Position numbers and translations under genes: made by a program. DNA of 64,000 nucleotides from Acidobacteriota bacterium (GTDB lineage Bacteria; Acidobacteriota; Thermoanaerobaculia; Gp7-AA8): positions 62,001 to 126,000 of the forward strand of contig JAJPHC010000057.1 in assembly GCA_021325515.1 (NCBI GenBank). Reading direction: 5' to 3'. Each line of letters opens with the position of its first letter. Within the stretch, counting starts at the first letter, position 1. The notes beneath the pieces were generated by a model. That model made no database searches, was not told where the DNA came from, and was given only the letters and a program-made list of their open reading frames with translations. Of the stretch, positions 1 through 64,000 are shown one piece after another.

Positions 1-29
1 GACGACTGCGCGCCTACTGGAGGTGTTGT

Positions 30-920
30 GTGAGTGGCGACCATATTCATTCTGCGGCCGGAGCGAACAAGCAGCGATTGTTGATCGTCTTCGTGCTGAC
101 GGCCGTCTACCTCGTGGCGGAGATCGTGGGCGGCATCGCCACGCACAGCCTTGCGCTGCTCGCCGACGCCGGTCACATGCTCACCGACGTGGCCGGTCTC
201 GGTCTCGCGCTACTCGCCATCCGCTTCGCCGAGCGAGCGGCGACGCCCGAGCGGACGTACGGCTATTACCGGGTAGAAATCCTCGCGGCGGTCGTGAACG
301 CCGTCGTTCTCATCGGCATCTCGATCGGCGTGCTGTACGAAGCCTACGAGCGATTCCGACATCCGCCAACCGTTGCCGGCGGGCCGATGCTGCTCGTCGC
401 GATCATCGGTCTGGCCGTGAACATCGCCGGCATCTTTCTGCTGCGGAAAGGTTCGGGCGATAGCCTGAACATGAAGGGCGCGTACTTCGAGGTGCTGTCC
501 GACATGCTCACCTCGGTCGGCGTCATCGTAGCGAGCGTGATCATGCTGACCACCGGCTGGTACTACGCCGATCCGCTGATCTCCGCTGGTATCGGTCTCT
601 TCATTCTGCCGCGAACGTGGATTCTTCTGCGTGAGGCAGTGGGCGTTCTGCTTGAAGGCACTCCTGCCGGTGTGAATCTCACGGCCATTCGAGAGATGGT
701 CGGGCGGTTGCCCGGAGTGCGGGAGATGCACGACCTGCACGTCTGGAGCCTCACCTCGGGTGTGAATGCGATGAGTGCGCACGTGGTGATCGTTGATGAC
801 ACGATGCACAACGAAGTACTCGATGCGGTGCACAACGTCGTGACGACGAACTTCAAGATCGCGCACGTGACGGTGCAGATCGAGCGCGTCGGCTGGCGGG
901 AGTGTGAGGCGCATTTGTGA
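30..920 (+). CDS. CDF-family divalent metal efflux protein (CzcD-like)
   Basis: A 296-residue inner-membrane antiporter of the cation diffusion facilitator family, expected to export Zn, Co or Cd from the cytosol. Six hydrophobic segments fill residues 17-210. The first intramembrane metal site is visible as HSLALLADAGHMLTD (His39, Asp46, His49, Asp53) and the second as FEVLSDMLTSVG near residue 155. A cytoplasmic MTP-like domain follows (residues 210-290). The start is GTG, chosen because GGAGGT lies 8 bases upstream and there is no better ATG. The stop overlaps the next gene's GTG, so the two are translationally coupled. Metal specificity cannot be read from the sequence. Confidence 0.93.
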   Translation: MSGDHIHSAAGANKQRLLIVFVLTAVYLVAEIVGGIATHSLALLADAGHMLTDVAGLGLALLAIRFAERAATPERTYGYYRVEILAAVVNAVVLIGISIGVLYEAYERFRHPPTVAGGPMLLVAIIGLAVNIAGIFLLRKGSGDSLNMKGAYFEVLSDMLTSVGVIVASVIMLTTGWYYADPLISAGIGLFILPRTWILLREAVGVLLEGTPAGVNLTAIREMVGRLPGVREMHDLHVWSLTSGVNAMSAHVVIVDDTMHNEVLDAVHNVVTTNFKIAHVTVQIERVGWRECEAHL

Positions 921-1456
921 GGCGTTATCTCTCGATCGCGGTATGCGCGGCGATGGTCGCCGTCGCTTGTCGTAAATCGCCGCCACCACCGTCGATCCCG
1001 GCACACACGGCTGCGCCTCTCGAGGTGCGTCTCGCCGACACGCTCGATTACATCGAAGGATTCCGCGGTGGTGTTCTCGCGGTCATACCCCGGGTGAAGC
1101 GACCCGAACTGCGAACGTATGGCGAGAAGATGACCGAAACGAGTTTCTCGCGGAGCGCCGCCATCATGGGCTGGCGTCGCAAACACTTTCCGACCATTCC
1201 TCCGACCGAGCCGCTGAAGATTCCGTGCGGCGACGACGTCCTATTAGGGAAGTCACTCCCGGTCAACCCGAGCGACATCGACGTGATCGACGCCATGCTG
1301 CTGCAGTCGCAATGTGAAGTCCTGTTTGCGAGCACGATCCTCAAGCAATCGAACGACCCCGAGTTGCAGGCAATCGCGCACGAGGTGATCGCCACGACTG
1401 GCGGCGAAGTCACGAAGCTCCTCACGTGGAAACGGGAATGGAGCGCTGCGAGGTGA
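917..1456 (+). CDS. DUF305-like lipoprotein
   Basis: A 179-residue exported protein. An N-terminal hydrophobic stretch ends in a lipobox-like VAVAC (Cys18), so it is probably anchored to a membrane on the periplasmic side. Residues 110-175 resemble the second helical hairpin of DUF305 proteins: an acidic helix, then PELQAIAHEVIATT and a closing Trp. The paired histidines of typical DUF305 members are replaced by a Gln/Cys stretch (LLQSQCEV). The start GTG overlaps the upstream stop (GTGA) and the end overlaps the next gene. DUF305 proteins often accompany copper genes, but their biochemistry is unknown. The family assignment is moderate. Confidence 0.6.
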   Translation: MRRYLSIAVCAAMVAVACRKSPPPPSIPAHTAAPLEVRLADTLDYIEGFRGGVLAVIPRVKRPELRTYGEKMTETSFSRSAAIMGWRRKHFPTIPPTEPLKIPCGDDVLLGKSLPVNPSDIDVIDAMLLQSQCEVLFASTILKQSNDPELQAIAHEVIATTGGEVTKLLTWKREWSAAR

Positions 1457-2328
1457 TACGAGGGCGAGCATTTCTCGCTGCCACGCTGCTCGTCGTGGCC
1501 TGCTTGCGACGTGAGCACGCGACCATTGAATCCTCGTCTGAAAGCGCCGCCGCGCCTGCCCCAGCTCCGACGTATGAGGTGCATCTGAAGACACCGCAGC
1601 CGATCCGTGCTCACGTTCCCGTTCATCTCGCGCTGAGCATCGTTAATTCAAATGGAACCACTCCCACTCTCGAAGAGACGTACAACGCGTCGCTTCACGT
1701 GATCGTGGTCAGCCGCGATTTGCGGTGGTACGCGCACCTGCATTCGGCGGCGTCATCGGCGGCCGACGTTGCTTTCGATCTCACGTTTCCCAGCGACGGA
1801 GAGTACGTCCTCTTCACCTACTTCAGACCGCAGTACGCAGAAGTGCAAACGGATCGGCGGCCCTTAGTCGTTGGCAATCCGCGACGAAACGAGCCTCTTC
1901 ATCCACTTCCTCCCACGCCGTTAGCTCGTGAGATTCGCGGCTACAGGGTCGAGATGACGGAGACGCCGCAGCCGCCGCACGCGAATGTGTGGGAGACGTT
2001 CACGTTACGGATGCAGCGCCGTGGTCAGCCGGTGGCAAGTCTCGGCTCTGAGGGCGCGCTGGGTCATCTGGCAATCGTCGCGGAAGGTGCGAGCGACTTT
2101 GTCTTTGCCCACTCCACGATCGAGGAGGCGGGTGGTATCCGCAGCGGCTTGCACGTTCCCATGCATCCGTCACTTCCCGACGAAGCGATGCACGCGCTGA
2201 AACCGGTCGGGCCGGAGGTGACGTTCCACGCCCGTTTTCCTCGGCCGGGCCGCTACAAACTGTGGGCCGAATTGAAGCCGGACAGCGATGACGTGATGGC
2301 CGATTTCGTCGTCGACGTGAAGCAATGA
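1453..2328 (+). CDS. Putative lipoprotein with Ig-like/YtkA-like domains
   Basis: About 291 residues. I place the start at GTG 1453 because it overlaps the preceding stop (GTGA), has GGAG about 8 bases upstream, and leaves a compact signal with lipobox LVVAC. ATG 1438 is an alternative. The mature part opens with a Pro/Ala linker and then two beta-rich segments (residues 40-150 and 165-290). Motifs such as HLHVIVVSRDLRWYAHLH-type histidine strings and FPRPGRYKLWAELKP resemble YtkA-like or FixH-like periplasmic domains linked to copper handling. It closes a three-gene overlapping set with the CDF pump and the DUF305-like lipoprotein. The exact role is unknown. Confidence 0.6.
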   Translation: MIRGRAFLAATLLVVACLRREHATIESSSESAAAPAPAPTYEVHLKTPQPIRAHVPVHLALSIVNSNGTTPTLEETYNASLHVIVVSRDLRWYAHLHSAASSAADVAFDLTFPSDGEYVLFTYFRPQYAEVQTDRRPLVVGNPRRNEPLHPLPPTPLAREIRGYRVEMTETPQPPHANVWETFTLRMQRRGQPVASLGSEGALGHLAIVAEGASDFVFAHSTIEEAGGIRSGLHVPMHPSLPDEAMHALKPVGPEVTFHARFPRPGRYKLWAELKPDSDDVMADFVVDVKQ

Positions 2329-2421
2329 TCGTTCTCCACTTCCGTCGCGCCAATTGCCGCAGCGCATCATTGCATTCGGAAATCGTACAACCTTGGCTGA
2401 CCCACGGAGAACCCCTATCCA

Positions 2422-3422
2422 TTAATGTGAGTGGCGGTGCGCCGGTGGCTGCGCATGCGCGGGTTCGTGGGGTTCGGCGCCGTGTCCGTGCTTAGCGTCG
2501 GCGTGATGCTCCTCGCCTGATGCGCTGACCGGATCGACATGCACGACCGCGCGAGCGAGGAATGGCAGGTGCGCCATCAATTGCCGATGCACTTCGGTGG
2601 CGATCTCGTGTCCCTGCTCGACGGTCAGCGATGCGCCGACGGTGACATTCACCTCCGCGAGCAGTTGATGCCCGAGCCAGCGTGCGCGCACTTCCTTCAC
2701 CTCCTGCACGCCGCTGACGTGCGACGCCGCGTGCTGCACTTCGGAGAGTACGTCCGTGTCGACGCCATCGAGTGCGCGGCTCATGACTTCCTTGACGGAG
2801 CGCCAGACGATCACGAGAATCGCCGCGGTGATCAGGAGGCCGACGATCGGGTCGGCCAGAGGGAAGCCGAACCAGACGCCAAGCGCGCCGAGCAGCACGG
2901 CAAGACTCGTCCATCCATCGGTGCGCGCGTGGTAGCCATCGGCGATGAGCGCGGCACTGCCGATCTCCATCCCGACGCGAATGCGGAAGATCGCCACACC
3001 CTCATTGCCGAGGAAGCCAATTACCGCCGCGATGGCGACAGCGCCCAGATGTCCGACCCTTGCAGGATGGATGAGCCGTTGGATCGCTTCGTAGGCGGCG
3101 ACGATCGCACTGGTGAGGATCGTGAGCACGACGAGGATGCCGGCGAAGTCCTCGACGCGGCCGTAGCCATACGTGAACCGTGGGCTCGGATTTTTTTTCG
3201 CGAAGACGAACGCGACGGCCGAAGTTGTGGATCGTGTCGGCGAGCAGGCTGATGCTTTTCGAGAAGATCACCACTGCGAGTTGGATGAGTGCGGTGATGA
3301 ACAAACCGGCAAAATGACCATTTCACCGCCCACAGGCCACGGTCGGATGAAACGATGGAGGGATCGATCCCGGCGTGGCTGTGGCCGTGGTTTTCTCCGG
3401 AATCGTGTGCATGTTTGGCCAT
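2422..3422 (-). pseudogene. Frameshifted CDF-family metal efflux gene
   Basis: This is a second CDF transporter, broken into three frames. The N-terminus (from MAKHAHDSGENHGHSH, a His-rich head) is read from 3422. The frame shifts near a T-run around 3318, continues as GLFITALIQLAVV to about DTIHNFG (3222), and shifts again close to an A8 run (3190-3197), where about ten residues of the usual HNxxDxxTxxPL segment are also missing. It resumes as AFVFAKKNPSPRFTYGYG and runs to a His-rich tail at 2422. GAGAG before 3422 could be the old ribosome site. It sits 3' of the CsoR-like gene and was probably the operon's last gene. A sequencing error could explain one indel but not the missing segment. 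Confidence 0.8.
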
Positions 3423-3540
3423 GACGTCTCTCTGATCTTCGTTCGGCACTCTCTGCGCGATCCGCTCACCATTTCGTTGATCAACCAAATCGTCGGAGCG
3501 CTTCGGTTTCTCGCGAAAGTCGCGTGCTTCATCGCAGTGG

Positions 3541-3855
3541 CTACGACGACTTCAAAACGGCCGACAACGCCTTCGTCACCCGCTCCAGGCGATCTTCGGA
3601 CGACCCCCCCATGCACGTCTCGACGCACGAGCGCATCTCGCTATCGATGAGCGAAGCAGCAGTCTGATTGAGGGCGGCCTTCACGGCCGCAATCTGAATG
3701 AGGATTTCATCTGCGCATCGGTGATCGACGACCATCTGTCGAATACTGCGTACGTGACCTTCGGCGCGGGCGAGCCGGTCGGCGAGTGCCTTTTGCGCCT
3801 GAGGCGTCAGGTACTCCACAGATCTGAGCGCTGGTTTTCGTTTTGGCACCGTCAT
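3541..3855 (-). CDS. CsoR/RcnR-family metal-sensing repressor
   Basis: A 104-residue all-helical DUF156 repressor that should dimerise or tetramerise and release operator DNA on metal binding. The family core RLARAEGHVRSIRQMV is at residues 27-42. Candidate ligands are Cys47 in DHRCADEIL and Cys77 in DSEMRSC. The histidine normally four residues before the second Cys is Glu73 here, and an extra Cys81 follows. The ligand set therefore departs from classical CsoR Cys-His-Cys, and the metal (Cu, Hg, other) is uncertain. The start ATG overlaps the upstream gene's stop by 4 bp. It probably controls the whole minus-strand operon through the operator at 5673-5691. Confidence 0.87.
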   Translation of the reverse strand: MTVPKRKPALRSVEYLTPQAQKALADRLARAEGHVRSIRQMVVDHRCADEILIQIAAVKAALNQTAASLIDSEMRSCVETCMGGSSEDRLERVTKALSAVLKSS

Positions 3856-4328
3856 CTCTCCACCTGCTCAAACTGCTTTAGCCGCGCCTCGACGCGAGCG
3901 ATATCGCCGAGGCAACACGAGCCTTTCGGATTCCGCACTTCGCAGGCACAGTGACCTGCCTGCACCTCTCGCGTGATCATCGCACGCGCAGCGCTCGATC
4001 CGAGTTGTGCGTTCTCTTCTTCAATCCTGGCCGGTGTGTAATCGAAACAGTAGCAAACCGGCACACTGTCGTCGTCAGGATGCTTTGCATGCACGCGAAC
4101 GGTCACGTCGCTTTCGGTCAACGTCATGCGGGCCGCACCGTCGAAATAGACGATCGGGCAATCGGTTGTCGCGCAGAAACGCGGCGCGTCGGGTATGCCG
4201 GTCTTGAGTGCATCGCCGGTCAACAGCGCCTTGAGCGTGATCGGGGCGACGCGCGTTCCGACGTTGCCACAGCTCGGGCATCGTTCGGGCACCGCGGTCA
4301 TCTGGCAATCCTCATCGCAGCACTTCAC
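3852..4328 (-). CDS. CopZ-like [2Fe-2S]/zinc-ribbon metallochaperone
   Basis: A 158-residue cytosolic protein resembling the N-terminal part of Archaeoglobus CopZ. Residues 1-45 are a Cys-rich zinc ribbon (MKCCDEDC, CPSCGN). Residues 55-75 include CATTDCPIVYF. Residues 93-150 form a BFD-like [2Fe-2S] region with VCYCFDYT, GHCACEV and SCCLGD. In CopZ this unit reduces or delivers metal bound by a partner HMA domain. Here the HMA domain is on the adjacent exported protein rather than on the same chain. Overlaps of 4 bp on both sides place it firmly in the MerT-CsoR operon. A role handling Cu or Hg passing through MerT is inferred. Confidence 0.8.
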   Translation of the reverse strand: MKCCDEDCQMTAVPERCPSCGNVGTRVAPITLKALLTGDALKTGIPDAPRFCATTDCPIVYFDGAARMTLTESDVTVRVHAKHPDDDSVPVCYCFDYTPARIEEENAQLGSSAARAMITREVQAGHCACEVRNPKGSCCLGDIARVEARLKQFEQVER

Positions 4329-5236
4329 GCGTGACCCTTTTGCGCGGCGAGCAGTCCGGCGACCTTGCCGGCGAACACGCTCGGGTTCAGGCAGGCACGC
4401 TGATCGGCGCCGTCCTCGGCGCGAAGCTGGTGCATCCAGAAGGTCGGTTTCGGCGGCTCGTCACCCATCCACTTCACGCCCGGCGCGTACAGCAGATACA
4501 CGTCCCACGCATTGCCGTTCAGTTTGAGTGTCTTCGCAAGAAGCTTCCCCGACGCGCGCTCGCCGTCCCACTGCTGCACGAGCCGATCGTCGATGAAGCT
4601 CGCAGCCTGTGCGCCGGCCGCCTCCTTCGAATCAGTGGGCAGCATCGGCAGCCAGACCACGAAGCCGCGCAGCCGTGCATCGTTCGGATATTTCGAGAAG
4701 ACGCTCTCGACGACGCGCTGTCCTTTCTGGCAGATGCCGCACGTTGGTGAGAGAAGCGCGACGACACGCACGCGATCGCTGGTACGGTTGAATTCGTCGC
4801 GGAGCTGCTGCGTGCGATATGCGCCGAGGGCCACTGCCTTCGCATTCGACGGGATCACGACCGGCACATCGCAGGAGCTCGCCGCGATCTTCGGTTTCGC
4901 TGCGGGCACGTTGCTGCCATCCACAGTCACCCTATAAGCGAGTGCGTCGGCGACGGCCGCAGCAATATTCGCCGGCGTCGTCTTGCTCGCGTCGTACGTG
5001 ACAATCGCCCGTTTTTCGTCATAGGAAACCTGCTGGCCGGTGACGCCCGGCGTTTTCTGCAGCACGAGCTTGACCGCCGTGGCGCAACTGCCGCAAGTCA
5101 TCCCTTCGATGTGAAGATTCGTCGTCGCAGTGTTCTGCGGCGTCGCGGGGGTGGCGGACGATTGCGTCATGCAGCAGGGAACGATCCCTGCCGCTGCTAT
5201 GAAGCTGAGCACAACTGCGAGCATGAGTCTCTTCAT
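4325..5236 (-). CDS. Exported HMA-thioredoxin-fold fusion (MerP-like)
   Basis: A 303-residue secreted protein. A signal peptide ends at a Cys pair (IVPCC, residues 18-22), so it may be a lipoprotein. An HMA domain follows with metal motif GMTCGSC at 45-51, as in MerP. After a linker containing SSCDVPVV, residues 130-295 look like a thioredoxin-fold domain with active-site-like SPTCGICQKG near residue 168 and FWMHQLRAEDG near the end. A plausible job is periplasmic capture of a thiophilic ion, with redox or hand-off, ahead of MerT. It lies 22 bp after merT and overlaps the CopZ-like gene by 4 bp. The fusion is less usual than stand-alone MerP. Confidence 0.75.
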   Translation of the reverse strand: MKRLMLAVVLSFIAAAGIVPCCMTQSSATPATPQNTATTNLHIEGMTCGSCATAVKLVLQKTPGVTGQQVSYDEKRAIVTYDASKTTPANIAAAVADALAYRVTVDGSNVPAAKPKIAASSCDVPVVIPSNAKAVALGAYRTQQLRDEFNRTSDRVRVVALLSPTCGICQKGQRVVESVFSKYPNDARLRGFVVWLPMLPTDSKEAAGAQAASFIDDRLVQQWDGERASGKLLAKTLKLNGNAWDVYLLYAPGVKWMGDEPPKPTFWMHQLRAEDGADQRACLNPSVFAGKVAGLLAAQKGHA

Positions 5237-5258
5237 GACACGAGTCTCCTTTTGTTGG

Positions 5259-5630
5259 CTACCCGAGAACCCAACCTGACCATGTTGGGAAGGTGAGAAC
5301 GATCATCGCGACCACAACAGCGATCCAGAGCATGATGCGGTTGAAGCGCTGCACGCGGTCAACGCCGCGGGTCGCGCACACGGAATCCGGTTCGCACACG
5401 TCGGCGGGCCGTTTCCTGTATGTCATGTAAAAAGCGGCACCGAGAAAACCGAAGGTGATTACGGCGAAGAAAGGCCGCAGCGGTTCGTACTTCACCAGCG
5501 CCGCCAGACTCGTCATTCCGAACAACGCCGCGGCGATCGGGCCGATGCAGCAAATCGAAGCCCCGAACGCCGCGATTAACGATGCAGCCATTCCGGCGCG
5601 TGTGACTCGTTCTTGCGTGCGTTTGTTCAT
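5259..5630 (-). CDS. merT: MerT-type mercuric/metal ion transporter
   Basis: A 123-residue inner-membrane protein with three predicted membrane helices. The hallmark is an intramembrane vicinal cysteine pair in SICCIGPI (about residues 26-33). A second Cys-containing loop (DVCEPDSVC) lies on the cytosolic side, as in MerT, where Hg(II) passes from MerP through paired cysteines. Lys/Arg-rich ends fit the expected topology. It is first in the minus-strand operon, with a CsoR-type operator 43 bases upstream rather than a MerR site, and no merA is in the window. Copper or another soft metal is therefore possible as substrate. The ribosome site is weak. Confidence 0.85.
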   Translation of the reverse strand: MNKRTQERVTRAGMAASLIAAFGASICCIGPIAAALFGMTSLAALVKYEPLRPFFAVITFGFLGAAFYMTYRKRPADVCEPDSVCATRGVDRVQRFNRIMLWIAVVVAMIVLTFPTWSGWVLG

Positions 5631-5672
5631 TTTTTCGGGCGATCTCGATGTTCATTCGGCAGCGGTCGATCG

Positions 5673-5691
5673 TATCCCCTCCGGGGGGATA
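5673..5691 (-). promoter_or_regulatory. CsoR/RcnR-type operator upstream of merT operon
   Basis: The inverted repeat TATCCCC-TCCGG-GGGGATA is perfect in its 7-bp arms. This G/C tract flanked by A/T dyads is the known form of CsoR/RcnR-family operators. It ends 43 bases before the MerT start and is the only such site seen nearby, so it is the likely autoregulatory site of the CsoR-like repressor encoded three genes downstream. Confidence 0.7.
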
Positions 5692-5711
5692 CTGCAAGTA
5701 CGTTAAAGCGT

Positions 5712-5985
5712 TTATGTCGACCGAGCTAAACTGATGGTGCCCAGAGCCACCGGGTCGCCGATCTGTGTGATTACCAGAAAAAAATTCTCGACCCGACTCC
5801 GGTGGCTCATGCACCAGTCATGAAACCCTTGATCCAAAAGCCAAATCGAAGGATTGCTCGACGGAAGCTGTGAGGCAAAGTCAAAAAAGGCGTCGCTGAT
5901 CGAGCGACGATCACAAGTCCCACGAGCATCAAAAGGCAAGCGACGATCAGCGAGCGTTTATCGAGCGACCCCTCTCAAACGATCG
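5712..5985 (-). pseudogene. Remnant of a PAP2-type membrane phosphatase N-terminus
   Basis: Two frames together give the start of a PAP2-like protein. One has a membrane helix reading LIVACLLMLVGLVIVAR near 5960-5890. The other continues with LLDQGFHDWCMSHRS and FFLVITQIGDPVAL, which matches the usual opening of PAP2 phosphatases (a 'LDxxxxxWxxxxR ... FxxxITxxGD' pattern). The frame then stops at 5712, so the catalytic signature motifs are absent. A frameshift near the poly-A/T stretch at 5882-5888 separates the two parts. The identification rests on pattern memory and is tentative. Confidence 0.35.
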
Positions 5986-6116
5986 CCGGTCTGGTGATGT
6001 CGCCGGCGTCTAGCAATTCTGGCAACTGTCGTATGGATTGTGGCAGGTGTGCCTCCCACGCATAGCGCATTGCTGCAGCGGCGACGGCCGGAGCACTTTC
6101 GGCCGTCGCGCAATGC

Positions 6117-6449
6117 TCAGTGCTTTGTTGCTTTCTCTTTTGCTTCCTGCTTCTTCTCCGCCGCTTCCTTCGCGGCGTTCTCTTTCTGCACGGCAACGAT
6201 CTTTCCGTTGAGCGCATCCACGTTCACCTCAGTGATCGCTTTGGGCGAAGTGGCGATGTCGAACGAGTAGATGAGCTTCCCGTGCTCGTTTTCCAGCTCG
6301 GCGCTCTTGATCTTCCCGGGCGCCTTCTTGAGCGCGATGGCGCGTGCTTGCTCCATCGTGATCTTCGGTTTCGCAGCCGTCGTGGCGGCGAACGTGGACA
6401 CCGCCATCGCGGCGGCTGCAATGAATGTTGCAATCGACTTGTGTTTCAT
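6117..6449 (-). CDS. Secreted PepSY-domain protein
   Basis: A 110-residue protein. The start is ATG 6449 because AAGGAG sits just upstream; a longer reading from 6536 has no ribosome site. A signal peptide (MKHKSIATFIAAAAMAVSTFA) is followed by one PepSY domain: ITMEQARAIALKKAPGKIKSAELE, then YSFDIA and EVNVDALNGKIV, which are the usual PepSY beta-strand landmarks. The tail is a highly charged Lys/Glu/Ala helix (KENAAKEAAEKKQEAKEK). PepSY proteins are periplasmic and often near metal or two-component systems. It stands alone between the MerT operon and the microprotein/permease genes. Confidence 0.85.
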   Translation of the reverse strand: MKHKSIATFIAAAAMAVSTFAATTAAKPKITMEQARAIALKKAPGKIKSAELENEHGKLIYSFDIATSPKAITEVNVDALNGKIVAVQKENAAKEAAEKKQEAKEKATKH

Positions 6450-6737
6450 CAGGTCTCCTTTCGGTTGCGCATTCGTAAACGCCGGCGGTAGCGGTATCGA
6501 TTGCATAAACGGAGGATGAACGCCACGGCTGCGCACGAAACATTGCCCCGTTCAGATCGTGAGACCATCAGAGGTCTAAGCTCCGCCCCCGGCCGACGTT
6601 GCGGCGACAAGCGCGATGCTCGTGATCACGGGGATTACGAGCGGCACCCTCACTTGCGGATGAGGCCGAATGCGACGTTTGCTCGGAAGAAACGCAGACG
6701 AGCACGCCATTCAGGGCTAATGAAACGACGGTATCCG

Positions 6738-6952
6738 ATGACGGCGACGCTCGTCTCGCGCGCGATCCGGCGAAGAACACCAACCTCGACAACGTGGCAG
6801 TGCGCGTCAAGACGGCCGCGATGAAGATGGACTACGAATTGCGTCGCGCAAAGGTGGCCGAGCTGCCGCCCGACGGCTCAGCAGGCGCAAGTGACGGTGC
6901 TCGACGTGAACGGCTCGTACTACGTCACGGACGTGAAGTCGAAGAAAACGAG
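6738..6952 (+). pseudogene. Decayed periplasmic-protein gene remnant
   Basis: Piecing frames together across this copy and the one at 50227 gives fragments such as MTVTLIPRDPAKNTNLDNV, KTAAMKMDYE and a C-terminus VLDVNGSYYVTDVKSKK. Each copy has different indels (for example an extra base at the KTAAMKMDYE position in copy 2), so neither is an intact gene. The fragments suggest a small beta-rich periplasmic protein, possibly FixH-like, which once preceded the microprotein. I cannot name the family. Confidence 0.45.
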
Positions 6953-6961
6953 GTGTGTCGA

Positions 6962-7081
6962 ATGCAGGGCATGCAAGGAATGATGGGCGGGATGATGGCG
7001 CACATGTGGATCTGGACGATCGTCGGCGTGCTGCTCATCATCCTGCTCCTCGTCGTCATCGTGAAGGTGCTGAAGAAGTGA
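6962..7081 (+). CDS. 39-aa Met-rich single-span microprotein
   Basis: A 39-residue protein that begins MQGMQGMMGGMMAHMW and continues into one membrane helix (WIWTIVGVLLIILLLVV), ending KVLKK. GAGGTG lies about 7 bases before the ATG. The Met-rich head facing the periplasm could bind Cu(I); this is inferred from composition only. Near-identical protein is encoded at 50463-50582, while the flanking remnant has decayed in both copies, which argues that selection keeps this frame. It is 7 bp ahead of the permease gene, so the two are probably co-translated. Confidence 0.7.
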   Translation: MQGMQGMMGGMMAHMWIWTIVGVLLIILLLVVIVKVLKK

Positions 7082-7088
7082 GAACGTG

Positions 7089-8252
7089 ATGCACTACATG
7101 CTCCACGCGCTGAGCATGGCTTTTGCCATGTTCTGGGAAATCCTCTGGGCTCTCATCCTCGGCTTCGGCCTCTCCGCGATCGTCCAGGCAGTAGTCGGGA
7201 AAGAGCAGATGACGAAGCTCCTGCCCGACGAATCGCCGAAGACGCTCGCAATCGCCTGCGTTCTCGGTGCCGCATCGTCGTCATGCTCCTATGCCGCTGT
7301 TGCGCTCGCGCGCTCGCTCTTCCGCAAGGGTGCGAACTTCACAGCGGCGATCGGCTTCATGCTCGCATCGACGAATCTCGTCGCCGAGCTTGGGATCATC
7401 ATGGCCATTCTTCTCTGCTGGCAGTTCACGCTCGCCGAGTTCCTCGGCGGGCCGGTGATGGTCGCGATTCTCGCGCTGCTGTTTCGGCTCTTCCTGAAAC
7501 GACACATGGTCGAAGCCCGCGAGCAAGCCGACCGAGGCGTTGCCGGCAGGATGGAAGGTCACGCCGCGATGGACATGTCAGTGACGGAAGGCGGCACGAT
7601 CTGGCAGCGGATTGTTTCTCCGAAAGGCTTCACCGCGATCAGCCACTATTTCGCCATGGATTGGGCCGCGGTGTGGCTCGACATCGGCGGAGGGCTGCTG
7701 ATCGCGGGCGCGCTGGCCGCGTGGGTTCCGGCGACGTGGTGGAACCGTTTCTTTCTGACGAATCACCCGCAGCTTGCGAAGTGGTGGGGACCGATCGTTG
7801 GACCGATCGTCGCCGTGCTGTCGTTCGTCTGCTCGGTCGGGAACGTGCCGCTCGCCGCGGTACTGTGGAACGGCGGGAGCAGCTTCGGCGGTGTCATCGC
7901 CTTCATCTTCGCCGACTTGATCGTGCTGCCGGTGCTCAACATCTACCGCAAGTACTACGGTCTGAAGATGGCGTCGTTCCTCTTCGTCACGATGTTCGCT
8001 TCGATGTCCGCCGCCGCGCTCGCGATCGAGTTCCTGTTTCAGGCGCTCCATCTGATCCCACGCGAGCGCCACGCGCGAATCGTCGAAGCAGCGATCACGA
8101 TGAATTACACGAGCGTGTTGAACATCATCTTCCTTGCCGTCGCCGCGCTCCTGCTGTGGCGTTTCTTCAGGACCGGAGGGATGGAGATGCTGCGCACGAT
8201 GAACAAGATGCCGGAGGAGCCGCGGCATCGAGCGCACGCTCACGCGCACTGA
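7089..8252 (+). CDS. ArsP/DUF318-type metal permease
   Basis: A 387-residue polytopic membrane protein (start ATG 7089, or GTG 7086). It has the two-repeat architecture of the ArsP_1/SO_0444 permease family. The first repeat carries GAASSSCSYAAVALARS (around residue 60) and the second VLSFVCSVGNVPLAAVLW (around residue 240), matching the family's conserved Cys-containing loops in each half. A His-rich cytosolic tail (HRAHAHAH) ends the chain. Relatives export Zn/Cd or organoarsenicals. The metal neighbourhood suggests soft-metal or metalloid efflux, but the substrate is not determined. Confidence 0.87.
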   Translation: MHYMLHALSMAFAMFWEILWALILGFGLSAIVQAVVGKEQMTKLLPDESPKTLAIACVLGAASSSCSYAAVALARSLFRKGANFTAAIGFMLASTNLVAELGIIMAILLCWQFTLAEFLGGPVMVAILALLFRLFLKRHMVEAREQADRGVAGRMEGHAAMDMSVTEGGTIWQRIVSPKGFTAISHYFAMDWAAVWLDIGGGLLIAGALAAWVPATWWNRFFLTNHPQLAKWWGPIVGPIVAVLSFVCSVGNVPLAAVLWNGGSSFGGVIAFIFADLIVLPVLNIYRKYYGLKMASFLFVTMFASMSAAALAIEFLFQALHLIPRERHARIVEAAITMNYTSVLNIIFLAVAALLLWRFFRTGGMEMLRTMNKMPEEPRHRAHAHAH

Positions 8253-8255
8253 CGC

Positions 8256-8690
8256 ATGAAACGGTGGATCGCGTTTACGCTGCTGGTGCTCGCGATGAAC
8301 TTCGCGTGGGAGATGCTCCAGGCGAATTGGTTCTCGAGCATGCGCGGCCTGCCGATCCTCCGCGCCACGCTTCTCTGTCTCCGCGCATCGGCCGGCGATC
8401 TTCTGATCACGGCAGTCGCGTTCACGATCGTTGCGCTCGTCGCACGAAGTCCGACATGGCCCGTTGGACGCCGCATCTTCGTTCCGGCCACGATCTTTCT
8501 CATCGTTGCGATGACGATCGTGATCGCGTACGAACTGTTCGCACTTTCGACGGCACGCTGGAAGTACGACGCAGCGATGCCGAAACTGTTTGGGATCGGG
8601 CTTCTGCCGTTGATGCAGTGGATGGTGCTGCCGTTCGTCGACGTGTGGACGTTCCGTCTAGTTTGTATGAGTATTAGCGGGCAAACCTGA
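8256..8690 (+). CDS. Four-helix membrane protein of unknown function
   Basis: A 144-residue integral membrane protein starting 3 bp after the permease stop and so probably co-expressed with it. Four hydrophobic helices are visible (about residues 5-25, 45-65, 75-97, 112-135), with FAWEMLQANWF in the first loop. The last dozen residues (FRLVCMSISGQT) look less like a designed tail, and the stop lies within the junction sequence at 8683-8702 shared with the deleted copy at 50629, so the 3' end may have been remodelled. I do not recognise the family. Confidence 0.6.
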   Translation: MKRWIAFTLLVLAMNFAWEMLQANWFSSMRGLPILRATLLCLRASAGDLLITAVAFTIVALVARSPTWPVGRRIFVPATIFLIVAMTIVIAYELFALSTARWKYDAAMPKLFGIGLLPLMQWMVLPFVDVWTFRLVCMSISGQT

Positions 8691-8958
8691 AATGCTCATC
8701 TGACTGCCTGTAGATGATGGTGTGTGAGGTATCCAAGCCGCATTCAAGGGTTGATCGCGGCTTCGATCGTCTCTGTCACGCGCACGACCGACCCGTCGAA
8801 CACAATCGTTGGCGGCAGCCCTTCCCATCTTGCAGTCCTGCGGACATTGCGCGCCACGAAGGCGTGACCGTTGCGGCTGGGGCTCAGTACAATGCCTCGC
8901 TGAGATGACGCCGGCTCGTTGCAGACGGTCCCGGCCATCACGAACCATTGAGGACATC
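8691..8958 (+). other. Intergenic spacer without a supported gene
   Basis: 268 bases between the permease module and the sialidase-fold gene. The first ~15 bases belong to the junction sequence that recurs at 50629. Short frames exist on both strands, but none has a ribosome site plus recognisable protein. GAGG at 8950 serves the next gene. Confidence 0.5.
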
Positions 8959-10152
8959 ATGACTGCTCTTCGCCCCATTTTCGCGACGGCTCTTCTCGTC
9001 GCGATAGCGTCGCTTGCATCAGCGCAACCAGTCGAGGAGCTAGCCACGCCCGCAGGTGCCGGAGCGATGACGCCATTTGTTTTTGCGGGGCGCAACGCCC
9101 TCCTGCTGTCGTGGCTGGAGCCGGTGCCGGACACGAAGGAGACCGCGCTGCGTTTCGCGATCTATCGTGCCGGTCGATGGTCCGTGCCACGCACCGTTAT
9201 GCAACGCAGCGACTTCTTCGTGAATTGGGCGGACTTCCCCTCGATCGTCGAGGACGCGAACGGGACGCTCTTCGCCCACTGGCTACAGAAGAGTGGCAAC
9301 AGCACATATGCCTACGACGTGCGCGTGGCGATCTCCAACGATCGCGGCGCGACGTGGAGCGCGCCGATCCTGCTGAATCGCGACGGAAAGAAGGATGAGC
9401 ACGGGTTCGTGACGCTTGCGCCGCTACCGGCGGGCGGTGTCGGTGCCACGTGGCTCGATGGCCGGAACATGGTCGAAGGGAAAGAAGAGGGCGACATGAC
9501 GGTGCGCTACGCGACGATCGACGCGGCGGGCGTGATCCGTTCGGACGTGCAACTCGACAACCGAACATGCGAGTGCTGCACGACGGGTATGGCGATAGCT
9601 GGAGGGCATCCCGTCATTGCGTACCGCGACCGCTCCCCCGAGGAGATTCGCGACATTGCAGTCATCCGCCAGACGGCGAACGGCTGGTCGAAGCCGCGAC
9701 CCCTACACAACGACGGCTGGAAGATCGCCGGATGTCCGGTCAACGGTCCGCAGCTCGACGCGCGTGGCAAGCGCGTCGCCGCGGCGTGGTTCAGCGCGGC
9801 GGGAGAACATGGCCGGGCGTACGTCGCCTTCTCCGACAACGCCGGCGAGACGTTCGGAGCGGCCATCGTCATTGACGACGGCACGCCGATCGGGCGCATG
9901 GATGTGGCGATGCTCGACGGCGAGACGGCCATCGTCACCTGGTCCGAGCAAACCGCAGGAGGCGCAGAGTTGCGCGCGCGGCGTGTACCGCGCAACGGCA
10001 AGCCCACTCCGTCCGTCAAAGTTGCCGATTCCAGCGCGGCCCGAGCGGCTGGATTCGCGCGTATCGCCGTCCTCGGGCAGGATGTCTATGTCGCGTGGAC
10101 GGAGCAGAATGCTGCTACGAAACGGGTGCACGTCAGCAGGGTCCGGCTGTGA
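8959..10152 (+). CDS. Secreted sialidase-fold (BNR repeat) protein
   Basis: A 397-residue exported protein with a clear signal peptide (FATALLVAIASLASAQ). The start is ATG 8959, preceded by GAGG. The chain contains BNR/Asp-box repeats such as SNDRGATWSAP (near residue 130) and SDNAGETFGAA (near 300), typical of six-bladed sialidase-like propellers. A Cys triplet in NRTCECCTTGMA and GCPVNGPQ could bind metal or form disulfides. Catalytic sialidase residues are not evident, so a binding role is more likely than glycosidase activity. Its position beside copper genes fits observed neighbourhoods, but the function is unknown. Confidence 0.72.
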   Translation: MTALRPIFATALLVAIASLASAQPVEELATPAGAGAMTPFVFAGRNALLLSWLEPVPDTKETALRFAIYRAGRWSVPRTVMQRSDFFVNWADFPSIVEDANGTLFAHWLQKSGNSTYAYDVRVAISNDRGATWSAPILLNRDGKKDEHGFVTLAPLPAGGVGATWLDGRNMVEGKEEGDMTVRYATIDAAGVIRSDVQLDNRTCECCTTGMAIAGGHPVIAYRDRSPEEIRDIAVIRQTANGWSKPRPLHNDGWKIAGCPVNGPQLDARGKRVAAAWFSAAGEHGRAYVAFSDNAGETFGAAIVIDDGTPIGRMDVAMLDGETAIVTWSEQTAGGAELRARRVPRNGKPTPSVKVADSSAARAAGFARIAVLGQDVYVAWTEQNAATKRVHVSRVRL

Positions 10153-10222
10153 GGGAACGGTTCGGCTCGTCCCGCGGTTACGGGTCCATGAATTGCAGCT
10201 ATCGGACGCTGACAAAAGAACG

Positions 10223-10621
10223 ATGAGACGCGCCGCTGTTGCCGCCGCCTGGGTCTTCGGAGCGACCATTCCGCTCTTCGTGGCGGTAGTGTTCGTCTTC
10301 GGCTGCTGCGTCCTGCCGTTTCACGGCGTCATTCACAAAGCGCTGCCGCTCTGCCACTTCGCTATCGACTTCATCAGCGGCGAGCACGCGGATCATCACG
10401 ACGGCGCGCAACAGCCGCTGCCGGCGCGCGAGAAGCAGGAGCCGGTAAAGCGCATCGCCACTGAAGTGCCGCGCTCCTTTCAGCTCATCGCCGCCTCGGG
10501 CGCCGGACAGCGCGTCGTCGCATCCGACGCGACGATGTACCGCAGCTTCATTGCGCTGGGTGCGATCCGCTGCGACCGAGATGTCGGCCTGCATCTCTTC
10601 ATCGCCACCCTCTTGATTTGA
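10223..10621 (+). CDS. Small exported Cys/His protein, divergent member of 'FRI' family
   Basis: A 132-residue protein with one N-terminal hydrophobic segment running into Cys and His residues (VFGCCVLPFHGVIHKALPLCHF), then a His cluster (HADHHDG) and a low-complexity middle. It ends DVGLHLFIATLLI. The layout (membrane segment, Cys-His patch, variable middle, LH-containing hydrophobic C-terminus right at the stop, effector gene next) matches the proteins at 25164, 34956 and 42220, although the last residues agree only loosely. The Met-rich lipoprotein gene follows after 158 bases. It could be a metal-responsive leader or a metal-binding protein; both are inference. Confidence 0.5.
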   Translation: MRRAAVAAAWVFGATIPLFVAVVFVFGCCVLPFHGVIHKALPLCHFAIDFISGEHADHHDGAQQPLPAREKQEPVKRIATEVPRSFQLIAASGAGQRVVASDATMYRSFIALGAIRCDRDVGLHLFIATLLI

Positions 10622-10779
10622 TCCCGCTATCGCGCGGGCCGCGTTCGCCTGGGCTCTTTCGCCACTGCGTAGCCGGCTTCGCGCGCCCTCCCGCGCACTT
10701 CCTTCCACAGAAGGGAGCGCCTGTCCGCGCGCGTTCGTCGCGTGGAGCCGAGGCGTTCCGCGAGACGGAGACTAACGAC

Positions 10780-11658
10780 ATGAAGCATCACATTCGCATG
10801 CTCGCGTGCGGCGCCGCGTTGCTAGCAGCAATCGGCTCCGTTGCGTGCGGCGGCAAACAGACGATGGCGTCGAAGAGCGCCGCGGCATACGACGAGGCAA
10901 AGAAGAAGGGTATCCCGATCGAGGCTGCTGAGCATGGCGGACACGCCGCCGAACCAGCCGGCGTTGCGACGACTTCGACCGACACTGCGGCGATGCGGGA
11001 TATGGATCACGGATCGATGCCGGGGATGGATCACTCATCAATGGCCGGCATGGACCACTCGGCGATGGCGGGGATGGCAGGGATGGACCACTCGAAGATG
11101 CCGGGCATGGAGCACGGCACCTCCGCGAGCGGCGCGCATGACATGGCGGGGATGAATCACTCGGCAATGCCTGGGATGGGGCATGGCTCGATGCCGCGGA
11201 TGGACCACTCGGCAATGGCGGGGATGGCAGGGATCGACCACTCGAAGATGCCGGGGATGCAACACGGCGCCTCCGCGGGCGGCACGCATGACATGGCCGG
11301 CATGAATCACTCCGCAATGCCTGGGATGAATCGCGGATCGATGCCGGAGATGGACCACTCGGCAATGCCGGGAATGCAGCACGGATCGCAGATGGCAGCA
11401 CCGATCGCCATCGCACCGCCGACCTCAAACGAAGCGATCGCGCAGACGCAACCGGCCGTGACATTGCGGCCTGACGAGTTCGACGCGCCGGCGTCGGCCG
11501 CGATCGACGAGGCGGCGAAGGCAACTTCGGAGATGAATCACTCGATGGAGAACATCATGCCGAATTCTCCGGCCTCTCCGCAGCACGAACATCCGCCGCA
11601 GCCGAAGCCGAAACCACCGGCCGAGCATCATCACCACGACGGCGGGGAGGCGTCATGA
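10780..11658 (+). CDS. Met/His-repeat copper-binding lipoprotein
   Basis: A 292-residue lipoprotein. The signal ends in a lipobox (IGSVACGG). Residues 90-220 are a run of imperfect repeats built on M-D-H-S-x-M-x-G-M, with variants such as MDHGSMPGM, MNHSAMPGM and MDHSKMPGM (roughly 17 units). Such MDHS-type arrays bind Cu(I)/Cu(II) in CopA/PcoE-type periplasmic copper sinks. The end has a Pro-rich stretch and EHHHHDGG. It overlaps the TolC gene by 4 bp and heads the operon with the multicopper oxidase and cytochrome c. Repeat number may vary between strains because the DNA repeats too. Confidence 0.85.
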   Translation: MKHHIRMLACGAALLAAIGSVACGGKQTMASKSAAAYDEAKKKGIPIEAAEHGGHAAEPAGVATTSTDTAAMRDMDHGSMPGMDHSSMAGMDHSAMAGMAGMDHSKMPGMEHGTSASGAHDMAGMNHSAMPGMGHGSMPRMDHSAMAGMAGIDHSKMPGMQHGASAGGTHDMAGMNHSAMPGMNRGSMPEMDHSAMPGMQHGSQMAAPIAIAPPTSNEAIAQTQPAVTLRPDEFDAPASAAIDEAAKATSEMNHSMENIMPNSPASPQHEHPPQPKPKPPAEHHHHDGGEAS

Positions 11659-13061
11659 AGAGGCTTGCTCTCCTTATCGTCGTCGGCCTCGCCTCGGCGT
11701 GTGCGTCCGTGCCGCGCGATGCCGGTGTGAGCGACATCAAACAAGCAGTCTCCGATCGAACCGGACAGACCGTCGAATGGAAGGCTGCACCGTCGAATGC
11801 CGACGATCCACGCGTCCGCGAGCTGCTGCAGGGCGAGCTTACGGCCGACAAGGCTGTCGCCGTCGCGATGATGAACAATCCGCGCTTGCAGGCAACACTC
11901 GCGGAGCTCGGAATCGCGCGCGCGGATCTCTTGCGGGCAAGCCTCGTGCGAAACCCACTCTTCGAAGCAGAGGTACGCTTCCCGAGCGATCCGTTCCGGC
12001 CGTATGAGTTGCGGCTCGCGCAGACGCTCGTCGATCTCATTCAACTGCGACGACGCCAGGCGCTCGGCCGTGCGGCGTTCAACGCCGCGACGCTGCGCGT
12101 CACATACGAAGTGGTGCGCTTTGCCGCGGATGTCCGTGCGCAGTACTTCGACGTTCTCGCGGCCTCGCAGCGCGTGGCGCAGAGCCGCATGAGTCTTGAA
12201 GCGGCGAGGGCCTCAGCGGAGCTCGCGCAGCGACAGCACGAAGCGCAGAACATCACCGACCTGGATCTCGAGAACGAGCAGGCGGAGTACGAGCAGGCGA
12301 AGCTCGACGTGGCACGGGAAGAACAGGCGCTCCTGATCGCGCGGGAAGCGTTGCTGCGGGCGATGGGGCTGCGCGACACGTCGATCGACTGGCGCTTGCC
12401 GCAGGCGTTCCCGCCACTGCCGGCGTCCGAGCAGGACCAGCAGCAACTCGAACAGCTCGCGGCTTCGCGCCGGCTCGACATCGAGATCGCACGACGCGAA
12501 GTTGAGATCGCACGGCAGCATGTGCCGTTGGCGCGTCTGGCAGCGCTCGGCGACATCACGGTCGACGGTCACCTGCAGCGCGACGCGAGCGGCACGAAGA
12601 CGGTCGGCCCTGGCATCGAGGTGCCCATTCCGATCTTCAATACCGGCGCTCCAGCGCGTTCGCGCGCCGAGGCCGAGTACCTGCGCGTAAGCCATGCGCT
12701 GAACGCATTGCTCGCCGAGTCGTCCTCGCAGCTACGTGCTGCGCGGGCCACGGTCGCCGAGGCAAGGGCGCGTCTCGAGTATTACCGCGACGTGATCGTG
12801 CCGCGCCGCCAGCGCATCGTCGAGCTGACGAAACTGGAGCACAACGCCATGCTCGTCGGCGTTTTCCAGCTCCTGCAGGCAAAGCGGAACGAGACGAAGG
12901 CGCAACGCGATTTCATCGATGCGCAGCGCGACTACTTCAGCGCTCGCAACAACCTCGATCGTGCGCTGAACGGCGTTGTCACCAGGACGACGTTCATGTC
13001 GTCAACCGATCAATCGTCCGGGACAGGTACCAGCACCACTTCGCCCGAAGGAGGCCAATAA
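11655..13061 (+). CDS. TolC-family outer-membrane lipoprotein
   Basis: A 468-residue outer-membrane efflux protein with a lipoprotein signal (VGLASACASV). Two OEP repeats of long coiled-coil helices are visible. In the first, NNPRLQATLAELGIARADLLRAS is preceded by VAVAMM; the second has RRLDIEIARREVEIARQHVPLAR. Both halves carry heptad Ala/Arg/Glu stretches forming the alpha-barrel. No RND or membrane-fusion gene is next to it: it sits between the Met-repeat lipoprotein (4-bp overlap) and a multicopper oxidase whose start directly follows its stop. This resembles CopB-like placement in copper operons. Confidence 0.88.
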   Translation: MKRLALLIVVGLASACASVPRDAGVSDIKQAVSDRTGQTVEWKAAPSNADDPRVRELLQGELTADKAVAVAMMNNPRLQATLAELGIARADLLRASLVRNPLFEAEVRFPSDPFRPYELRLAQTLVDLIQLRRRQALGRAAFNAATLRVTYEVVRFAADVRAQYFDVLAASQRVAQSRMSLEAARASAELAQRQHEAQNITDLDLENEQAEYEQAKLDVAREEQALLIAREALLRAMGLRDTSIDWRLPQAFPPLPASEQDQQQLEQLAASRRLDIEIARREVEIARQHVPLARLAALGDITVDGHLQRDASGTKTVGPGIEVPIPIFNTGAPARSRAEAEYLRVSHALNALLAESSSQLRAARATVAEARARLEYYRDVIVPRRQRIVELTKLEHNAMLVGVFQLLQAKRNETKAQRDFIDAQRDYFSARNNLDRALNGVVTRTTFMSSTDQSSGTGTSTTSPEGGQ

Positions 13062-14381
13062 ATGTTTTCCCGCCGCAAACTGCTCTTCTCCTCGGCCGCC
13101 AGTGTTTTCGGCAGTGCACTCCTCGGTCGGAGCGCTGCCGCACAACCGTCAGCCGCCGACACGACGCATTCGCATCTCAAGCCCGCGCGCCGTTCAAGCG
13201 GCGGCCGCACGCCGGTCATCACGCCGAACGGAACCTCGCTGCCGTATCGGATGGAGAACGGCGTGAAGGTCTTTCACCTCACGGCCGAGCCGGTGAAGCG
13301 TGAATTTGTCGACGGCTTCGCGGTGAACTGCTGGGGCTACAACGGCATGACTCCCGGCCCGACGATCGAGGCGTTCGAGGGCGACCGTGTGCGCATCTAC
13401 GTCACGAACAAGCTGCCCGAGGGAACCTCGATTCATTGGCATGGCGTGATCCTGCCGAATGGCATGGACGGCGTCTCCGGCCTGACGCAACCGAAGATCG
13501 GTCCGGGCGAGACGTTCGTCTACGAGTTCACCCTCAAGCAGACCGGCACGCTGATGTACCACCCGCATTTCGATGAGATGACGCAGATCGCGCTCGGCAT
13601 GCACGGCTTCTTCGTCATCCATCCACGCAACGCCGCGGTGCGCCGCGTCGATCGCGACTTTGCGATCTTTCTCAACGAGTGGTTCATCAAGCCAGGCACG
13701 GCAACGCCCGATCCGACGGTGATGCTCGACTTCAACGTCTTCACCTTCAACAGCCGCGTCTTTCCCGGCACCGATCCACTGCTCGTTCGCACCGGTGACC
13801 GCGTGCGCATCCGCATCGCGAATCTCACGATGGATTCGCATCCGATCCACATTCACGGGCACAAGTTTTACGTCACCGGCACCGACGCCGGTCCGATCCA
13901 ACCATCGGCGTGGATTCCCGAGAACACAGTCAACGTGCCGGTCGGCGCGACGCGTGACATGGAGTTCGTCGCCGACAACCCGGGTGATTGGGCGTTCCAT
14001 TGCCACAAGTCGCATCACGTCATGAACCAAATGGGGCACGGCCTCCCGAATCTCCTCGGCGTCGACGCGGGTAACACGCAGGCGCGCCTCGACGCGCTCA
14101 CGCCCGGCACGATGGTCATGGGACCGACCGGCATGGGCGACATGTCGGAGATGCAGGGAATGATGCCGACGCCGCGCAACAGCATCGCCATGCTCGGCGG
14201 AGCCGGCCCGTACGGCACAATCGACATGGGTGGCATGTTCACGATCGTGAAGATTCGCGACGACATCGACTACGGCCGTGACCCGGGCTGGTACTCCTCG
14301 GGGCCACGTGCATATCGCGTAAATTCGATCTCGACGCCGGAGCAACAATCGCCGCACCAACATCACGCGTCGGGGAGCTAA
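13062..14381 (+). CDS. Multicopper oxidase (CopA/CueO-like)
   Basis: A 439-residue exported enzyme expected to oxidise Cu(I) or similar substrates with O2. The N-terminus has an Arg pair and hydrophobic stretch (SRRKLLFSSAASVFG) suggesting Tat export. All four copper motifs are present: HWHGVILPNGMDG, YHPHFDE, HPIHIHGHKF and HCHKSHHVMNQM, the last giving the type-1 His/Cys/His plus axial Met. A Met-rich loop near residues 345-370 (GTMVMGPTGMGDMSEMQGMM) is like the CueO copper-binding insert. It lies in an operon between the TolC gene and a cytochrome c that could be its redox partner. Confidence 0.93.
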   Translation: MFSRRKLLFSSAASVFGSALLGRSAAAQPSAADTTHSHLKPARRSSGGRTPVITPNGTSLPYRMENGVKVFHLTAEPVKREFVDGFAVNCWGYNGMTPGPTIEAFEGDRVRIYVTNKLPEGTSIHWHGVILPNGMDGVSGLTQPKIGPGETFVYEFTLKQTGTLMYHPHFDEMTQIALGMHGFFVIHPRNAAVRRVDRDFAIFLNEWFIKPGTATPDPTVMLDFNVFTFNSRVFPGTDPLLVRTGDRVRIRIANLTMDSHPIHIHGHKFYVTGTDAGPIQPSAWIPENTVNVPVGATRDMEFVADNPGDWAFHCHKSHHVMNQMGHGLPNLLGVDAGNTQARLDALTPGTMVMGPTGMGDMSEMQGMMPTPRNSIAMLGGAGPYGTIDMGGMFTIVKIRDDIDYGRDPGWYSSGPRAYRVNSISTPEQQSPHQHHASGS

Positions 14382-14384
14382 GCC

Positions 14385-15029
14385 ATGCGAAGAGGCTTCA
14401 AGTTTCCTGTCCTCATTGAAGTGGCAATCGGCGCGCTACTGCTCGGCCTCCTGGTCGGCGTCTTCGTCTTCATCCGAACGCTTCGTTACGGCTTCAGCGC
14501 GCATGACGCTCCGACCGGGATGGAAGCGTTTCTTGCGGGACGCATGCGCCACTGGTCGATCCCGGCAGAGTTGCACAACAGGAAGAACCCCGTGCCAATC
14601 ACCCCCGCTGTTCTTGCCTTAGCGCGCGCACACTTTGCCGATCATTGCGCGTCGTGTCACGGCAACGACGGCAAGGGGAACACGGAGATGGGCCGGCACC
14701 TGTATCCGCGTGCGCCCGACATGACGCTCGCCGAAACGCAGTCGCAATCGGATGGTGAGCTCTTCGCCACGATCGAAAACGGCGTGCGGCTGACCGGCAT
14801 GCCGGGATGGGGCAACGGTACCGCCGGTTCGGCCTACGGCAGTTGGACGCTCGTGCATTTTATCCGGCACCTGCCCAAGCTGACGCCGGAAGAAGTCGCC
14901 GAGATGGAAAAACTCAATCCGAAATCACCGGAAGAATGGCAGCAGATGCAGCAGGAAGCAGCATTTCTCGCCGGCGGCGAAGAAGCCGTGCAGGCACCAA
15001 CCAACGAAACACAACCGCATCACCATTGA
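14385..15029 (+). CDS. Membrane-anchored c-type cytochrome
   Basis: A 214-residue protein with an N-terminal membrane anchor (residues 10-34) and a periplasmic cytochrome c domain. The heme motif CASCH is near residue 88, in FADHCASCHGNDGKG. A likely axial Met is in LTGMPGWGNG near residue 145. The tail is Glu-rich and ends in HHH. It begins 3 bp after the multicopper oxidase, so the pair may pass electrons from copper or organic oxidation to the respiratory chain. That coupling is inferred from position. Confidence 0.88.
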   Translation: MRRGFKFPVLIEVAIGALLLGLLVGVFVFIRTLRYGFSAHDAPTGMEAFLAGRMRHWSIPAELHNRKNPVPITPAVLALARAHFADHCASCHGNDGKGNTEMGRHLYPRAPDMTLAETQSQSDGELFATIENGVRLTGMPGWGNGTAGSAYGSWTLVHFIRHLPKLTPEEVAEMEKLNPKSPEEWQQMQQEAAFLAGGEEAVQAPTNETQPHHH

Positions 15030-15041
15030 AAGGACAGGCAT

Positions 15042-15347
15042 GTGAAAAAACTCGTCGCAGTCTCTCTCTTCCTCCTCCTGGCCGTTACCAGCGCGTTCGC
15101 GCACGCCGGCCACATTCATACCTATATGGGCAGTGTGACGATGCTGCACGGCAACGCGTTCATGATGAAGACGACGGACGGAAAGGACCTCACAATCCAG
15201 ACCTCGGCGAAAACGAAGTGGCTGCACTCCGATGACCACGTGGCGAAACAATCCGAGCTGGCTGTCGGGCAGCGAGTGGTTGTGAAGATGACGGCCGACG
15301 GCAAGACCGCCGATACCGTGAAGATGAGCGCTCCGGCAAAGAAGTGA
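15042..15347 (+). CDS. Small secreted DUF5666-like protein
   Basis: A 101-residue exported protein. GTG start with AAAGGACAGG just upstream and a signal peptide ending SAFAHAGH. The mature part is a small beta barrel: GSVTMLHGNAFMMKTTDGKDLTI, then LAVGQRVVVKMTADGKT, a pattern typical of DUF5666/OB-like periplasmic domains. His and Met near the new N-terminus (HAGHIHTYMG) could bind copper. Last intact gene of the Met-repeat/MCO/cytochrome operon. Confidence 0.75.
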   Translation: MKKLVAVSLFLLLAVTSAFAHAGHIHTYMGSVTMLHGNAFMMKTTDGKDLTIQTSAKTKWLHSDDHVAKQSELAVGQRVVVKMTADGKTADTVKMSAPAKK

Positions 15348-15389
15348 CGTTCTTCCCAACAAGATTGAAGGCGGAGGGAATCACTAAAC

Positions 15390-15613
15390 ACAACAAGATC
15401 GCGGGCATTGTGTTTCGCGTTTGCATCTGCCGCAGCCACCCATCCGCCCGCGGACGCGGACTTCATCGACAGCATGATCATGCAGCAGAGTCCTGGCATC
15501 GAGATCGCTCAGATGGCCGTACAAAGCGCATGAAGAGGTACGTCGACGACTAGCAGGAGATCGGACAAGTCGAAGCGATGCGTGACAGAACACTCGATTA
15601 TGTCGCGGCCTGA
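15390..15613 (+). pseudogene. DUF305 protein gene, frameshifted
   Basis: In one frame a signal-like FAFASAAATHPPADADFID is followed by SMIMQQSPGIEIAQMA, matching the first DUF305 helix (usually MIxHHxxAxxMA). The frame breaks at a stop after AVQSA near 15530. A second frame gives HEEVRRRLA and a third gives QEIGQVEAMRDRTLDYVAA ending in TGA at 15611-15613, which are the second DUF305 helix and tail. At least two indels separate these parts. The following 190 bases up to the DUF4396-MCO gene hold no supported gene, although a Met-rich piece (MPGMTGMNMTG) at 15627 looks like more debris. Confidence 0.65.
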
Positions 15614-15801
15614 GCTGGCGGATATGCCCGGCATGACGGGAATGAACATGACCGGCTCCAGGCGAAATCGGGCAATCGACTTTGATCTCGCGTTTTTCAG
15701 TGCCTTGAGCGAGCGCTACGATCAAGATGTCGCAGGAACTGCGCGCGGGCTCGGTCGCGGCGGCGCTGACGATCGGATATTGAACGAGGAGGGCCAGACT
15801 G

Positions 15802-17646
15802 ATGTTCATCCAGCCCATCGACTACTTTCTGGCGGTCTGGTTCCTCCTCGCCTTTGCCTCGACGGCATACGTCGCCATCGATCAGTACCGCAACAACCCC
15901 GAGCCGAAGGTGATGAAGTGGGGCTTCATTCTCGTCACCCTCTACATGGGTCCGATCGCGCTGCTGCTCTACGTGATGGCCGACAAAGAGCCACGGCCCG
16001 GCGAACACGAGATGTTCATCAAGCCGCTCTGGAAGCAGGGCGTCGGCTCGACGATCCACTGCGTTGCCGGCGACGCCACGGGGATCATTCTCGCTGCCGC
16101 GATCACCGCCACGTTGGGCCTGCCGATGTGGCTGGATCTCATCGTCGAATACGCCGCAGGCTTCGCCTTCGGCCTCTTCATCTTCCAGTCGCTCTTCATG
16201 AAGTCGATGATGGGCGGCACCTATTGGGAGAACGTGAAGAAGAGCTTCATCCCCGAGTTCATCAGCATGAATTTCATGATGGCGGGGATGGCGCCGGTCA
16301 TGTGTTTTCTGATGATGAGTCGCGACATGCGCGCGATGGTGCCGACGGAGTTGCTCTTCTGGGGCGTGATGTCGGTTGGTGTCATCGCCGGATTCACGAC
16401 GGCCTATCCGTGGAACGTCTGGCTGGTCGCGCAGGCGTTGAAGCACGGACTGATGACCGAGCGCCCCAAGGGTTCAAAGTTCGACGTGCATGACCACAAA
16501 GCGCACGGCTCCAAAGCCGCGCACGATCATCACGGGATGGGCTCATCGGTCACGGCCGCACAGCTCGCAGCGGTGAGCGGCATTTCGATCCTCGTGCTGG
16601 CCATCGGGATGTTCGCGCCCGCGAATTGGGTGAATCTGCGTCTCTCGGCGCGCGAGGTCGGCGGGGCGATCATGCCTCCCGGGATGATCATGGACCGCGA
16701 CACACCGGCCGAGGCGATGCTGGACATGGCCGCGGTCGACCCGCGCCAGATCACCGCGCGTTACGGCCTGCACGTGCAGGGCGCGCGCGAGCTTCAACCG
16801 CGGATGGAGAACGGCGTGAAGGTGTTCACGCTCACCACCTCCGTCATCCGCTGGACGATCCTACCGGACAAGACTGTCGACGCCTACGCGTTCAACGGCC
16901 AGGTGCCGGGACCGACGATCCGATTCCGAGAGGGCGATCGCGTTCGCATCGATGTCATCAACCACCTTCCCGAAACGACGACGGTGCACTGGCACGGTCT
17001 GATTCTGCCGAACGTGATGGACGGCCCGGCGATGATCACGCAAGCGCCGATCGAGAACGGGCAGCGGTACCGCTACGAGTTCACCGCCGTGCAATCCGGC
17101 ACATATCTCTATCACTCGCACGATCACGTCGACCGGCAGCAGGCGCTCGGTCTCTACGGCGCGCTCCTCATCGATCCAGCGACGGCCGATCCATCGCTCG
17201 CCGCCGATCACGAGTACACGCTGCAGATTCAGGAATGGCTCAAGCGCGAAGGGTTGACCTATCCGGCGATGCCGATGGATGGTGCGCAGCCGAACTTCTT
17301 CACCTTCAATGGCAAGGCCTTTCCTGCCACGGACACCCTTCACATGAAGGTCGGCGAGACGTTGAAGTTGCGGATGGTAGGATCGAGCAACGGCTTCATT
17401 CACCCAATTCACATCCACGGTGGTCCATTCATGGTGGTGGCTCGAGATGGCCAGACGTTGCCGCCCGCGGCCCGTTTCCTGGCGGACACGGTCAACGTCG
17501 GTCCCGGCCAGCGCTACGAGGTGATCTGGAAGGCGCTGAAGCCTGGAAAGTGGTTGGTCCATTGCCACATCGGTCACCACACCACGAACAACAACGTTGA
17601 GACGAATGGCGGCGGCGGGCTGATGATGGTGATCGACGTTCGGTAA
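15802..17646 (+). CDS. DUF4396 membrane domain fused to multicopper oxidase
   Basis: 614 residues, start ATG 15802 with GAGGAGG upstream. Residues 1-215 form a DUF4396 domain of six to seven membrane helices with Met-rich helix ends (FMKSMMGGTYWENVKKSF, MNFMMAGMAPVMCFLMMSRDM). A His-rich linker (HDHKAHGSKAAHDHHG) and another membrane helix (240-262) lead to a periplasmic multicopper oxidase domain (residues 300-614) with HWHGLILPNVMDG, YHSHDHVDRQQ, HPIHIHGG and HCHIGHHTTNNN. The usual axial Met/Leu position of the type-1 site reads Asn. Handing copper from the membrane part to the oxidase is a reasonable but untested idea. Confidence 0.88.
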   Translation: MFIQPIDYFLAVWFLLAFASTAYVAIDQYRNNPEPKVMKWGFILVTLYMGPIALLLYVMADKEPRPGEHEMFIKPLWKQGVGSTIHCVAGDATGIILAAAITATLGLPMWLDLIVEYAAGFAFGLFIFQSLFMKSMMGGTYWENVKKSFIPEFISMNFMMAGMAPVMCFLMMSRDMRAMVPTELLFWGVMSVGVIAGFTTAYPWNVWLVAQALKHGLMTERPKGSKFDVHDHKAHGSKAAHDHHGMGSSVTAAQLAAVSGISILVLAIGMFAPANWVNLRLSAREVGGAIMPPGMIMDRDTPAEAMLDMAAVDPRQITARYGLHVQGARELQPRMENGVKVFTLTTSVIRWTILPDKTVDAYAFNGQVPGPTIRFREGDRVRIDVINHLPETTTVHWHGLILPNVMDGPAMITQAPIENGQRYRYEFTAVQSGTYLYHSHDHVDRQQALGLYGALLIDPATADPSLAADHEYTLQIQEWLKREGLTYPAMPMDGAQPNFFTFNGKAFPATDTLHMKVGETLKLRMVGSSNGFIHPIHIHGGPFMVVARDGQTLPPAARFLADTVNVGPGQRYEVIWKALKPGKWLVHCHIGHHTTNNNVETNGGGGLMMVIDVR

Positions 17647-18076
17647 GAATCATGGTGACGGCAGAGCCGTCGAAGCACGACGTGAACGACTCGTAATTCG
17701 CACTGCGATGAAACTGAGGAGTTGAGGTGAGCTGAGCTGACGATGAAGCGCTGGATGGCACTTCGGTCGCGTTCAAAGCGTCGAGATGGAGATAATGTCG
17801 AAACGACTCAATCGCTGCCTTGGGCGTCTTTGAACGCAATCGCGCGCGTCGGAACAAACCCGCGCCGAATTCTGGTCCGCGGGATCATCCGTGAAGGTCG
17901 TGAACCGAGACGGAGCGCGTGAGCGGCCTCTTCGCCGGCGGGGACGAAGTAAATGTTCGTCGTCTGCGCGATGAGGAAGCTGGAGTTCGCGGGTTTCGAG
18001 GGTGCGCGTTAGACAAACAGCTCGGCGGCGGGTCCGGGAGAAGTGGGTACTGCTTCCAACCCAAACTTTGAACATC
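17647..18076 (+). other. 430-bp spacer without a supported gene
   Basis: Between the DUF4396-oxidase and the converging metzincin gene. Frames here lack ribosome sites and family features. A weak inverted pair (GCGTTCAAAG near 17771 and CTTTGAACGC near 17828) is the only structure I noticed. Confidence 0.4.
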
Positions 18077-18104
18077 AAAAAAAGCCCCGCCGGTTGGCGG
18101 GGCT
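18077..18104 (-). terminator. Rho-independent terminator of metzincin gene
   Basis: On the minus strand AGCCCCGCC-AACC-GGCGGGGCT forms a perfect 9-bp stem with a 4-base loop, followed by seven T. It lies 27-54 bases downstream of the metzincin stop, exactly where that transcript should end. Confidence 0.88.
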
Positions 18105-18130
18105 CACGAATCGACTGCGAAGGAGATGCG

Positions 18131-19027
18131 TTATTCGTCGCGGGTCTTCGCTGTGCGAGTGATCGGGTCAACGTCGTCGTCGGCCCAGAAGATGTGCGAC
18201 AGAATCGTTTCGTCCTGACCTTCGTGGTTGGTCCCGAGGCTGAGAACGAACGTCGTAGCGCGACCCTTGTGATCCCACTCGACCGGAGTGCCAAGCTGCC
18301 ACACTTCGGTAAGGTCATCACCGACCCAGCGGGTCGGGACGGAGAGCGACGCTGCCTTGTTGTTGAGCGTCGCCTGCAGGCTGTAGGTATTGACGCTGTC
18401 GAGGTGCGCGTAAATCGTGTTCAGCTCGTCGAAGTCGTGCTGATTCGGCTTCGTGCTCAGCGTGCTACCAGCGTTCGAGCCTGTGTTGGAGAAGTAGTCC
18501 ATGCAGGAGTTCTGCGACGAGCCGTCGGTGCTCTGATGATCGAGACCGAAGGTGTGGGCAACTTCCTGACACATCACGTGTTCGCGCTCATTCGTGTTGT
18601 TATATGTCGCCGTGTCGAAGTACGTGTCATTCATCTTCGCGGACCCCTGGGAGATGTGCGATCCGCTGAGGTTGATCGAGGCGAGTCCAAGCCATCCGTT
18701 GTTGCCATAGCGGCTGTTGCAGACCTGGGTAGTTCCCGCAACCATCGAGCAGCGCTTGTTCGATGTACCCGCGACGATGGTCGTACGCACGGGAGTATTG
18801 CCCGCATTCCAGTCGCTGACGGTCTGGGACAGGTGACCCTTCCAGTCCGCGCTCGTCAGGTTGTCACCAAGCCTCAGCGTGAATGGGTTGGCGGTACGCC
18901 CCCAGTGATAACCGCCCCAGGAGTGAGTGTCGCTCGCGACCTGTCCAGGCCCGCCGGCGAACATCGGGAATGTGACCAGTGCCAGAACAAGGGTCATGAG
19001 GATCGAACGACGAACGATATGGGACAT
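18131..19027 (-). CDS. Secreted metzincin-like metalloprotease (QExxHxxGxxH)
   Basis: 298 residues with a signal peptide. The zinc region reads MCQEVAHTFGLDHQ near residue 150, with a downstream CMDYF Met-turn, so the fold is metzincin/matrixin-like. The first His of HExxHxxGxxH is Gln. Several Cys (KRCSM, QVCNS, VMCQ, NSCMD) probably form disulfides. The N-terminal half repeats the motif SWGGYHWGRTANPFTL. A paralog with the same Gln change is at 20399. The gene has its own terminator and a spacer of about 240 bases upstream. Whether it is catalytic with a Gln ligand is open. Confidence 0.78.
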   Translation of the reverse strand: MSHIVRRSILMTLVLALVTFPMFAGGPGQVASDTHSWGGYHWGRTANPFTLRLGDNLTSADWKGHLSQTVSDWNAGNTPVRTTIVAGTSNKRCSMVAGTTQVCNSRYGNNGWLGLASINLSGSHISQGSAKMNDTYFDTATYNNTNEREHVMCQEVAHTFGLDHQSTDGSSQNSCMDYFSNTGSNAGSTLSTKPNQHDFDELNTIYAHLDSVNTYSLQATLNNKAASLSVPTRWVGDDLTEVWQLGTPVEWDHKGRATTFVLSLGTNHEGQDETILSHIFWADDDVDPITRTAKTRDE

Positions 19028-19267
19028 TTCGGCTTTTCTCCTAAAGTGTTGTTATTGTTGTTCCGTGATCAACTTGCTGTTCGGAATGCAGGTTGATCCA
19101 TTGAGCAAGGCGGGGGCCAGAAACGGCGATGCATAACAAGTCATTGAATAACATGTCACTTAGCCCTGTGATGCGTCCACGGTGTAGCCTCAAAAGGCTC
19201 AAGGGATGACCACTTTCACCACATTTGCCGGGTGATAAATCGACCACTATGGGGAGTTTTTAACCCA

Positions 19268-20188
19268 CTATTCGGAAGCTGGTTCACTTTTCTCGCTCCG
19301 TTTTCCGGTTTCCCGTAACACGAACAAAAAGCGAGCGGGCTGGGTGGTGGAACTTGCGATCAGCATCCTCTGGTCGGCGAGGAGTTGCACGGCATCGCCC
19401 AGTTCCAGCAGATGATGTTCGGTATCGAGGGTCAGGCGCACCGTACCCTCGACGACATAAACCGCGACAATCGATCCAGGCGGATGGCGCTCGACAACGA
19501 GCCGCTGACGGCCCTCAACGCGGCACTCGGAGAAGTGCGTCACCCCGCCGGCATGCGGATCACTGAAGAGCGCCCGATTGGTCGCGGCTCCGGTAGACGC
19601 TACATGTTGCCGCTTTACCAACGAGATCACCGGCGACTCGTTGGCCTCCACGAACGCAGCGAATGACATCTCAAACGCCTTGGCGAGCCGTTCTGTCATG
19701 ATCGTGCTTGGCTCGATTGCGCAGGTCTCGATGTAGTGAAGCATTCCTTTGCTAATTCCTGCATGGCTCACAAATGCGCGGCGGCTAAAGCCATTGCGGA
19801 TACGGAATGCACCAACGCGAGGGCCGATCTGCTGCGCGATTGCTTCGGGATTTCGGTAGCGGCGCACGACAACCGGGTCGCGCGGCAGCTTGGCAGGATC
19901 ACATTCCTCTTCCACTAGTTCCGAAAGAGTTAACCCGACAGCATCAGCGAGCCTGAGCAAATCGGCGATGCCAGGATTCGCGCGGCAGCTCACGGCATAC
20001 TTGACTAGACTGAGACTGACTCCGGCTCGCGCGGCGAGCTGCGCGAAGGACCAACCATGGTGCTTCTTGATGAGGTCCAGATTTCGGGCCAGAAATCCGA
20101 GAACCGGGCTGGTTCTCGTTTCTTCGGCCGGTTCAGATTCTTTCACCGCTATTAACAGTAACGGCGTCGTCAAGTGGGCACGTGACAT
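19268..20188 (-). CDS. XRE-type regulator with two HTH domains and cupin
   Basis: 306 residues. The first helix-turn-helix is at about residues 33-92 (WSFAQLAARAGVSLSLVKYA), the second at about 120-180 (FSRRAFVSHAGISKGMLHYIE), and a C-terminal cupin barrel (215-295) has PPGSIVAVYVVEGTVRLTL and LELGDAVQLLAD. Cupin-type XRE regulators sense small ligands. Two HTH units in one chain suggest binding to two half-sites as a single molecule. It is divergent from the metzincin at 20399, with three GGGTCAGGA-like elements in between, and convergent in theme with the metzincin at 18131, so it may regulate these proteases. Confidence 0.82.
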   Translation of the reverse strand: MSRAHLTTPLLLIAVKESEPAEETRTSPVLGFLARNLDLIKKHHGWSFAQLAARAGVSLSLVKYAVSCRANPGIADLLRLADAVGLTLSELVEEECDPAKLPRDPVVVRRYRNPEAIAQQIGPRVGAFRIRNGFSRRAFVSHAGISKGMLHYIETCAIEPSTIMTERLAKAFEMSFAAFVEANESPVISLVKRQHVASTGAATNRALFSDPHAGGVTHFSECRVEGRQRLVVERHPPGSIVAVYVVEGTVRLTLDTEHHLLELGDAVQLLADQRMLIASSTTQPARFLFVLRETGKRSEKSEPASE

Positions 20189-20195
20189 GCGCTAA

Positions 20196-20266
20196 GGGTC
20201 AGGAACTGTGCCGGCACTCGCGATGTTTCGGGTCAGATTCTAATCGTATGCGTCAACTCCTGACCC
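20196..20266. promoter_or_regulatory. Candidate operator: three GGGTCAG elements
   Basis: GGGTCAGGAAC at 20196, GGGTCAGATTC at 20230, and the same element inverted as CTCCTGACCC ending at 20266. They lie just 8-78 bases upstream of the XRE regulator start and 130-200 bases upstream of the divergent metzincin, so autoregulation by that regulator is the simplest explanation. No experimental motif is known to me. Confidence 0.45.
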
Positions 20267-20398
20267 CTGTCATCTGCACCCGGTTTGTCTAAATTCATGA
20301 TTCTAAAGACAGAACCTGTAGAGGAGCCATTTGGCAGCCCGTATGCTCTGCGAGGCTGCGATTCGACACGAATCGATTCAACACTTTAAGGAGCATAA

Positions 20399-21292
20399 AT
20401 GCGCACTCGGAATGTCCTCGTCGCCCTGGCCCTCTTCCTCGTCGCAACAACCCCGGCCTTCGCCAGCCACGGCTGGGGGAGCTATCACTGGGGAAAATCA
20501 TGCGCCACATGCGCGGCCTCAATCACGGTTTATGACTCTACCGTCACCACGAACACGGGCTGGCCGACGCACCTCAATCGCGCCATTTTCGGAGACTCTT
20601 CGAACCCAAACACGACGGACCGCCGTGGGTGGAACGACTCTGTTGCACTTACGCTGACGATCGCTCAGGGTTCTACGACGAGCACCACTCGGAGCTCCTG
20701 TCCGTCCGTCTCGGGCGCAATCCGGGTCTGCAATTACACCTACGGCTCGAACGGATGGCTGGGCTTGGCATCGATCAATACCGTGAGTGGCTCTACTGTT
20801 CACATCGCGTGGGGCACCGCGAAAATGAACGACTCGTATTTCAACTCCGGTTATCCGAACACCGAGAAGCGCCACGTGATGTGCCAGGAAGTCGGCCACA
20901 CGTTCGGCCTCGGCCACACCTCGGAAAATGGCTCATCGCAAAATACCTGCATGGATTACTACCAGAACACGAGCAGCACCGACTGGACCAGCACCGGGCC
21001 GAACCAGCATGACTTCGACCAGATCCTCACGCAGATGCACTGGGGAGCGAAACTCGACCTCCTCACCGAAGGGCTGAAGGTCACAGGCGACATCGCTCCG
21101 TCTGAGATGAACGAACCGTGGCAGTGGGGTACACCAGTAGAGTTCGATCAGCAGGGCCGCGCGAACCTGTTCAAGCTCGATCTCGGCGAGGACGCGCTCG
21201 GCAACGAGCACGCCATCTGGACGCACGTGATTTGGGCCGACCCCACCGACAGCGACCAGCCAGAGCGCCATCCGGCAGAACGCACAGAGTAA
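20399..21292 (+). CDS. Secreted metzincin-like metalloprotease (QExxHxxGxxH), paralog
   Basis: 297 residues, signal peptide ending TTPAFASHG, start preceded by AAGGAG. It matches the protein encoded at 18131 along its length: SHGWGSYHWGK near the N-terminus, NGWLGLASIN, AWGTAKMNDSYF, MCQEVGHTFGLGH and CMDYYQN, then PNQHDFDQI and the C-terminal WGTPVEFDQQGRANLFKLDL. The catalytic Gln for His change is shared, so it predates the duplication. An extra Cys pair (CATCAAS) follows the N-terminal motif. A terminator hairpin sits 27 bases after the stop. Confidence 0.78.
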   Translation: MRTRNVLVALALFLVATTPAFASHGWGSYHWGKSCATCAASITVYDSTVTTNTGWPTHLNRAIFGDSSNPNTTDRRGWNDSVALTLTIAQGSTTSTTRSSCPSVSGAIRVCNYTYGSNGWLGLASINTVSGSTVHIAWGTAKMNDSYFNSGYPNTEKRHVMCQEVGHTFGLGHTSENGSSQNTCMDYYQNTSSTDWTSTGPNQHDFDQILTQMHWGAKLDLLTEGLKVTGDIAPSEMNEPWQWGTPVEFDQQGRANLFKLDLGEDALGNEHAIWTHVIWADPTDSDQPERHPAERTE

Positions 21293-21318
21293 ACCATTTC
21301 ACTTTCGATTTGACCTGG

Positions 21319-21343
21319 AGGCGAGGGGCAACCCTCGCCTTTG
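21319..21343 (+). terminator. Terminator of metzincin paralog
   Basis: AGGCGAGGG-GCAA-CCCTCGCCT gives a 9-bp stem and 4-base loop, followed by only TTGG. It lies between converging stops (21292 and 21349). The short T-run makes the strength uncertain. Confidence 0.55.
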
Positions 21344-21348
21344 GAATT

Positions 21349-22449
21349 TCAGCGTCGAGGTGCCGCGCGCCGCCTGATACCGGAAACAATCGTGACCTGC
21401 TGCGGAGCGATCCAACTGTTGTTGTACAAAATCGCGTCGCTCGTACCGTTTCCTTGCGAGATCACGGCTGAGAGGTAGTACGTGCCGAGAGGCACATCGC
21501 GTGGAATATTGAAGGTCACGCCGGCCTGGTCGTCGTCCCAATATCCGCCCGAGACAATTGGTCCACTGAACGCGAGTGATCCGATGAGGATGTCCGATGG
21601 TGCGATGGCGACACCACGCGTCAGATAGAAGCGTATGAGCACGTCCGGCACCGATTCCGTCCCAACGTTCTCGAATTCGAAATTGCGGATCGTGACCGGA
21701 CCGCCAGGAACGACGGCCGCTGGCGACACATCAACCGGCGTCGTCGCAGCGTAGTCGGTCAGCCCAGGATCGAAGTAGAACGGATAGATCGCCAGATCGA
21801 TCACTCGGCGCACGCGCGACGGATATGCCACGCGCGCCTCCTCCGTATCCGCGGCAGCGATGTATTGCGCTGCGAAATCCTCGTAAAGGTTCATGACCGA
21901 GATGTCATTCACGTTGTGGTGGAATCCGAGCGTATGGCCGAGCTCGTGCCCGACGGTCGCTGCGTAGAGCGCCGGCCCGTGGTCGGTGTAATCGATCGGG
22001 CCGGACGGTTTGAATCCGCGGCTGAAATCGGAATTCACGATCACGTCTGTCTCGTCGAAGGTTCCGCAACTCGCTTCGGGTGGCTTTGGACACGCGTCGA
22101 AATCGCCTGCTGCGCTGAGGGGCGACATGTAGGTGATGGCGAACGTATTGCGGTCCATGTTGACGCCATACCGTGCGGATGTAGTGGCGATGTCGAGGAA
22201 AGCAATCTCGTTTTTTCCATTCGGCGCCATGACGCCGTCGCCAGGTCGGTAGTCGAAGACTTCGATGTATGCATTCCAGCGATCGAAGACCTCCTTCGCC
22301 GCGGCTGAGTACGGCGCGTCGAGATGATCGATTTCCCACGGTACCGGAACGATTGGCGGTCCGCCGCACCTGCAGCTTCCATCGTGCCCCTGTGCGAGGA
22401 GCGGAACCGCGATGATCAGGACTGTTGCAACCTTGGAGAAGAGTCTCAT
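21349..22449 (-). CDS. Secreted metzincin protease with C-terminal CARDB-like domain
   Basis: 366 residues with a signal peptide (VATVLIIAVPLLAQG). Residues 25-215 are a matrixin-like catalytic domain with a complete HELGHTLGFHHN (about residues 170-181) and SVMNLYED as Met-turn, so zinc catalysis is expected. An early Cys pair (GSCRCGG) may act as a switch or disulfide. Residues 235-350 are a beta-sandwich of CARDB type (VTIRNFEFENVGTESV, LGTYYLSAVI). It overlaps the upstream gene by 4 bp on the same strand. Unlike the two nearby paralogs, it keeps the canonical first histidine. Confidence 0.85.
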   Translation of the reverse strand: MRLFSKVATVLIIAVPLLAQGHDGSCRCGGPPIVPVPWEIDHLDAPYSAAAKEVFDRWNAYIEVFDYRPGDGVMAPNGKNEIAFLDIATTSARYGVNMDRNTFAITYMSPLSAAGDFDACPKPPEASCGTFDETDVIVNSDFSRGFKPSGPIDYTDHGPALYAATVGHELGHTLGFHHNVNDISVMNLYEDFAAQYIAAADTEEARVAYPSRVRRVIDLAIYPFYFDPGLTDYAATTPVDVSPAAVVPGGPVTIRNFEFENVGTESVPDVLIRFYLTRGVAIAPSDILIGSLAFSGPIVSGGYWDDDQAGVTFNIPRDVPLGTYYLSAVISQGNGTSDAILYNNSWIAPQQVTIVSGIRRRAAPRR

Positions 22450-23093
22450 TGATCTGTCCGGCGGATGAAATCGCGAAGATCGTCGAGCGTCGCTCCGCGC
22501 GACGAGGCGAGTGCAGCGGCTTTTCGTCGCGGTAACAACAAGGCGACACTGCCGTCCGCGTTCCGCGCAATGGGCTCGGCTAGCCGGCGCCTCGAGCGCC
22601 CCATGTGTGATGAAGTGTTATCGCGCAGGCGATGGAGTGCCTGATCTTGCCCGATGACGAGTTGCGCGCCATCGACGGAAATGACTCGGTCGCTGAGGAC
22701 CCGAAAAATGCCCTGCCCCCATCCGACCGCCGGAACGGGGCGGCCCGGAGTGTCATCGAGAAAAATCAGATACCGCGACCCGGCCGTGAGGCGCGGGACG
22801 CCTGCGATCCCGGCGTCGAGCGGGCCACCTCCCGCAAAGGAGAGCGTCCGGATTTCGCCGGCATTACCACGGCCGCGCAGGATTTCAGCAATGCGGACGT
22901 GATAGTCCGTCCAAGGCATTCCTGTCGCGCCGAAGCGGGTCGTGGAATCGATCACGTCAGCGACGATCACCGCCGTCGCACTGTCGCGGATGTCCTCGAG
23001 TGACATCCGGCGAACGGTCGTACCGTTGGCTGCCAGGGCGATGATTCCGATGACCACGGCGAGGCATGCGTGTCTCATCAAGAGTGAATTCAT
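22446..23093 (-). CDS. Secreted protein of unknown function paired with metzincin
   Basis: 215 residues from ATG 23093, chosen because GGAGGGAGGTGG ends about 12 bases upstream; the longer frame would place that site inside the coding region. A signal peptide is followed by RRMSLEDIRDSATAVIVADVID, then a beta-rich domain (YHVRIAEILRGRG, LTAGSRYLIFLDD) and a charged tail with DLRDFIRRT. This pattern is common to unnamed secreted proteins encoded before matrixin-like proteases in GC-rich soil bacteria, by my recollection. A chaperone, inhibitor or partner role is speculative. Confidence 0.6.
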   Translation of the reverse strand: MNSLLMRHACLAVVIGIIALAANGTTVRRMSLEDIRDSATAVIVADVIDSTTRFGATGMPWTDYHVRIAEILRGRGNAGEIRTLSFAGGGPLDAGIAGVPRLTAGSRYLIFLDDTPGRPVPAVGWGQGIFRVLSDRVISVDGAQLVIGQDQALHRLRDNTSSHMGRSRRRLAEPIARNADGSVALLLPRRKAAALASSRGATLDDLRDFIRRTDQ

Positions 23094-23169
23094 GATAGCG
23101 CGACCACCTCCCTCCATTCGTCAACCGGCACCCTGGCGACAACAATGCTTTCCGCAAGAATATAAGATC

Positions 23170-23622
23170 ATGCGACTTCTTCATCGCTCCGTTCCCGTTA
23201 CGCTGCTGCTCGCGATTCTCGGCTGCGCTGGGCGGCCGGGGACAGCGCCCTCGGCACCGACTTCGACCGAACCGTCTGGAGGCACGTCCGTGACTGCGGT
23301 TGTCGAAGGCATACGCGCGGGGGGACTCAAGGTCAAACCGGCAGGAACACTCAACCAGCCGTTCTTTCGGGTCCCGGCACAGGTCTTCAGCATTGACGGC
23401 ACGGACCTACAGCTCTATTCGTTCGACTCGGCCGCCGACGCGCAAAAGGCGGCAGCGACAGTCTCTTCCGATGGTGGATCGATCGGGACGAATTCGATGG
23501 CCTGGATGGCGGCGCCGCATTTCTTCCTAAAGGGAAATCTGATCGCGATCTCCATCGGAGGATCAGCCAAAACGATCACCGGGCTGCAACGCATCTTCGG
23601 GCCGCAGTTCGCCGGTCGTTGA
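23170..23622 (+). CDS. Putative lipoprotein
   Basis: 150 residues from ATG 23170. The signal peptide has lipobox LAILGCAG (Cys19). A Ser/Thr/Pro/Gly linker follows, then a globular part with VEGIRAGGLKVKP, GTDLQLYSFDSAADAQKAAATV and LIAISIGG. The last part resembles small lipoproteins that mature as alpha/beta sandwiches with a conserved 'QLYxFxSxxxA' stretch, but I cannot assign a family. It stands alone, divergent from the protease pair. Confidence 0.6.
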   Translation: MRLLHRSVPVTLLLAILGCAGRPGTAPSAPTSTEPSGGTSVTAVVEGIRAGGLKVKPAGTLNQPFFRVPAQVFSIDGTDLQLYSFDSAADAQKAAATVSSDGGSIGTNSMAWMAAPHFFLKGNLIAISIGGSAKTITGLQRIFGPQFAGR

Positions 23623-23804
23623 TCCAACGCGTGAGAGCGCGCCGTACTGACTGACCAGTTTCTCCATCACGATCGCGAGGAGCACGATCAGCAGGCGCCG
23701 GCGATGCTCCAGATCCACATTTGTCGCCATCATCCCCATCAATCCGCGCATCCCTTCTCTGACCCTGTGCGGCTGTTACACTTCTTCTCCGAGAGAGAGG
23801 AATC

Positions 23805-25070
23805 ATGGACGAGGACATTCTGGCGACGATGATCGCCCGGTGGCGCGATGACGCGGGCGGTACGTACCAGTCGTGGTTTCTGTGGGAAGAGCGCCTGAAG
23901 AACTTCCGCTCCATCCGCCGCGGCCTGGCGAAAGTTGTCGATGAGATCGAGACCGGGACATTCGGAAATCTCTACCGCGGCTCGTCGCTCGAGACCGTCG
24001 TCGGCTCAATCGCCGAGCAACGTCAGATTTTCAAGGGTGCCGACCATGCCTTTCTCTGGAAGCCGAAGCTCCGCATCCCTGACATCTATGAATCACCGTT
24101 GAATCAGCGCGCATTCGGTAAGTTCCTCGACGCCTGTTGTTGCTGCACCGGCGAAGCGGACGTGCTCGGAGCAATCCATGCGCTGGACGCGCATCGCATC
24201 AAGGGGCTCGGACCGGCCGCCGCGAACCTGCTCTACTTTCTTCATCCCACGATCGCCCCACCATTCAATACCGCGATCGCCAACGGCTACTCGGCACTGA
24301 CCCGAACGAAAGTAAAGCTCGGACGATGGGACGAATATCTGGCTATGCGTACAGGCATCCTGCGGATGAACATGACGCATCAGAAACTGCTGTCAAACGA
24401 TCTTGGCGCGATCGCCGGGTTTCTCTTCGACGTCGGCTCCGGACGCTATCCACTGCCTCCTACCGATGATGAGTCAACAGGCGCTCGCGCGGCATGGGAG
24501 GCGGAGCTGGCGATCGTACGCGAGACGGCAAAGCAGGCAAGGGCATCGGCTGCGGAGCGCGAGGGCGAGCAATCGCATACGGCCGTTCAGGGCTGGCTTC
24601 GCGATCTCGGAATCGCGCTCGGTTTTCAGGTTCACATCGCCGCAAACGATCGCTCGCGTGTGTGGGGCGAAGGAAAACTGGCTGACGGCTGCCTCGAGGA
24701 GCTTCCTCCGCGGCTGCGCACAGCGCCAGGCGCCGACGCGGTGCGCCTTATCGACGTTCTGTGGCTGCAATCCGATGACGTAGTGGCCGCTTTCGAAGTC
24801 GAACATTCGACGAGCATTTACTCTGGAATCGTTCGCCTTCTCGACCTCGCGTACGGAGCTGCCGGTGCAACGCGCTCGCTGTTCCTCGTCGCGCCGGACG
24901 CGCGTGAAGAAGAAGTACGCGCGCAGCTCCAACGTCCCGCGTTCCGAGGGATCGGGGAGCTTGGCGTTCGCTACCTCCCGTACGGCGAGCTCGAACGCCA
25001 CCGCGAGAGCATGGCGCGTTTCGGTGAAGGGTTGAAAGCGATCCTCTCCGTTTCACGAGCGATCGCGTAG
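23805..25070 (+). CDS. Helix-hairpin-helix and PD-(D/E)XK-like protein
   Basis: 421 residues, cytosolic. The N-terminal half (1-210) is helical and contains a helix-hairpin-helix-like stretch IKGLGPAAANLLYFLHP followed by Cys cluster DACCCCTGEAD upstream of it. Residues 225-250 are a charged linker. The C-terminal half has VRLIDVLWLQSDDVVAAFEVEHSTSIYSG, which looks like a PD-(D/E)XK nuclease core with Asp, then Glu-x-Glu, and a trailing R/D helix (IVRLLDL). This architecture recalls restriction-type or DNA-repair nucleases. No methyltransferase partner is adjacent, so an orphan nuclease-like protein is the best description. Confidence 0.55.
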   Translation: MDEDILATMIARWRDDAGGTYQSWFLWEERLKNFRSIRRGLAKVVDEIETGTFGNLYRGSSLETVVGSIAEQRQIFKGADHAFLWKPKLRIPDIYESPLNQRAFGKFLDACCCCTGEADVLGAIHALDAHRIKGLGPAAANLLYFLHPTIAPPFNTAIANGYSALTRTKVKLGRWDEYLAMRTGILRMNMTHQKLLSNDLGAIAGFLFDVGSGRYPLPPTDDESTGARAAWEAELAIVRETAKQARASAAEREGEQSHTAVQGWLRDLGIALGFQVHIAANDRSRVWGEGKLADGCLEELPPRLRTAPGADAVRLIDVLWLQSDDVVAAFEVEHSTSIYSGIVRLLDLAYGAAGATRSLFLVAPDAREEEVRAQLQRPAFRGIGELGVRYLPYGELERHRESMARFGEGLKAILSVSRAIA

Positions 25071-25082
25071 CACGGACCTGCG

Positions 25083-25098
25083 TGTGACGTCGATCACC
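25083..25098. promoter_or_regulatory. CRP/FNR-like site upstream of cus leader gene
   Basis: TGTGA-CGTCGA-TCACC fits the CRP/FNR-family dyad (TGTGA-N6-TCACA). It lies 66 bases before the small Cys-rich gene that opens the cus operon. Similar dyads lie at 41082 and 50063, and all three cores contain CG/TC steps. Confidence 0.45.
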
Positions 25099-25163
25099 CG
25101 CGCCGGTGAGCCGAGGCACGCCACGGAATGCGATCGGCTCGTATCTTGTCGTTGCATACGGCG

Positions 25164-25574
25164 ATGAACACAACCCACCACATCACCACGACGATATCGC
25201 AGCGATTGATCGCATGCGCTGGCGTGATCGTCCTGTTCGCGGTGTTTTTCGCTCTCCCGCTGTACGCGGCCGTCAATCTCTGCACGATGCCCTGCTGCCA
25301 TCACGACGGCTCGTCGGAGCAGCCGGCTGTCGGCGCCGGCATGTCTGGATGCGCGTCGGACTGCTCGATCAGTGCGGACGCAGCGACCGCTGCAGAGTCG
25401 ATTCGCTCGGTCGCGCCAGCCCGCAGAGGCTTGGAGCATGCCATCGCGGCGACGCAGGTCGTCGCGGCGATCACCACCGCAAGTGATGGCGTTCCCCCGG
25501 TGCGCGACGAGGCGCGACCACGTTCGAGCAGCGCCGCACCGCTTCACGTCCTGAACTCCCTCTTCCGCATCTGA
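25164..25574 (+). CDS. Small exported Cys-rich protein ahead of cus operon ('FRI' family)
   Basis: 136 residues from ATG 25164 (or 148 from ATG 25128). One signal/anchor helix (ACAGVIVLFAVFFALPLYA) runs into NLCTMPCCHHDG, a compact Cys-Cys-His-His metal site. The middle is Ala/Ser/Arg-rich with more Cys (SGCASDCSIS). The chain ends APLHVLNSLFRI at the stop. The N-terminal site and the C-terminus are both shared with 42220 and partly with 34956, while the middle is not conserved. Only 73 bases separate it from the cusC start. It might be a copper-sensing leader peptide or a periplasmic chaperone. Confidence 0.65.
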   Translation: MNTTHHITTTISQRLIACAGVIVLFAVFFALPLYAAVNLCTMPCCHHDGSSEQPAVGAGMSGCASDCSISADAATAAESIRSVAPARRGLEHAIAATQVVAAITTASDGVPPVRDEARPRSSSAAPLHVLNSLFRI

Positions 25575-25647
25575 TTCGGCGGTTTTCTCCCTCTCGCCCA
25601 CCCAGGCGCACGCCCAATGTGCGTCTGTGCTCGAAGGAGACCGCAAC

Positions 25648-27036
25648 GTGTCGATCCGTACCCGATTCGCCGCCGCATTTCTCGTCCTCGTGACGTTCGC
25701 GGCGGACGCGCAAACTACAGGACAAACCGCCGCCGTTCGCGCGGCTCTGCAGGACCCGCAGCTCGAGGCACTCGTCGCCGAGGCGCTACAGCAGGCGCCG
25801 GAGATGGCAGCCGCGCAGGCGAATGTCGAAGCGGCGCAGCGACGCATCATCCCGGCACGGACGCTCGCCGACCCGTTCGTATCCACCACCTATCAGAACG
25901 ACGGCCGCACCCCGTCCCTCGGCAGCGCCGAGGGGAGTTTCCTCGGGCTGATGGCGAGTCAGGCCATTCCGTGGCCGGGCAAGCTGCGGCTCTCTGGTGA
26001 CGTGGCCGCGAGTGAAGCGCGCGAGATCGAGCGCGGAACGCTCGGGCGCACCGGGCTCACGCTCGAAGCGCGTGTCCGCAACGCCTGGTACGACGTCGTT
26101 CTCGCCCGCGCCATCGATCGCATCATCGAGGATCGCCGCACCGCGGCGACGCAGATCGAGGCATCGGTGCGCGAACGGTACGCGGCCGGGCTCGCCGTGC
26201 AGCAGGACGTGCTCCGCGCGCAGGTCGAGCTGGCGCGTATCGACGAATTGAAGGCGACACAGGCGGCGACGATCACGAGCCGTCTCGCAGAGCTGAACAG
26301 ACTCGTGAGCGAAGCGCAGGATCGTGCGATCGCAACGGCCGATCGTCTGCCGGACGACCACACCGTGCCATCGCTCGGTGAGCTGATCGCTTCGGCGTCG
26401 GCGCGCAGCCCTGAGCTCGCAGCCTCGCGGCAGGGCATCGAGACCGGCCGCATTCGCGTCGATCTGGCGAAGAAGAACTTCCTCCCCGACTTCACCGTGA
26501 ACGCCGGATCGATGTACCGCGGCAATTTTGCGATGGGACCGATGTGGCAGGTCGGGGTCGGCGTCTCGATCCCGGCGTGGATCAATCGCCGGCAGCAGAA
26601 CCAGCTCGCCGAAGCGCAGGCGATCGTTCGCGGGCGCACGGCGGAAAGCGACGCGGTTGCGCGCGAGCTGGAACTGCGGACCCGCGAGCGGGTGGCGCAG
26701 CTCGATGCTGCGCTGCGGATCGCATCGCTTTATCGCGACAAGGTTCTTCCGCTCGATGACGTCTCGCTCGAATCGGCGCTGGCCAGCTATCAGGCCGGCA
26801 AAGTGCCGTTCATCACCGTGCTCGACGCGCTGAACACGCTCTACAGCGACCGCGCGATCTACGAAGGAAGGCTCGCCGAAAGCGCGAAGTGGCGCGTGGC
26901 CATCGATGAAGCGAGCCTGCAGCCGACCGCCATGGCGGGCACGCCATCGATGGGCGGTTCGGCGATGAGCGGTGGCACATCTGCACCGTCGGCAAAGACA
27001 ACCAGCAACTCTTCCAGCATGAATTCGATGAGGTGA
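25648..27036 (+). CDS. cusC: CusC/TolC-family outer-membrane factor
   Basis: 462 residues starting at GTG 25648, chosen because AAGGAG lies 8 bases upstream and it leaves a clean signal (FAAAFLVLVTFAADAQ). The chain has two OEP repeats: LVAEALQQAPEMAAAQANVEAAQRR and SPELAASRQGIETGRIRVDLAKK, each starting a long coiled-coil hairpin. The tail is Met/Ser-rich (MGGSAMSGG). It is the outer channel for the CusB-CusA pump encoded immediately downstream, with the cusB ribosome site overlapping its end. Confidence 0.9.
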   Translation: MSIRTRFAAAFLVLVTFAADAQTTGQTAAVRAALQDPQLEALVAEALQQAPEMAAAQANVEAAQRRIIPARTLADPFVSTTYQNDGRTPSLGSAEGSFLGLMASQAIPWPGKLRLSGDVAASEAREIERGTLGRTGLTLEARVRNAWYDVVLARAIDRIIEDRRTAATQIEASVRERYAAGLAVQQDVLRAQVELARIDELKATQAATITSRLAELNRLVSEAQDRAIATADRLPDDHTVPSLGELIASASARSPELAASRQGIETGRIRVDLAKKNFLPDFTVNAGSMYRGNFAMGPMWQVGVGVSIPAWINRRQQNQLAEAQAIVRGRTAESDAVARELELRTRERVAQLDAALRIASLYRDKVLPLDDVSLESALASYQAGKVPFITVLDALNTLYSDRAIYEGRLAESAKWRVAIDEASLQPTAMAGTPSMGGSAMSGGTSAPSAKTTSNSSSMNSMR

Positions 27037-27041
27037 TCACG

Positions 27042-28418
27042 ATGAAAACAAAACTCCCCTGGATTCTCACGCTCCTCCTCGCGATCGCACTCGTCGTCGT
27101 CGTGTTTGCACGGCCCGGCAACAAGAGCTCTGCGTCCGCGGCTTCGGGCGAGAAGAAAGTCCTGTACTGGGTCGACGCAATGAATCCGACGCACAAGTTC
27201 GATAAGCCCGGCAAGGCACCCGATGGAATGGATCTCGTTCCGGTCTACGCCGACGAGCCGGCCCAACCGCTAACGGCGGCGAAGAAAAAAGTTCTCTATT
27301 GGGTCGATCCTATGCATCCAGCCTATAAGTCGGACAAGCCCGGCAAGGCGCCCGATTGCGGCATGGAGCTCGTGCCCGTGTACGAAGACGGAGGCGCCGC
27401 GACGGCGTCGACCGTGAGCGGCTACGCGAACGTGAAACTCACCTCCGACCGGCAGCAACTGATCGGTGTGCAGACGGGCATGACGGAAATGCGATCCCTC
27501 GGACGTTCGGTGCGCACCGTGGGGCGCGTCGCCGTTGATGAAACACGCCTCTACAAGATCACGACGAAGTTCGACGGGTACATCGAGAAGCTGTATGTGA
27601 ATGTTACGGGACAGCAGATTCGAAGAGGACAGCCCCTTTTCTCCGTCTACAGTCCCGATCTCCTCTCAACGCAGCAGGAATACCTTCTCGCGCTGCGCGC
27701 GGCGAAGCAATCGCCCTCGCTGTTGGCAGGAGCGCGCCAGCGACTCCTCTTATGGGACATCACACCCGCGGAAATCCGCGAGCTGGAGCGCACCGGCACG
27801 GCGCGCAAGTCGGTCACGATCTATTCGCCGACGAACGGGTTCGTGCTGAACAAGATTGCGGTGGAGGGCGCGCGAGTCACGGCTGGCGAGCCGCTCTTCG
27901 AGATCGCGAATCTCGATCATGTCTGGATTCAGGCCGACGTATACGAGTCCGAACTGCAGTTCATCCGCCTCGGCGCACCAGCGACGACGACGCTTTCGTA
28001 TCTCCCAGGCCGCACGTGGAAGGGGCGCGTGACGTTCATCGCTCCGACCGTCGATCCGATGACACGTACGGTGAAAGTGCGCAGCGAGTTCGAGAACGCG
28101 GACGGTGCGCTCAAGCCCGACATGTTCGGCGACGTCGTGATCGAGCAGCCGGCGCGTGAGGTGGTCGTCGTTCCCGACTCCGCGGTCCTGCAGACCGGCA
28201 CGCGCTCGGTCGTCTTCGTCGTCAAAAGTGACGGGACGTTCGAACCGCGCGAAGTCTCGGTCGGAACGAAGACCGAACAGGTCTACGAAGTGCGCAGCGG
28301 TCTCGTAGCGGGCGAAAAGGTCGTCACACAGGCGAACTTCCTCATCGATTCCGAGTCGCGCTTGAAAGCAGCGCTTGCGCAGATGAACGCACCGGGAGGC
28401 CAGGAGCACGGCCAGTAG
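27042..28418 (+). CDS. cusB: CusB-type membrane fusion protein with two HMBD domains
   Basis: 458 residues from ATG 27042, with GAGGTG in the upstream gene's last codons. An N-terminal membrane anchor (LLLAIALVVVVFA) is followed by two heavy-metal-binding domains. The first (YWVDAMNPTHKFDKPGKAPDGMD) has lost the Cys; the second (YWVDPMHPAYKSDKPG, then DCGMELVPVY) keeps it. The rest is a periplasmic adaptor: barrel-sandwich (GYIEKLYVNVTGQQIRRGQPLF), helical hairpin with QQEYLLALRAAK, and beta-barrel/MP domains (VPDSAVLQTG). It links CusA to CusC and delivers Cu(I)/Ag(I). Confidence 0.92.
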   Translation: MKTKLPWILTLLLAIALVVVVFARPGNKSSASAASGEKKVLYWVDAMNPTHKFDKPGKAPDGMDLVPVYADEPAQPLTAAKKKVLYWVDPMHPAYKSDKPGKAPDCGMELVPVYEDGGAATASTVSGYANVKLTSDRQQLIGVQTGMTEMRSLGRSVRTVGRVAVDETRLYKITTKFDGYIEKLYVNVTGQQIRRGQPLFSVYSPDLLSTQQEYLLALRAAKQSPSLLAGARQRLLLWDITPAEIRELERTGTARKSVTIYSPTNGFVLNKIAVEGARVTAGEPLFEIANLDHVWIQADVYESELQFIRLGAPATTTLSYLPGRTWKGRVTFIAPTVDPMTRTVKVRSEFENADGALKPDMFGDVVIEQPAREVVVVPDSAVLQTGTRSVVFVVKSDGTFEPREVSVGTKTEQVYEVRSGLVAGEKVVTQANFLIDSESRLKAALAQMNAPGGQEHGQ

Positions 28419-28444
28419 CCGGCAGTGCGCGAGGAGAGACCATC

Positions 28445-31400
28445 ATGATTGAAAAACTCATTCGCATCTGCGCAACGAACAAGTTCATGACCCTCACGAT
28501 CATGGCGGCGCTCGTCTTTGCCGGCCTCTGGTCGATGAACCGCATCGCAGTCGATGCGCTGCCTGACCTTTCGGATACGCAGGTCATCATCTATTCGAAG
28601 TGGGACCGGAGCCCCGACATTATCGAGGATCAGGTTACTTACCCGATCGTCACGTCCCTGCTCGGCGCCCCGAAGGTGAAGAGCATCCGCGGGTTTTCTG
28701 ACTTCGGCTATTCGTACGTGTACGTGATCTTCGAAGAGGGAACCGATCTCTATTGGGCGCGCAGCCGCGTCCTCGAGTATCTGTCGAAGACCCAGTCGTC
28801 CCTGCCTCAGGGAGTGAAGACGGAGCTTGGCCCCGACGCGACCGGCGTCGGGTGGGTTTTCCAGTACGCGCTCGTCGACAAGAGCGGAAAACACTCGCTG
28901 GCGGACCTTCGCTCGTTGCAGGACTGGACGATCCGGTATCAGTTGCAGTCCGTGCCAGGCGTCGCGGAAGTTGCGTCGCTCGGCGGCTTCGTTCGCCAGT
29001 ACCAGATCACCGTCGACCCAAACAAGCTCGCGGCCTACCGCATCCCAATCATGGAGGTGATGGAAGCGGTGCGCGGATCGAACAACGAAGTCGGCGCGCG
29101 GCTCGTCGAATGGAGCGGCGCGGAGTACATGGTCCGCGCGCGTGGCTACGTCAAGAACATCGCCGATCTCGAACAGATCGTAGTGAAGACCGACGAGCGC
29201 GGAACGCCCGTGCTCCTGCGCGACGTGGCGAACATCCAGCTCGGGCCGGAGCTTCGGCGCGGCGTCGCGGAGCTGGATGGCCAGGGTGAGACCGCGGCCG
29301 GTGTCGTCATCATGCGGCAACGCGAAAACGCGCTGGAAGTCATCAATCGCGTAAAGGCGCGTCTGGCCGAGATCGAAAAGACACTTCCTGAGGGCGTGAA
29401 GATCGTCACGACCTACGACCGCTCGGAGCTGATCGAGCGCTCCATTCACACGCTCAAGCATGAGCTGCTGCTGGAGATGATCATCGTCTCCCTGATCATC
29501 CTCATTTTCCTCTGGCACATCCCGAGCGCGGTCATCCCGATCTTCACGCTTCCGGCCGCGATCATCATCTCGTTCATCCCGATGAAGATCCTCGGAATCA
29601 ACGCCAACATCATGTCTCTCGGCGGCATCGCCATCGCCATAGGTGCGCTCGTCGATGCTGCGGTGGTCGTTGTCGAAAACGCGCACAAGAAACTCGAGGT
29701 CTGGCAAGCGGAGGGAGGTAAGGGCGACTACAAGGAAGTCCTCATCGGAGCCATCCAGGAAGTCGGCCGTCCGAGCTTCTTCTCGCTCATGGTCATCGCC
29801 CTCTCCTTCATGCCGATCTTCGCACTCGAAGCGCAGGAGGGCCGGCTCTTCAAGCCGCTCGCGTTCACGAAGAACTTCGCCATGGCCATCGCGGCGATCC
29901 TCGCGGTGACGCTGGATCCCGCTATCCGGCTTCTCTTCACGCGCATGAAGGAGTATCGATTTCAGCGCCGGGCAGGAGAACTGCGAGAGGACGGGACGGT
30001 CGTCACGGAGCGCAAGGGTCCGCTGGCTTCGATTGGACGGATCGTCGTCCGTGGTGCGGAGAAGGTTACTAACGCCGTGCTGGTCGGGAAGATGTACCCC
30101 GAGGAGAAGCACCCGATCTCGAAAATCCTCTTCAAGCTCTACACGCGGCCGGCGAAGTTCGTCCTCAAACATCCGCGGCTGGTGATCGGCACCGCGCTGC
30201 TCATCGTGCTGTTCACAATCCCGGTCTACAAGAAGCTCGGTCACGAGTTCATGCCGCCCTTGAACGAGGGATCGATCCTCTACATGCCGACGACGCTCCC
30301 CGGCATCTCGGTGGCGCAGGCCGAAGCGCTTTTGCAGCGGCAGGATCAATTGCTGAAGGGCTTCCCCGAGGTTGAGCGCGTCTTCGGCAAAGCGGGACGT
30401 GCGGAGACATCCACGGATCCGGCGCCGTTCGCGATGATGGAGACGGTCGTCGTGCTCAAACCGACGTCGGAGTGGCGCACGCGGCCGCGGTGGTATTCGA
30501 ACTGGCCGGGCTTCATCAAGCCGTTATTTCGTCCGCTCTGGCCGGAGTCGATCTCCTGGGACGAGCTGGTCAACGAGATGAACACGAAGCTCACGCTCCC
30601 GGGTCAAACGAACGCCTGGACGATGCCGATCAAGAACCGCATCGACATGCTCACGACCGGCATTCGCACCCCGGTGGGGATCAAGATCTTCGGTGCGGAC
30701 CTCAAGGAGATCGAGAAGATCGGTCAACGCCTCGAAGGCATCCTGCAGAGAATCCCCGGAACCCGTAGTGTCTACGGCGAGCGAGTCGCGGGCGGGTACT
30801 TCGTCGACTTCGATCTCAACCGCGCGGCCATCGCGCGCTATGGCCTGCGCATCGGCGACGTGCAGAACGTCATCATGACCGCTATCGGTGGGGAGAACGT
30901 CTCGACGACTGTCGAAGGGCGCGAGCGCTACCCGATCAACATTCGCTACCCGCGCGAGATGCGCGACGACGTCGACAAGCTGGCCCGCACGCTGGTGACG
31001 ATTCCGAGTGCCTCCGGCGCGATGGGCGGCGGTGCGCAGATTCCACTCGGTCAGCTCGCCACGATCAAGCTTGTCGAAGGCCCGTCGATGATCCGCGACG
31101 AGGACGGCCGGCTGTCCGGCTATGTGTACATCGACGTCGATACCGAGAAGCGCGACATCGGCGGCTACGTCGAAGAGGCGAAGAAGGCCGTTGACGGCGA
31201 GATGAAGCTCAAGCCCGGTTACCTGCTTGCGTGGAGTGGGCAGTACGAATCGATGACGCGCGTGAAGGAGAAGATGAAAGTCGTTCTCCCGCTCACGCTC
31301 TTCGTTGTCTTCATGCTCATCTACCTGAACACGAAGTCCTTCCCGAAGACGGCCATCGTGTTGCTCGCCGTCCCGTTCTCCGCGGTCGGCGCGGTCTGGC

Positions 31401-32275
31401 TGCTCTACGCGCTCGGCTACAACATGTCGATCGGTGTGTGGGTGGGGTTGATCGCCTTGCTTGGTCTCGACGCCGAGACCGGCATCTTCATGCTGTTGTA
31501 TCTCGATCTCGCGCACGACGAACGCGTCGCCGCCGGAACGCTGAACACGCGTGAGGATCTGAACGAGGCCATCATGCATGGCGCCGTGCAGCGCGTCCGT
31601 CCGAAAGTGATGACTGTCGCTTGTGCGTTCTTCGGCCTCGTGCCGATCATGTGGTCGACTGGGGCGGGAGCGGACGTTATGAAGCGGATCGCCGCCCCGA
31701 TGATCGGCGGCCTCTTCACGTCGTTCCTCATGGAACTGCTCGTCTACCCAGCCATCTATCTTCTCTGGCGCGAACGCGATCTGCGCCGCCCTGGGCACGT
31801 CGATGAGGAACACCCGAAGCCTCACTGGTGGCAGCGGCCGGCTCTCGTCAGCAGCGTGAGCGGGGTTGTGGTCGCACTCGGAATTGCGAGTTACATGTTC
31901 TTCCCGCGCCCGGAGGTGAGGCCGCTCTTCCCACGATACGAGTCGGTGCGGCAATCGCTTCTGAGCGAATCGCTCGAAGGCGTGAAATCGAACGCCACCC
32001 TACTGGCGAACGATGCACGCGCGTCGAATCAGCCGAAGATCGCGACCGACGCTGACGCGCTGGCGAAGAGCAACGACATCGAGGCTGCGCGCCGCGCATT
32101 CGCCACGCTCTCCGACGCGATGATCGCCTACCGCGGTGCGGCGGACGAGAAACCCAAACCACAGGTCGTTTACTGCTCGATGGCGAAGCACTCGTGGCTC
32201 CAGCCAAAGGGCGACATCAGCAATCCGTATCTCGATCCAGCAATGCGCACATGTGGAGAAGTCAAACAACAGTAG
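28445..32275 (+). CDS. cusA: CusA-type RND pump with C-terminal DUF3347 domain
   Basis: 1276 residues. Residues 1-1110 are a complete heavy-metal RND pump: porter domains, GGIAIAIGALVDAAVVVVENAH in helix 4 with the relay acidic residue, and GLDAETGIFMLLY. Three Met positions expected for Cu(I)/Ag(I) relay are in LYMPTTLPGIS, PFAMMETV and NRIDML. After a last membrane helix (about 1125-1145) an extra periplasmic domain begins at PRYESVRQSLLSE and ends with YCSMAKHSWLQPKG, NPYLDP and MRTCGEVK, the DUF3347 signature. The fusion lengthens the protein by about 130 residues over typical CusA. It probably adds a metal-binding Cys pair at the pump's exit side. Confidence 0.92.
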   Translation: MIEKLIRICATNKFMTLTIMAALVFAGLWSMNRIAVDALPDLSDTQVIIYSKWDRSPDIIEDQVTYPIVTSLLGAPKVKSIRGFSDFGYSYVYVIFEEGTDLYWARSRVLEYLSKTQSSLPQGVKTELGPDATGVGWVFQYALVDKSGKHSLADLRSLQDWTIRYQLQSVPGVAEVASLGGFVRQYQITVDPNKLAAYRIPIMEVMEAVRGSNNEVGARLVEWSGAEYMVRARGYVKNIADLEQIVVKTDERGTPVLLRDVANIQLGPELRRGVAELDGQGETAAGVVIMRQRENALEVINRVKARLAEIEKTLPEGVKIVTTYDRSELIERSIHTLKHELLLEMIIVSLIILIFLWHIPSAVIPIFTLPAAIIISFIPMKILGINANIMSLGGIAIAIGALVDAAVVVVENAHKKLEVWQAEGGKGDYKEVLIGAIQEVGRPSFFSLMVIALSFMPIFALEAQEGRLFKPLAFTKNFAMAIAAILAVTLDPAIRLLFTRMKEYRFQRRAGELREDGTVVTERKGPLASIGRIVVRGAEKVTNAVLVGKMYPEEKHPISKILFKLYTRPAKFVLKHPRLVIGTALLIVLFTIPVYKKLGHEFMPPLNEGSILYMPTTLPGISVAQAEALLQRQDQLLKGFPEVERVFGKAGRAETSTDPAPFAMMETVVVLKPTSEWRTRPRWYSNWPGFIKPLFRPLWPESISWDELVNEMNTKLTLPGQTNAWTMPIKNRIDMLTTGIRTPVGIKIFGADLKEIEKIGQRLEGILQRIPGTRSVYGERVAGGYFVDFDLNRAAIARYGLRIGDVQNVIMTAIGGENVSTTVEGRERYPINIRYPREMRDDVDKLARTLVTIPSASGAMGGGAQIPLGQLATIKLVEGPSMIRDEDGRLSGYVYIDVDTEKRDIGGYVEEAKKAVDGEMKLKPGYLLAWSGQYESMTRVKEKMKVVLPLTLFVVFMLIYLNTKSFPKTAIVLLAVPFSAVGAVWLLYALGYNMSIGVWVGLIALLGLDAETGIFMLLYLDLAHDERVAAGTLNTREDLNEAIMHGAVQRVRPKVMTVACAFFGLVPIMWSTGAGADVMKRIAAPMIGGLFTSFLMELLVYPAIYLLWRERDLRRPGHVDEEHPKPHWWQRPALVSSVSGVVVALGIASYMFFPRPEVRPLFPRYESVRQSLLSESLEGVKSNATLLANDARASNQPKIATDADALAKSNDIEAARRAFATLSDAMIAYRGAADEKPKPQVVYCSMAKHSWLQPKGDISNPYLDPAMRTCGEVKQQ

Positions 32276-32301
32276 CTGCATAAGAAGGAGAAATCGATTC
32301 A

Positions 32302-32766
32302 ATGAAACCGTTCACCCAAATGCTCGTCGCAGTTTCCGCTCTGCTCTTCGCGTTCTCGGCTGGCGCAGGTCAGAGCACGCTCTTTGGAAAATACGAGAAC
32401 GTGCGCCAGGCGCTATTGAAGGATTCACTCACTGACATACAGCGTACGGCAAAGGATCTTGCGGAGGCGGCACGGACAGAGAAGCAGCCTTCGATCGCCG
32501 AGCGCGCCGAGGCGTTGAGCGGCGTAGCCGGCCTCAAAGCGGCGCGCGACTCATTCGCCATGCTGTCGGAGCAGATGATTCGGTTCCGCGACGGCGCGTC
32601 TGGCGATCGCCCGATCGTCATCTACTGTCCAATGCACAAGGCCTCGTGGCTGCAGCCGAAAGGCGCCGTGACCAATCCGTATGCCGACGACGCGTCGATG
32701 CGCTCTTGTGGTCAGGTCCGTAATGACGCAGCGACTGCACCTCCTGCGCATCAACATCACCACTAA
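32302..32766 (+). CDS. Secreted DUF3347 protein
   Basis: 154 residues with signal peptide (VSALLFAFSAGAGQ) and AAGGAG upstream. The domain opens GKYENVRQALLKDSL and ends with VIYCPMHKASWLQPKG, NPYADD and MRSCGQV. It is close in pattern to the C-terminal domain of the CusA encoded 26 bp upstream, so one probably arose from the other. Two Cys, one Met and the HQHHHH tail could bind copper. DUF3347 is known mainly from periplasmic copper systems; its biochemistry is not established. Confidence 0.82.
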   Translation: MKPFTQMLVAVSALLFAFSAGAGQSTLFGKYENVRQALLKDSLTDIQRTAKDLAEAARTEKQPSIAERAEALSGVAGLKAARDSFAMLSEQMIRFRDGASGDRPIVIYCPMHKASWLQPKGAVTNPYADDASMRSCGQVRNDAATAPPAHQHHH

Positions 32767-32805
32767 CGCAACAAAGTCGATTTGGAGTCAAAGGAGTAAA
32801 ACGCC

Positions 32806-33357
32806 ATGTTCCGCCGGGTACCGAATGAAGATCATGACTGGCTCTATGCGGTAGGTGCAATCGCGGCTATCTTCATGTTTTGGACGATCCCGCTGTCTCT
32901 GTCCCGCGTGGAGATGTCCGGGGCGCCGCAACCGCTGACGCAGGAGGCGCCACAACCCCGGTCATTCACGGCACTCGGCGGGACACTTCTCTTCCGCGAT
33001 CCTCTGGCCGGCGCACAAGCGCTCATCGGTTACTACCACGCGATCGAGCTTACGCCTGTGCAGGAAGCGATCAAGAAGGAGGCCCTCGGCGCGATCCCTG
33101 CGGCCTGCTGCAACGGATCGACTGCCTATACCTGCTGCTGTCCGTGCAATCTCTCGAAAACAATCTGGGGATTGAGCCATTACGCGATTGCGAAGCAAGG
33201 CGCCGACGCCAAACAGGTGCGCGCCGCCGTCGATGCCTGGCTCGGGTACGTCAATCCGGACGGCTATTCCGGCAACGCCTGTTATCGCGGCGCTTGTGAC
33301 GCCAATGCCTCTCGCAATGGCTGCGGCGGGATGCACGAAGAAAAACTCAGTGTCTGA
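32806..33357 (+). CDS. Membrane-anchored Cys-rich protein, CCCxCN/GCGGM family (copy 1)
   Basis: 183 residues with an N-terminal membrane helix (VGAIAAIFMFWTIPLSL). The soluble part opens YYHAIELTPVQEAIKKEALG and leads to AACC, then TCCCPCNLSKTIWGLSHY. After a helix it has YVNPDGYSGNACYRGACDA and NGCGGM. About 11 Cys in under 100 residues suggest a multi-Cu(I) or Fe-S/Zn site. It is paralogous to the products at 33366 and 34319. Ribosome site AAGGAG lies before the ATG. I do not recognise a named family, so the copper-store idea rests on neighbours. Confidence 0.7.
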   Translation: MFRRVPNEDHDWLYAVGAIAAIFMFWTIPLSLSRVEMSGAPQPLTQEAPQPRSFTALGGTLLFRDPLAGAQALIGYYHAIELTPVQEAIKKEALGAIPAACCNGSTAYTCCCPCNLSKTIWGLSHYAIAKQGADAKQVRAAVDAWLGYVNPDGYSGNACYRGACDANASRNGCGGMHEEKLSV

Positions 33358-33365
33358 GGAGAATC

Positions 33366-33800
33366 ATGAAACACGTCATAGCAGCCATCGTCGTACTGAC
33401 ATTGCCGCTGGGCAGCTCGGCAGCAACGCTCAAATTCGAGCCGGTCGAGACGCAAACCCGCAAATATATCGAGTATTACAAGATGATCCACCTCACTGCC
33501 GCGCAGGAGAAGATCAAGAGCGACGCGCTCTCGTCACTTCACGCCGTTTGCTGTAAGGACTTCTCGGCGTTGACCTGCTGCTGCCCGTGCAATTTCTCCA
33601 AAGCACTATGGGGCATGGCGAACTACTTGATCGCGAAAAAGGGCTACAACGCCGCGCAGCTACAGGAAGCGGCGAAGGAGTGGATCGCTTACGTGAATCC
33701 CGACGGTTTCAGTGGCGACGTCTGCCAGACCGGCGGCTGCAATCGCCCGTTCGCCCAGAACGGATGCGGCGGCATGGATGACAACGCCATCCGCTTTTGA
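33366..33800 (+). CDS. Secreted Cys-rich protein, CCCxCN/GCGGM family (copy 2)
   Basis: 144 residues, exported through a cleavable signal (IAAIVVLTLPLGSSAA) rather than an anchor. It shares YYKMIHLTAAQEKIKSDAL, VCCKDFSALTCCCPCNFSKALWG, INPDG-like VNPDGFSGDVC, TGGCNRP and NGCGGM with the other two copies. The conserved order (acidic helix, CC, CCCxC, Trp-Gly, helix, NPDGxxGxxCxxGxC, GCGGM) defines the family. It begins 8 bp after copy 1, preceded by GAGGAG, so the two are co-translated. Likely a soluble periplasmic partner. Confidence 0.7.
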   Translation: MKHVIAAIVVLTLPLGSSAATLKFEPVETQTRKYIEYYKMIHLTAAQEKIKSDALSSLHAVCCKDFSALTCCCPCNFSKALWGMANYLIAKKGYNAAQLQEAAKEWIAYVNPDGFSGDVCQTGGCNRPFAQNGCGGMDDNAIRF

Positions 33801-33815
33801 GTCGGAGATACGAAC

Positions 33816-34310
33816 ATGAATCGTAAATTGGCATTCGCGCTCCTCGTTTTGCTGATGCTGCCGCTGGCGGCCGCCGAAAATCCCGCCAAATGTCCGGCGT
33901 GCAGCTTCAGTGCTGTCCAGCAGCCTTATGACGCGGTTCGAATTGCGTTGACGGACGATCACCTCTCCATTGTAAGAACCGAGGGGTCGAAGCTGCGCGC
34001 GGCGGCACAAGCGGAAGCGGTATGGGCCAGAACCGCGACGGGACGCGGGCCGGAGCTCGTGATTCCCTGGACGAACGTCGCGGTGGCAGCGGCGAAGATC
34101 GAGAAGGCGGCTACGATCACCGACGCCCGCAAAGCCTTCGGCGAAGCGTCGGAAGGGATTCGCAGCGCGATGACGATCGCCGGCCGGGACGATCTCCTCG
34201 TCGCCTATTGTCCAATGGTGAAACTGCGCTGGATTCAGCCGAGGGGCGAGCTGCGCAATCCCTATGGATCGCGGATGCCGAACTGCGGACAGATCGTGAA
34301 AGCTCAATGA
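33816..34310 (+). CDS. Secreted DUF3347-like protein (third copy of domain)
   Basis: 164 residues with a signal peptide ending LPLAAAENP. A CPACSF motif occurs at the mature N-terminus, which the other copies lack. The domain runs from QPYDAVRIALTDDHL to VAYCPMVKLRWIQPRGE, NPYGSR and MPNCGQIV. It is interleaved between Cys-rich copies 2 and 3, each pair nearly touching, so the DUF3347 and CCCxCN proteins look like functional partners. Its stop overlaps a possible start codon, but the next gene's better start is 34319. Confidence 0.8.
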   Translation: MNRKLAFALLVLLMLPLAAAENPAKCPACSFSAVQQPYDAVRIALTDDHLSIVRTEGSKLRAAAQAEAVWARTATGRGPELVIPWTNVAVAAAKIEKAATITDARKAFGEASEGIRSAMTIAGRDDLLVAYCPMVKLRWIQPRGELRNPYGSRMPNCGQIVKAQ

Positions 34311-34318
34311 GGTGGAGC

Positions 34319-34888
34319 ATGCGCAGGCAGCAGAAGAAACTGAAGCCGGCCGGAGTACTGGCAGCCGTGATCGTGTCGATCGTTGGCGTCGTCGCGTTCA
34401 TCGTGGCAGCAACGGTTGGTTCGCGCGCATATGTCACGCATCATGTGCGCGCGAGTGCGAAGGCGGCGCGGATCGCCGCCGGTCCCCGCGCGAATGTGGC
34501 GCTCCTCGGAGGGAAACTCGTCTTCTCCGACGTCGCCGCACAATCGCGCGAATTCATCCGTTACTACTCGTCCATCCAATTGACTCCCCAGCAGGAAGCG
34601 ATCAAGTATGAAGTGCTCGCCGCGATGCCCGCCGCCTGCTGCAAGAATTCAAATGCATACACATGCTGCTGTAAGTGCAATCTGTCAAAGACTGTCTGGG
34701 GCCTGAGCAACCATGTCCTGTCCCACTATGCGGCGACGGCCGATGAACTGCGACAGGTGATCCAGGCCTGGCGCGATTACACCAATCCCAGCGGCCATAC
34801 CGGTGATTCCTGCTATGTGGGCCGCTGCAATGAGGCGCCACATCAGGATGGGTGCGGCGGCATGCTCGAGTCGGAGCTCATCATCTGA
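34319..34888 (+). CDS. Membrane-anchored Cys-rich protein, CCCxCN/GCGGM family (copy 3)
   Basis: 189 residues from ATG 34319, with GAGGTGG spaced 6 bases upstream. One N-terminal membrane helix (AAVIVSIVGVVAFIVAATV) anchors a periplasmic domain. That domain has YYSSIQLTPQQEAIKYEVLA, AACCKNSNAYTCCCKCNLSKTVWG, YTNPSGHTGDSCYVGRC and DGCGGM. The first Pro of the CCCPC motif is Lys here (CCCKC). Together with copies 1 and 2 it gives two anchored forms and one secreted form in a 2.1-kb stretch. Last gene of this run before the next 'FRI' family protein. Confidence 0.7.
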   Translation: MRRQQKKLKPAGVLAAVIVSIVGVVAFIVAATVGSRAYVTHHVRASAKAARIAAGPRANVALLGGKLVFSDVAAQSREFIRYYSSIQLTPQQEAIKYEVLAAMPAACCKNSNAYTCCCKCNLSKTVWGLSNHVLSHYAATADELRQVIQAWRDYTNPSGHTGDSCYVGRCNEAPHQDGCGGMLESELII

Positions 34889-34955
34889 ACCGGCAAGGAC
34901 TCGACACCGTGGCCAGTGATGTCCGGCACGGCAGGTCCCTTGAGGGAGACGCAAC

Positions 34956-35366
34956 ATGAACAGCATGACTAGTAGAATCAGCCGCGAGCCGATAAACGAG
35001 AGCCGGAGGCCTCATCTCGCCGCAATCACGGCGCCGATTTCGCTGCTGGTTCTGGCGCTGGTCATGCCGCTCTGCCCGGCGGCCGCCGCATGCATGATGC
35101 CTTGCTGCGACCATAGCGTGCCGGCAGCAGATCATGCCGCAATGCCGCCGGGCGGCTGCCATTCAACAGAAGGCTGTTCGCTCGCCTCTCCTCAGGCAAG
35201 CGAGACGCTCTACATCGTCGCCGGCTCTCCCGCCACCACGCCGCCTGTCGCGCCTCACGCTCTGGTTGATAGCGCCAGCGCCGTGACCGCGAGCTCGGTC
35301 GTACAGCCCTTCGCGCATCGTGCGTCACGACATCTCTACGTCGTTAACGACGTCTTCCTCATTTAG
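34956..35366 (+). CDS. Small exported Cys-rich protein ('FRI' family), ahead of ATC-hydrolase-like gene
   Basis: 136 residues with GAGGGAGACGC upstream of ATG. A hydrophobic helix (PISLLVLALVMPLCPAAAA) runs into CMMPCCDHS, then GGCHSTEGC. The middle is variable and the chain ends RHLYVVNDVFLI at the stop. It follows Cys-rich copy 3 and precedes, by 45 bp, the ATC-hydrolase-like gene. The position and layout match 25164 and 42220, although the C-terminus deviates (FLI instead of FRI). Function is unknown; leader or metal chaperone are both possible. Confidence 0.6.
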   Translation: MNSMTSRISREPINESRRPHLAAITAPISLLVLALVMPLCPAAAACMMPCCDHSVPAADHAAMPPGGCHSTEGCSLASPQASETLYIVAGSPATTPPVAPHALVDSASAVTASSVVQPFAHRASRHLYVVNDVFLI

Positions 35367-35411
35367 CGTTTCGATCTCCCGCGTTCTACCGCCACGCAAC
35401 CGCGTGCGCTG

Positions 35412-36125
35412 ATGCGCGCGACCACACTCGGAGATCGAATTGTGAATCCATTCGCATACATCGGAACCCGCATCGACCACGTCGTCCTGCCGCACGTGAG
35501 CCGGCATGCGCTCGACGTGCTCAAGCGCGAGTACGACGCTGTTAGCGCGCACCAGATTTTGTGGCACGCGTGGGACGCATTCGGTCCCATCGTGGCGCGC
35601 GTTCCTGTCCGTCGCCCTCCCGGCACGCGGATCATGCTCTCGCTGGCCGCGGCATCCGCAGCGCTGCATTGCGCGATGATGCGCTCCGGTGCCGAGGAGT
35701 CGCACGCGACTGCCGTGGTCGCGGAAATCGGCCGGCGCTGCTATCGGAATCTCTCGCGCATTCCATGGTGGCTTGGACGGCTCCTGACATTGGACAGCAT
35801 CGCGCGCCTCTCCGTCGCCTCGCGCCTCTCTCACTTGTTTGGATTGGTCGGACCGGCCTACTCGCTTCGAACCGTGTCGCCATCCGACGGCTCCCTGACG
35901 CTCGAAATTCATCGCTGCTCCGGACTGCAGCTCTATCGCGAGCTCGGCATCGCGCATCTCGCCCGACCGCTCGTTTGCGATGTCGAATCCGCAATCGCCG
36001 ATGAATGGCAGGCGACGATGACGCGCACCCACGCGCTGAGCGAGGGACATGCCGTCTGTCGCCATCAGATCCGCTCCATCGCACCGCAACACGGAGGACG
36101 CCATGCCGGTCAACCTCTCTATTGA
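35412..36125 (+). CDS. ATC-hydrolase-like (L-2-amino-thiazoline-4-carboxylate hydrolase fold) protein
   Basis: 237 residues, probably cytosolic. The C-terminal part reads LVCDVESAIADEW, LSEGHAVCRHQI, matching the pattern of the ATC_hydrolase family (an Asp near a Cys, then RTxxLxxGxxxCxF/H). ATC hydrolase opens a thiazoline ring to make S-carbamoyl-cysteine in the D,L-ATC to cysteine pathway. Here no partner carbamoyl-cysteine hydrolase is visible, and many relatives have no known substrate. The C-terminus overlaps the next gene by 23 bp in another frame. Family assignment moderate, activity unproven. Confidence 0.55.
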   Translation: MRATTLGDRIVNPFAYIGTRIDHVVLPHVSRHALDVLKREYDAVSAHQILWHAWDAFGPIVARVPVRRPPGTRIMLSLAAASAALHCAMMRSGAEESHATAVVAEIGRRCYRNLSRIPWWLGRLLTLDSIARLSVASRLSHLFGLVGPAYSLRTVSPSDGSLTLEIHRCSGLQLYRELGIAHLARPLVCDVESAIADEWQATMTRTHALSEGHAVCRHQIRSIAPQHGGRHAGQPLY

Positions 36126-36732
36126 TCGCGATTCCCGGCTCCGCACTGAACATGAAACCAAGCTCTCGGCCTTCTGCTGCCGGCCGGGTCATCCCACCAC
36201 TGATCCCACCTCCACACCTTCAACTGCCTCTCCAACCTCTCGCACAGACCTGGGCAGCAGGCCCGCGCACCGGCTGGCACTTCCGCCGGCCGGTGCGACC
36301 GGTCGCTTGGTCGTCATGCTCTTCGCGGCGGTGATGCTGGTGGTGGGTTTCATCAACGGGCGCCGCAGCTCCGACAGCATTCCGGTCGTTCCCGAATCAA
36401 TCGTGGTCTCGGAGCGCGCACCCCGCGCGATCGCAACGCAATACGTCGGGCCGTTCACCCTCCGAATCAGCGACATGCGCGATCAGCTATCGCTCCTCGC
36501 CACGGACGCCGATGGGTCAACGGTCCCGCCGGAGCGCCTCGGGGCTCGCGCGTGGTACGCCCGCGCGGGAGGCGTCGCAACGCCAGTCGCACTCGAGCCG
36601 ATGAATGATCACCTCATGGCCCGTGTCGATCCGCGCCAGGAAGGAATCCTGACAATCGCGCTTCGCGCGCATGAACGAAACGAACGAGTCGCTGTCGAGT
36701 TGCCCGTTCGCGGTCAGCAGGAGGCACCATGA
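36103..36732 (+). CDS. Membrane-anchored protein with Ser/Thr/Pro-rich head
   Basis: 209 residues from ATG 36103, picked for GGAGGACG upstream. The first 65 residues are disordered (Pro/Thr/Ser, with one CCRPGH), followed by a membrane helix (LVVMLFAAVMLVVGFING). The periplasmic part (85-209) is a beta-rich domain: YVGPFTLRISDMRDQLSLLA, LEPMNDHLMARVDP and GILTIALRAHERN, an Ig-like pattern of alternating strands, perhaps FixH/YtkA-like. It overlaps both neighbours, so it is in one operon with the ATC-hydrolase-like and helical genes. Function unknown. Confidence 0.55.
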   Translation: MPVNLSIDRDSRLRTEHETKLSAFCCRPGHPTTDPTSTPSTASPTSRTDLGSRPAHRLALPPAGATGRLVVMLFAAVMLVVGFINGRRSSDSIPVVPESIVVSERAPRAIATQYVGPFTLRISDMRDQLSLLATDADGSTVPPERLGARAWYARAGGVATPVALEPMNDHLMARVDPRQEGILTIALRAHERNERVAVELPVRGQQEAP

Positions 36733-37391
36733 TTCGCTTTTCGACGGTTCTCATCGCGCTGATACTGGCAGTCGCATCGGCGAGCGCGCAGATCGAACAA
36801 ACACCGGCGGCGCAGATCCCGCCGTGGGAAGCGCTGCAGCGCGCGACCCAATTGCGCGCGGAGGCAGGGGCCCACGAGGATATGGCGCGGCAATACGCAG
36901 CCATGAGTGGAGGGTCGCGTCGTGACCGCCGGTGGCGGCGAACGATGATCGAGCTTTGCCACGAGTACATGGAAGCAGCAACACGCGCGGCCGAGGCGTA
37001 TGAGCGTGCGGCTGCCCCGTGGACCTCGGCCTCGACATCGGAAGAGGGAAGTGAGACTCCCCCGCTGCACGCAACCGTTCCAGTAACGGCGGCGGAGTAC
37101 GACGCGCGAGCCTTCGACTACGAACAGGAAGCGGCGAGGTTGCGCAGCGACGCCGACCGGCATCTGGCCATGCTTCGCTCTTCACGCGCGCCATACACCC
37201 AGCAGCCGCAATACGGCGGAGTGGGAACGCCGCCAGGCCGCGGCGGAACGTGGATCGAGACGGCGCGCGCGCGCAGCGCGAGAGAGCATTGTCAGGATGC
37301 TGTGGAGAACGATCTCGAGCTGGCGCGTCGCGCCGACGACATGGCGAAACATTACCGCCTCCGCGCTCAACAACTGAGGGCGGCACGATGA
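36729..37391 (+). CDS. Secreted helical Ala/Arg-rich protein
   Basis: 220 residues with signal peptide (TVLIALILAVASASAQ). The mature protein is mostly charged helix: WEALQRATQLRAEAGAHEDMARQYAAM, YMEAATRAAEAYERAAA, YDARAFDYEQEAARLRSDADRHLAM and LARRADDMAKHYRLRAQQLRAA. The three helical units look like repeats (each has a 'A-E-x-A-x-x-Y/H' pattern). A similar but shorter helical product is encoded at 44273, so a family may exist within the island. It overlaps the upstream gene by 4 bp. Function unknown. Confidence 0.6.
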   Translation: MIRFSTVLIALILAVASASAQIEQTPAAQIPPWEALQRATQLRAEAGAHEDMARQYAAMSGGSRRDRRWRRTMIELCHEYMEAATRAAEAYERAAAPWTSASTSEEGSETPPLHATVPVTAAEYDARAFDYEQEAARLRSDADRHLAMLRSSRAPYTQQPQYGGVGTPPGRGGTWIETARARSAREHCQDAVENDLELARRADDMAKHYRLRAQQLRAAR

Positions 37392-37561
37392 AGCCTGTGA
37401 CATCGCATCACTGCCGGGATCATCCGGCGCCTCGTCACCGATCGCGTATGCCTTACGCAAAACGGGAGGAACTTTGGAGGACCTCTACCACGACCGCTGA
37501 CGCCCTATGGAGTGAACCTCGTGTCGAAGAGTTCATTGCAACCGCGGAACGATCGACATAA
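37388..37561 (+). CDS. Possible 57-aa protein
   Basis: 57 residues from an ATG overlapping the upstream stop (ATGA). It is His/Arg-rich (TSHHCRDHPAPRHRSR) and ends REELWRTSTT ... EFIATAERST. The 4-bp coupling resembles that of real genes nearby, but there is no independent ribosome site and no recognised domain. The remaining 57 bases to the next gene hold its ribosome site. Confidence 0.35.
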   Translation: MKPVTSHHCRDHPAPRHRSRMPYAKREELWRTSTTTADALWSEPRVEEFIATAERST

Positions 37562-37618
37562 CAAAGCTCGAAACGGCGCCTTCAATCGCTTCTTAAACGA
37601 ACATCAAGGAGAACATTG

Positions 37619-38122
37619 ATGACACGAAAGCTCGTATGGATCTCTCTTACAACCCTGCTCCTCGCGCTTGGCACGAGCGCCCTCGCCTGCGGCACGACCA
37701 GCCGAACGCGACATGTGATGCATGAAGCTGAGGCAGACCCCGTTCTTCAGGCCTATGAGGACGCCCGGCTGGCGCTGATCGAAAATTCCGTCGCCGGTGT
37801 ACGAGCAGCGGCGAGGGCAATCGTGATGGCAGCGCACGAGGCTGACCTGCACACCATTGCCGTGCGGGCCGCGGTTCTTGAGGAAGCAAACGACCTCGCC
37901 GCCGCACGTCAGGCCTTCAGCGCGTTGTCCGATGAGGTCATCCAGTACCACGCGACGCGCGGCGATGACGGACTTGTGGCCGCGTATTGCGCAATGGAGC
38001 AGAAGTCCTGGCTGCAGCCGGTTGGAACGATCACCAATCCATACGTAGGCAAGGACATGCGCAATTGCGGCATGTTCGCGGCGGACGAATCGTCCTCCAC
38101 TCATCACGCACATCACCACTGA
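37619..38122 (+). CDS. Secreted DUF3347-like protein (fourth copy of domain)
   Basis: 167 residues from ATG 37619, with AAGGAG upstream and a signal ending in ALACG (possible lipobox). The domain runs from LQAYEDARLALIENSV to VAAYCAMEQKSWLQPVG, NPYVGK and MRNCGMF, closing with HHAHHH. The four-domain set shares YCxM, W[LI]QPxG, NPY and CG. In this copy Pro of YCPM is Ala. It is 18 bp ahead of the 22-aa microprotein. Confidence 0.8.
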   Translation: MTRKLVWISLTTLLLALGTSALACGTTSRTRHVMHEAEADPVLQAYEDARLALIENSVAGVRAAARAIVMAAHEADLHTIAVRAAVLEEANDLAAARQAFSALSDEVIQYHATRGDDGLVAAYCAMEQKSWLQPVGTITNPYVGKDMRNCGMFAADESSSTHHAHHH

Positions 38123-38139
38123 AAGGAGGTCTACCGCCG

Positions 38140-38208
38140 ATGTTTCACCAACACGCCTGGTACTGGATCGCAGCCATGGCCGTAATGATGCTGTTCATGA
38201 TGCTCTAG
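38140..38208 (+). CDS. 22-aa Met-rich membrane microprotein
   Basis: A 22-residue frame, MFHQHAW then a helix YWIAAMAVMMLFMML, ending in TAG. A near-perfect ribosome site (AAAGGAGGT) lies 9 bases before the ATG, far stronger than chance for this region. His at positions 3 and 5 and six Met recall copper-binding tails. It lies right after a DUF3347 gene and ahead of the nuclease-like pair. Too short for homology; expression is the key question. Confidence 0.5.
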   Translation: MFHQHAWYWIAAMAVMMLFMML

Positions 38209-38275
38209 TCATCGTTTTGAGGATGCCATCCGCTGGCGCGCAGCGTTCCAGCGGATGGCACAGGAGAGGCCTGAG

Positions 38276-38737
38276 ATGACCATCCAACACGACCCATTCG
38301 CCACGCACGACACCGAACTGAAGGACCTGGTTCAGCGCCATAAGGTCTGCTTCGAGTCCTATCCGATCTGGCACGTTCCGGCCGCTGGCGGAAGGATCGC
38401 CATCGGTTATGAGCTCGATCTCATCGGAACGCACGATCATCCCGCGCATCCACCGGCTGCCGGTTGCATCGAGTGCCGCCCCGTCTTTCAGGCACTCACG
38501 ACGCTCGCGCACGGCATCATGCCTCCCAACGGCCGCGCCAGCAGATACGCAATCGAGCCATACGACGTTGCGCTTCACTTTTCGCCACGCCGGAAGATGC
38601 GGAAAGACGTGATCGTGGCCATCGACATCGTGCATCGCCAGCAATTCGATCGCTCGGTTGACGAATGTGAGATCCACTGCCTCGCCGAGATGAAAGAGAA
38701 GCTCAAGGCCCTCGGCGCGAAGCCGTTCCAGTGGTGA
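38276..38737 (+). CDS. Conserved hypothetical protein with HDH and CxxC motifs
   Basis: 153 residues from ATG 38276 (GAGGC just before it). The protein is soluble and contains YELDLIGTHDHP, PAAGCIECRPVF, LAHGIMPPNGRASRY and HRQQFDRSVDECEIHCLAEM, so a Cys2 or Cys/His metal site is likely. I recall similar unnamed proteins beside metal and redox genes, but with no function. The neighbour at 38755 starts 17 bp later and could form a two-gene unit with it. Confidence 0.65.
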   Translation: MTIQHDPFATHDTELKDLVQRHKVCFESYPIWHVPAAGGRIAIGYELDLIGTHDHPAHPPAAGCIECRPVFQALTTLAHGIMPPNGRASRYAIEPYDVALHFSPRRKMRKDVIVAIDIVHRQQFDRSVDECEIHCLAEMKEKLKALGAKPFQW

Positions 38738-38754
38738 CGGAAGGAGGATCTGCC

Positions 38755-39387
38755 ATGGACAACGCGGTAGCCCTTGTACGCACGTACCTGCAGCTCAACG
38801 GCTATTTCACGGTGACGGAGTACCCGATCATCGGCGGCGGCCGTCATGGCAGTCACCGCACGATGACCGATCTCGACGTCATCGCCTTTCGCTTCCCCGC
38901 GGCGGCCGATTGTCTCGTCGACGAACGGCACCACACCGCGCGCGTCGATGGACTCACCGATGCGGCCCTCGGCGTACCCGAGACGACCCCCGACATGCTC
39001 ATCGCCGAAGTGAAGGAAGGGCGAGCGGAGATCAACGCTGCGGCGGCGAATCCCGACGTGATCCGCGCGGCGCTGATCCGCTTCGGTTGCTGTGGACACT
39101 GCATCTCCGACTCCCATCTGTCGCAGCTCGTGCAGCGCGGTTCGACCGTGCTGCCGAACGGCCACACGGCACGCGTGGTGGCATTCGGAAGCACGGTGGA
39201 GGGACGAGCTTTCTATCGTCGCGTCCTTTACACCGACGTCCTCACCTATATTCAACGCTACATCGACCGGCATTGGGATGCGGTCTGCACCGCCGGCGCG
39301 AAGGATCTGGTCCTCGGACTGCTCATGCTGCAGGCGAAGGCGCATCGCGGCGAACGTTCGTCGATGCATGCTCTGGCAGGAGAGTAA
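38755..39387 (+). CDS. PD-(D/E)XK nuclease-like protein
   Basis: 210 residues from ATG 38755, with GAAGGAGG upstream. Residues 12-85 show the core of a PD-(D/E)XK fold: YLQLNGYFTVTEYP, MTDLDVIAFRF (acidic catalytic Asp) and DMLIAEVKEGRAEIN (Glu-x-Lys). A Cys/His segment RFGCCGHCISDSH follows, then a C-terminal helix with YIDRHWD. The catalytic triad is fully present, so DNA or RNA cleavage is possible. Neither a methyltransferase nor a toxin/antitoxin is next to it. Confidence 0.6.
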   Translation: MDNAVALVRTYLQLNGYFTVTEYPIIGGGRHGSHRTMTDLDVIAFRFPAAADCLVDERHHTARVDGLTDAALGVPETTPDMLIAEVKEGRAEINAAAANPDVIRAALIRFGCCGHCISDSHLSQLVQRGSTVLPNGHTARVVAFGSTVEGRAFYRRVLYTDVLTYIQRYIDRHWDAVCTAGAKDLVLGLLMLQAKAHRGERSSMHALAGE

Positions 39388-39396
39388 GGACGATTC

Positions 39397-40080
39397 ATGT
39401 TGCCGGAAGAAGAGCGAACGATCGCCTTCGTCGACCTGTCGGGATTCACGGCCCTGACTGAAGCGCATGGCGACGAGACCGCAACGGCTGTGGCGCTTCG
39501 TTTCTACGAAATCGTCCGGTCGCTGCTTCGCGATGGCACGACACTGGTCAAGACCATCGGCGACGCCGTGATGCTAGTTGCCGTTGACCCCGAGACCGCG
39601 ATCAGCCTCATTCTCGAATTGCAGGCTCTGACCGATTCCACTCCCGATTTTCCGATGATCAGAGCGGGTCTGCATGTCGGACCGGCCAGAGAAGTGGAGG
39701 GCGACTACTTCGGTGCCTCCGTGAATCTCGCGGCCCGCGTCGCCGCGCACGCCAGTGCCGGTCAGGTTCTCTGCACCGCGGCCGTTGCCACCCGGATCGC
39801 GGAGTGTGGGCTGTGCACCGTCGTCGAGCTCGGTCCCGTCCTCTTTCGCAACGTGCATGATCGCGTGGTGATCTACGAAGTGCGCGGTAAGCATGTCACC
39901 ACTCCGGCGCACATCGATCCGGTTTGCCGCATGCACGTTACGACCGATGCGGCCATTGCCCGAATCAGGAGCGAAAGCGGCGAGATCTTCTTCTGTTCGC
40001 TCCGGTGTCTTCGCACGTTCGTTCACGAACGACTATCCGACGATAACACTCCTGGCACACACACGGAGCGGACCTCGTGA
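39397..40080 (+). CDS. Nucleotide cyclase domain fused to YHS metal-binding domain
   Basis: 227 residues. Residues 5-165 are a class III adenylate/guanylate cyclase domain: TIAFVDLSGFTALTEAHGDE, VKTIGDAVMLV, AGLHVGPAREVEGDYFGASVNLAARVA. Metal-binding Asp residues are in FVDLSG and IGDAVM. After a linker, residues 170-210 are a YHS domain (HIDPVCRMHVTTDAA, then FFCSLRCLRTFV) as seen in heavy-metal ATPases and copper proteins. The pairing suggests metal-linked cyclic nucleotide signalling or, if catalytically weak, a scaffold. It overlaps the hydrolase gene by 4 bp. Confidence 0.8.
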   Translation: MLPEEERTIAFVDLSGFTALTEAHGDETATAVALRFYEIVRSLLRDGTTLVKTIGDAVMLVAVDPETAISLILELQALTDSTPDFPMIRAGLHVGPAREVEGDYFGASVNLAARVAAHASAGQVLCTAAVATRIAECGLCTVVELGPVLFRNVHDRVVIYEVRGKHVTTPAHIDPVCRMHVTTDAAIARIRSESGEIFFCSLRCLRTFVHERLSDDNTPGTHTERTS

Positions 40081-41063
40081 GAGTGATCAGATATCGTCGC
40101 CGCATCGTCATGCTGGCACTGGTTGCCGTGCTATGCGGGGCAACCATCGCCTGCGAGTCGTTCGCGGTCCATCGCGCGCAACGGGCGCGAGCGGCGCTTG
40201 GCGACAGGCTGTATGTCGAGGCAGCGGGTTCAGGTTCCCGGGTCATCGTCTTTCTGCCCGGTCTGCTGGGATCGACGCATTACTGGCGGGCGGCAGGCCT
40301 CACACCACGCGATGGAACGCAATTCCTTTACATCGATCTTCTCGGATTCGGCCGCTCGCCATGGCCGGATCGCGGTTACACGCTCGACGATCATGTGATG
40401 GCTCTCCGGCGGACGCTCCTACATGAGGGAGCGGTTCGCAACGTCACGATCGTCGCCCACTCTTTCGGGGCGCTCGTCGCTACGGAATATGCCTCCCGCT
40501 TCCCGGAGGAGGTCGATCATCTCATCCTGTTTGGCTCGCCTGTTTATCGGTCATCCGAGGAGGCACGCCGCGACGTCGGCGGCATGTCGTGGCTTGCGGG
40601 CCTGACCGTGCAGGGGCGTCCGCTGGCAAGGATCGTCTGCGCGCTCCATAATGCTATCGGTCCGATCTCCGCACTGATCGCTGCGCGGTTTCGTCCCGAT
40701 CTGCCGAGTGACGTGGCGCGTGATGGCGCACTGCACTTCTGGCCCTCGCTCGACGGGACGATTCGCGACGCAATTCTCTGCCATCCGATTACTGAATCGC
40801 TGCGCCGCACGCGTGCGAACATCACTTTTGTGCATGGTGCGCGGGACCAAGTGGCGCCGATGGAGCGCGTTCGCCTCGTCGCGAATGAATATCACGCGCG
40901 GCTGATCGAGACCGACGATACCCATGGAACGTATTACCGTTCCGCCCCGCCCCTGCTGATCGAGATCGTCGGCGGCGATGCGATCCGCCTTTCGGCTCGA
41001 CGCGAGACGGTCGCGGGGCGAATGAGCCGTTCGCGGAGGGATCGATCCTCCAGCGGAAACTGA
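40077..41063 (+). CDS. Alpha/beta hydrolase, exported or anchored
   Basis: 328 residues, GTG start overlapping the upstream stop. An N-terminal hydrophobic stretch with lipobox-like TIACES (Cys near residue 22) suggests a lipoprotein. The core shows IVFLPGLLGSTHYW (oxyanion loop), VAHSFGALVATEYASRFP (nucleophile Ser in SFG), FVHGARDQVAPMERV (Asp) and TDDTHGTYY (His). All catalytic residues look present. Substrate unknown. Its place behind the cyclase-YHS gene is shared but unexplained. Confidence 0.82.
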   Translation: MRVIRYRRRIVMLALVAVLCGATIACESFAVHRAQRARAALGDRLYVEAAGSGSRVIVFLPGLLGSTHYWRAAGLTPRDGTQFLYIDLLGFGRSPWPDRGYTLDDHVMALRRTLLHEGAVRNVTIVAHSFGALVATEYASRFPEEVDHLILFGSPVYRSSEEARRDVGGMSWLAGLTVQGRPLARIVCALHNAIGPISALIAARFRPDLPSDVARDGALHFWPSLDGTIRDAILCHPITESLRRTRANITFVHGARDQVAPMERVRLVANEYHARLIETDDTHGTYYRSAPPLLIEIVGGDAIRLSARRETVAGRMSRSRRDRSSSGN

Positions 41064-41081
41064 AGTGGGGATCCGCTGAGA

Positions 41082-41097
41082 CGTGACGCTCGTCACA
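41082..41097. promoter_or_regulatory. CRP/FNR-like site ahead of microprotein/methyltransferase
   Basis: CGTGA-CGCTCG-TCACA, a near-perfect CRP-type dyad, 140 bases before the 44-aa microprotein. The inner GTGAC/GTCAC arms are fully symmetric. Same motif type as 25083 and 50063. Confidence 0.45.
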
Positions 41098-41236
41098 CGA
41101 GATCGTCATTCCCGGCACATAAAGACGCGAGCGCCTGATATCTCGTGAGGTGGAGTGGCAGTTCGAGGATGCTGCTCTGGTTGGAGTTTCATTTGCGTTC
41201 GTTGTCCCGCAAGCATCCGATGTCAGGAGACCGAGA

Positions 41237-41371
41237 ATGAAGATCAATCCCTCTCCATGTTGCGAAAACGCTTACGGACAGAACACGGCCCGCAAGCGGA
41301 AGTGGCTCATTCTCGGAGCCGTCGTTTTGCTGCTTGCCATCCTCGTCTGCGTGAAAACGATCGGCGGCTAG
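41237..41371 (+). CDS. 44-aa single-span microprotein
   Basis: A 44-residue frame from ATG 41237 with AGGAG 8 bases upstream. It reads MKINPSPCCENAYG, then Lys/Arg and one membrane helix (LILGAVVLLLAILVCV). A Cys pair precedes the helix and another Cys is inside it, so a metal or disulfide role is possible. It sits 15 bp ahead of the methyltransferase and after a CRP-like site. No family known. Confidence 0.5.
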   Translation: MKINPSPCCENAYGQNTARKRKWLILGAVVLLLAILVCVKTIGG

Positions 41372-41386
41372 ACAGAGAGTGCGAAC

Positions 41387-42160
41387 GTGCCGAAATCGCA
41401 GTCGATAGCCCCGGAGAAGAGCGCGTCGCAAGGAGAGCTGATCGCAAGAGCATTGCTGTTCCATCTGAGCCTCGCGAGCTGGATGGCTGCTGCTCTCGCC
41501 GCTCTTCTCCGGCGCCGGCGATGGGTCATATTGACCGCGGGTGTCGCAGTGGCCATGGATGTCATCGGTCGGCTCTGGAGTCGCAAATCGCCGGCCGCAA
41601 TGCCGCATTTCATGCGCTGGATCCTTTACCTTCCTCGAGGTCCGCACTCACCGGAACGTCTGATTCGAATACTCAAACCACGGACCGGCGAAACGATCCT
41701 CGAAGTTGGTTGTGGAGTCGGACTTCACGCGGTCCCGGTCGCATCCGCGATGCTTCCCGATGGCGTACTCCATGCGCTCGACGTGCAACAATCGATGATC
41801 GACGAACTGACCCGCCGAGCCGCCGTCCAGGGGGTCACCAACATCATTGTGCAAGCTGGTGATGCGCAACATCTTCCGTATGTGGATTACACCTTCGATG
41901 CGGCGTACATGGTCGGTGTCCTTGGAGAAATCCCTGATGCAACGATCGCGCTTCGCGAGTTGCACCGGGTGCTGAAGCACGGCGGACGACTGATCATCAG
42001 CGAGATCGTGATCGATCCTGACTTCATCGCTCTTCGTTCGCTTCGCAGAAAGGCGGCCGATGCCGGGTTCGTCTTCGAGCGGAGCATTGGGCCGTTGTTG
42101 GCGTATTCAGCAGCATTTTCTCTCGAGCCAACGAAGCAAAGCTGTCACATCGTTGCGTGA
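41387..42160 (+). CDS. Membrane-anchored class I SAM methyltransferase
   Basis: 257 residues (GTG start). Residues 20-60 contain hydrophobic helices (ALLFHLSLASWMAAALAALL, VILTAGVAVAMDVIG) joined by an Arg stretch. The catalytic domain has motif I ILEVGCGVGLHAV, then ALDVQQSMIDEL (acidic loop), AGDAQHLPYVDYTFDAAYMV (motif IV region) and LHRVLKHGGRLIISEI (post motif). It is close to UbiE/ArsM-type small-molecule methyltransferases. ArsM Cys residues are not obvious, so arsenite methylation is possible but not shown. Confidence 0.82.
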   Translation: MPKSQSIAPEKSASQGELIARALLFHLSLASWMAAALAALLRRRRWVILTAGVAVAMDVIGRLWSRKSPAAMPHFMRWILYLPRGPHSPERLIRILKPRTGETILEVGCGVGLHAVPVASAMLPDGVLHALDVQQSMIDELTRRAAVQGVTNIIVQAGDAQHLPYVDYTFDAAYMVGVLGEIPDATIALRELHRVLKHGGRLIISEIVIDPDFIALRSLRRKAADAGFVFERSIGPLLAYSAAFSLEPTKQSCHIVA

Positions 42161-42219
42161 TTGCCCGCACTCGCGTGAACCGGCGGCGGACTTACGATTT
42201 GTTTCAGTCGTGACGTTCG

Positions 42220-42624
42220 ATGATTGACCATCCACGCAGATCGTCCGTGCGAAGCCTCTGCAGCGCTGCAACGGCACTGATCTTCGTTGCGGCCGCGTTC
42301 GTGCTGCCGCTCTGGGCCGGAACGGGAGCTTGTACGATGCCAGGCGGCTGCGCGAAGGCATGCTGCCACCACTCCATGTCGCTTCCTCTATCGGTCACCG
42401 GCACTCCCTGCCGCACTCTCGAGCCGACCACTGTCAGTGATGACATCGAGGAGGCGGGATCGCTGCTCGCGGCAACCGCTCTTACCCAGGACACGCCTCC
42501 AGAGTTACCCGTCCACGCGCGGCCGACTGACCAATTGTCAGTCGCCTTCATGCCGCTACTCCAACGGGCGCTGAATCGCGCCGATCGCCCTCTCCACCTC
42601 GTCAACTCCGTGTTCCGGATCTGA
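42220..42624 (+). CDS. Small exported Cys-rich protein ahead of outer-membrane protein ('FRI' family)
   Basis: 134 residues. A hydrophobic helix (SAATALIFVAAAFVLPLWAG) runs into ACTMPGGCAKACCHHSM, a Cys-rich patch of the same type as CTMPCCHH in 25164. The variable middle is acidic or neutral, and the chain ends RPLHLVNSVFRI at the stop. Stop and next start are separated by 57 bases. The closest pair in the set is this one and 25164 (LHxxNSxFRI). Signals at both ends with a free middle favour a leader-like role, but a small chaperone is equally possible. Confidence 0.65.
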   Translation: MIDHPRRSSVRSLCSAATALIFVAAAFVLPLWAGTGACTMPGGCAKACCHHSMSLPLSVTGTPCRTLEPTTVSDDIEEAGSLLAATALTQDTPPELPVHARPTDQLSVAFMPLLQRALNRADRPLHLVNSVFRI

Positions 42625-42681
42625 TCGCAATCCTTCCTTCCCGCTTCGCTTTCATCTGCGGTTCACAAAGGGAGAGATCAA

Positions 42682-43809
42682 ATGATCCGTCTGCAAAAAA
42701 TCCCGGTCTACGTGTTGTTCGTTACGTTCGCTCTATCTCTCACGCCTGCTGCGTGGGCTGTTCCAATGTGGTCACGCCGATACAGCGTGCCATGCTCAAG
42801 CTGCCATGCCTATCCAAGCCTCCAGCTCACGAGCATGGGGCTCGACTTCTTCCGCAAAGGACATCGCTTCGATACCGACACGTTTGACAAAGACTTCTCG
42901 CACTTCCTCGGCGGGCACGTCGAGACGGAATACGACATCGCCCAGGGAACAGCCAGCCAATTCACTCAACCCGATTTCCACCTTCACGCGGGTGGTGCAC
43001 TGTCTGAATACTTTTCCGCATACCTCGACGCCAATGTGAACAACGATTTCGAAGCCATCTACGCGCAGGCGACCAAAGCCTTCGGAAAAGAGTCGTTCGT
43101 CACGGCACGCGCCGGGAAGCTAACACCGACCATCATCCGGAACTACGCCAATGGAATCATGGCCTCAGCGTCGACGCCGTTGATCATCACCGACTCTACG
43201 CTCGGTCTGAACCCGTTCACTCCTGCGCGCGGCAGCTTCGGAGTCACGGCCGCAGGTGGGTGGAAGTCGCTGTTCTTCGAAACAGGGGTAGTGAACGGCG
43301 AAGATATTCCGGGCCAGGTTTCGGTGAATCGACACAAGGATTTCTTTGCATCGGGAGAGTTCGCGCTGCCCGATGGTGTTACCGGCATCGGCCTCTACAC
43401 GCATCGCGGCGGCTACGACATCACCGATCCCTCGGTTGGCGCATTCGACCGATACAACCGAAGCGCGCTGTTTGCGAACTTCACGCGAAGTGCCTACCGT
43501 GTCGCCGGAGCGTACGTTACAGGTAAAGACTCGATCGCCAGCCTCTCGGATCAGAAGATTCGCGGCTGGTACGTGCAGGGCGACCTCAACTCCATCCGCA
43601 AGATCGCGCCGTTCGTGCGATACGAAGCCACGCGGACCAACGATGGCGCCTCAGACGTCGAACGGCAGCGGAAGGGAACCATCGGATTTTCGCTGACCGC
43701 ATTTGAAACCGAGGTCGGCGCTGGTCGGATCGTCATCGAGGGTTCCCGCACGACGAGCGCTGAGAGTCACAGTAACTCCGCGCTCGTCAATCTTCTTCTG
43801 GCCTTTTGA
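42682..43809 (+). CDS. Outer-membrane protein with one c-type heme site
   Basis: 375 residues with signal peptide (FVTFALSLTPAAWAVP). A single heme motif CSSCH is near residue 39 (YSVPCSSCHAYPSLQLTSMGLDFFRKG). The remainder is beta-barrel-like: alternating aromatic strands such as GWYVQGDLNSIRKIAPFVRYEATRT and a C-terminal LVNLLLAF ending in Phe, typical of outer-membrane proteins. It could pass electrons across the outer membrane or gate a substrate. The gene's last third plus its terminator is repeated at 44863. Confidence 0.78.
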   Translation: MIRLQKIPVYVLFVTFALSLTPAAWAVPMWSRRYSVPCSSCHAYPSLQLTSMGLDFFRKGHRFDTDTFDKDFSHFLGGHVETEYDIAQGTASQFTQPDFHLHAGGALSEYFSAYLDANVNNDFEAIYAQATKAFGKESFVTARAGKLTPTIIRNYANGIMASASTPLIITDSTLGLNPFTPARGSFGVTAAGGWKSLFFETGVVNGEDIPGQVSVNRHKDFFASGEFALPDGVTGIGLYTHRGGYDITDPSVGAFDRYNRSALFANFTRSAYRVAGAYVTGKDSIASLSDQKIRGWYVQGDLNSIRKIAPFVRYEATRTNDGASDVERQRKGTIGFSLTAFETEVGAGRIVIEGSRTTSAESHSNSALVNLLLAF

Positions 43810-43953
43810 GGACTGTACCGAATCTCGCCGGCCGGCGAACCGCCGCCAGCCGGCAAGAGAGGTCCAGCTAGTTGAGATCATGCTCAAAGCACCTTGCCGG
43901 TATTGTCGACCGCCGCCACCGTTCGCTTAATCGACGTCGTGCCGTTCGAACCG
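43496..43953. repeat. Direct repeat A (458 bp), copy 1
   Basis: From TACCGTGTCGCCGGAGCG to GTTCGAACCGC this block is roughly 85 percent identical by eye to 44863-45322. It includes the last ~105 codons of the outer-membrane protein gene, the hairpin between the genes and, at 43869-43953, the inverted 3' end of the Gly/Met-rich protein gene found whole at 45234. Immediately after it begins foreign CBS-domain coding. Confidence 0.85.
43824..43858. terminator. Hairpin between converging gene ends, copy 1
   Basis: An imperfect version of the 14-bp stem at 45188-45222, with several G/C changes in the 5' arm and a broken 3' arm (GCAAGAG). No T-run follows, so it may act as a bidirectional or structural element rather than a classic terminator. 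Confidence 0.45.
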
Positions 43954-44239
43954 CGATCCAGTCGTCTCCGACGGGAAGCTTGTCGGCTGCGCCACGACGA
44001 AAGACGTCGCGATTCAGCGTGAGGAGTGGCACCGGCAGACCGTCGGTGCAATTGCCGGTCGCTGCACGGACGAGAACTGCATCCTTCCGAGCACGGATGC
44101 TCCATGCGCGGAATCGCACCGGTGCTGTCTTGCCTTCTGAACACGGAAGGCGATCGCCTCATTGGCATTCTGACGCTGAAAGACATGCTTCGCTTTCTGG
44201 CGCCTCAAGGTGGAGCTCGGAGACAAGAAAGCCGCGTAA
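43954..44239 (+). pseudogene. 3' end of a site-2 protease (M50) CBS-pair tail
   Basis: Frames here give DPVVSDGKLVGCATTKDVA, REEWHRQTVGAIA, CTDENCILPSTDA, SCLLNTEGDRLIGILTLKDMLRF and, in another frame, LKVELGDKKAA with a stop at 44237-44239. This is the order in the C-terminal CBS pair of rhomboid-like or M50 proteases. At least two indels break the frame, the protease domain is missing and the fragment abuts repeat A at 43953. Confidence 0.65.
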
Positions 44240-44272
44240 CCAGGAAGCTGTGGCATGAGGAAGGAGAATGGA

Positions 44273-44695
44273 ATGAAACAGCATTGGACAGTCCCCATTC
44301 TGGTGATCGCGTTCATCGTCCGTTGTGCGAGCTGGCCGTGTACGGCAGAGGTAAGCAACGGCGGCGATGGTGCTTGCCGATCGCTGATCGCTGACATTGC
44401 GATCGTCGCGATTCCGGGAGACGCAACGACCGCCGATGAGCACCGTGCATTGGCCCGAGCATACGAGGAGAAGGCCACCTCGTACCGCGCGAATGTGACA
44501 ACCTATCGTCGCAATGCCTACGCGGATGAGCAGCGCATTCCTGTCATTCCGAAAAACGTGAATGACGACCCGCGAATCAAGAAAATCCGCGAGAATCGCG
44601 ACCAATTGATCGAGAGAGCGCAACGACTCGCGAGGGCTGCCGAGCTGCTCGCTCTGTTTCATGCGATGCGTGCGACCGAGATGGCCGGCAAATGA
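44273..44695 (+). CDS. Secreted helical protein
   Basis: 140 residues from ATG 44273 (AAGGAG about 8 bases upstream). A signal peptide (VIAFIVRCASWPCTA) is followed by helices EHRALARAYEEKATSYRANVTTYRR and IREN RDQLIERAQRLARAAELLALFHAM. The pattern resembles the helical units of 36729 and periplasmic small proteins such as Spy/CpxP-like helices, but LTxxQ motifs are absent. It lies inside the segment bounded by repeats A. Confidence 0.5.
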   Translation: MKQHWTVPILVIAFIVRCASWPCTAEVSNGGDGACRSLIADIAIVAIPGDATTADEHRALARAYEEKATSYRANVTTYRRNAYADEQRIPVIPKNVNDDPRIKKIRENRDQLIERAQRLARAAELLALFHAMRATEMAGK

Positions 44696-44862
44696 AGACA
44701 GGGGGTGACTGTTGGGCACTGCCGTGGGGCATGCCGGAGCAGCGCTTCGGCCATCTGACGCGGAGTTGTCTGTATAGAGGGAAAGAAACTTCATTCGGCG
44801 GACGTCCACGGCCTATCCGCGTCTGCGGGCCCAGCACTATACCCGCCTAAGTTCTTCGAGAC

Positions 44863-45322
44863 CGCGTCGCCGGAACGTACGTGACCGGCGAGGATTCGCC
44901 GGGTTTGCCGGATCAGAAAATCCGCGGCTGGTACGTACAGGGTGACCTCAACTCCATCCGCAAGATTCTGCCGTTCGTCCGATACGAAGCGACGCGGACC
45001 GATGGCGGGGTCGCTGAAATCGAACGGCAACGAATGGGAACTCTCGGGCTTTTCGCTGACGGCGTTTTAAAACCGAGGTTGGAGCGGGCAAGATCGTCAT
45101 CGAGGGTTCCCGCACAACGAGCGCTGACACTCACAGTAACTCCGCGCTCATCAATCTTCTTCTGGCCTCTTGACGACTATACGGAATCTCGCCGGCTGGC
45201 GAATTTGCCGCCAGCCGGCGAGAGAGATGCCACCTAGTTGAGATCGAAGCTCCAGAGCACCCTGCCGGTATTGTCGACCGCCGCCACCGTCCGCTTCATC
45301 GACGTCGTTCCGTTCGAACCGC
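44863..45322. repeat. Direct repeat A, copy 2, with pseudogene of outer-membrane protein C-terminus
   Basis: Matches 43496-43953. It starts in mid-gene (GACCGCGTCGCCGGAACG) and reads YVTGEDSPGLPDQKIRGWY, DLNSIRKILPFVRYEATRT, then shifts frame near 45065 before VGAGKIVIEGS and the closing residues to 45173, so it cannot make protein by itself. Continuing, it includes the intact hairpin and the 3' end of the Gly/Met-rich gene. The region 44696-44862 just before it has no supported gene. Confidence 0.85.
45188..45222. terminator. Hairpin between converging gene ends, copy 2
   Basis: CTCGCCGGCTGGCG-AATTTGC-CGCCAGCCGGCGAG forms a perfect 14-bp stem with a 7-base loop. No T tract follows on either strand. 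It sits 12 bases beyond the stop of the Gly/Met-rich gene and 15 bases past the broken outer-membrane frame, so it probably shields both 3' ends. Confidence 0.6.
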
Positions 45323-45911
45323 CGTGCGAACCGGTTCCAGCATTGACCGCGTCGTTCTTCGCCATGAGGACGTACGTTCCGCCGGAGAACGGCTCTAGCG
45401 CGGTGACGAACCCGTCGAAATCCAGGCGCCACTGAACGGATCCTGATGCTGTCGACAACGCGACGAGCTGCGACTTGTCGTCCGCGGAATCGTTTCCTCC
45501 GTTCATTCCCATGTCGCCGTTGCCGCTGGCGACGAGAACGAGGTTGCCAGACAGTTTCAGGCGGCTCATTCCGCCGTCGAGTTTCGCTGTCCATGCGACC
45601 GCGCCGGTCGGGCGAATCGCGACGACTTCGAGCGACGAAGTCTGGCCCGCAACCGTCGTGACGCGTTGCGTGTAGACGACACCATCCGCGCCAACGTTGA
45701 GAGCCTGTCCCATTCCGCCGAATCCGTCATCCATCCCGCCTGTCATGCCGGAGCCGTTCATGCCACCGGACCCATTCATGCCACCGGAACCGTTTGAAGG
45801 TGAAGAGCCGTGAGGGTTGCCGCTGCCGCCACTCCCCATCATCTGTGCCGTCGCCAACTGTGCGACGAGCAGGCTCGATGCGAATGCGATCATCAATCTT
45901 GTGCGTTTCAT
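45234..45911 (-). CDS. Secreted Gly/Met-rich protein with PQQ-propeller-like repeats
   Basis: 225 residues with a signal peptide (MIAFASSLLVAQLATAQ) and GGAG upstream. Residues 24-75 are Gly/Ser/Met/Asn repeats (GMNGSGG-type), and the rest has beta-propeller strands like LNVGADGVVYTQRV, VVAIRPTGAVAWTAKLD, LVALSTASGSVQWRLDFDG and VAAVDNTGRVLWSFDLN. Only four blades are visible, so it is probably part of a propeller or an oligomer. The Met/Gly head resembles copper-binding low-complexity segments. It is last in the kinase-regulator-FecR operon. Confidence 0.72.
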   Translation of the reverse strand: MKRTRLMIAFASSLLVAQLATAQMMGSGGSGNPHGSSPSNGSGGMNGSGGMNGSGMTGGMDDGFGGMGQALNVGADGVVYTQRVTTVAGQTSSLEVVAIRPTGAVAWTAKLDGGMSRLKLSGNLVLVASGNGDMGMNGGNDSADDKSQLVALSTASGSVQWRLDFDGFVTALEPFSGGTYVLMAKNDAVNAGTGSHGGSNGTTSMKRTVAAVDNTGRVLWSFDLN

Positions 45912-46088
45912 CGTAATTTCTCCATTGTTTCGTTCTGTCTTTGTCGAGCGAACCGCTCTGGACGCTTCGTTCTCATCGCAATCCGACTGCCAGCGAAAAC
46001 GGCCGTTTTGAGAGGACTTTCGCGTCGATTTGCAGCAATCACCCGCTTCGAAATGACGCGGATGCGTCGCGATGAAGCAGCTGCTTCA

Positions 46089-46781
46089 TCAACCGTGATG
46101 ACCCGATCCCGACATCGGAGGACGCGGTGAAGTCCCCTGCGGCCGCGACATTCCATCCATGCCGCCGTCGCGCGGCATCGTGCCCTCGCCGGCCATGCCG
46201 TGCTGCCGCCACATCTCCTCGGTCATGCCGCGCATCGGCATTGCGCTCGGCGCCGTGTGTGTGCCGAAGTGACAGCTCTCTCCCGCCCGGACGAAGAGCG
46301 GCTCGGAGCGCAGCGGCGATCGCACTTCAACCACGCCTTCAAAAACGGCCAGATCGGCGTCGCCACTTCGGCCGACCTCGACGCCGTAACGCGTCCCGCG
46401 CACGGCGAGCAACGCTCCGGGCGTCTGCACCATGCGTGGCTCCTCGCCCGTAATCGCGTCGAAGATCGCTTCCAGACGTCCGCGGTCGAGCGTCAGCAGA
46501 ACTCCCGGCGTCCCGCCCGCGAGACGAATCTCCGTTCCGGCGAACACTTCGAAATGTGCCGCATACCGCGGCGCGGTGAGCCTGGCGTACCCAAACCAGC
46601 CGGCACGAACACGATCGCCGCTGTGAGCCATCGTGCCCTCGGCTGCGCGAATCTCCGAGGCAGGCATCGTGACGGTGACTCTGCTTCGGACATGGTCGAA
46701 CCGATAATCAATCGGCGTCTGTCCATGAATCGGAACGGCGATGCTAATCGAGATGATCGTAGCGATGACGCACCGGTGCAT
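46089..46781 (-). CDS. Secreted FecR-domain protein with Met/His tail
   Basis: 230 residues. AAGGAG is upstream of ATG and a signal peptide is present (TIISISIAVPIHGQ). The FecR domain (residues 40-165) has FEVFAGTEIRLAGGTPGVLLTLDRGRLEAI, MVQTPGALLAVRGTRYGVEV and LAVFEGVVEVRSP, the usual jelly-roll strand pattern. The last 60 residues are Met/Gly/His-rich (MPMRGMTEEMWRQHGM ... GSGHHG). No ECF sigma factor or TonB receptor is adjacent; instead it follows an NtrC-type regulator by 11 bp. A periplasmic sensor role for the kinase is possible. Confidence 0.78.
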   Translation of the reverse strand: MHRCVIATIISISIAVPIHGQTPIDYRFDHVRSRVTVTMPASEIRAAEGTMAHSGDRVRAGWFGYARLTAPRYAAHFEVFAGTEIRLAGGTPGVLLTLDRGRLEAIFDAITGEEPRMVQTPGALLAVRGTRYGVEVGRSGDADLAVFEGVVEVRSPLRSEPLFVRAGESCHFGTHTAPSAMPMRGMTEEMWRQHGMAGEGTMPRDGGMDGMSRPQGTSPRPPMSGSGHHG

Positions 46782-46792
46782 TGCGATCTCCT

Positions 46793-48150
<1,358 letters not shown>

Positions 48151-48151
<1 letters not shown>

Positions 48152-50055
48152 CACACTGCCTCCGCAATCGGTGCGGCAGCAAGGGCAGGGAAGCAGACAC
48201 GAAAGATGCTGCCGCCTCCCGCCCGATCTAGCACTTCGATCGCTCCGCGATGCCACCGGACGGCTTCGGCGACGAGTGCGAGGCCGAGACCGAGACCGTC
48301 GGTGCCTTCAGCGGTGCTCCCGCGCGCGAAGCTCCCGAAGATCCGTTCGCGCTCGGCGGGAGGAACGCCGGGGCCGTGATCCATGACTTCGAGAACCGCC
48401 AGGTCTCCCTGGCACCGCAGCGTCACCGACACGGGATGGGGCGGCGGCGAGTACTTCACCGCATTCCCGACGAGGTTGTCGATGACGCGCTCGATCAATG
48501 CCCGCTCGCCAGCGATGAAAACGTGCGACTCGCTTGTCAGATCGATCTCCCGCGCTACTCCGCGTGCAAGAAACGCTACCCGCGAGGTGATGACATCGCA
48601 AAGATCGATCGCGGGGACCGAGTCGGAACGCTGTCTCAGCGCAAGCTGCTCGATCTCGAGCAACTGCGTGATCATCTCCTGGAGTTTCTCCGCCTCGTCG
48701 CCGAGCATCAAGGCGACGCGCTGACGTTCGGCCGGCGTGAGATCGAAACCGATGAGCAACTGCGACAGGCTGCGCATCGACGTCAGCGGCGTCTTCAGCT
48801 CATGCGCCAGAACACGCTTCGATTCGGCGTCACTCACACGGCGGTGCACGATTGCGCTGGCGAGCGCCTCGAGACGCGGGCCGACGTCGGTGGCCGAACC
48901 ATCAGAAAACGGCTGCGGACCGAGATCGCCCTCCAGAGTCCTGACCGCCGCGCGGCCGTGCCGCATCAACTGCAGCGCGCGCCGCGCTTCGCTCGCGACC
49001 ACCGTGATCGCCACAGCGGCCGTCAACATGACGAGCGGTATGAAGGTGTGCATGAAGACGAGAGCCACCGCGGCTGTCGTTGGGACAAGGAGCAGGACTG
49101 CTTCGCTAGTGGCACGCCGGCGCCAGTCGTGCCAGCGGCCGATGTAGAGCACAATCCAGACGAGCGACATCGCGAGCAGCGCCGAGAGGAGAGGGGACAT
49201 CTCCCGGAACGTGTCTCCGGCGAGCAGCGATTCGATCGCAGATGCCTGCACGAGAACGCCTGGATCGGTCACGTGCCGGCGCGATCGCGGCGTCATGACG
49301 CGGTCGCCGAGCGCCACCGCTGTCGTTCCAATCACGACGACCCGTCCGCGGAGCACCGCGAGCGCGCTCTTGTTCCCGCGCAGAACGTTCGTGGCCGGAA
49401 TGATCGGCATAGAGCCGGGCGGTGTGTGGAAGCCCGGAACGAGCGCGCGCCCTGCACTGATCGACGTTCCGGACGCGAACGCGGAGACCTGGACTGCAAA
49501 CGCCGGAAGCGAGGTCTCTCCGTCCTGTTTGGCGATCGAGATCCTGCGCAGGATGCCATCGTCATCGAGCTCGAATGCCGCATGCGCCGGATGAACGTCC
49601 GGCCCAAGCGTTTGCGCCGGCACGATCCATTTCATCCGCTCATCCAGCGTCGCCGCGACGACGCAGCGGACTCGACGGCATGCGAGCGCTAACGCAGCGT
49701 CGTCCGGTCGTTCGTCATGCAGCAACAGATCGATGCCTACGACCGGCGCGCCCGAATCCGCAGCACGGCTGACCAGTGCGGCAAGCCGCTCTCTGGGCCA
49801 CGGCCACGGCCCCTCACGATCGAGCGACTGCTCGTCGATCGCGACCACGGCGACCTCGCGAGCAGCGGCTGCCGGCATGGCCCGAAGCAAAAGATCATGC
49901 CCCAACGCTTCGAGTCGTGCAGTCGAATGAAGAGCGGTCAAAAACAACACGATCGAGCCGGCCATCACCGGTCCGACGAGTGCGCGGAACCGTCCTCCTC
50001 CTGCCACTGACAAACGATAGTGTGCAGTCGTGCTGCCCGACGCGAGCGGTCGCAC
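48151..50055 (-). CDS. CHASE2-domain sensor histidine kinase
   Basis: Up to 634 residues (GTG 50055; the true start may be later, since a ribosome site is not clear). CHASE2 region: membrane entry near residue 35, then REVAVVAIDEQSLDREGPWPWPRERLA and VVVIGTTAVALGDRVMTPR. Two to three membrane helices follow (about 285-350). The kinase core has H-box VLAHELKTPLTSMRSLSQLL, N-box DNLVGNAVKYSPPPH, G1 MDHGPGVPPAERERIF and G2 GLGLGLALVAEAV. Signal may be periplasmic, possibly metal or envelope state given the FecR and Met-rich neighbours. Confidence 0.88.
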
Positions 50056-50062
50056 ATCGTCG

Positions 50063-50078
50063 TGTGACCGTCGTCACT
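50063..50078. promoter_or_regulatory. CRP/FNR-like site at start of kinase operon
   Basis: TGTGA-CCGTCG-TCACT, with GTGAC/GTCAC arms, 8 bases upstream of the annotated kinase start. If this start is right the site would overlap the leader and could repress. Third example in the window. Confidence 0.45.
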
Positions 50079-50226
50079 CGAAGAGAAACGCGATCCTCGA
50101 AGCTCACCGGCGCCGTGGCGCGGTGGGGTTAGGGTATATACGCTGATCTTTGGGCCTCATCCGTCGTGTCGCAGGCCGGGACGAAACGCGCGTGCTCGAA
50201 AACAACGCAGACGATCATCCACGGAG

Positions 50227-50628
50227 AAATGAAACGACGTATCCAATGACGGTGACGCTCATCCCTCGCGATCCGGCGAAGAACACCAACCTCGACAACG
50301 TGGAATTGCGCGGCAAGACGCCGCGATGAAGATGGACTACGAATTGCGTCGCGCAAAGGTGGCCGAGCTGCGGCCCGACGGCTCAGCAGGTGCAAGACGG
50401 TGCACGACGGGAACGGCTCGTACTACGTCACGGAGTGAAGTCGAAGAAGTGAGGTGAATCGAATGCAGGGCATGCAGGGGATGATGGGCGGGATGATGGC
50501 ACACATGTGGATCTGGACGATGGTCGGCGTGCTGCTCATCATCCTGCTCGTCGTCGTCATCGTGAAGCTGCTGAAGAAGTGAGAACGTGATGCACTACAT
50601 GCTCCACGCGCTGAGCATGGCTTTTGCC
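50227..50628 (+). repeat. Copy 2 of microprotein locus, internally deleted
   Basis: About 90 percent identical to 6719-7127. It has the remnant gene with different indels, the microprotein (50463-50582) and the first codons of the permease, and then at 50629 jumps to a sequence like 8683-8702. The permease and the membrane protein (about 1.55 kb) are missing. The jump point shares only GCC/GCA bases between sides. Confidence 0.9.
50463..50582 (+). CDS. 39-aa Met-rich single-span microprotein, second copy
   Basis: MQGMQGMMGGMMAHMW followed by the helix WIWTMVGVLLIILLVVV and a Lys-rich tail. It differs from the 6962 copy at a few residues that are conservative (Ile/Met, Leu/Val), while flanking remnants differ by indels, so the frame seems maintained. 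The downstream permease is gone, so if expressed the microprotein works alone or with the first copy's permease. Confidence 0.6.
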   Translation: MQGMQGMMGGMMAHMWIWTMVGVLLIILLVVVIVKLLKK

Positions 50629-50672
50629 AAACCTGCGGTGCTCATCTGGCGGTGGCAAGTCCTCCGTCGAGG

Positions 50673-51827
50673 TCAGAACCATCGATGTAGCCACTGCTTC
50701 TCGAAGAGCACCTTCGCCAGATGTCGCGTGACCGATGGTTGATGGAGGGCGATGTCCGGGAACGGTTCCGCGTAGAAGTTGCCGCTCCCAAAACCGGCTC
50801 GCATGTTGCCCGTTTCGATGAAGCACTCGCCATGACCATCGAATGAAACCGGCGCGCCTTTGCCTTCGATCGCGTGCGTGAGATTCCGGGCCACGACCGC
50901 CGCTTGATGGTGTGCGAACACTCCGGCCTTTGGCAGGGGCTTGCAGAGTTTGAGCGGGATCGTCGTCACGTCACCGATCGCCCAGATACCCGGCGTCGTG
51001 GTCGCCAACGTATTGCGGTCGGCGGCGATCCAACCCTGGTCCGACGCGAGCGGAGAGTCGAACACTACGCGCGGCGCGCGATGTGGCGGGACGTAGGCGA
51101 GGAGATCAAAATCGGCCGTCGTACCGTTGCGGAAGTACAGGCGTCGATCTTCTGCGGATACGGACGTGACCTGGTGGCCAGCGTGGTAGCCGATGCCTTT
51201 CGCCTCGAGCATGCCAACGACTGCAGCCGAAACGTGCTGCCCGGCAACCCCCATCGGCGCGGGCTCGGCGGCATAGAGATCGATGCGCACAGCGCCGAGT
51301 GCCACGCGTCGCCGGAAGAAATCGTCAAGCAGCATCGCGGCTTCGTACGGAGCGGCGGGACATTTGTACGCCGGAGCCGCCGTCAGGACCGCGACGCGTC
51401 CTTCACGTAGACGCGATGCCGCTTGAAATAGACTCTGCGCTCCCGTGAGCGTGTAGAAGTTATGCCCCGCGCCGACCAGGCCGTTGATCATCTCAGGCGC
51501 GAGGTCGGCGCCGAGCGAGACGACGACCGCATCGCCGCGAAGCTCACGGCCGCTGACCATCACGCTGCGATTGGCCGCGTCGATCGACTCGATGTCCCCG
51601 CGGACCACGTCGATGCCGCGCCGGCGAAGGCGGTCGAGCGGTCGCGAAATCTGCCGCGCACTGCGCCGTCCGATCATCAGCCAAAGGAGGGACGGCTGAG
51701 ACACATGCCGCTCTTCGCGGTCGATCAGAACAACGCGATGCCCGGCGCTCAGGCGCTTCCGCAATTCCACGGCCGTGACTACACCGCCAACACCGCCGCC
51801 GAGCACGAGAATCGTTTGTGAGGTCAT
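50673..51827 (-). CDS. SQR-like NAD(P)/FAD-dependent oxidoreductase
   Basis: 384 residues, FAD fold at the N-terminus ILVLGGGVGGVVTAVEL and a second Rossmann-like segment. SQR features are PAYKCPAAPYE (Cys near residue 161) and LKLCKPLPKAGVFAHHQAA (Cys near 309), plus IWAIGDVTTIPL for the FAD end. The Cys spacing resembles sulfide:quinone reductases of the broader family. With DsrE and rhodanese genes beside it, sulfide or persulfide oxidation is a good guess. The 3' end overlaps nothing; 6 bp separate it from the DsrE gene. Confidence 0.82.
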   Translation of the reverse strand: MTSQTILVLGGGVGGVVTAVELRKRLSAGHRVVLIDREERHVSQPSLLWLMIGRRSARQISRPLDRLRRRGIDVVRGDIESIDAANRSVMVSGRELRGDAVVVSLGADLAPEMINGLVGAGHNFYTLTGAQSLFQAASRLREGRVAVLTAAPAYKCPAAPYEAAMLLDDFFRRRVALGAVRIDLYAAEPAPMGVAGQHVSAAVVGMLEAKGIGYHAGHQVTSVSAEDRRLYFRNGTTADFDLLAYVPPHRAPRVVFDSPLASDQGWIAADRNTLATTTPGIWAIGDVTTIPLKLCKPLPKAGVFAHHQAAVVARNLTHAIEGKGAPVSFDGHGECFIETGNMRAGFGSGNFYAEPFPDIALHQPSVTRHLAKVLFEKQWLHRWF

Positions 51828-51833
51828 GATGAT

Positions 51834-52184
51834 CTAGAACACCAGAACCTTGTCGGCGTCGCGTGTCCAGCTGGTGAGCACGTCCATCGAGCCGCGGGTG
51901 CTGCCTGGTACGAGTTCGCCGTCGCCGATGCCTCGCGCGTCCATGCACGATCCACAGACGGCGATCTCCGCGCCGCGTGCGGCGATGCCTTTCAAGATCG
52001 ACTCGACGTTGTAGTACCCGTTCGGCGTTTTCTGCCCGTGCTTCGCACATGCCGCCGCATCGCCGATCAGGAACAGGCGAAGCTGCTCGCCGTCGCTCTT
52101 CGCCAGGCCGAGTGCGAGGCGGAGCCCGTTGTAGCTGCGTTCATTTCCGTAGGGGCCTTCATTCAGGATCACGAGGTTCTTCAT
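51834..52184 (-). CDS. DsrE-family sulfur-transfer protein
   Basis: 116 residues, small alpha/beta protein. It starts KNLVILNEGPYGNERSYNGLRLALGLAK, has a Cys at GDAAACAKHGQK and a second pair in AVCGSCMDARG, which is the position of active Cys in DsrE/DsrF/YchN proteins. Such proteins relay persulfide sulfur. It follows the ArsR-rhodanese gene directly (next base after the stop). Confidence 0.85.
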   Translation of the reverse strand: MKNLVILNEGPYGNERSYNGLRLALGLAKSDGEQLRLFLIGDAAACAKHGQKTPNGYYNVESILKGIAARGAEIAVCGSCMDARGIGDGELVPGSTRGSMDVLTSWTRDADKVLVF

Positions 52185-52859
52185 TTACTTCCTTCTTCCG
52201 CGCGCTGCTTCGCCTGAAACGACTTTCAATCCCGCGGCTCGCCACTCGACGACTCCGTCTTCGAGCCGTCGCGCACGCCGCCCTTTGCGTGTCAGCGTGC
52301 GGACTGCCTCGACGGCGAGCATGCAGTACGGCCCGCGGCAGTACGCGACGACCTCGCGTCCTTTCGGTAATTCAGGCAGCCGGGAGCCCAGCTCTGGCAA
52401 CGGAATCGACACCGCACCCGGCAGATGGCCGGCGACGTACTCCTCGTGCGGGCGAACGTCGATCAGGATGGCTTCGCCTTTACGCATGCGCTGCAGCAGC
52501 GTCCGGCGATCGATCTCCTCGATGTCGGCGGTTTTCTCGACGAGCGCTTGTCGCGCCACGCGCACTTCCGCGAGCTGTTCTTCGCCGACTTCCCTCAGCC
52601 GGACGAGAAGATCGGCGACGGCATCGGACGCCAACCGATACGTGACATAGAGACCGTTCTTCTCTGCGTCGACCAGGCGCGCCTCACGAAGCACGCGCAA
52701 GTGTTGCGACGTATTCGCGACGCTCTGCCCTGAATCCGTTGCGAGGCGCTCCACCGTTCGAGGCGCCTGCGTCAGCAGCTCGAGGATGGCGATGCGGCCT
52801 GGAGCAGCCAGCGCTTTTCCGAGACGCGCGAGATGGATGTCGAGATCGGGGTTACTCAT
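52185..52859 (-). CDS. ArsR-type repressor fused to rhodanese domain
   Basis: 224 residues from ATG 52859 (the longer start at 52895 would place an operator inside the gene). ArsR winged helix (1-95): LAAPGRIAILELLTQAPRTVERLA and ANTSQHLRVLREARLV. No obvious metal Cys is in the sensor helix. The rhodanese domain (115-210) has IDVRPHEEYVAGHLPGAV and active-site loop CRGPYC. This fusion resembles BigR/SqrR-like sulfur-responsive systems, where persulfide on a Cys drives release. The two Cys in the loop may serve this. It probably represses itself via the palindrome just upstream. Confidence 0.87.
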   Translation of the reverse strand: MSNPDLDIHLARLGKALAAPGRIAILELLTQAPRTVERLATDSGQSVANTSQHLRVLREARLVDAEKNGLYVTYRLASDAVADLLVRLREVGEEQLAEVRVARQALVEKTADIEEIDRRTLLQRMRKGEAILIDVRPHEEYVAGHLPGAVSIPLPELGSRLPELPKGREVVAYCRGPYCMLAVEAVRTLTRKGRRARRLEDGVVEWRAAGLKVVSGEAARGRRK

Positions 52860-52871
52860 CGGTGCTAATTT

Positions 52872-52889
52872 AGTATTCAATTGAATACT
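52872..52889. promoter_or_regulatory. Operator of ArsR-rhodanese repressor
   Basis: AGTATTCAATTGAATACT is a perfect 18-bp palindrome. ArsR-family repressors bind A/T-rich imperfect palindromes of this size, and ATTC...GAAT arms are like those of SqrR/BigR. It sits between the divergent repressor and sterol-desaturase-like gene, 12 bases from one start and 35 from the other, so both can be controlled. Confidence 0.75.
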
Positions 52890-52924
52890 TGTCAAATGTC
52901 GCGATTGGATTTACATTGCCGGCG

Positions 52925-53782
52925 ATGCGTTCGCAGCAGCTCGTGACCGCCGGCGTCATCGCCGCCGTCTTCCTCCTCATGCTCATCTTCGAGCGCCTCC
53001 GGCCTCTGCGCCGTCCGGTCGAGCCGAAGGTGCGCCGGATCGTGAGGAACATCACTACCGGTGGCACCGCCTACGCGTTGGTCACGCTGCTCGCGACGCC
53101 TCTCCTCGTCCCGTTGGCAAAGTGGGTCGCGGAGAGCCACATCGGTTTACTCAACGTCGCCGGCATCTCCGGAGCCGCGCACGTGATCATCGCGATCGTG
53201 ATGCTCGACTACACGCTTTGGGTCTGGCATTTCGCGAGCCATCGCCTGAGCTTTCTCTGGCGCTTTCACCTGGTGCATCACGTCGATCGCGATCTCGACA
53301 GCTCGACGGCGTTGCGTTTCCACTTCGGTGAGCACGCGCTGTCCATCGTCTACCGCGCCGCGCAGATCACCCTCATCGGCGCATCGGCCGAGGCGTTGTG
53401 GGTCTGGCAGGTGATCCTCTTCGCTTCGATCCTCTTCCACCACGCGAACGTGAGACTCCCGGCAGGCGTCGAGCGCTGGCTCGTTCGAATCATCGTTACG
53501 CCTCGCATGCACGCCATTCATCATTCGACCCAACTCAGCGAGACGGATAGCAACTGGTCGAGCCTTCTGTCCGTTTGGGACTATCTCCACCGCACGATTC
53601 TTCTCTCCGTTCCTCATGGGGACATCACGGTCGGTGTGCCCGCGTATCAGGACGCACGCGACGTGACGATCGGACGCATTCTGCTCATGCCGTTCCGGCC
53701 GCAGCGCCGCGACTGGCATCGCGCCGACGGCTCGCTGCAAACCCGCGATCACACCGTTTCGCCCGTGAAGCTTGCGCCATGA
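52925..53782 (+). CDS. Sterol desaturase-like di-iron membrane hydroxylase
   Basis: 285 residues from ATG 52925 (TTG 52889 is possible but overlaps the operator). Membrane helices near residues 8-28, 45-65 and 80-100. The fatty-acid hydroxylase His motifs are visible: HFASHRLSFLWRFHLVHH, FHHANVRLP and HAIHHSTQL. They should coordinate a di-iron centre that hydroxylates or desaturates lipids. Divergent from the ArsR-rhodanese gene, overlapping the cysteine desulfurase by 4 bp. The link to sulfur is positional only. Confidence 0.82.
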   Translation: MRSQQLVTAGVIAAVFLLMLIFERLRPLRRPVEPKVRRIVRNITTGGTAYALVTLLATPLLVPLAKWVAESHIGLLNVAGISGAAHVIIAIVMLDYTLWVWHFASHRLSFLWRFHLVHHVDRDLDSSTALRFHFGEHALSIVYRAAQITLIGASAEALWVWQVILFASILFHHANVRLPAGVERWLVRIIVTPRMHAIHHSTQLSETDSNWSSLLSVWDYLHRTILLSVPHGDITVGVPAYQDARDVTIGRILLMPFRPQRRDWHRADGSLQTRDHTVSPVKLAP

Positions 53783-54948
53783 CCGACACCGCTGCGATCT
53801 ACCTCGATTACAACGCATCGACATCCCTGCTGCCGGAAGCGCTCGACGCGATGCTGCCGTACCTTCGCGGGAACTTCGGGAACCCGTCCAGCGACCATGC
53901 ATCAGGCCATCGCGCACGAGCCGCTGTCGAACACGCCCGCCAGCAGGTCGCGGCATTCTTCGGATGCGATGCCGACGAGATCGTTTTCACATCGGGCGGC
54001 ACCGAAGCGAACAATCTCGCCATTCGCGGCGCCGCCGAGGCCGTGAATGATCGACGCCGCGTCATCACCAGCACGATCGAACACCCGGCGACGGAGGAAT
54101 CCTGCAACTGGCTCGGGCGTCACGGCTGGACGGTGGCAAGAGCTGGCGTCGACGCCAGCGGCATCGTGCGCGTCGATGACGTGCGCAAGGCGCTCTCACT
54201 CGATACCGCGCTCGTGACCGTGATGCATGCAAATGGTGAGACGGGCGTCCTTCAACCCGTGGCCGAAATCGTCGAGGCTGCACGGGTCTTTGGTGCCGTC
54301 GTTCACACCGATGCCGCGCAGTCGATCGGGAAGCTTCGCTTGAACGTGCGCGAGCTCGGCGTCGATCTCCTTTCGCTTGCGGGCCAGAAGGTCTACGCGC
54401 CGAAAGGAGTTGGTGCGCTCTACGTCAAGCGCGGCACTCGGCTTCATGCCGTTCTTGCTGGTGCGGGACACGAGCGCGGGTTACGGCCGGGCACGGAGAA
54501 TGTCGCGTCGATCGTGGGACTCGGCGTCGCATTGGATCGCGTCGGCTGCGATCTCGAAACCGCAGCGACGCGGATGCGCGAACTTCGCGACGATCTATGG
54601 AGGCGTCTCGTCGATCGCATCCCCGGCATCCGTCTCAACGGCGACTCGCGACGGAGGCTTCCGAACACGCTCAACGTTCAGTTTCCCGGCGTGTCCGCGC
54701 GAAAGCTCCTGCATAGCCTGCCGGAGATCGAAGCCTCGGCTGGTTCCGCATGTCACGCCGGCGACGACGCACCATCGCCGGTGCTCACCGCGATGGGTAT
54801 GCTGCCGGATGAGGCGCGGAACTCGATTCGTCTGAGCTTGGGGCGTCAAACGACGAATGCGGATGTCGCTCGTGCGTCCGAAGCGCTCTGGTTGGCATGG
54901 CAAGCGTTTACGGATGTTCGCGAACCGGTGTTCCAGCGCGTCAAGTAA
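53779..54948 (+). CDS. Cysteine desulfurase (NifS/IscS family)
   Basis: 389 residues, ATG overlapping the previous stop. PLP enzyme: IYLDYNASTSLLPEAL, GNFGNPSSDHASGHRAR, VFTSGGTEANNLAIRG, VVHTDAAQSIGK, and the PLP lysine in LSLAGQKVYAPKGVG. The catalytic Cys loop is ASAGSACHAGDDAPSPVL. Length and motifs are full. It supplies sulfane sulfur, which fits the DsrE/rhodanese cluster across the operator. Confidence 0.93.
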   Translation: MTDTAAIYLDYNASTSLLPEALDAMLPYLRGNFGNPSSDHASGHRARAAVEHARQQVAAFFGCDADEIVFTSGGTEANNLAIRGAAEAVNDRRRVITSTIEHPATEESCNWLGRHGWTVARAGVDASGIVRVDDVRKALSLDTALVTVMHANGETGVLQPVAEIVEAARVFGAVVHTDAAQSIGKLRLNVRELGVDLLSLAGQKVYAPKGVGALYVKRGTRLHAVLAGAGHERGLRPGTENVASIVGLGVALDRVGCDLETAATRMRELRDDLWRRLVDRIPGIRLNGDSRRRLPNTLNVQFPGVSARKLLHSLPEIEASAGSACHAGDDAPSPVLTAMGMLPDEARNSIRLSLGRQTTNADVARASEALWLAWQAFTDVREPVFQRVK

Positions 54949-55162
54949 TGGCGCGATGCGCGCGTTCGTTCAGCTCGCGCAGCAATTCGTCGAGCGGAAT
55001 CTTGTGCACGCGCGCGGCCCAGCGCAGCGGCATGACGCGCGCCATGAAGGCGAAGAAGCCGCGCCGCATGTCGGGACAACCGAAGCGGCAAAATACTTCA
55101 TACGTGTCTGGCCACTGTCGCAGCACATGCGCGACGCGAAGGTCTCCGCTGATCTCGGCCAT
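54941..55162 (-). CDS. DUF1858-like small protein
   Basis: 73 residues. It begins EISGDLRVAHVLRQWPDTYEVFCRFGCPDMRRGFF, with ARVMPLRWAARVHKIPLDELLRELNE. This is the DUF1858 layout, a helical unit with one conserved CP pair in FGCPDM, common in redox and sulfur settings. It overlaps the end of the desulfurase convergently by 8 bp. Confidence 0.78.
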   Translation of the reverse strand: MAEISGDLRVAHVLRQWPDTYEVFCRFGCPDMRRGFFAFMARVMPLRWAARVHKIPLDELLRELNERAHRAIT

Positions 55163-55171
55163 TTGTTCATC

Positions 55172-55493
55172 CTACGTGCCGTGAGCTGCCGCGGATTCCC
55201 CGCGCTCGACCGCGTGCACGAACTGCTCGATCTCACGCAGCACGGGCTCCTGATCGCCGGCGAAGGGGAGATGATCGATGCCCGGCAGCTCGACGAACTG
55301 CGCGTTTGTCGAAGAGGATGAGACGCGAGAAGGATGCGAGCCGTCGGAAGAAGCTCGGCACGCGTGGATGCGTCCAGAAGTATTCGACGTGCGAGACCCA
55401 GCCCATGACGAAGACGAGATCGGGGCCACTGTCGCCGACGATCTGGTAGGCGATATTCACGTCGCCGCTCTTCGCGTACCGCGTTTTGGGAAT
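55172..55493 (-). pseudogene. Internally deleted alpha/beta hydrolase fragment
   Basis: One frame gives IPKTRYAKSGDVNIAYQIVG, LVFVMGWVSHVEYFW and FSRLILFDKR, the opening of the alpha/beta hydrolase domain found in hydrolase-cyclase fusion proteins. At about 55305 the sequence jumps and changes frame to AQFVELPGIDHLPFAGDQEPVL, a typical end of that domain. About 170 residues between are missing, including the nucleophile region. It is an old remnant with no clean start. Confidence 0.65.
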
Positions 55494-55666
55494 CCCTGCC
55501 GCGAGGCTGCCGCGCGACTGCGGCCGCTCGAATGCGCGCACGCGCGTTCGGAACGCTGGGCGTGAACTTCCGGGCGCGGAAGGCCGTCGCCCTGGCCGAA
55601 ACAGATCCTGAATGGTCACGCCGAAGTAACCGCGTCGAATTGACGCCGGACACGGCGTCATCGATG

Positions 55667-57364
55667 CTATGGACCCGTAGTGGTCTGTGTAGGAAGGTGA
55701 TATGACTCCTTCGTCTCAACACTCGTTTTGACGCCGATGTGGAATCTACGTTTCAACTGTTTTACGAATCGGTATCCCACGCTGGAAGACGGCCGAGAGT
55801 ACGCGGTCACAGTAACCGTGTAGGTGCCCGCCGTCTGGAAGTTGTGCGGTACTTCGACCGCATAGAGTCGGCCACCCTCGCTGCTGACATTGTCGGTGCT
55901 GAAAATCTGGGGAGTCACAACTGGCCCTATCTTTTCATACGCCTCGCGACCAACATGCACTGCCGCAGCACTAAACAACGTTACAGGTGTTTCGCGATCG
56001 CCGAACTTGACGACTACCTTAACGTCGGGGTCCTGGATCGTCACGAGATTGCTGTAGATCGTTGTGCTTCGGCTTAGCTCCCTGTAAGGATCAATGATGT
56101 TTGTAAACACCTCCAGGGTATTGACCTGGTCGGCTGGTCGCACGTCGATCGTGGCGGTTGCGGTTGGCCGATCTCCAGGCCCGGTCTTGTCCCGAGTCAA
56201 ATCGAACGTACCAGGTTGTTCACCGATGAATACCTGTGTATCTGGAGGCGCACATGGAGGATTGCAAGGTCTACAGGCGGGCATCTCGACGGTTGTATGT
56301 TCAATCCATGGGAGGAGTAGATAATTTGTGGCGCGAATCTCATACGAGTTCGACGTCCCCAAGCGAGGTTGCGTGTCGACATAGGCGTTGCCCTCACGGG
56401 GCAACTCCCTGCCTCCTTGGAACACGTGTATGCCACCTCGCGGTGGTCTGGGGAACCGGAGCAGGACTCGAGGCGTCGGTGTACACGGCTTTTCAGCCAG
56501 CGGTCGCAGGCGTTCGCGGTTGAGATAGTGAAGGAGGGCTTCACCCGCAAGAGTCGTTAATGCGGAGACCGCCAGCAAGGCGCAGAGAGCGAGCCCGAGG
56601 GCCTTCTGACGATCTATCGGCACGGACAGCTTCATACCGGCTGTTGCGAGTTCTTGCAGTTCCGGATTCTGAGTTTCCGCAGCCAAAGCATCGAGCGACA
56701 TGAGCAGGCCGCGGAGAATCTGCGCCTGATTCGATGTGAGTGGCGGCGGTTCTGGCAGCTCAGCGGTTGCCGCTTTGACGTCGCTCGGAAAACGCGACGC
56801 CCGCCATGCGCCATCAACGCGCCGCTCTAACGCTACGGCTATTAGAAGGCGGCGATTCTTCGTGAGGCGACGTGGATACGAGAACGAGAGCGTTAGGTGC
56901 CACTCTGAGGGAACGCCTTCTAGCTCGACAGAGCCATTTAACGTCGCGTCAACCTTGTTTTGTTTCGGAAGGCGTTTAAACCAACGAAGCCACTCGGCAA
57001 CTACTTTGCTGATGTTTCTCTTGATAGGCCGCCGGTCGCGACGCGAGCGCGTCGTCCGATCCTCAAACCTCTGCGCTGACAATCTCGCAATCGCGGCATC
57101 GGTCGCGCTCAGCGCGGCGTTCCGCCGCTGAGCATCTTCCGCATGCTGGGCAACTTCGCGGATAAGTGCGATCAGAAGCTGTTCCCGTTGCTTGCTAAAC
57201 GACTTTCGCTGTCGCTGATCGCCAGTGTCGACTCTCAGCACGGCGGCCCGGTAGACAGAAATCAGTTTCTCACCAAGCGTGCGAATAACCGTGGCGACCT
57301 GTTCCGGGGATGGCTCGTCTGCAGGTTCCAACGGTGGGGCCTTTTTAGGGCCTAGGGCTATCAC
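55667..57364 (-). CDS. Membrane-anchored protein of unknown function
   Basis: 565 residues. Residues 1-240 are charged and helical (EQLLIALIREVAQHAEDAQRRNAAL, KRNISKVVAEWLRWFKRLPKQ) with HLTLSFSYPRRLTKNRRLLIAVALERR in the middle. A membrane helix is near residue 260 (ALGLALCALLAVSALTTLAG). The outer part has CRPCNPPC, then beta-sandwich strands (KVVVKFGDRETPVTLFSAA, GTYTVTVTAYS) like PKD/Ig domains. Topology suggests a cytosolic head and periplasmic tail. GC and codon use look slightly lower than neighbours. I do not recognise it. Confidence 0.55.
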   Translation of the reverse strand: MIALGPKKAPPLEPADEPSPEQVATVIRTLGEKLISVYRAAVLRVDTGDQRQRKSFSKQREQLLIALIREVAQHAEDAQRRNAALSATDAAIARLSAQRFEDRTTRSRRDRRPIKRNISKVVAEWLRWFKRLPKQNKVDATLNGSVELEGVPSEWHLTLSFSYPRRLTKNRRLLIAVALERRVDGAWRASRFPSDVKAATAELPEPPPLTSNQAQILRGLLMSLDALAAETQNPELQELATAGMKLSVPIDRQKALGLALCALLAVSALTTLAGEALLHYLNRERLRPLAEKPCTPTPRVLLRFPRPPRGGIHVFQGGRELPREGNAYVDTQPRLGTSNSYEIRATNYLLLPWIEHTTVEMPACRPCNPPCAPPDTQVFIGEQPGTFDLTRDKTGPGDRPTATATIDVRPADQVNTLEVFTNIIDPYRELSRSTTIYSNLVTIQDPDVKVVVKFGDRETPVTLFSAAAVHVGREAYEKIGPVVTPQIFSTDNVSSEGGRLYAVEVPHNFQTAGTYTVTVTAYSRPSSSVGYRFVKQLKRRFHIGVKTSVETKESYHLPTQTTTGP

Positions 57365-57510
57365 GTGGAATCAAGTCTACGACATTCGTCTTGCGCGTGA
57401 CATTAGAGCGCATATCTAGTGAAGAGTCTTATCTCCAGTAGGGCTTCTGGCGCGCCGCCGTCTCGATGGTCGGGCAAAAATTGTCGAGTCTTTTAGCCAG
57501 TTTGCGACAG

Positions 57511-57590
57511 CCCATTTGTCATATGACGGTGGTCAGGAACACGCCGCGCGGTCAGGTAGCTCCCTGCCAATTTGGCACATGACATTGGTC
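57511..57590. repeat. 24-bp imperfect direct repeats
   Basis: CCCATTTGTCATATGACGGT at 57511 (unit to 57534) and CCAATTTGGCACATGACATT at 57567 (unit to 57590) agree at 19 of 24 positions, 56 bases apart (start to start). They lie in the 400-bp spacer 57365-57766, which otherwise has no gene. They might be regulator sites for the gene at 57767 or the divergent one at 57364. Confidence 0.5.
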
Positions 57591-57766
57591 GGTTCCGTGC
57601 TGGTACTTGGGCGCAGTCCCGTGCGCGGCGAAGCATACGGGTAACCAAAAATCGCCCAATGAAGTTGGTTCTTGGCGCCGCAGGTTCAAGCAGATGAGGC
57701 GGGGGCCTCACCTGCTACGGAACAAGCGGAGATTCGCCTGACCGATCGAGGGCGACTGGAGAATGT

Positions 57767-58219
57767 ATGAAAGACAGTCACACCTTCGACACTCCGAATC
57801 TGCCTGGAGGCTCGCACGGGGTCAAGACCACGGACGAATGCAGCGTCATCGACGGTGCCATCACGTCACCGACTGATATGGGAATCAGCGCCGAAGGAAG
57901 AGCTCTAGCGGCAATGGCGTCTGTCCCATTTGCCAGCGAGTTTCGAAAACTTCGGCTTGCAAGCGGCGTTTCTGATGGTCTTGTCCGCAAGCTCGCGCGG
58001 GACGGTGTTGTTCCCGATCAGTTGCACATTGTTGCTATGCAGGTAGCTCGGCTGGCTGCCTACGCCGCAGCCGGTTGCTTCGAGAGCTATGTAGAGTTCT
58101 TGCTCGATGTAGGACCTTCGACTCGCGAACTCGTGCGTCGCTACGGCGTCGACCTCCAGCAATTGCTGATCGAGGGGAGCGATGTCGGGAGTGAAAGCGA
58201 AAAGCCGCACAGTGATTAG
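57767..58219 (+). CDS. Unrecognised 150-aa protein, first of pair
   Basis: 150 residues. A polar head (to about residue 50) is followed by helices FASEFRKLRLASGVSDGLVRKLARDG, LHIVAMQVARLAAYAAAGCF and DVGPSTRELVRRYGVDLQQLL. FRKLRLASGVSDGLVRKLARD could be a helix-turn-helix of MerR or XRE type, but no signature motif is complete. It precedes the next gene by 11 bp and is separated from it only by the intervening stop, so they may form a unit. Function unknown. Confidence 0.5.
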   Translation: MKDSHTFDTPNLPGGSHGVKTTDECSVIDGAITSPTDMGISAEGRALAAMASVPFASEFRKLRLASGVSDGLVRKLARDGVVPDQLHIVAMQVARLAAYAAAGCFESYVEFLLDVGPSTRELVRRYGVDLQQLLIEGSDVGSESEKPHSD

Positions 58220-58230
58220 TTACCAAGCCG

Positions 58231-59301
58231 ATGCGAAACAAGAAAAATAGAGACTCTGAACGCAATGTCGCGTTACCCGGCTTGGCAGCACCATCGATTC
58301 GCTGGGGCCAACGCCAGAATGCTTCGGCCTCTACGTCCGTCGTTGATCGTCGAGGCTCCTCGACTTCGATTCTGCGTTCCGCCGCGATCGAGGATGCTGT
58401 GGCGCTATGTCGGAGGGTGGATTCTGATCCCGCGCTTTCGCGACTTGTCAGACTGCAACATGTAAATCGGCGTGATCCCGCAATCAGAGTTGCCCGCTCC
58501 GAGCTATTCGCTGCTGCGAACGAAGTTGCTCTCAGGCTCTTTCGTGAGTTTCTTCAACGTCCTGATGCCAGAGAACTCCTTGCGCACGTCACTCGCCGCC
58601 AGTTGCCGAGCCAGAGATTTCTCGACAATGTTCAAGCGCCGACTGAGATAGAGGACGCGTTGTACGCAATCTCAGACCTAATGGCCGAGCTCAAAGACCC
58701 TTGCCAGGGATCAGTCAAGAAAGAACGACGCCACGGCATTGTCAGACGGCCTTATGACGCGATGCCTCTCGTGTATCCCAGTGGTCAGCTCCGACCGACG
58801 GGAGCCTATTTCAAGGATATCGACCGACTTGAATGGGTTTGGGTGCCGCTCGCCACCGTAACGCTTACAAGCGTAGATGGGGAGGACTATGAAGAGTCCG
58901 CACCCGCGACGGATTCGAGCGGAGATGTTGCGGCGCGGACATTCTTCTACTGGCGTGGGCTGTCGCTCTCAGCTGCATACAAGCACAGCGAGCGGAAAGA
59001 ATCTGTCGCTGGGCGAAGGAGGGCTAAGAAGCATCCCACCATCCCAGGCCTACATGAACTGGACGGTCATCTCATGGTCCATATTCCTACCTACCTCGCG
59101 GAGCGGGTCGAAAGGAGGACTCAGAACTGGTCGAAGGAGGCCGCGACTCTCGCTCGCCCACGCGTGACATCCGCGCGGGGACTAACGCGATCCGAGAAGC
59201 TACTCCAACAGTTGGAAACTGAAGGTGTAGATGTCGCCGTCCTGCGCAAAGAGTGGGAGGAGCAGATCGCGAACGAGAGGCGGCTCGGAATCTTCGACTG
59301 A
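58231..59301 (+). CDS. Unrecognised 356-aa protein, second of pair
   Basis: 356 residues, soluble. The first 50 residues are basic and disordered (NKKNRDSERNVAL). Next come helices with AVALCRRVDSDPALSRLVRLQHV and EVALRLFREFLQRPDARELLAH, and a central part with FYWRGLSLSAAYKHSERKES. The tail is charged (LTRSEKLLQQLETEGVDVAVLRKEWEEQIANERR). No domain is clear. Its position next to a tRNA island junction suggests accessory DNA. Confidence 0.5.
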   Translation: MRNKKNRDSERNVALPGLAAPSIRWGQRQNASASTSVVDRRGSSTSILRSAAIEDAVALCRRVDSDPALSRLVRLQHVNRRDPAIRVARSELFAAANEVALRLFREFLQRPDARELLAHVTRRQLPSQRFLDNVQAPTEIEDALYAISDLMAELKDPCQGSVKKERRHGIVRRPYDAMPLVYPSGQLRPTGAYFKDIDRLEWVWVPLATVTLTSVDGEDYEESAPATDSSGDVAARTFFYWRGLSLSAAYKHSERKESVAGRRRAKKHPTIPGLHELDGHLMVHIPTYLAERVERRTQNWSKEAATLARPRVTSARGLTRSEKLLQQLETEGVDVAVLRKEWEEQIANERRLGIFD

Positions 59302-59509
59302 CTGGGTGGTTCAAAATTTCGTGCGGTCGCGATGGTTTGCCGTCTACGCGGGACTCTTCGAGTAGGTCTCTAGTTCGGTCTCTATCGCGCGCTTTTCGAC
59401 CGTCGTTGACGCTCGTGGATCACAGGGACGCGTGGTAAGATGCACAAAGCGTCTATTGGTTCTCTTGGGTGAAGTAACTATCGGAGAACGCAGCGGTTCG
59501 CGGCGTCGG

Positions 59510-59585
59510 GCGGGCGTAGCTCAGTTGGTAGAGTAGGAGCTTCCCAAGCTCTTGGTCGCGGGTTCGAGTCCCGTCGCCCGCTCCA
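59510..59585 (+). tRNA. tRNA-Gly(CCC)
   Basis: A 76-nt cloverleaf: acceptor GCGGGCG/CGCCCGC, D-arm GCTC...GAGT, anticodon stem GGAGC/GCTCT with loop TTCCCAA giving anticodon CCC, T-arm GCGGG-TTCGAGT-CCCGT and encoded CCA. All stems close with only two G-U pairs at ends. Its 3' half is repeated at 60954-60998. Confidence 0.95.
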
Positions 59586-60153
59586 AATTAACTACTTCGA
59601 AATTCTGGTGTTTGCACATTCAATTTTAGTACGTCCCTTATTTGTTCTCTGCTCGGATGGTACCGGGGGTGGTACTCGGTACTGCAGAAGCTCGGCGATT
59701 AAGCGAGGCGCGCATCACTTCGAGTGCGGCTTCGCTCGTGAGGCATGTCCCAATGCCGCCGGATCAAAGACTCGAGGGTCGTTGCATTGCTGGCCATATT
59801 CACGGGCTCACTTGGAAGCACAATGAAGCACATTATTTTGCAAAGGCGTTTGATAACGACGAGAAATGCGCCGGCGTCCAAGTCGCGGATTGGCGCTACG
59901 CTCCGCCGCGACCGAAGCGAGTTCGATGATCGCGAAGGGCCGAAACGGGAAGCGCGCGCCGATCTGCTGTGTGTCGCATACTGATCGAACATCGCGGTGA
60001 ACCTCTTACGCTTCGCGAGATCGTCTCACGGTTGGCGTCAGTAGGCATTCGTACCACCGCGAGTACCGTTTGTTCCTCTGATTTGCGGCGCTGAACGTCG
60101 AGCGTCGCAAACGTGGCCGTCCGAAACGTGGATCGAGCTGACAACGACCGCGG
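59586..60153. other. 568-bp spacer inside the tRNA-bounded segment
   Basis: No intact gene. A short frame at 59966-60094 reads RILIEHRGEPLTLREIVSRLASVGIRTTAST, like a helix-turn-helix end, and then stops, so it may be gene debris of a repressor. Other frames lack ribosome sites. Confidence 0.4.
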
Positions 60154-60744
60154 TCACTGTTTTGCCGGTGCCTGCGAAGCCAGATACCTAAGAAAGCCAC
60201 GCGCTGTGATTACGATCTCGTCGGTGGTGGCTCCTCGTGCCCTTCTTCCGTACAGCCGTACCGCGAAGGAAATGGGGATTGGTGAAAATGCTGGGTCTAC
60301 GGCATAGAAGGCGGTTATGCCGTCTGCGACTTCATCAAGCGTGCAATCGCACGCCGATGGCGAAGCATCTCCAGTCGCGGCATCTGAAAATGCAATGAGG
60401 TAGAGCAGGCGCTGAGACGTGTCGAGCTGACGCCATAGCCGACCGTTTGCGTGTCCATCGGTGTAGCTCGTTACTTGCGAGACTGGTACGAGGATGTTGT
60501 TCACGGCGGGAGCCGGAGTCGCGATTTGCTTCGCGGCAGCGATGGCCTCTCGCTGCATCTGTTCCTCGTGCTCGAACTGACGACGCTGCATTGCTTCTTC
60601 GTGATGTCGCTTGATCATCTCGTCCAGGTCCCTCGAAACTTGATCGGAAGATGGAACAACGACGACATTCTGTGCTAATAGATTCGAGCTGACTCCGGCG
60701 GCAAGGAAAATCAAGACTGCGACTACATTCCTGCTTGCGTGCAT
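60154..60744 (-). CDS. Secreted protein of unknown function
   Basis: 196 residues with signal peptide (AVLIFLAAGVSSNLLAQ). Residues 30-70 are a charged helix (SRDLDEMIKRHHEEAMQRRQFEHEEQMQRE). The later part has RLWRQLDTSQRLLYLIAFSDA, a Cys pair in SACDCTLDEVADGITAFY, and FAVRLYGRRARGATTDE. It lies between the tRNA gene and its 3' repeat. Function unknown. Confidence 0.6.
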   Translation of the reverse strand: MHASRNVVAVLIFLAAGVSSNLLAQNVVVVPSSDQVSRDLDEMIKRHHEEAMQRRQFEHEEQMQREAIAAAKQIATPAPAVNNILVPVSQVTSYTDGHANGRLWRQLDTSQRLLYLIAFSDAATGDASPSACDCTLDEVADGITAFYAVDPAFSPIPISFAVRLYGRRARGATTDEIVITARGFLRYLASQAPAKQ

Positions 60745-60953
60745 GAGGAATCCTTTCGCGGTCGTCAGGTGGTCCGACGAGTCTAGCTGTCTGTCGCATG
60801 TGTCGCAATCCGAGAACTTGGTGAGGGTGGGCCGGGTGGTAGACGTAGTACACCTGTAGCTCGCGGATAAACCGTGAATCTTGGGGATGGCTCGTAAAAT
60901 GGTGAATTCTGTCGATCACCTAGGATCACCCAAGCTCCCCCGACCCAGCGGCG

Positions 60954-60998
60954 TGCTTCCCAAGCTCTTGGCGGGTTCGAGTCCCGTCGCCCGCTCCA
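60954..60998 (+). repeat. Partial tRNA-Gly 3' repeat (att-like)
   Basis: From GCTTCCCAAGCTCTTGG to CCCGCTCCA, identical to the tRNA from its anticodon loop onward except for a 3-nt gap in the variable loop. It forms a direct repeat with 59540-59585 and bounds a 1.4-kb segment. This is the usual outcome of site-specific integration at a tRNA 3' end. No integrase gene lies inside, so the element is a remnant. The rest of 60745-61295 has no supported gene. Confidence 0.75.
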
Positions 60999-61295
60999 AT
61001 AAATCAATTTACTTAGAACCAGAAGGCGACTTCAGTTTCGACGGAATCACGACGACGCAATGGCCCAAACGCCGCGCGTGCCCTTCCGAGGACTCGACGT
61101 TGCTGGTATCGCGCTCTCGATACGGGAGCCACTCCTTCCCACGCCAGAACGCAATCTGAGAACTTGGGTTGCCTCGGCAATTTCGGATGTTCTTGGACTG
61201 AATGAATTTCTACCGGCTCACTGTAAGGGAGGCGCGGACGAGCATGTCCGCACCTCCACGGTCATTCTTGCCGGATTGCACGCTTAGCATCCCAA

Positions 61296-62168
61296 TCAAT
61301 GAATCAGCTTCTCCAGGGGCGCGAACAACCGGTTGTCGATCCGAGCCGTTGGCCAGGACATGATGTCGGAGGCCGCGAGCGATATCGCCGCGGGCGGCTC
61401 TTTGTATAAAACGGCAACGATGACCGGATCCGACGCCTGAACGGTGTAGACACCCTTCTGAGAAGCCGATGCGGAAACCTTCAGGTCCGTACCGCTCAGC
61501 ATGCCCGCGGCGGCAACGCTGTCGAGCTTCGCCTTGATTCCCACGTCAACGCTGTCATCGAGCTCGATCTCGGCCGTGTATCCGGTGACCTCCACGTCCG
61601 CCGCCCCGATGATGAAGTCTCGCTTTTGAATGTGGTCGTCAATCTTGTCACGCAGCAAGTGGTCCTTGTTCGCCTTTGCGAACGCATCCCAGTCAACCCT
61701 GTGGTTCGCTGCCTTCTTGGCGGATAGCTTCACCTTCACGCCGTGCTTCCAGTCGGTCTTCACACCGAGGTTGACGTAGTCATACAGCGCGGGGACTGTG
61801 GCGTCGATTCCAAGACTCTTAGAAATCTGGTTGCTCAGATCGCGTGGTGGAAGACTACCGGCCACAACAATCGACTTCAGAGCCTTCGTCTTCTGTTCCT
61901 CAGTGACGTTGTCAGCCCACCAGTTCCCTGGATATCCGATGAACCACGACGCATCCGGAGACGCGACCTTGCCGTTTTCCATCTCTTTCAGATACATCGA
62001 GCCGGCGCCAAATGTCCCGACTGGCGACGAGCGGAACACGTAGCTCTTGAGCTCACTGTGTCCGGCGTAGACGCCTTTCAGCGCCTTTTGCATTTCCTTC
62101 TCATATGAGTGACTACAAGATGCCAGCACTGCTGCTGCGAACAGCCAGACGACGACCGAACGAATCAT
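61296..62168 (-). CDS. Lipoprotein of unknown function
   Basis: 290 residues. Lipobox LASCSHS (Cys18). Residues 40-110 include VYAGHSELKSYVFRSSPVG, SWFIGYPGNWWADNVTEEQK. Middle and end are beta-rich with VTGYTAEIELDDSVDVGIKAKLDS and VYTVQASDPVIVAVLYKEP. It is 18 bp after the protease-like gene on the same strand. I cannot name the family. Confidence 0.65.
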   Translation of the reverse strand: MIRSVVVWLFAAAVLASCSHSYEKEMQKALKGVYAGHSELKSYVFRSSPVGTFGAGSMYLKEMENGKVASPDASWFIGYPGNWWADNVTEEQKTKALKSIVVAGSLPPRDLSNQISKSLGIDATVPALYDYVNLGVKTDWKHGVKVKLSAKKAANHRVDWDAFAKANKDHLLRDKIDDHIQKRDFIIGAADVEVTGYTAEIELDDSVDVGIKAKLDSVAAAGMLSGTDLKVSASASQKGVYTVQASDPVIVAVLYKEPPAAISLAASDIMSWPTARIDNRLFAPLEKLIH

Positions 62169-62186
62169 GATTCCTCCCTTTCCTGT

Positions 62187-64000
62187 TCAGTAGGTGAATG
62201 AGACGTAGGTGCTGAGGAAGTGCTGCTGGTCGAGCTTCAGTTCGTCGCCGGTCGCGGTGGTCCCATCGAAAGTAAGCGATATCAGGGGCGAAGGACCGGC
62301 AACATAGCGGGCGTTGTTCCTGTCGTAATGGCGTACCCACACCACCGGTTTTCCGCCAGACTCTCCGAGATAGAAGGTGTAATGCTGATCGGAGAGTGCG
62401 GGATCCGCCGGCACTGTGAGCGTCATCGTGCGGCTGTCGTTTGCGCCGCCGAAGGACAGATGGAATGTCCCTTTCGCGATGCTCACCACCTTCCCGTTGG
62501 CGCCGAGCAGTTGGACGCCACGTCCCGACAGCAGCATGCGCGGATCGAAGAAGCCGCCAGCGGTGATTTCGTCTTTGACCTTCGGAATCATCAGCGACGC
62601 GTCGATCACTTCGCGCCGCATCGCAAACGGTCCGGTGCCATCGAGGAGATGCTTGAGCCACGCTGATGTTGCAACCACCGGACTGGCAAAGCTTGCCCCG
62701 TGATCGGCCGGCGCGATCGCCAGGTGTTGGAAGCCGCAACCCGGCGCAATGACGTCGACCGATGACGGATACTTCGAATTCGTCGTGGACCCCCAAATCA
62801 TTCCGCTAGGGTCCCCGTATGTGACAGTGACGAAGTTCTCCCACTTCGAGCTAGCGGCCTGCAGCGGAGCAACCGGAGTCGTCTCTCCGGGGTCATCGAG
62901 TGCTGCGACTACTCCAAAACTCTGAGTGCCCACCAGGAACCGCGGCGCGATGATCTGCAACGCATCTGACGTCACGGCAAGTGAGAAGTTCACCCATGCG
63001 TGATTCTTCTCGAACCACTTCCACATCAGTGCTTGAATGAGAAGGTCGGGGACATTTTGTATGCTCCCGGTGTCGGTCACGAACGGTTTGTCGATCCACT
63101 TTTTCGCATCGTCGAAGTAGCTCTTGAATTTCGGCTCGTTGTAGACGGCAAGACGAAAAGCCTCGAGGTCATTCTTCAATCCGGGATTCCGCTTCGGATT
63201 CAGCTCCACGGTCTGGATGTACGGATCGAGATCCGAGAGACCGAGCAACTGGGTTACGTAATGAGCGACGCTCAAGACCTTGCTGCCATGACCGGCCGAC
63301 ACGGGGTCGGTGTCGTTCACATCCCAGTCGATGATGACCAGCGGTTCTGCCGCCGCCTTCTTTTTTAGCGCCGCGAGTGCGGGGCCGTAGCTCGACTGCC
63401 GGTTCTTATAAAGATCGATATACGGCGAGCTCGCAAACCACGCCGGACACTTTGCACAATCGGCGGGAGCGCTCGAATCGAGCAGGCGCACCTGCGCGAA
63501 TCCATCTTCGGAAATCACGAGCGCATGCGCGAAGAAGTTCGCGCGCGGCAGATTTGCCGCGAGATGGACGAGCGTCGCCGCATCGAAGCGGAGCTCCGTC
63601 GTCGTGGCGCGCCGATTTGGGGACTTCTTCGCTTCGAGCAGGCGATTGTCTATGAAGTTGTGTTCCGGCGTCGCCGCCGGCGGGGCGTAGGCGGAGGTCC
63701 CGAGATCGAATGAGCGAATCGCGGGCGCGAAATCGAACGTCGTGTTCGCGCGTACCGGCACGGGCGGCAGCTTCAGCTCGTTCTTTCGCTGCTCCGGAGT
63801 CAGGGTTGCGGATGCGGCGTGCATCGCGCCGATGAGCGCATCGGTCGTCTCGGGTCCTGCCCCCTTGTAATAGTCGAGGTAACGGTCGAGGACAGTCGCA
63901 TAGGCGTCGCCAGCTTTTCTCGGAACGACCGGCCACTGGTCGTACGGCACGGCGCGCGTGGCCAGAGTCAGGATGTCGGCGCGTTCGGAGTCGGAAATCG
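62187..64000 (-). CDS. Subtilase-like (S8-type) protein, 5' end beyond window
   Basis: At least 604 residues; the frame remains open to position 64000 so the N-terminus is missing (GTG 63950 is unlikely to be the start). The visible S8 landmarks are VIIDWDVNDTDPVSAGHGSKVLSVAHY (Asp and His region) and ADHGASFASPVVATSAWLK (Ser region, canonical GTSMASP replaced by GASFASP). The C-terminus is a beta domain (RTMTLTVPADPALSDQHYTFYLGE). Several Cys (APGCGFQ, CAKCPAW) occur. The Asp and His regions are unusual, so the catalytic state is uncertain. Confidence 0.65.
   Translation of the reverse strand, partial: ISDSERADILTLATRAVPYDQWPVVPRKAGDAYATVLDRYLDYYKGAGPETTDALIGAMHAASATLTPEQRKNELKLPPVPVRANTTFDFAPAIRSFDLGTSAYAPPAATPEHNFIDNRLLEAKKSPNRRATTTELRFDAATLVHLAANLPRANFFAHALVISEDGFAQVRLLDSSAPADCAKCPAWFASSPYIDLYKNRQSSYGPALAALKKKAAAEPLVIIDWDVNDTDPVSAGHGSKVLSVAHYVTQLLGLSDLDPYIQTVELNPKRNPGLKNDLEAFRLAVYNEPKFKSYFDDAKKWIDKPFVTDTGSIQNVPDLLIQALMWKWFEKNHAWVNFSLAVTSDALQIIAPRFLVGTQSFGVVAALDDPGETTPVAPLQAASSKWENFVTVTYGDPSGMIWGSTTNSKYPSSVDVIAPGCGFQHLAIAPADHGASFASPVVATSAWLKHLLDGTGPFAMRREVIDASLMIPKVKDEITAGGFFDPRMLLSGRGVQLLGANGKVVSIAKGTFHLSFGGANDSRTMTLTVPADPALSDQHYTFYLGESGGKPVVWVRHYDRNNARYVAGPSPLISLTFDGTTATGDELKLDQQHFLSTYVSFTY

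Follow-up and report, generated by a model that had tools for sequence, protein, structure and literature searches.

Small, putatively exported cysteine-rich proteins with a conserved C-terminus as probable cis-acting leader peptides of metal-efflux and other genes in Acidobacteriota

Small genes and their neighbours in the window

We analysed four small open reading frames (ORFs) in the window, by which we mean the whole 64,000-nucleotide stretch of Acidobacteriota DNA under study (Table 1). All four had been picked out in a first-pass annotation and are present with the positions and termini given there. Three of them, referred to below as leaders 1, 2 and 3, lie directly upstream of the neighbours that the annotation had named, namely genes for a CusC-like protein, an ATC_hydrolase-like protein and a haem protein, respectively. 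The CusC-like gene is followed by CusB-like (HlyD_D23) and then CusA-like (ACR_tran) genes, and at locus L103 a leader is likewise followed by a gene 66% identical to the one behind leader 3.

Table 1. Positions of the putative leader genes and associated features in the window.
Feature	Position	Strand	Remarks
Leader-like ORF, sister family	10223..10621	+	FGCCVLPFH..PLC; conserved 25-residue tail RSFIALGAIRCDRDVGLHLFIATLLI-stop
Crp/FNR-like palindrome GTGACGTCGATCAC, 5' of leader 1	25084..25097	+	
Putative leader ORF 1 (136 aa)	25164..25574	+	Helix, CTMPCCHH, C..C, variable middle, tail APLHVLNSLFRI-stop
Predicted hairpin 5' arm behind leader 1, GCGGTTTTCT	25579..25588	+	Starts 5 nt past stop codon
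Predicted hairpin 3' arm, leader 1 locus, AGGAGACCGC	25635..25644	+	Ribosome-binding site region of CusC-like gene
CusC-like outer-membrane efflux protein gene (OEP) behind leader 1	25648..27036	+	
Putative leader ORF 2 (136 aa)	34956..35366	+	CMMPCCDH, tail RHLYVVNDVFLI-stop
Predicted hairpin 5' arm behind leader 2, TTCGATCTCC	35370..35379	+	
Predicted hairpin 3' arm, leader 2 locus, GGAGATCGAA	35430..35439	+	Ribosome-binding site region of next gene
ATC_hydrolase-like gene behind leader 2	35442..36125	+	PF14196, E=3.9e-8
Putative leader ORF 3 (134 aa)	42220..42624	+	CTMPGGCAKACCHH, tail RPLHLVNSVFRI-stop
Predicted hairpin 5' arm behind leader 3	42630..42639	+	Imperfect
Predicted hairpin 3' arm, leader 3 locus	42668..42678	+	Ribosome-binding site region of next gene
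Exported protein gene behind leader 3	42682..43809	+	One CxxCH haem motif; probable outer-membrane barrel

Two further features were seen on the 5' side of leaders. In five orthologous operons (the window, L101, L102, L106 and L108), a palindrome of the form GTGA-N6-TYAC stands 57-87 nt upstream of where the leader approximately starts; its background rate is 0.07 per kb. In addition, an exported Cys-rich protein containing CCKNSNAYTCCCKCNLSK (window 34310-34888), which had no match in Pfam, adjoins leader 2 and also occurs upstream of a leader in genome G003 (upstream ORF of L032).

Membership and layout of the family

The four ORFs had been proposed to encode related proteins, and this proved right for three of them. 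A profile built from 12 members (A1) matched leaders 1, 2 and 3 in their own genome with E values of 1e-45, 3e-32 and 1e-20, respectively, and did not match the ORF at 10223. Leaders 1 to 3 form one family. A search with the leader 1 protein and the same profile (E range 1e-45 to 1e-20) also returned a fifth copy in this genome (G000:C61:179331-179729), located 51 nt upstream of another TolC/CusC-like gene.

Using a wider profile (A3) across the phylum Acidobacteriota, we found matches at E<=0.01 in 45 of 396 genomes, many of them full length to the stop codon; the weakest of these matches are doubtful and were excluded from the counts below, which refer to 43 members from across the phylum. 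Related loci in the genome collection came from metagenome-assembled genomes labelled Acidobacteria or Thermoanaerobaculia, and a scan of genome contigs with a narrow alignment returned only four loci, all of them close. The plasmid collection contained no relatives of the family. Two candidates outside the phylum were rejected: in Pelobacter, which carries a plasmid-borne relative of the CusC-like gene, the gap upstream of that gene is too short for a leader, and an ORF of Candidatus Manganitrophus (Nitrospirota plasmid, L146 2298-2639) has a Cys patch and lies just upstream of a TolC-family gene but ends differently and has no such tail.

The first-pass annotation knew of no described family with these features, and our searches agree. 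The window proteins had no match in Pfam up to E=10, DUF2946 was not found by 20 family members searched against Pfam up to E=1, and neither NCBIfam nor the PDB held a credible relative, so that assignment to a known family was dropped.

The genes next to the leaders differ between groups. In a first set, 19 of 27 next genes encode an outer-membrane efflux protein (OEP, PF02321), and in another group of the phylum 12 of 13 encode YtkA/FixH-like lipoproteins with a Met-rich motif. One kind of leader thus stands before unrelated effectors (OEP, YtkA-like lipoprotein, ATC_hydrolase and haem barrel), which argues that it is a regulator rather than a subunit.

Members share a hydrophobic N-terminal helix, a CxMPCCHH patch and another pair of Cys; their middle is not conserved, and their tail runs into the stop codon. 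The last 11-12 residues, through the very last one, are the most conserved region of the protein. Over the 43 members the last 11 residues read P-L-[FYH]-[LIV]-x-[NH]-x-[SVAT]-[FLI]-[LR]-[I, rarely R/C], always immediately before the stop, with F, Y or H at -9 in 41, N or H at -6 in 38, F, L or I at -3 in all 43 and L or R at -2 in 42; in one group the final residue is Arg, Cys or Ser. The earlier observation that both ends are conserved and the middle is not was borne out by pairwise identities in seven orthologous operons (0.75 for the tail, 0.52 for the CxxPCCHH patch and 0.17 for the middle). At identical residues, the codons differ in 31% of pairs within the own family (f1) and in 52% over all members, and therefore it is the peptide that is conserved and not just the DNA. 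When the tail was searched for as a DNA-encoded pattern (Y/H-hydrophobic-hydrophobic-N-x-x-F-R/L-I-stop) in 147 genomes of the class, all 11 matches were members already known from the whole-protein profile, and the reversed control gave one match. In the 5.4-Mb genome of the window, only the three window genes matched. The tail is by itself diagnostic of the family.

The distance between the two conserved ends is also kept. Counted from the C-terminal end, the first CC is at 90±3.3 residues (range 82-101, n=41 members) and the second Cys pair at about 60-79. Identity in the stretch from -35 to -15 is about 10% and the length changes little, which argues that length itself is under selection. 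The ribosome tunnel and the translocon together span about 65-70 residues, and with the tail at the peptidyl-transferase centre the CC patch would therefore already have left them. AlphaFold2 models of seven sequences were confident for the hydrophobic helix at residues 8-40 alone, with nearly everything else at pLDDT <50.

The ORF at 10223, whose C-terminus had been described as only loosely similar, lies outside the family profile and belongs to a family of its own with the same two-ended layout. Its homologues (33-74% identity) occur in nine other genomes of its taxonomic family and have in common FGCCVLPFH...PLC and, after a middle that is not conserved, the 25-residue tail RSFIALGAIRCDRDVGLHLLxxTLLI-stop; the CC is mostly 98-108 residues from the end. 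The last 19 residues of the two families share a register, but hhalign gave a probability of 1.7%, which is no evidence of homology. We regard 10223 as representing a sister family that may work alike. The probability that the next gene's Shine-Dalgarno (SD) sequence is paired exceeds 0.7 in 7 of its 12 loci and is 0.35 for the window copy. A TGATCC-type sequence is present at and past the stop codon in most members (10223 and loci L158-L169).

A predicted hairpin over the next start site

In loci of the same class and in a few others, bases +1 to about +15 past the leader stop are predicted to form a helix with the next gene's ribosome-binding site. Behind leader 1, the minimum free energy structure pairs +5 to +14 with -4 to -13, the order of the junction being stop TGA, TTCG, GCGGTTTTCT ... 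AGGAGACCGC, AAC and GTG. By partition function, the SD zone pairs with the first 25 nt past the stop at a probability above 0.97 in 16 of 17 loci of this type, and at 0.99 or more in each of the three window copies. Among other same-strand gene pairs, called with a crude gene caller in 20 stretches and in the loci themselves, 3 of 75 exceeded 0.97, all three among the 40 that were length-matched. The comparison of 16/17 with 3/40 gives a Fisher p of 2.6e-10, to be read with the relatedness of the 17 core loci in mind, since they do not amount to 17 independent trials.

Each post-stop arm also matches the start site of its own locus more closely than the start sites found in other members (swap/permutation test, p=5e-5). 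By zone, this arm-specific signal is found 0-20 nt past the stop (p=0.0002) and not at 20-40 (p=0.89) or -20 to 0 (p=0.23), with a weaker signal at -40 to -20 (p=0.003). The helix also covaries. When eight arms were aligned by hand, both sides had changed in 4 of 9 pairs, and 97% of the cells in the alignment pair compared with 39-50% in slid versions. The arms in this count were picked from predicted helices and are therefore biased toward structure, a bias that the swap test does not have.

Not all of the family has the hairpin. In two more distant groups (g2 and g3; L080 and L110-L119, and L081-L091) the start site is mostly not hidden by a post-stop arm, and we therefore dropped the hiding of the SD as a general trait; in these groups the tail may act via another RNA element. 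In L112, L113 and L115, the next ribosome-binding site looks complementary to the last codons of the leader (GCAACGCCTCGAT and ATCGAGGTGCTGC are an example), as though the arm had shifted into the end of the coding region (weak group test, p=0.02). A consensus structure proposed for four AT-richer spacers was unconvincing. The spacers of L084, L088, L094 and L083, which precede YtkA-like genes, keep their length (125-128 nt) and carry repeated TGCGCC-T-run segments near the stop that are possibly terminator-like.

Interpretation and comparison with known systems

Taken together, these small genes probably encode cis-acting leader peptides, nascent-chain attenuators of the translation of the next gene whose tail would stall the ribosome at the stop codon or close to it. 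The N-terminal helix would target the leader to the membrane, and from the geometry of tunnel and translocon the Cys/His patches would reach the periplasm while the last residues are still in the ribosome. Binding of a ligand there, most likely Cu(I) or a copper-dependent thiol state, would make the tail PLHVLNSVFRI hold the ribosome either on the stop codon or immediately ahead of it. Metal binding by the leader is suggested by the Cys/His patch and the neighbouring genes. With the stop codon in the A site, some 12 nt beyond it are covered by the ribosome, and most of the 5' arm would therefore be masked. The hairpin would then open, and the efflux gene, or whichever other gene follows, would have its ribosome-binding site freed for translation; if there were no signal, the ribosome would leave, the hairpin close and the next gene stay off. 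By this hairpin logic arrest means on, and an efflux operon should be on when metal is in excess. We infer from this that metal probably switches the next gene on, the polarity of CutF and the opposite of CruR. Counted against arrest is that the window tails contain none of the known arrest signatures RAPP, RAGP or Pro-Pro.

The nascent-chain part of the metal sensor proposed in the first-pass annotation fits these data, as the most conserved part of the protein reaches the stop, the distance from CC to the tail is 90±3 residues and the RNA past the stop is predicted to hide a ribosome-binding site. Whether metal is what such a chain senses is a separate matter. A switch responding to secretion or thiol redox instead, with disulphide formation pulling the chain, would suit the four conserved cysteines and the putative export helix, and in SecM a hairpin of the same logic serves the sensing of secretion (PMC10987492). 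What usually follows the leader, however, is a heavy-metal efflux gene or a gene for a Met-rich YtkA/FixH-like lipoprotein, not a secretion or Dsb gene, and we consider this alternative unlikely.

The hairpin might also work by plain translational coupling, in which any ribosome terminating at the leader stop briefly opens it and the protein sequence of the leader is irrelevant. The hairpin does sit exactly where a terminating ribosome would disturb it. Coupling nevertheless leaves unexplained both the 11-residue tail, which is the most conserved part of the protein and is kept in groups lacking this hairpin, and the fixed 90-residue spacing to the conserved cysteines, and it appears quite unlikely to be the whole account.

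The leaders might instead be finished proteins, that is, periplasmic metal-binding proteins or chaperones whose tail docks to a partner such as the efflux channel or the membrane, for which the Cys/His patches and the predominance of metal-efflux outer-membrane proteins among the next genes would speak. The AlphaFold2 models show no fold past one helix, the middle is 17% identical between orthologues whereas the partner OEPs in orthologous operons are 51-79% (mostly 64-79%) identical to that of the window, the same tail precedes unrelated proteins and the RNA hairpin is left without a role. We strongly doubt this reading, and with it the targeting-dependent chaperone suggested earlier, which finds no support in the models or in the unrelated next genes.

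Nonpolar C-termini are recognised by Tsp/Prc- and PDZ-type proteases, and tail-type degrons require only the last few residues. The least probable alternative is that the hydrophobic C-terminus is a degradation tag of this kind that clears the released leader, regulation being left to hairpin and translation only, which agrees with the rapid degradation of secreted CutF (PMC9973294) but not with specific residues conserved out to -9 and -6 or with the group ending in Arg, Cys or Ser.

A bolder reading, to which we give even odds, takes the proline-free tail to be a new class of arrest peptide with its action at the termination codon. A Cys/His patch 90 residues away would link it to the sensing of metal in the periplasm, it would be in use before different effectors throughout Acidobacteriota, and the 10223 family would be an independent second solution in the same genome. 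Were this so, periplasmic metal sensing during synthesis would have arisen more than once, and a new arrest sequence, placed at a stop codon, would be available for structural work. The leader reading would also account for a class of unannotated small proteins before copper operons.

The closest known system is CutF of Rhodobacter capsulatus (cutFOG), a small exported, cis-acting protein with a Cys copper-binding motif and a conserved C-terminus, in which copper prolongs an arrest-like state; OEP genes are often the neighbours within CutF-like operons (PMC9973294). The first-pass annotation had called CutF only an analogy, which understates the likeness, since CutF also has a stem-loop hiding the start site of the next gene (PMC9973294). 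The family described here shares the small, here putatively exported Cys protein, the conserved C-terminus, the predicted stem-loop and the OEP neighbours. At 136, 136 and 134 aa and with motifs such as CTMPCCHH, the window leaders fall within the CutF-like size and motif filter (<150 aa, Cys/His metal motif), and a stem-loop as called for there is predicted at each of them. The same filters ask for an N-terminal signal peptide, for which the hydrophobic helix at residues 8-40 is the candidate here. CutF needs a proline-rich tail, however, and the CutF-like survey asked for Pro-Pro among the final 15 residues (PMC9973294), whereas the three window proteins have no Pro-Pro there. The tail of the family is PLHVLNSVFRI-stop, and its Cys pattern is another. 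Some distant members of the family do have PP just before the tail, and a few of these could sit in the 29 published CutF-like clusters. Acidobacteriota is absent by name from the text of that paper (PMC9973294).

CruR (DUF2946) of Bordetella pertussis has RAPP with a CXXC 45 residues away, and copper relieves its arrest, with Rho-dependent termination and an uptake gene downstream (PMC9426467). It resembles our leaders, as we read them, in being metal-responsive and in having a conserved Cys motif and a C-terminal motif at a fixed distance; the window proteins differ in having no RAPP, no Pfam match to DUF2946 and their first CC 90±3 residues from the end. RAPP/RGPP arrest peptides more generally are small leaders whose C-terminus is conserved and which precede metal and secretion genes (PMC12992588, PMC10951233), and their motif is again missing from the window leaders. 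Judged by sequence, a CruR-like class coexists in the phylum as a separate class. Small Cys-containing proteins of the phylum ending in RAPP or RGPP were seen as weak profile matches in L098 (SPRAPPTV), L121 (KRGPPSYSL) and L096 (KRGPPTSFFL).

SecM, upstream of secA, combines an export signal and an arrest tail with a hairpin over the next ribosome-binding site that the stalled ribosome opens, and senses secretion (PMC10987492). A putative export helix and a predicted hairpin are seen here too, but the tail is not FxxxxWIxxxxGIRAGP and the next genes are not secA. CopL and CzcI, small exported proteins with metal motifs, are encoded upstream of copper or czcCBA genes and have been proposed to be regulatory (PMC9973294); their mechanism is not established, and the leader family had no credible match to them in NCBIfam.

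In the open-access literature, the Sec/YidC survey covered the regions 5' of sec and yidC genes (PMC10987492) and the RAPP/RGPP survey searched for that motif (PMC12992588, PMC10951233); the filters of these and of the CutF-like survey would not return the window proteins. CutF and CruR, the metal-sensing nascent chains that we found described in detail, both have proline-based tails, unlike this family, and if our reading is right the leaders would form a new family within a rare kind of metal switch.

Follow-up and report, generated by a model that had tools for sequence, protein, structure and literature searches.

A locus in an Acidobacteriota bacterium bears on the route by which Cu(I) may reach a CusCBA efflux pump that has no CusF encoded beside it: behind the cusA gene lie three paralogous genes for cysteine-rich exported proteins, denoted here X1, X2 and X3. 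The window, that is, the whole stretch of 64,000 nucleotides that was analysed (G000:C13:62001-126000), belongs to an assembly of 5.38 Mb. The questions addressed below are to which family these proteins belong, how far their link to copper efflux extends and what they might do next to the pump.

The gene run behind cusA

The run starts with cusC (25627-27036), which encodes a CusC-like outer-membrane efflux protein (Pfam OEP, 1.6e-33), and continues with cusB (27033-28418), the gene for a CusB-like adaptor (HlyD_D23, 2.8e-81; HMBD, 3.4e-20) with two HMBD heavy-metal-binding motifs; this protein matches the NCBIfam CusB model PRK09783 at 4.9e-75, which is under the cut-off of that model, and no CusF domain was detected in it with the Pfam and NCBIfam profiles. 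The pump gene, cusA (28445-32275), encodes an HME-RND transporter of the Cu(I)/Ag(I) type (TIGR00914, 1136.6 bits) that carries the methionine triad in the motifs LYMP, DPAPFAMME and RIDMLTTG; the methionines of LYMP, DPAP..M and RIDML.TG correspond to the E. coli CusA residues M573, M623 and M672. The window CusA has an additional C-terminal hydrophobic helix followed by a fused DUF3347/LIC13259-like Cys/Met domain (residues 1160-1271 match NF047615, 6.2e-10). Given this helix, the fused domain would sit in the periplasm, and it resembles a metal-binding module of that compartment. Such a fusion is found in at least two other genomes (L004, 2-3703; L015, 3095-6949).

Behind cusA, the genes follow one another as D, X1, X2, D, X3, where D stands for a gene encoding a DUF3347-like exported protein. 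The product of the first of these genes (32302-32766) contains the motif YCPM...WLQ...NPY...MRSCG and a His-rich C-terminus, and that of the second (33816-34310) an N-terminal CPAC motif. The initial annotation had described three cysteine-rich paralogs alternating with DUF3347 genes behind cusA; the genes are indeed interleaved but do not strictly alternate, and the DUF3347 identity is weak, with 24.0 bits for the first protein against the PF11827 cut-off of 25.5 (NF047615, 2.4e-10) and, for the second, no DUF3347 match but only a match to the NCBIfam LIC13259/LIC11441 model below its cut-off (NF047615, 2.7e-11). The three paralogs themselves are real open reading frames. X1 (32806-33357) and X3 (34319-34888; its start is ambiguous, at either 34308 or 34319) begin with a hydrophobic anchor, and X2 (33366-33800) with a Sec-type signal peptide, so that the earlier reading of two anchored proteins and one secreted protein stands as judged from the N-termini.

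From cusC to X3, all genes are on the plus strand and are separated by -4 to 39 nt, the pattern expected of a single operon. The last gene of the run (34956-35366, plus strand), recognized by sequence, encodes a small exported Cys/His protein with the motif CMMPCCDH and no Pfam or NCBIfam match; a 67-nt gap separates it from X3, and its membership in the operon is uncertain. Small exported proteins of this CxMPCCxH type are encoded at two further positions in the window (25128-25571 and 42220-42621); the three are weakly alike (29% identity) and none has a Pfam match. The gene at 25128-25571 lies 55 nt ahead of cusC, and a comparable Cys-rich gene (130-612) precedes cusC in L132.

The surrounding copper island includes genes for a CsoR-type metal repressor, a zf_CopZ protein, an HMA protein, a multicopper oxidase and a second OEP protein, with more RND genes immediately upstream. 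Behind X3, at a distance of 2.7 kb (37616-38122), lies the gene for a third DUF3347/LIC13259-like protein that stands alone and has a C-terminus rich in His. Close to the copper operon, there is also a gene (39397-40077) for an adenylate/guanylate cyclase catalytic domain with a weak C-terminal match to the metal-binding YHS domain, and a similar cyclase gene is present near the nine-Cys genes of L015 (11002-11643). For defence systems, PADLOC gave no match of note.

An unnamed nine-cysteine family

The three paralogs, which are the only copies detected by a search of the whole genome, show about 41-46% mutual identity (45% and 43% to X1 in the MAFFT alignment; 43-46% in the whole-genome search), with 45 invariant columns in the three-way alignment. 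All motifs quoted in the initial annotation are present in the three products, but the cysteine content given there, 10-11 per ~100 residues, was too high: each domain contains nine, namely a CC pair, a CCCxC cluster and three single cysteines (CC-x7-CCCxC-x44-C-x4-C-x8-C). Across the family, the nine cysteines are invariant in 52 of the 52 rows of alignment A2, an invariance that is partly built in because the first scan for homologs used the patterns A[YL]TCCC[PK]C and [ND]GCGGM, the later profile search being independent of these patterns; columns of W, N, G and M are invariant as well, and 45 of the 52 domains contain exactly nine cysteines. Chance is excluded by the retention of all nine in all 52 homologs from several phyla. 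At L134, the member that adjoins cusCBA (8032-8505, minus strand) lacks exactly the three consecutive cysteines (APCCDDNGLPCN), making it a natural variant with the central cluster deleted; thus, all nine are not strictly needed at this locus.

When 84,980 species genomes were scanned with sequence patterns, 41 loci were confirmed, and the profile searches identified the family in 19 of 297 genomes sampled across the phylum. Among genomes of the class to which the window belongs, it is present in 53 of 148, and for the window's taxonomic family the figure is 3 of 18. The homologs come mainly from Acidobacteriota but also from Binatota, Dadabacteria, a deltaproteobacterial MAG, Nitrospinota and Elusimicrobia; a search of PLSDB detected no plasmid copy. 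Judged by eye, the N-termini are of the export type in all lineages: Sec-like, anchor, lipobox-like or, in Bryobacterales, TAT-like with an RRxF motif. The family tree places X1, X2 and X3 in different subfamilies, and each of the three has orthologs at the cus loci of L004, L005 or L015; these subfamilies are old and have been retained behind cusA in related bacteria. In L015, a decayed X1-like C-terminal remnant (CEAGCEGGFSQNGCGGMVEEELAV) is located at about 7700-7800, between a DUF3347-like gene and the X3 ortholog. The sole homolog with an internal TGA codon, a weak one in L063, is a frame-broken remnant and provides no evidence of selenocysteine.

The initial annotation could not place the family, and our searches bear this out: none of the 52 members had a meaningful match among the Pfam and NCBIfam models, no clear match to a known family with another role emerged from the profile searches, and no sequence relative was found in the PDB. 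Structure prediction, which had been proposed along with these searches, gave a confident AlphaFold2 model of X2 (pLDDT 95.1, pTM 0.90) that is all-alpha, with four helices (7-20, 25-35, 56-72 and 76-90), six cysteines in the 42-55 loop and the remaining three in the tail at 100-114. Comparison with solved structures using Foldseek and VIA-align produced a best E of 1.6 and Z of 2.2, the only candidates being the spider-silk NT domain, legumain and similar folds at Z about 2, which we rejected; a viral structure library contained no match to the model either. Weak or absent structural matches are no proof of a new fold. The family is unnamed, and a literature search returned nothing relevant on DUF3347 in connection with copper or on the motif strings of the family.

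The profiles of CusF (PF11604, at E<=1), DUF411 (PF04214), DUF326 and PF13798 matched 0 of the 52 members, and PF13798 was not detected in the window's own genome either. CusF and CopG are periplasmic copper handlers linked to cusCBA (PMC7558416). CusF is similar to the proteins described here in being a small exported protein encoded with cusCBA, with a hand-off of Cu(I) to CusB proposed for it, but it is a small, OB-like beta-barrel that binds metal via His, Met and Trp (PMC7558416), whereas the nine-Cys model is all-alpha. CopG, whose link to cusCBA extends to copA, is likewise periplasmic and holds a tetranuclear copper cluster through a CxCC motif (PMC7558416); its thioredoxin-like fold and CxCC contrast with an all-alpha model, CC-x7-CCCxC and the absence of CxCC. 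The Csp proteins, a Cys-based, helical copper storage system with TAT export of some members (PMC12510493, PMC7558416), are comparable in cysteine richness, helical structure and the TAT-like starts of some nine-Cys proteins. However, Csp1 and Csp3 carry about 13-20 cysteines along the helices, lining the core of a four-helix bundle; in the X2 model, likewise predicted to have four helices, the nine lie in a loop and the tail, and Csp was not among the matches listed by Foldseek. At most, then, the nine-Cys family works like CusF, CopG or Csp; judging by the profile comparisons and, for CusF and CopG, by the fold as well, it is a member of none.

Among named families, a possible distant kinship was suggested for PCYCGC/CYCXC (PF13798) alone. 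These proteins are exported as well, with a cysteine cluster between helices 2 and 3 and two helices after it, and the helix order of the PCYCGC and X2 models is identical. In the hhalign comparison of the two profiles (probability 14.6%), the score of 25.3 slightly exceeded the best of 60 column shuffles (23.9) but is not significant, being below the usual thresholds. Furthermore, the P-C-[YF]-C-x-C, GH...C, H and CxxC motifs of PCYCGC are absent from the nine-Cys family, which has, in addition, the tail motifs G-x-C and GCGGM; identity with PCYCGC/CYCXC was therefore rejected on account of the sub-threshold score and the differing motifs. CcmH (PF03918), the N-terminal domain of which weakly matched the PCYCGC model in the fold search, was rejected as well, with a probability of 3.3% in the direct hhalign comparison to the nine-Cys family (CcmH profile of five sequences). 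In PF13798 proteins of L068 and L069, the codon for the first Cys of CxxC is an in-frame TGA, consistent with the reported CYCXC selenoproteins (PMC13188914).

Copper linkage and solitary copies across genomes

A link to copper efflux, suggested originally for the window, holds well beyond it. The nine-Cys gene is located near cusA or cusCBA in 12 genomes, among which several deep branches of the family tree are represented (the window, L004/L005, which are one MAG, L015, L016, L023, L026, L027, L062/L085, L129, L132, L133 and L134) and directly follows cusA in L027, L129, L133 and L134. In L023, the neighbours include a CopA-type multicopper oxidase, CopB and a copper ATPase; copper-type P-type ATPases are encoded nearby in L038 and L134, a COX2-like protein in L188 and a fragment with an HMBD motif in L031. 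Given about 1.3 HME-RND genes above the cut-off per genome in the phylum, the probability of finding one in a 19-kb stretch is about 0.006, and such genes were found near 6 of the 41 unselected loci, which corresponds to 2e-7, a value uncorrected for relatedness, neighbouring loci not being phylogenetically independent. Copper-linked loci were defined partly by similarity to the window's own genes. On the family tree, copper linkage undergoes six changes, at least three of which are forced by well-supported branches, so the linkage is not one inherited cluster.

The full Cu(I)/Ag(I) methionine triad is present in all 10 complete linked CusA proteins, compared to 1 of 20 HME-RND pumps sampled from the phylum (Fisher 4e-7); under a looser criterion of two methionines, the numbers are 10 of 10 and 4 of 20. 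Of the 10 cus-linked genomes, six lack CusF, and the remaining four encode it on contigs other than that of the cus locus. A search of these 10 genomes for DUF411 gave no match, and neither did its control. The copper link of the nine-Cys family is real and recurs beyond the window.

For some two thirds of the loci that were read, the stretch covered contains no copper gene. The Bryobacterales copies are solitary, with an MFS transporter and sulfatases as neighbours; this transporter was considered as a CcoA-type copper importer and rejected, given that it contains neither MxxxM nor HxxxM and most closely resembles aromatic-acid symporters. In two lineages, FeoB and a DtxR/FeoA-type regulator are encoded beside the gene, and the copies of genus g10, likewise solitary, have a TonB receptor gene and a CHAT gene as neighbours. 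One such locus (L080, 5346-10215) is possibly a metal uptake locus; there, the nine-Cys gene is flanked by a gene for a CHAT-domain protein and by one for a TonB-dependent receptor whose N-terminus is rich in His. In several deep lineages, a predicted DUF2231 membrane protein is encoded adjacent or close to the nine-Cys gene (L026, 8411-9517; L035, 6241-7386; L062, 179-1285), and it occurs at a greater distance in L016 and L027. Considering that most homologs are solitary and have no copper genes around them, a wider thiol or metal role is possible and copper may not be the whole story. Probably, the family began long ago as a gene present in one copy, with some general function outside the cytoplasm, and was repeatedly recruited to copper operons and, in the window's genome, triplicated.

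Candidate roles beside the pump

We favour the reading, to which we assign a probability of about 0.6, that X1, X2 and X3 are exported multi-Cys carriers or buffers of Cu(I), partly membrane-anchored, that serve the Cu(I)/Ag(I)-type CusCBA. The three proteins would be made together with CusCBA and act beside the pump, where the CC...CCCxC hairpin between helices 2 and 3, along with the three tail cysteines, would hold Cu(I) on the periplasmic side, possibly as several ions in a thiolate cluster. The buffered Cu(I) would then be handed to CusB and CusA and to the neighbouring DUF3347-like Cys/Met modules, as by CusF or CopG elsewhere, and since two copies appear to be anchored in the inner membrane while the third would move freely in the periplasm, a relay from membrane to soluble forms can be envisaged. 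Metal binding, its stoichiometry, the hand-off and the relay are the components of this reading that we infer, and the nine cysteines could equally form four disulfides and leave one free thiol.

An alternative is a disulfide-stabilized structural or docking protein with neither metal nor redox function, which might, for instance, serve the pump as an accessory subunit. Disulfide bonds are common in extracytoplasmic Cys-rich domains, two of the copies are anchored and the X2 model is compact; however, an odd number of invariant cysteines, six of them within 14 residues, and the vicinal CC and CCC are a poor fit to simple disulfides, which makes this alternative improbable. The solitary copies in most genomes, together with FeoB and the DtxR/FeoA-type regulator beside two copies and the TonB receptor beside those of genus g10, would be compatible with another metal or cofactor (zinc, iron, an Fe-S cluster or silver) or with general metal homeostasis, combined with several recruitments to copper operons. 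Such a role appears quite unlikely given that the adjacent complete pump is always of the Cu(I)/Ag(I) type and never of the CzcA type (10 of 10 vs 1 of 20), and that no iron or zinc genes recur over the tree as the copper genes do.

We also consider it unlikely, despite several points of agreement, that these are periplasmic thiol-disulfide proteins in which a CC/CCCxC redox centre at a helix N-terminus would maintain the reduced state of thiols that copper damages in the pump and the DUF3347-like proteins, or would convert Cu(II) to Cu(I). A CxxC-like cluster does cap helix 3 in the X2 model, a redoxin gene adjoins the L027 copy, and LIC13259, a relative of the DUF3347-like neighbours, performs thiol-disulfide exchange (PMC13344006); moreover, the similar-looking PCYCGC family, with its shared helix order and weak match to CcmH, includes Sec-containing members, and its profile score surpassed all 60 column shuffles, although the best shuffle came close. 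Nevertheless, the hhalign comparisons were negative for CcmH (3.3%) and under the usual threshold for PCYCGC (14.6%), and nine clustered cysteines are many for a simple redox pair.

The reading of X1, X2 and X3 as Cu(I) carriers can be extended, tentatively, to a specific form that we regard as possible but doubtful. The family would then represent a new all-alpha class of exported proteins in which the CC-x7-CCCxC hairpin and the three-Cys tail assemble a polynuclear Cu(I)-thiolate cluster; it would act as the Cus metallochaperone where the operon lacks CusF, with anchored and soluble paralogs relaying the metal to CusA and its fused DUF3347-like domain.

For the route of Cu(I) to a CusCBA pump with no CusF beside it, the nine-Cys family provides a concrete, small and expressible candidate; in other phyla as well as in many uncultured Acidobacteriota, it is encoded next to a CusA of the Cu(I) type. 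If its members bind several Cu(I) ions, they would add a new scaffold on which copper clusters form in biology, and their gene would serve as a marker when copper resistance is annotated in groups where it currently has no family model.
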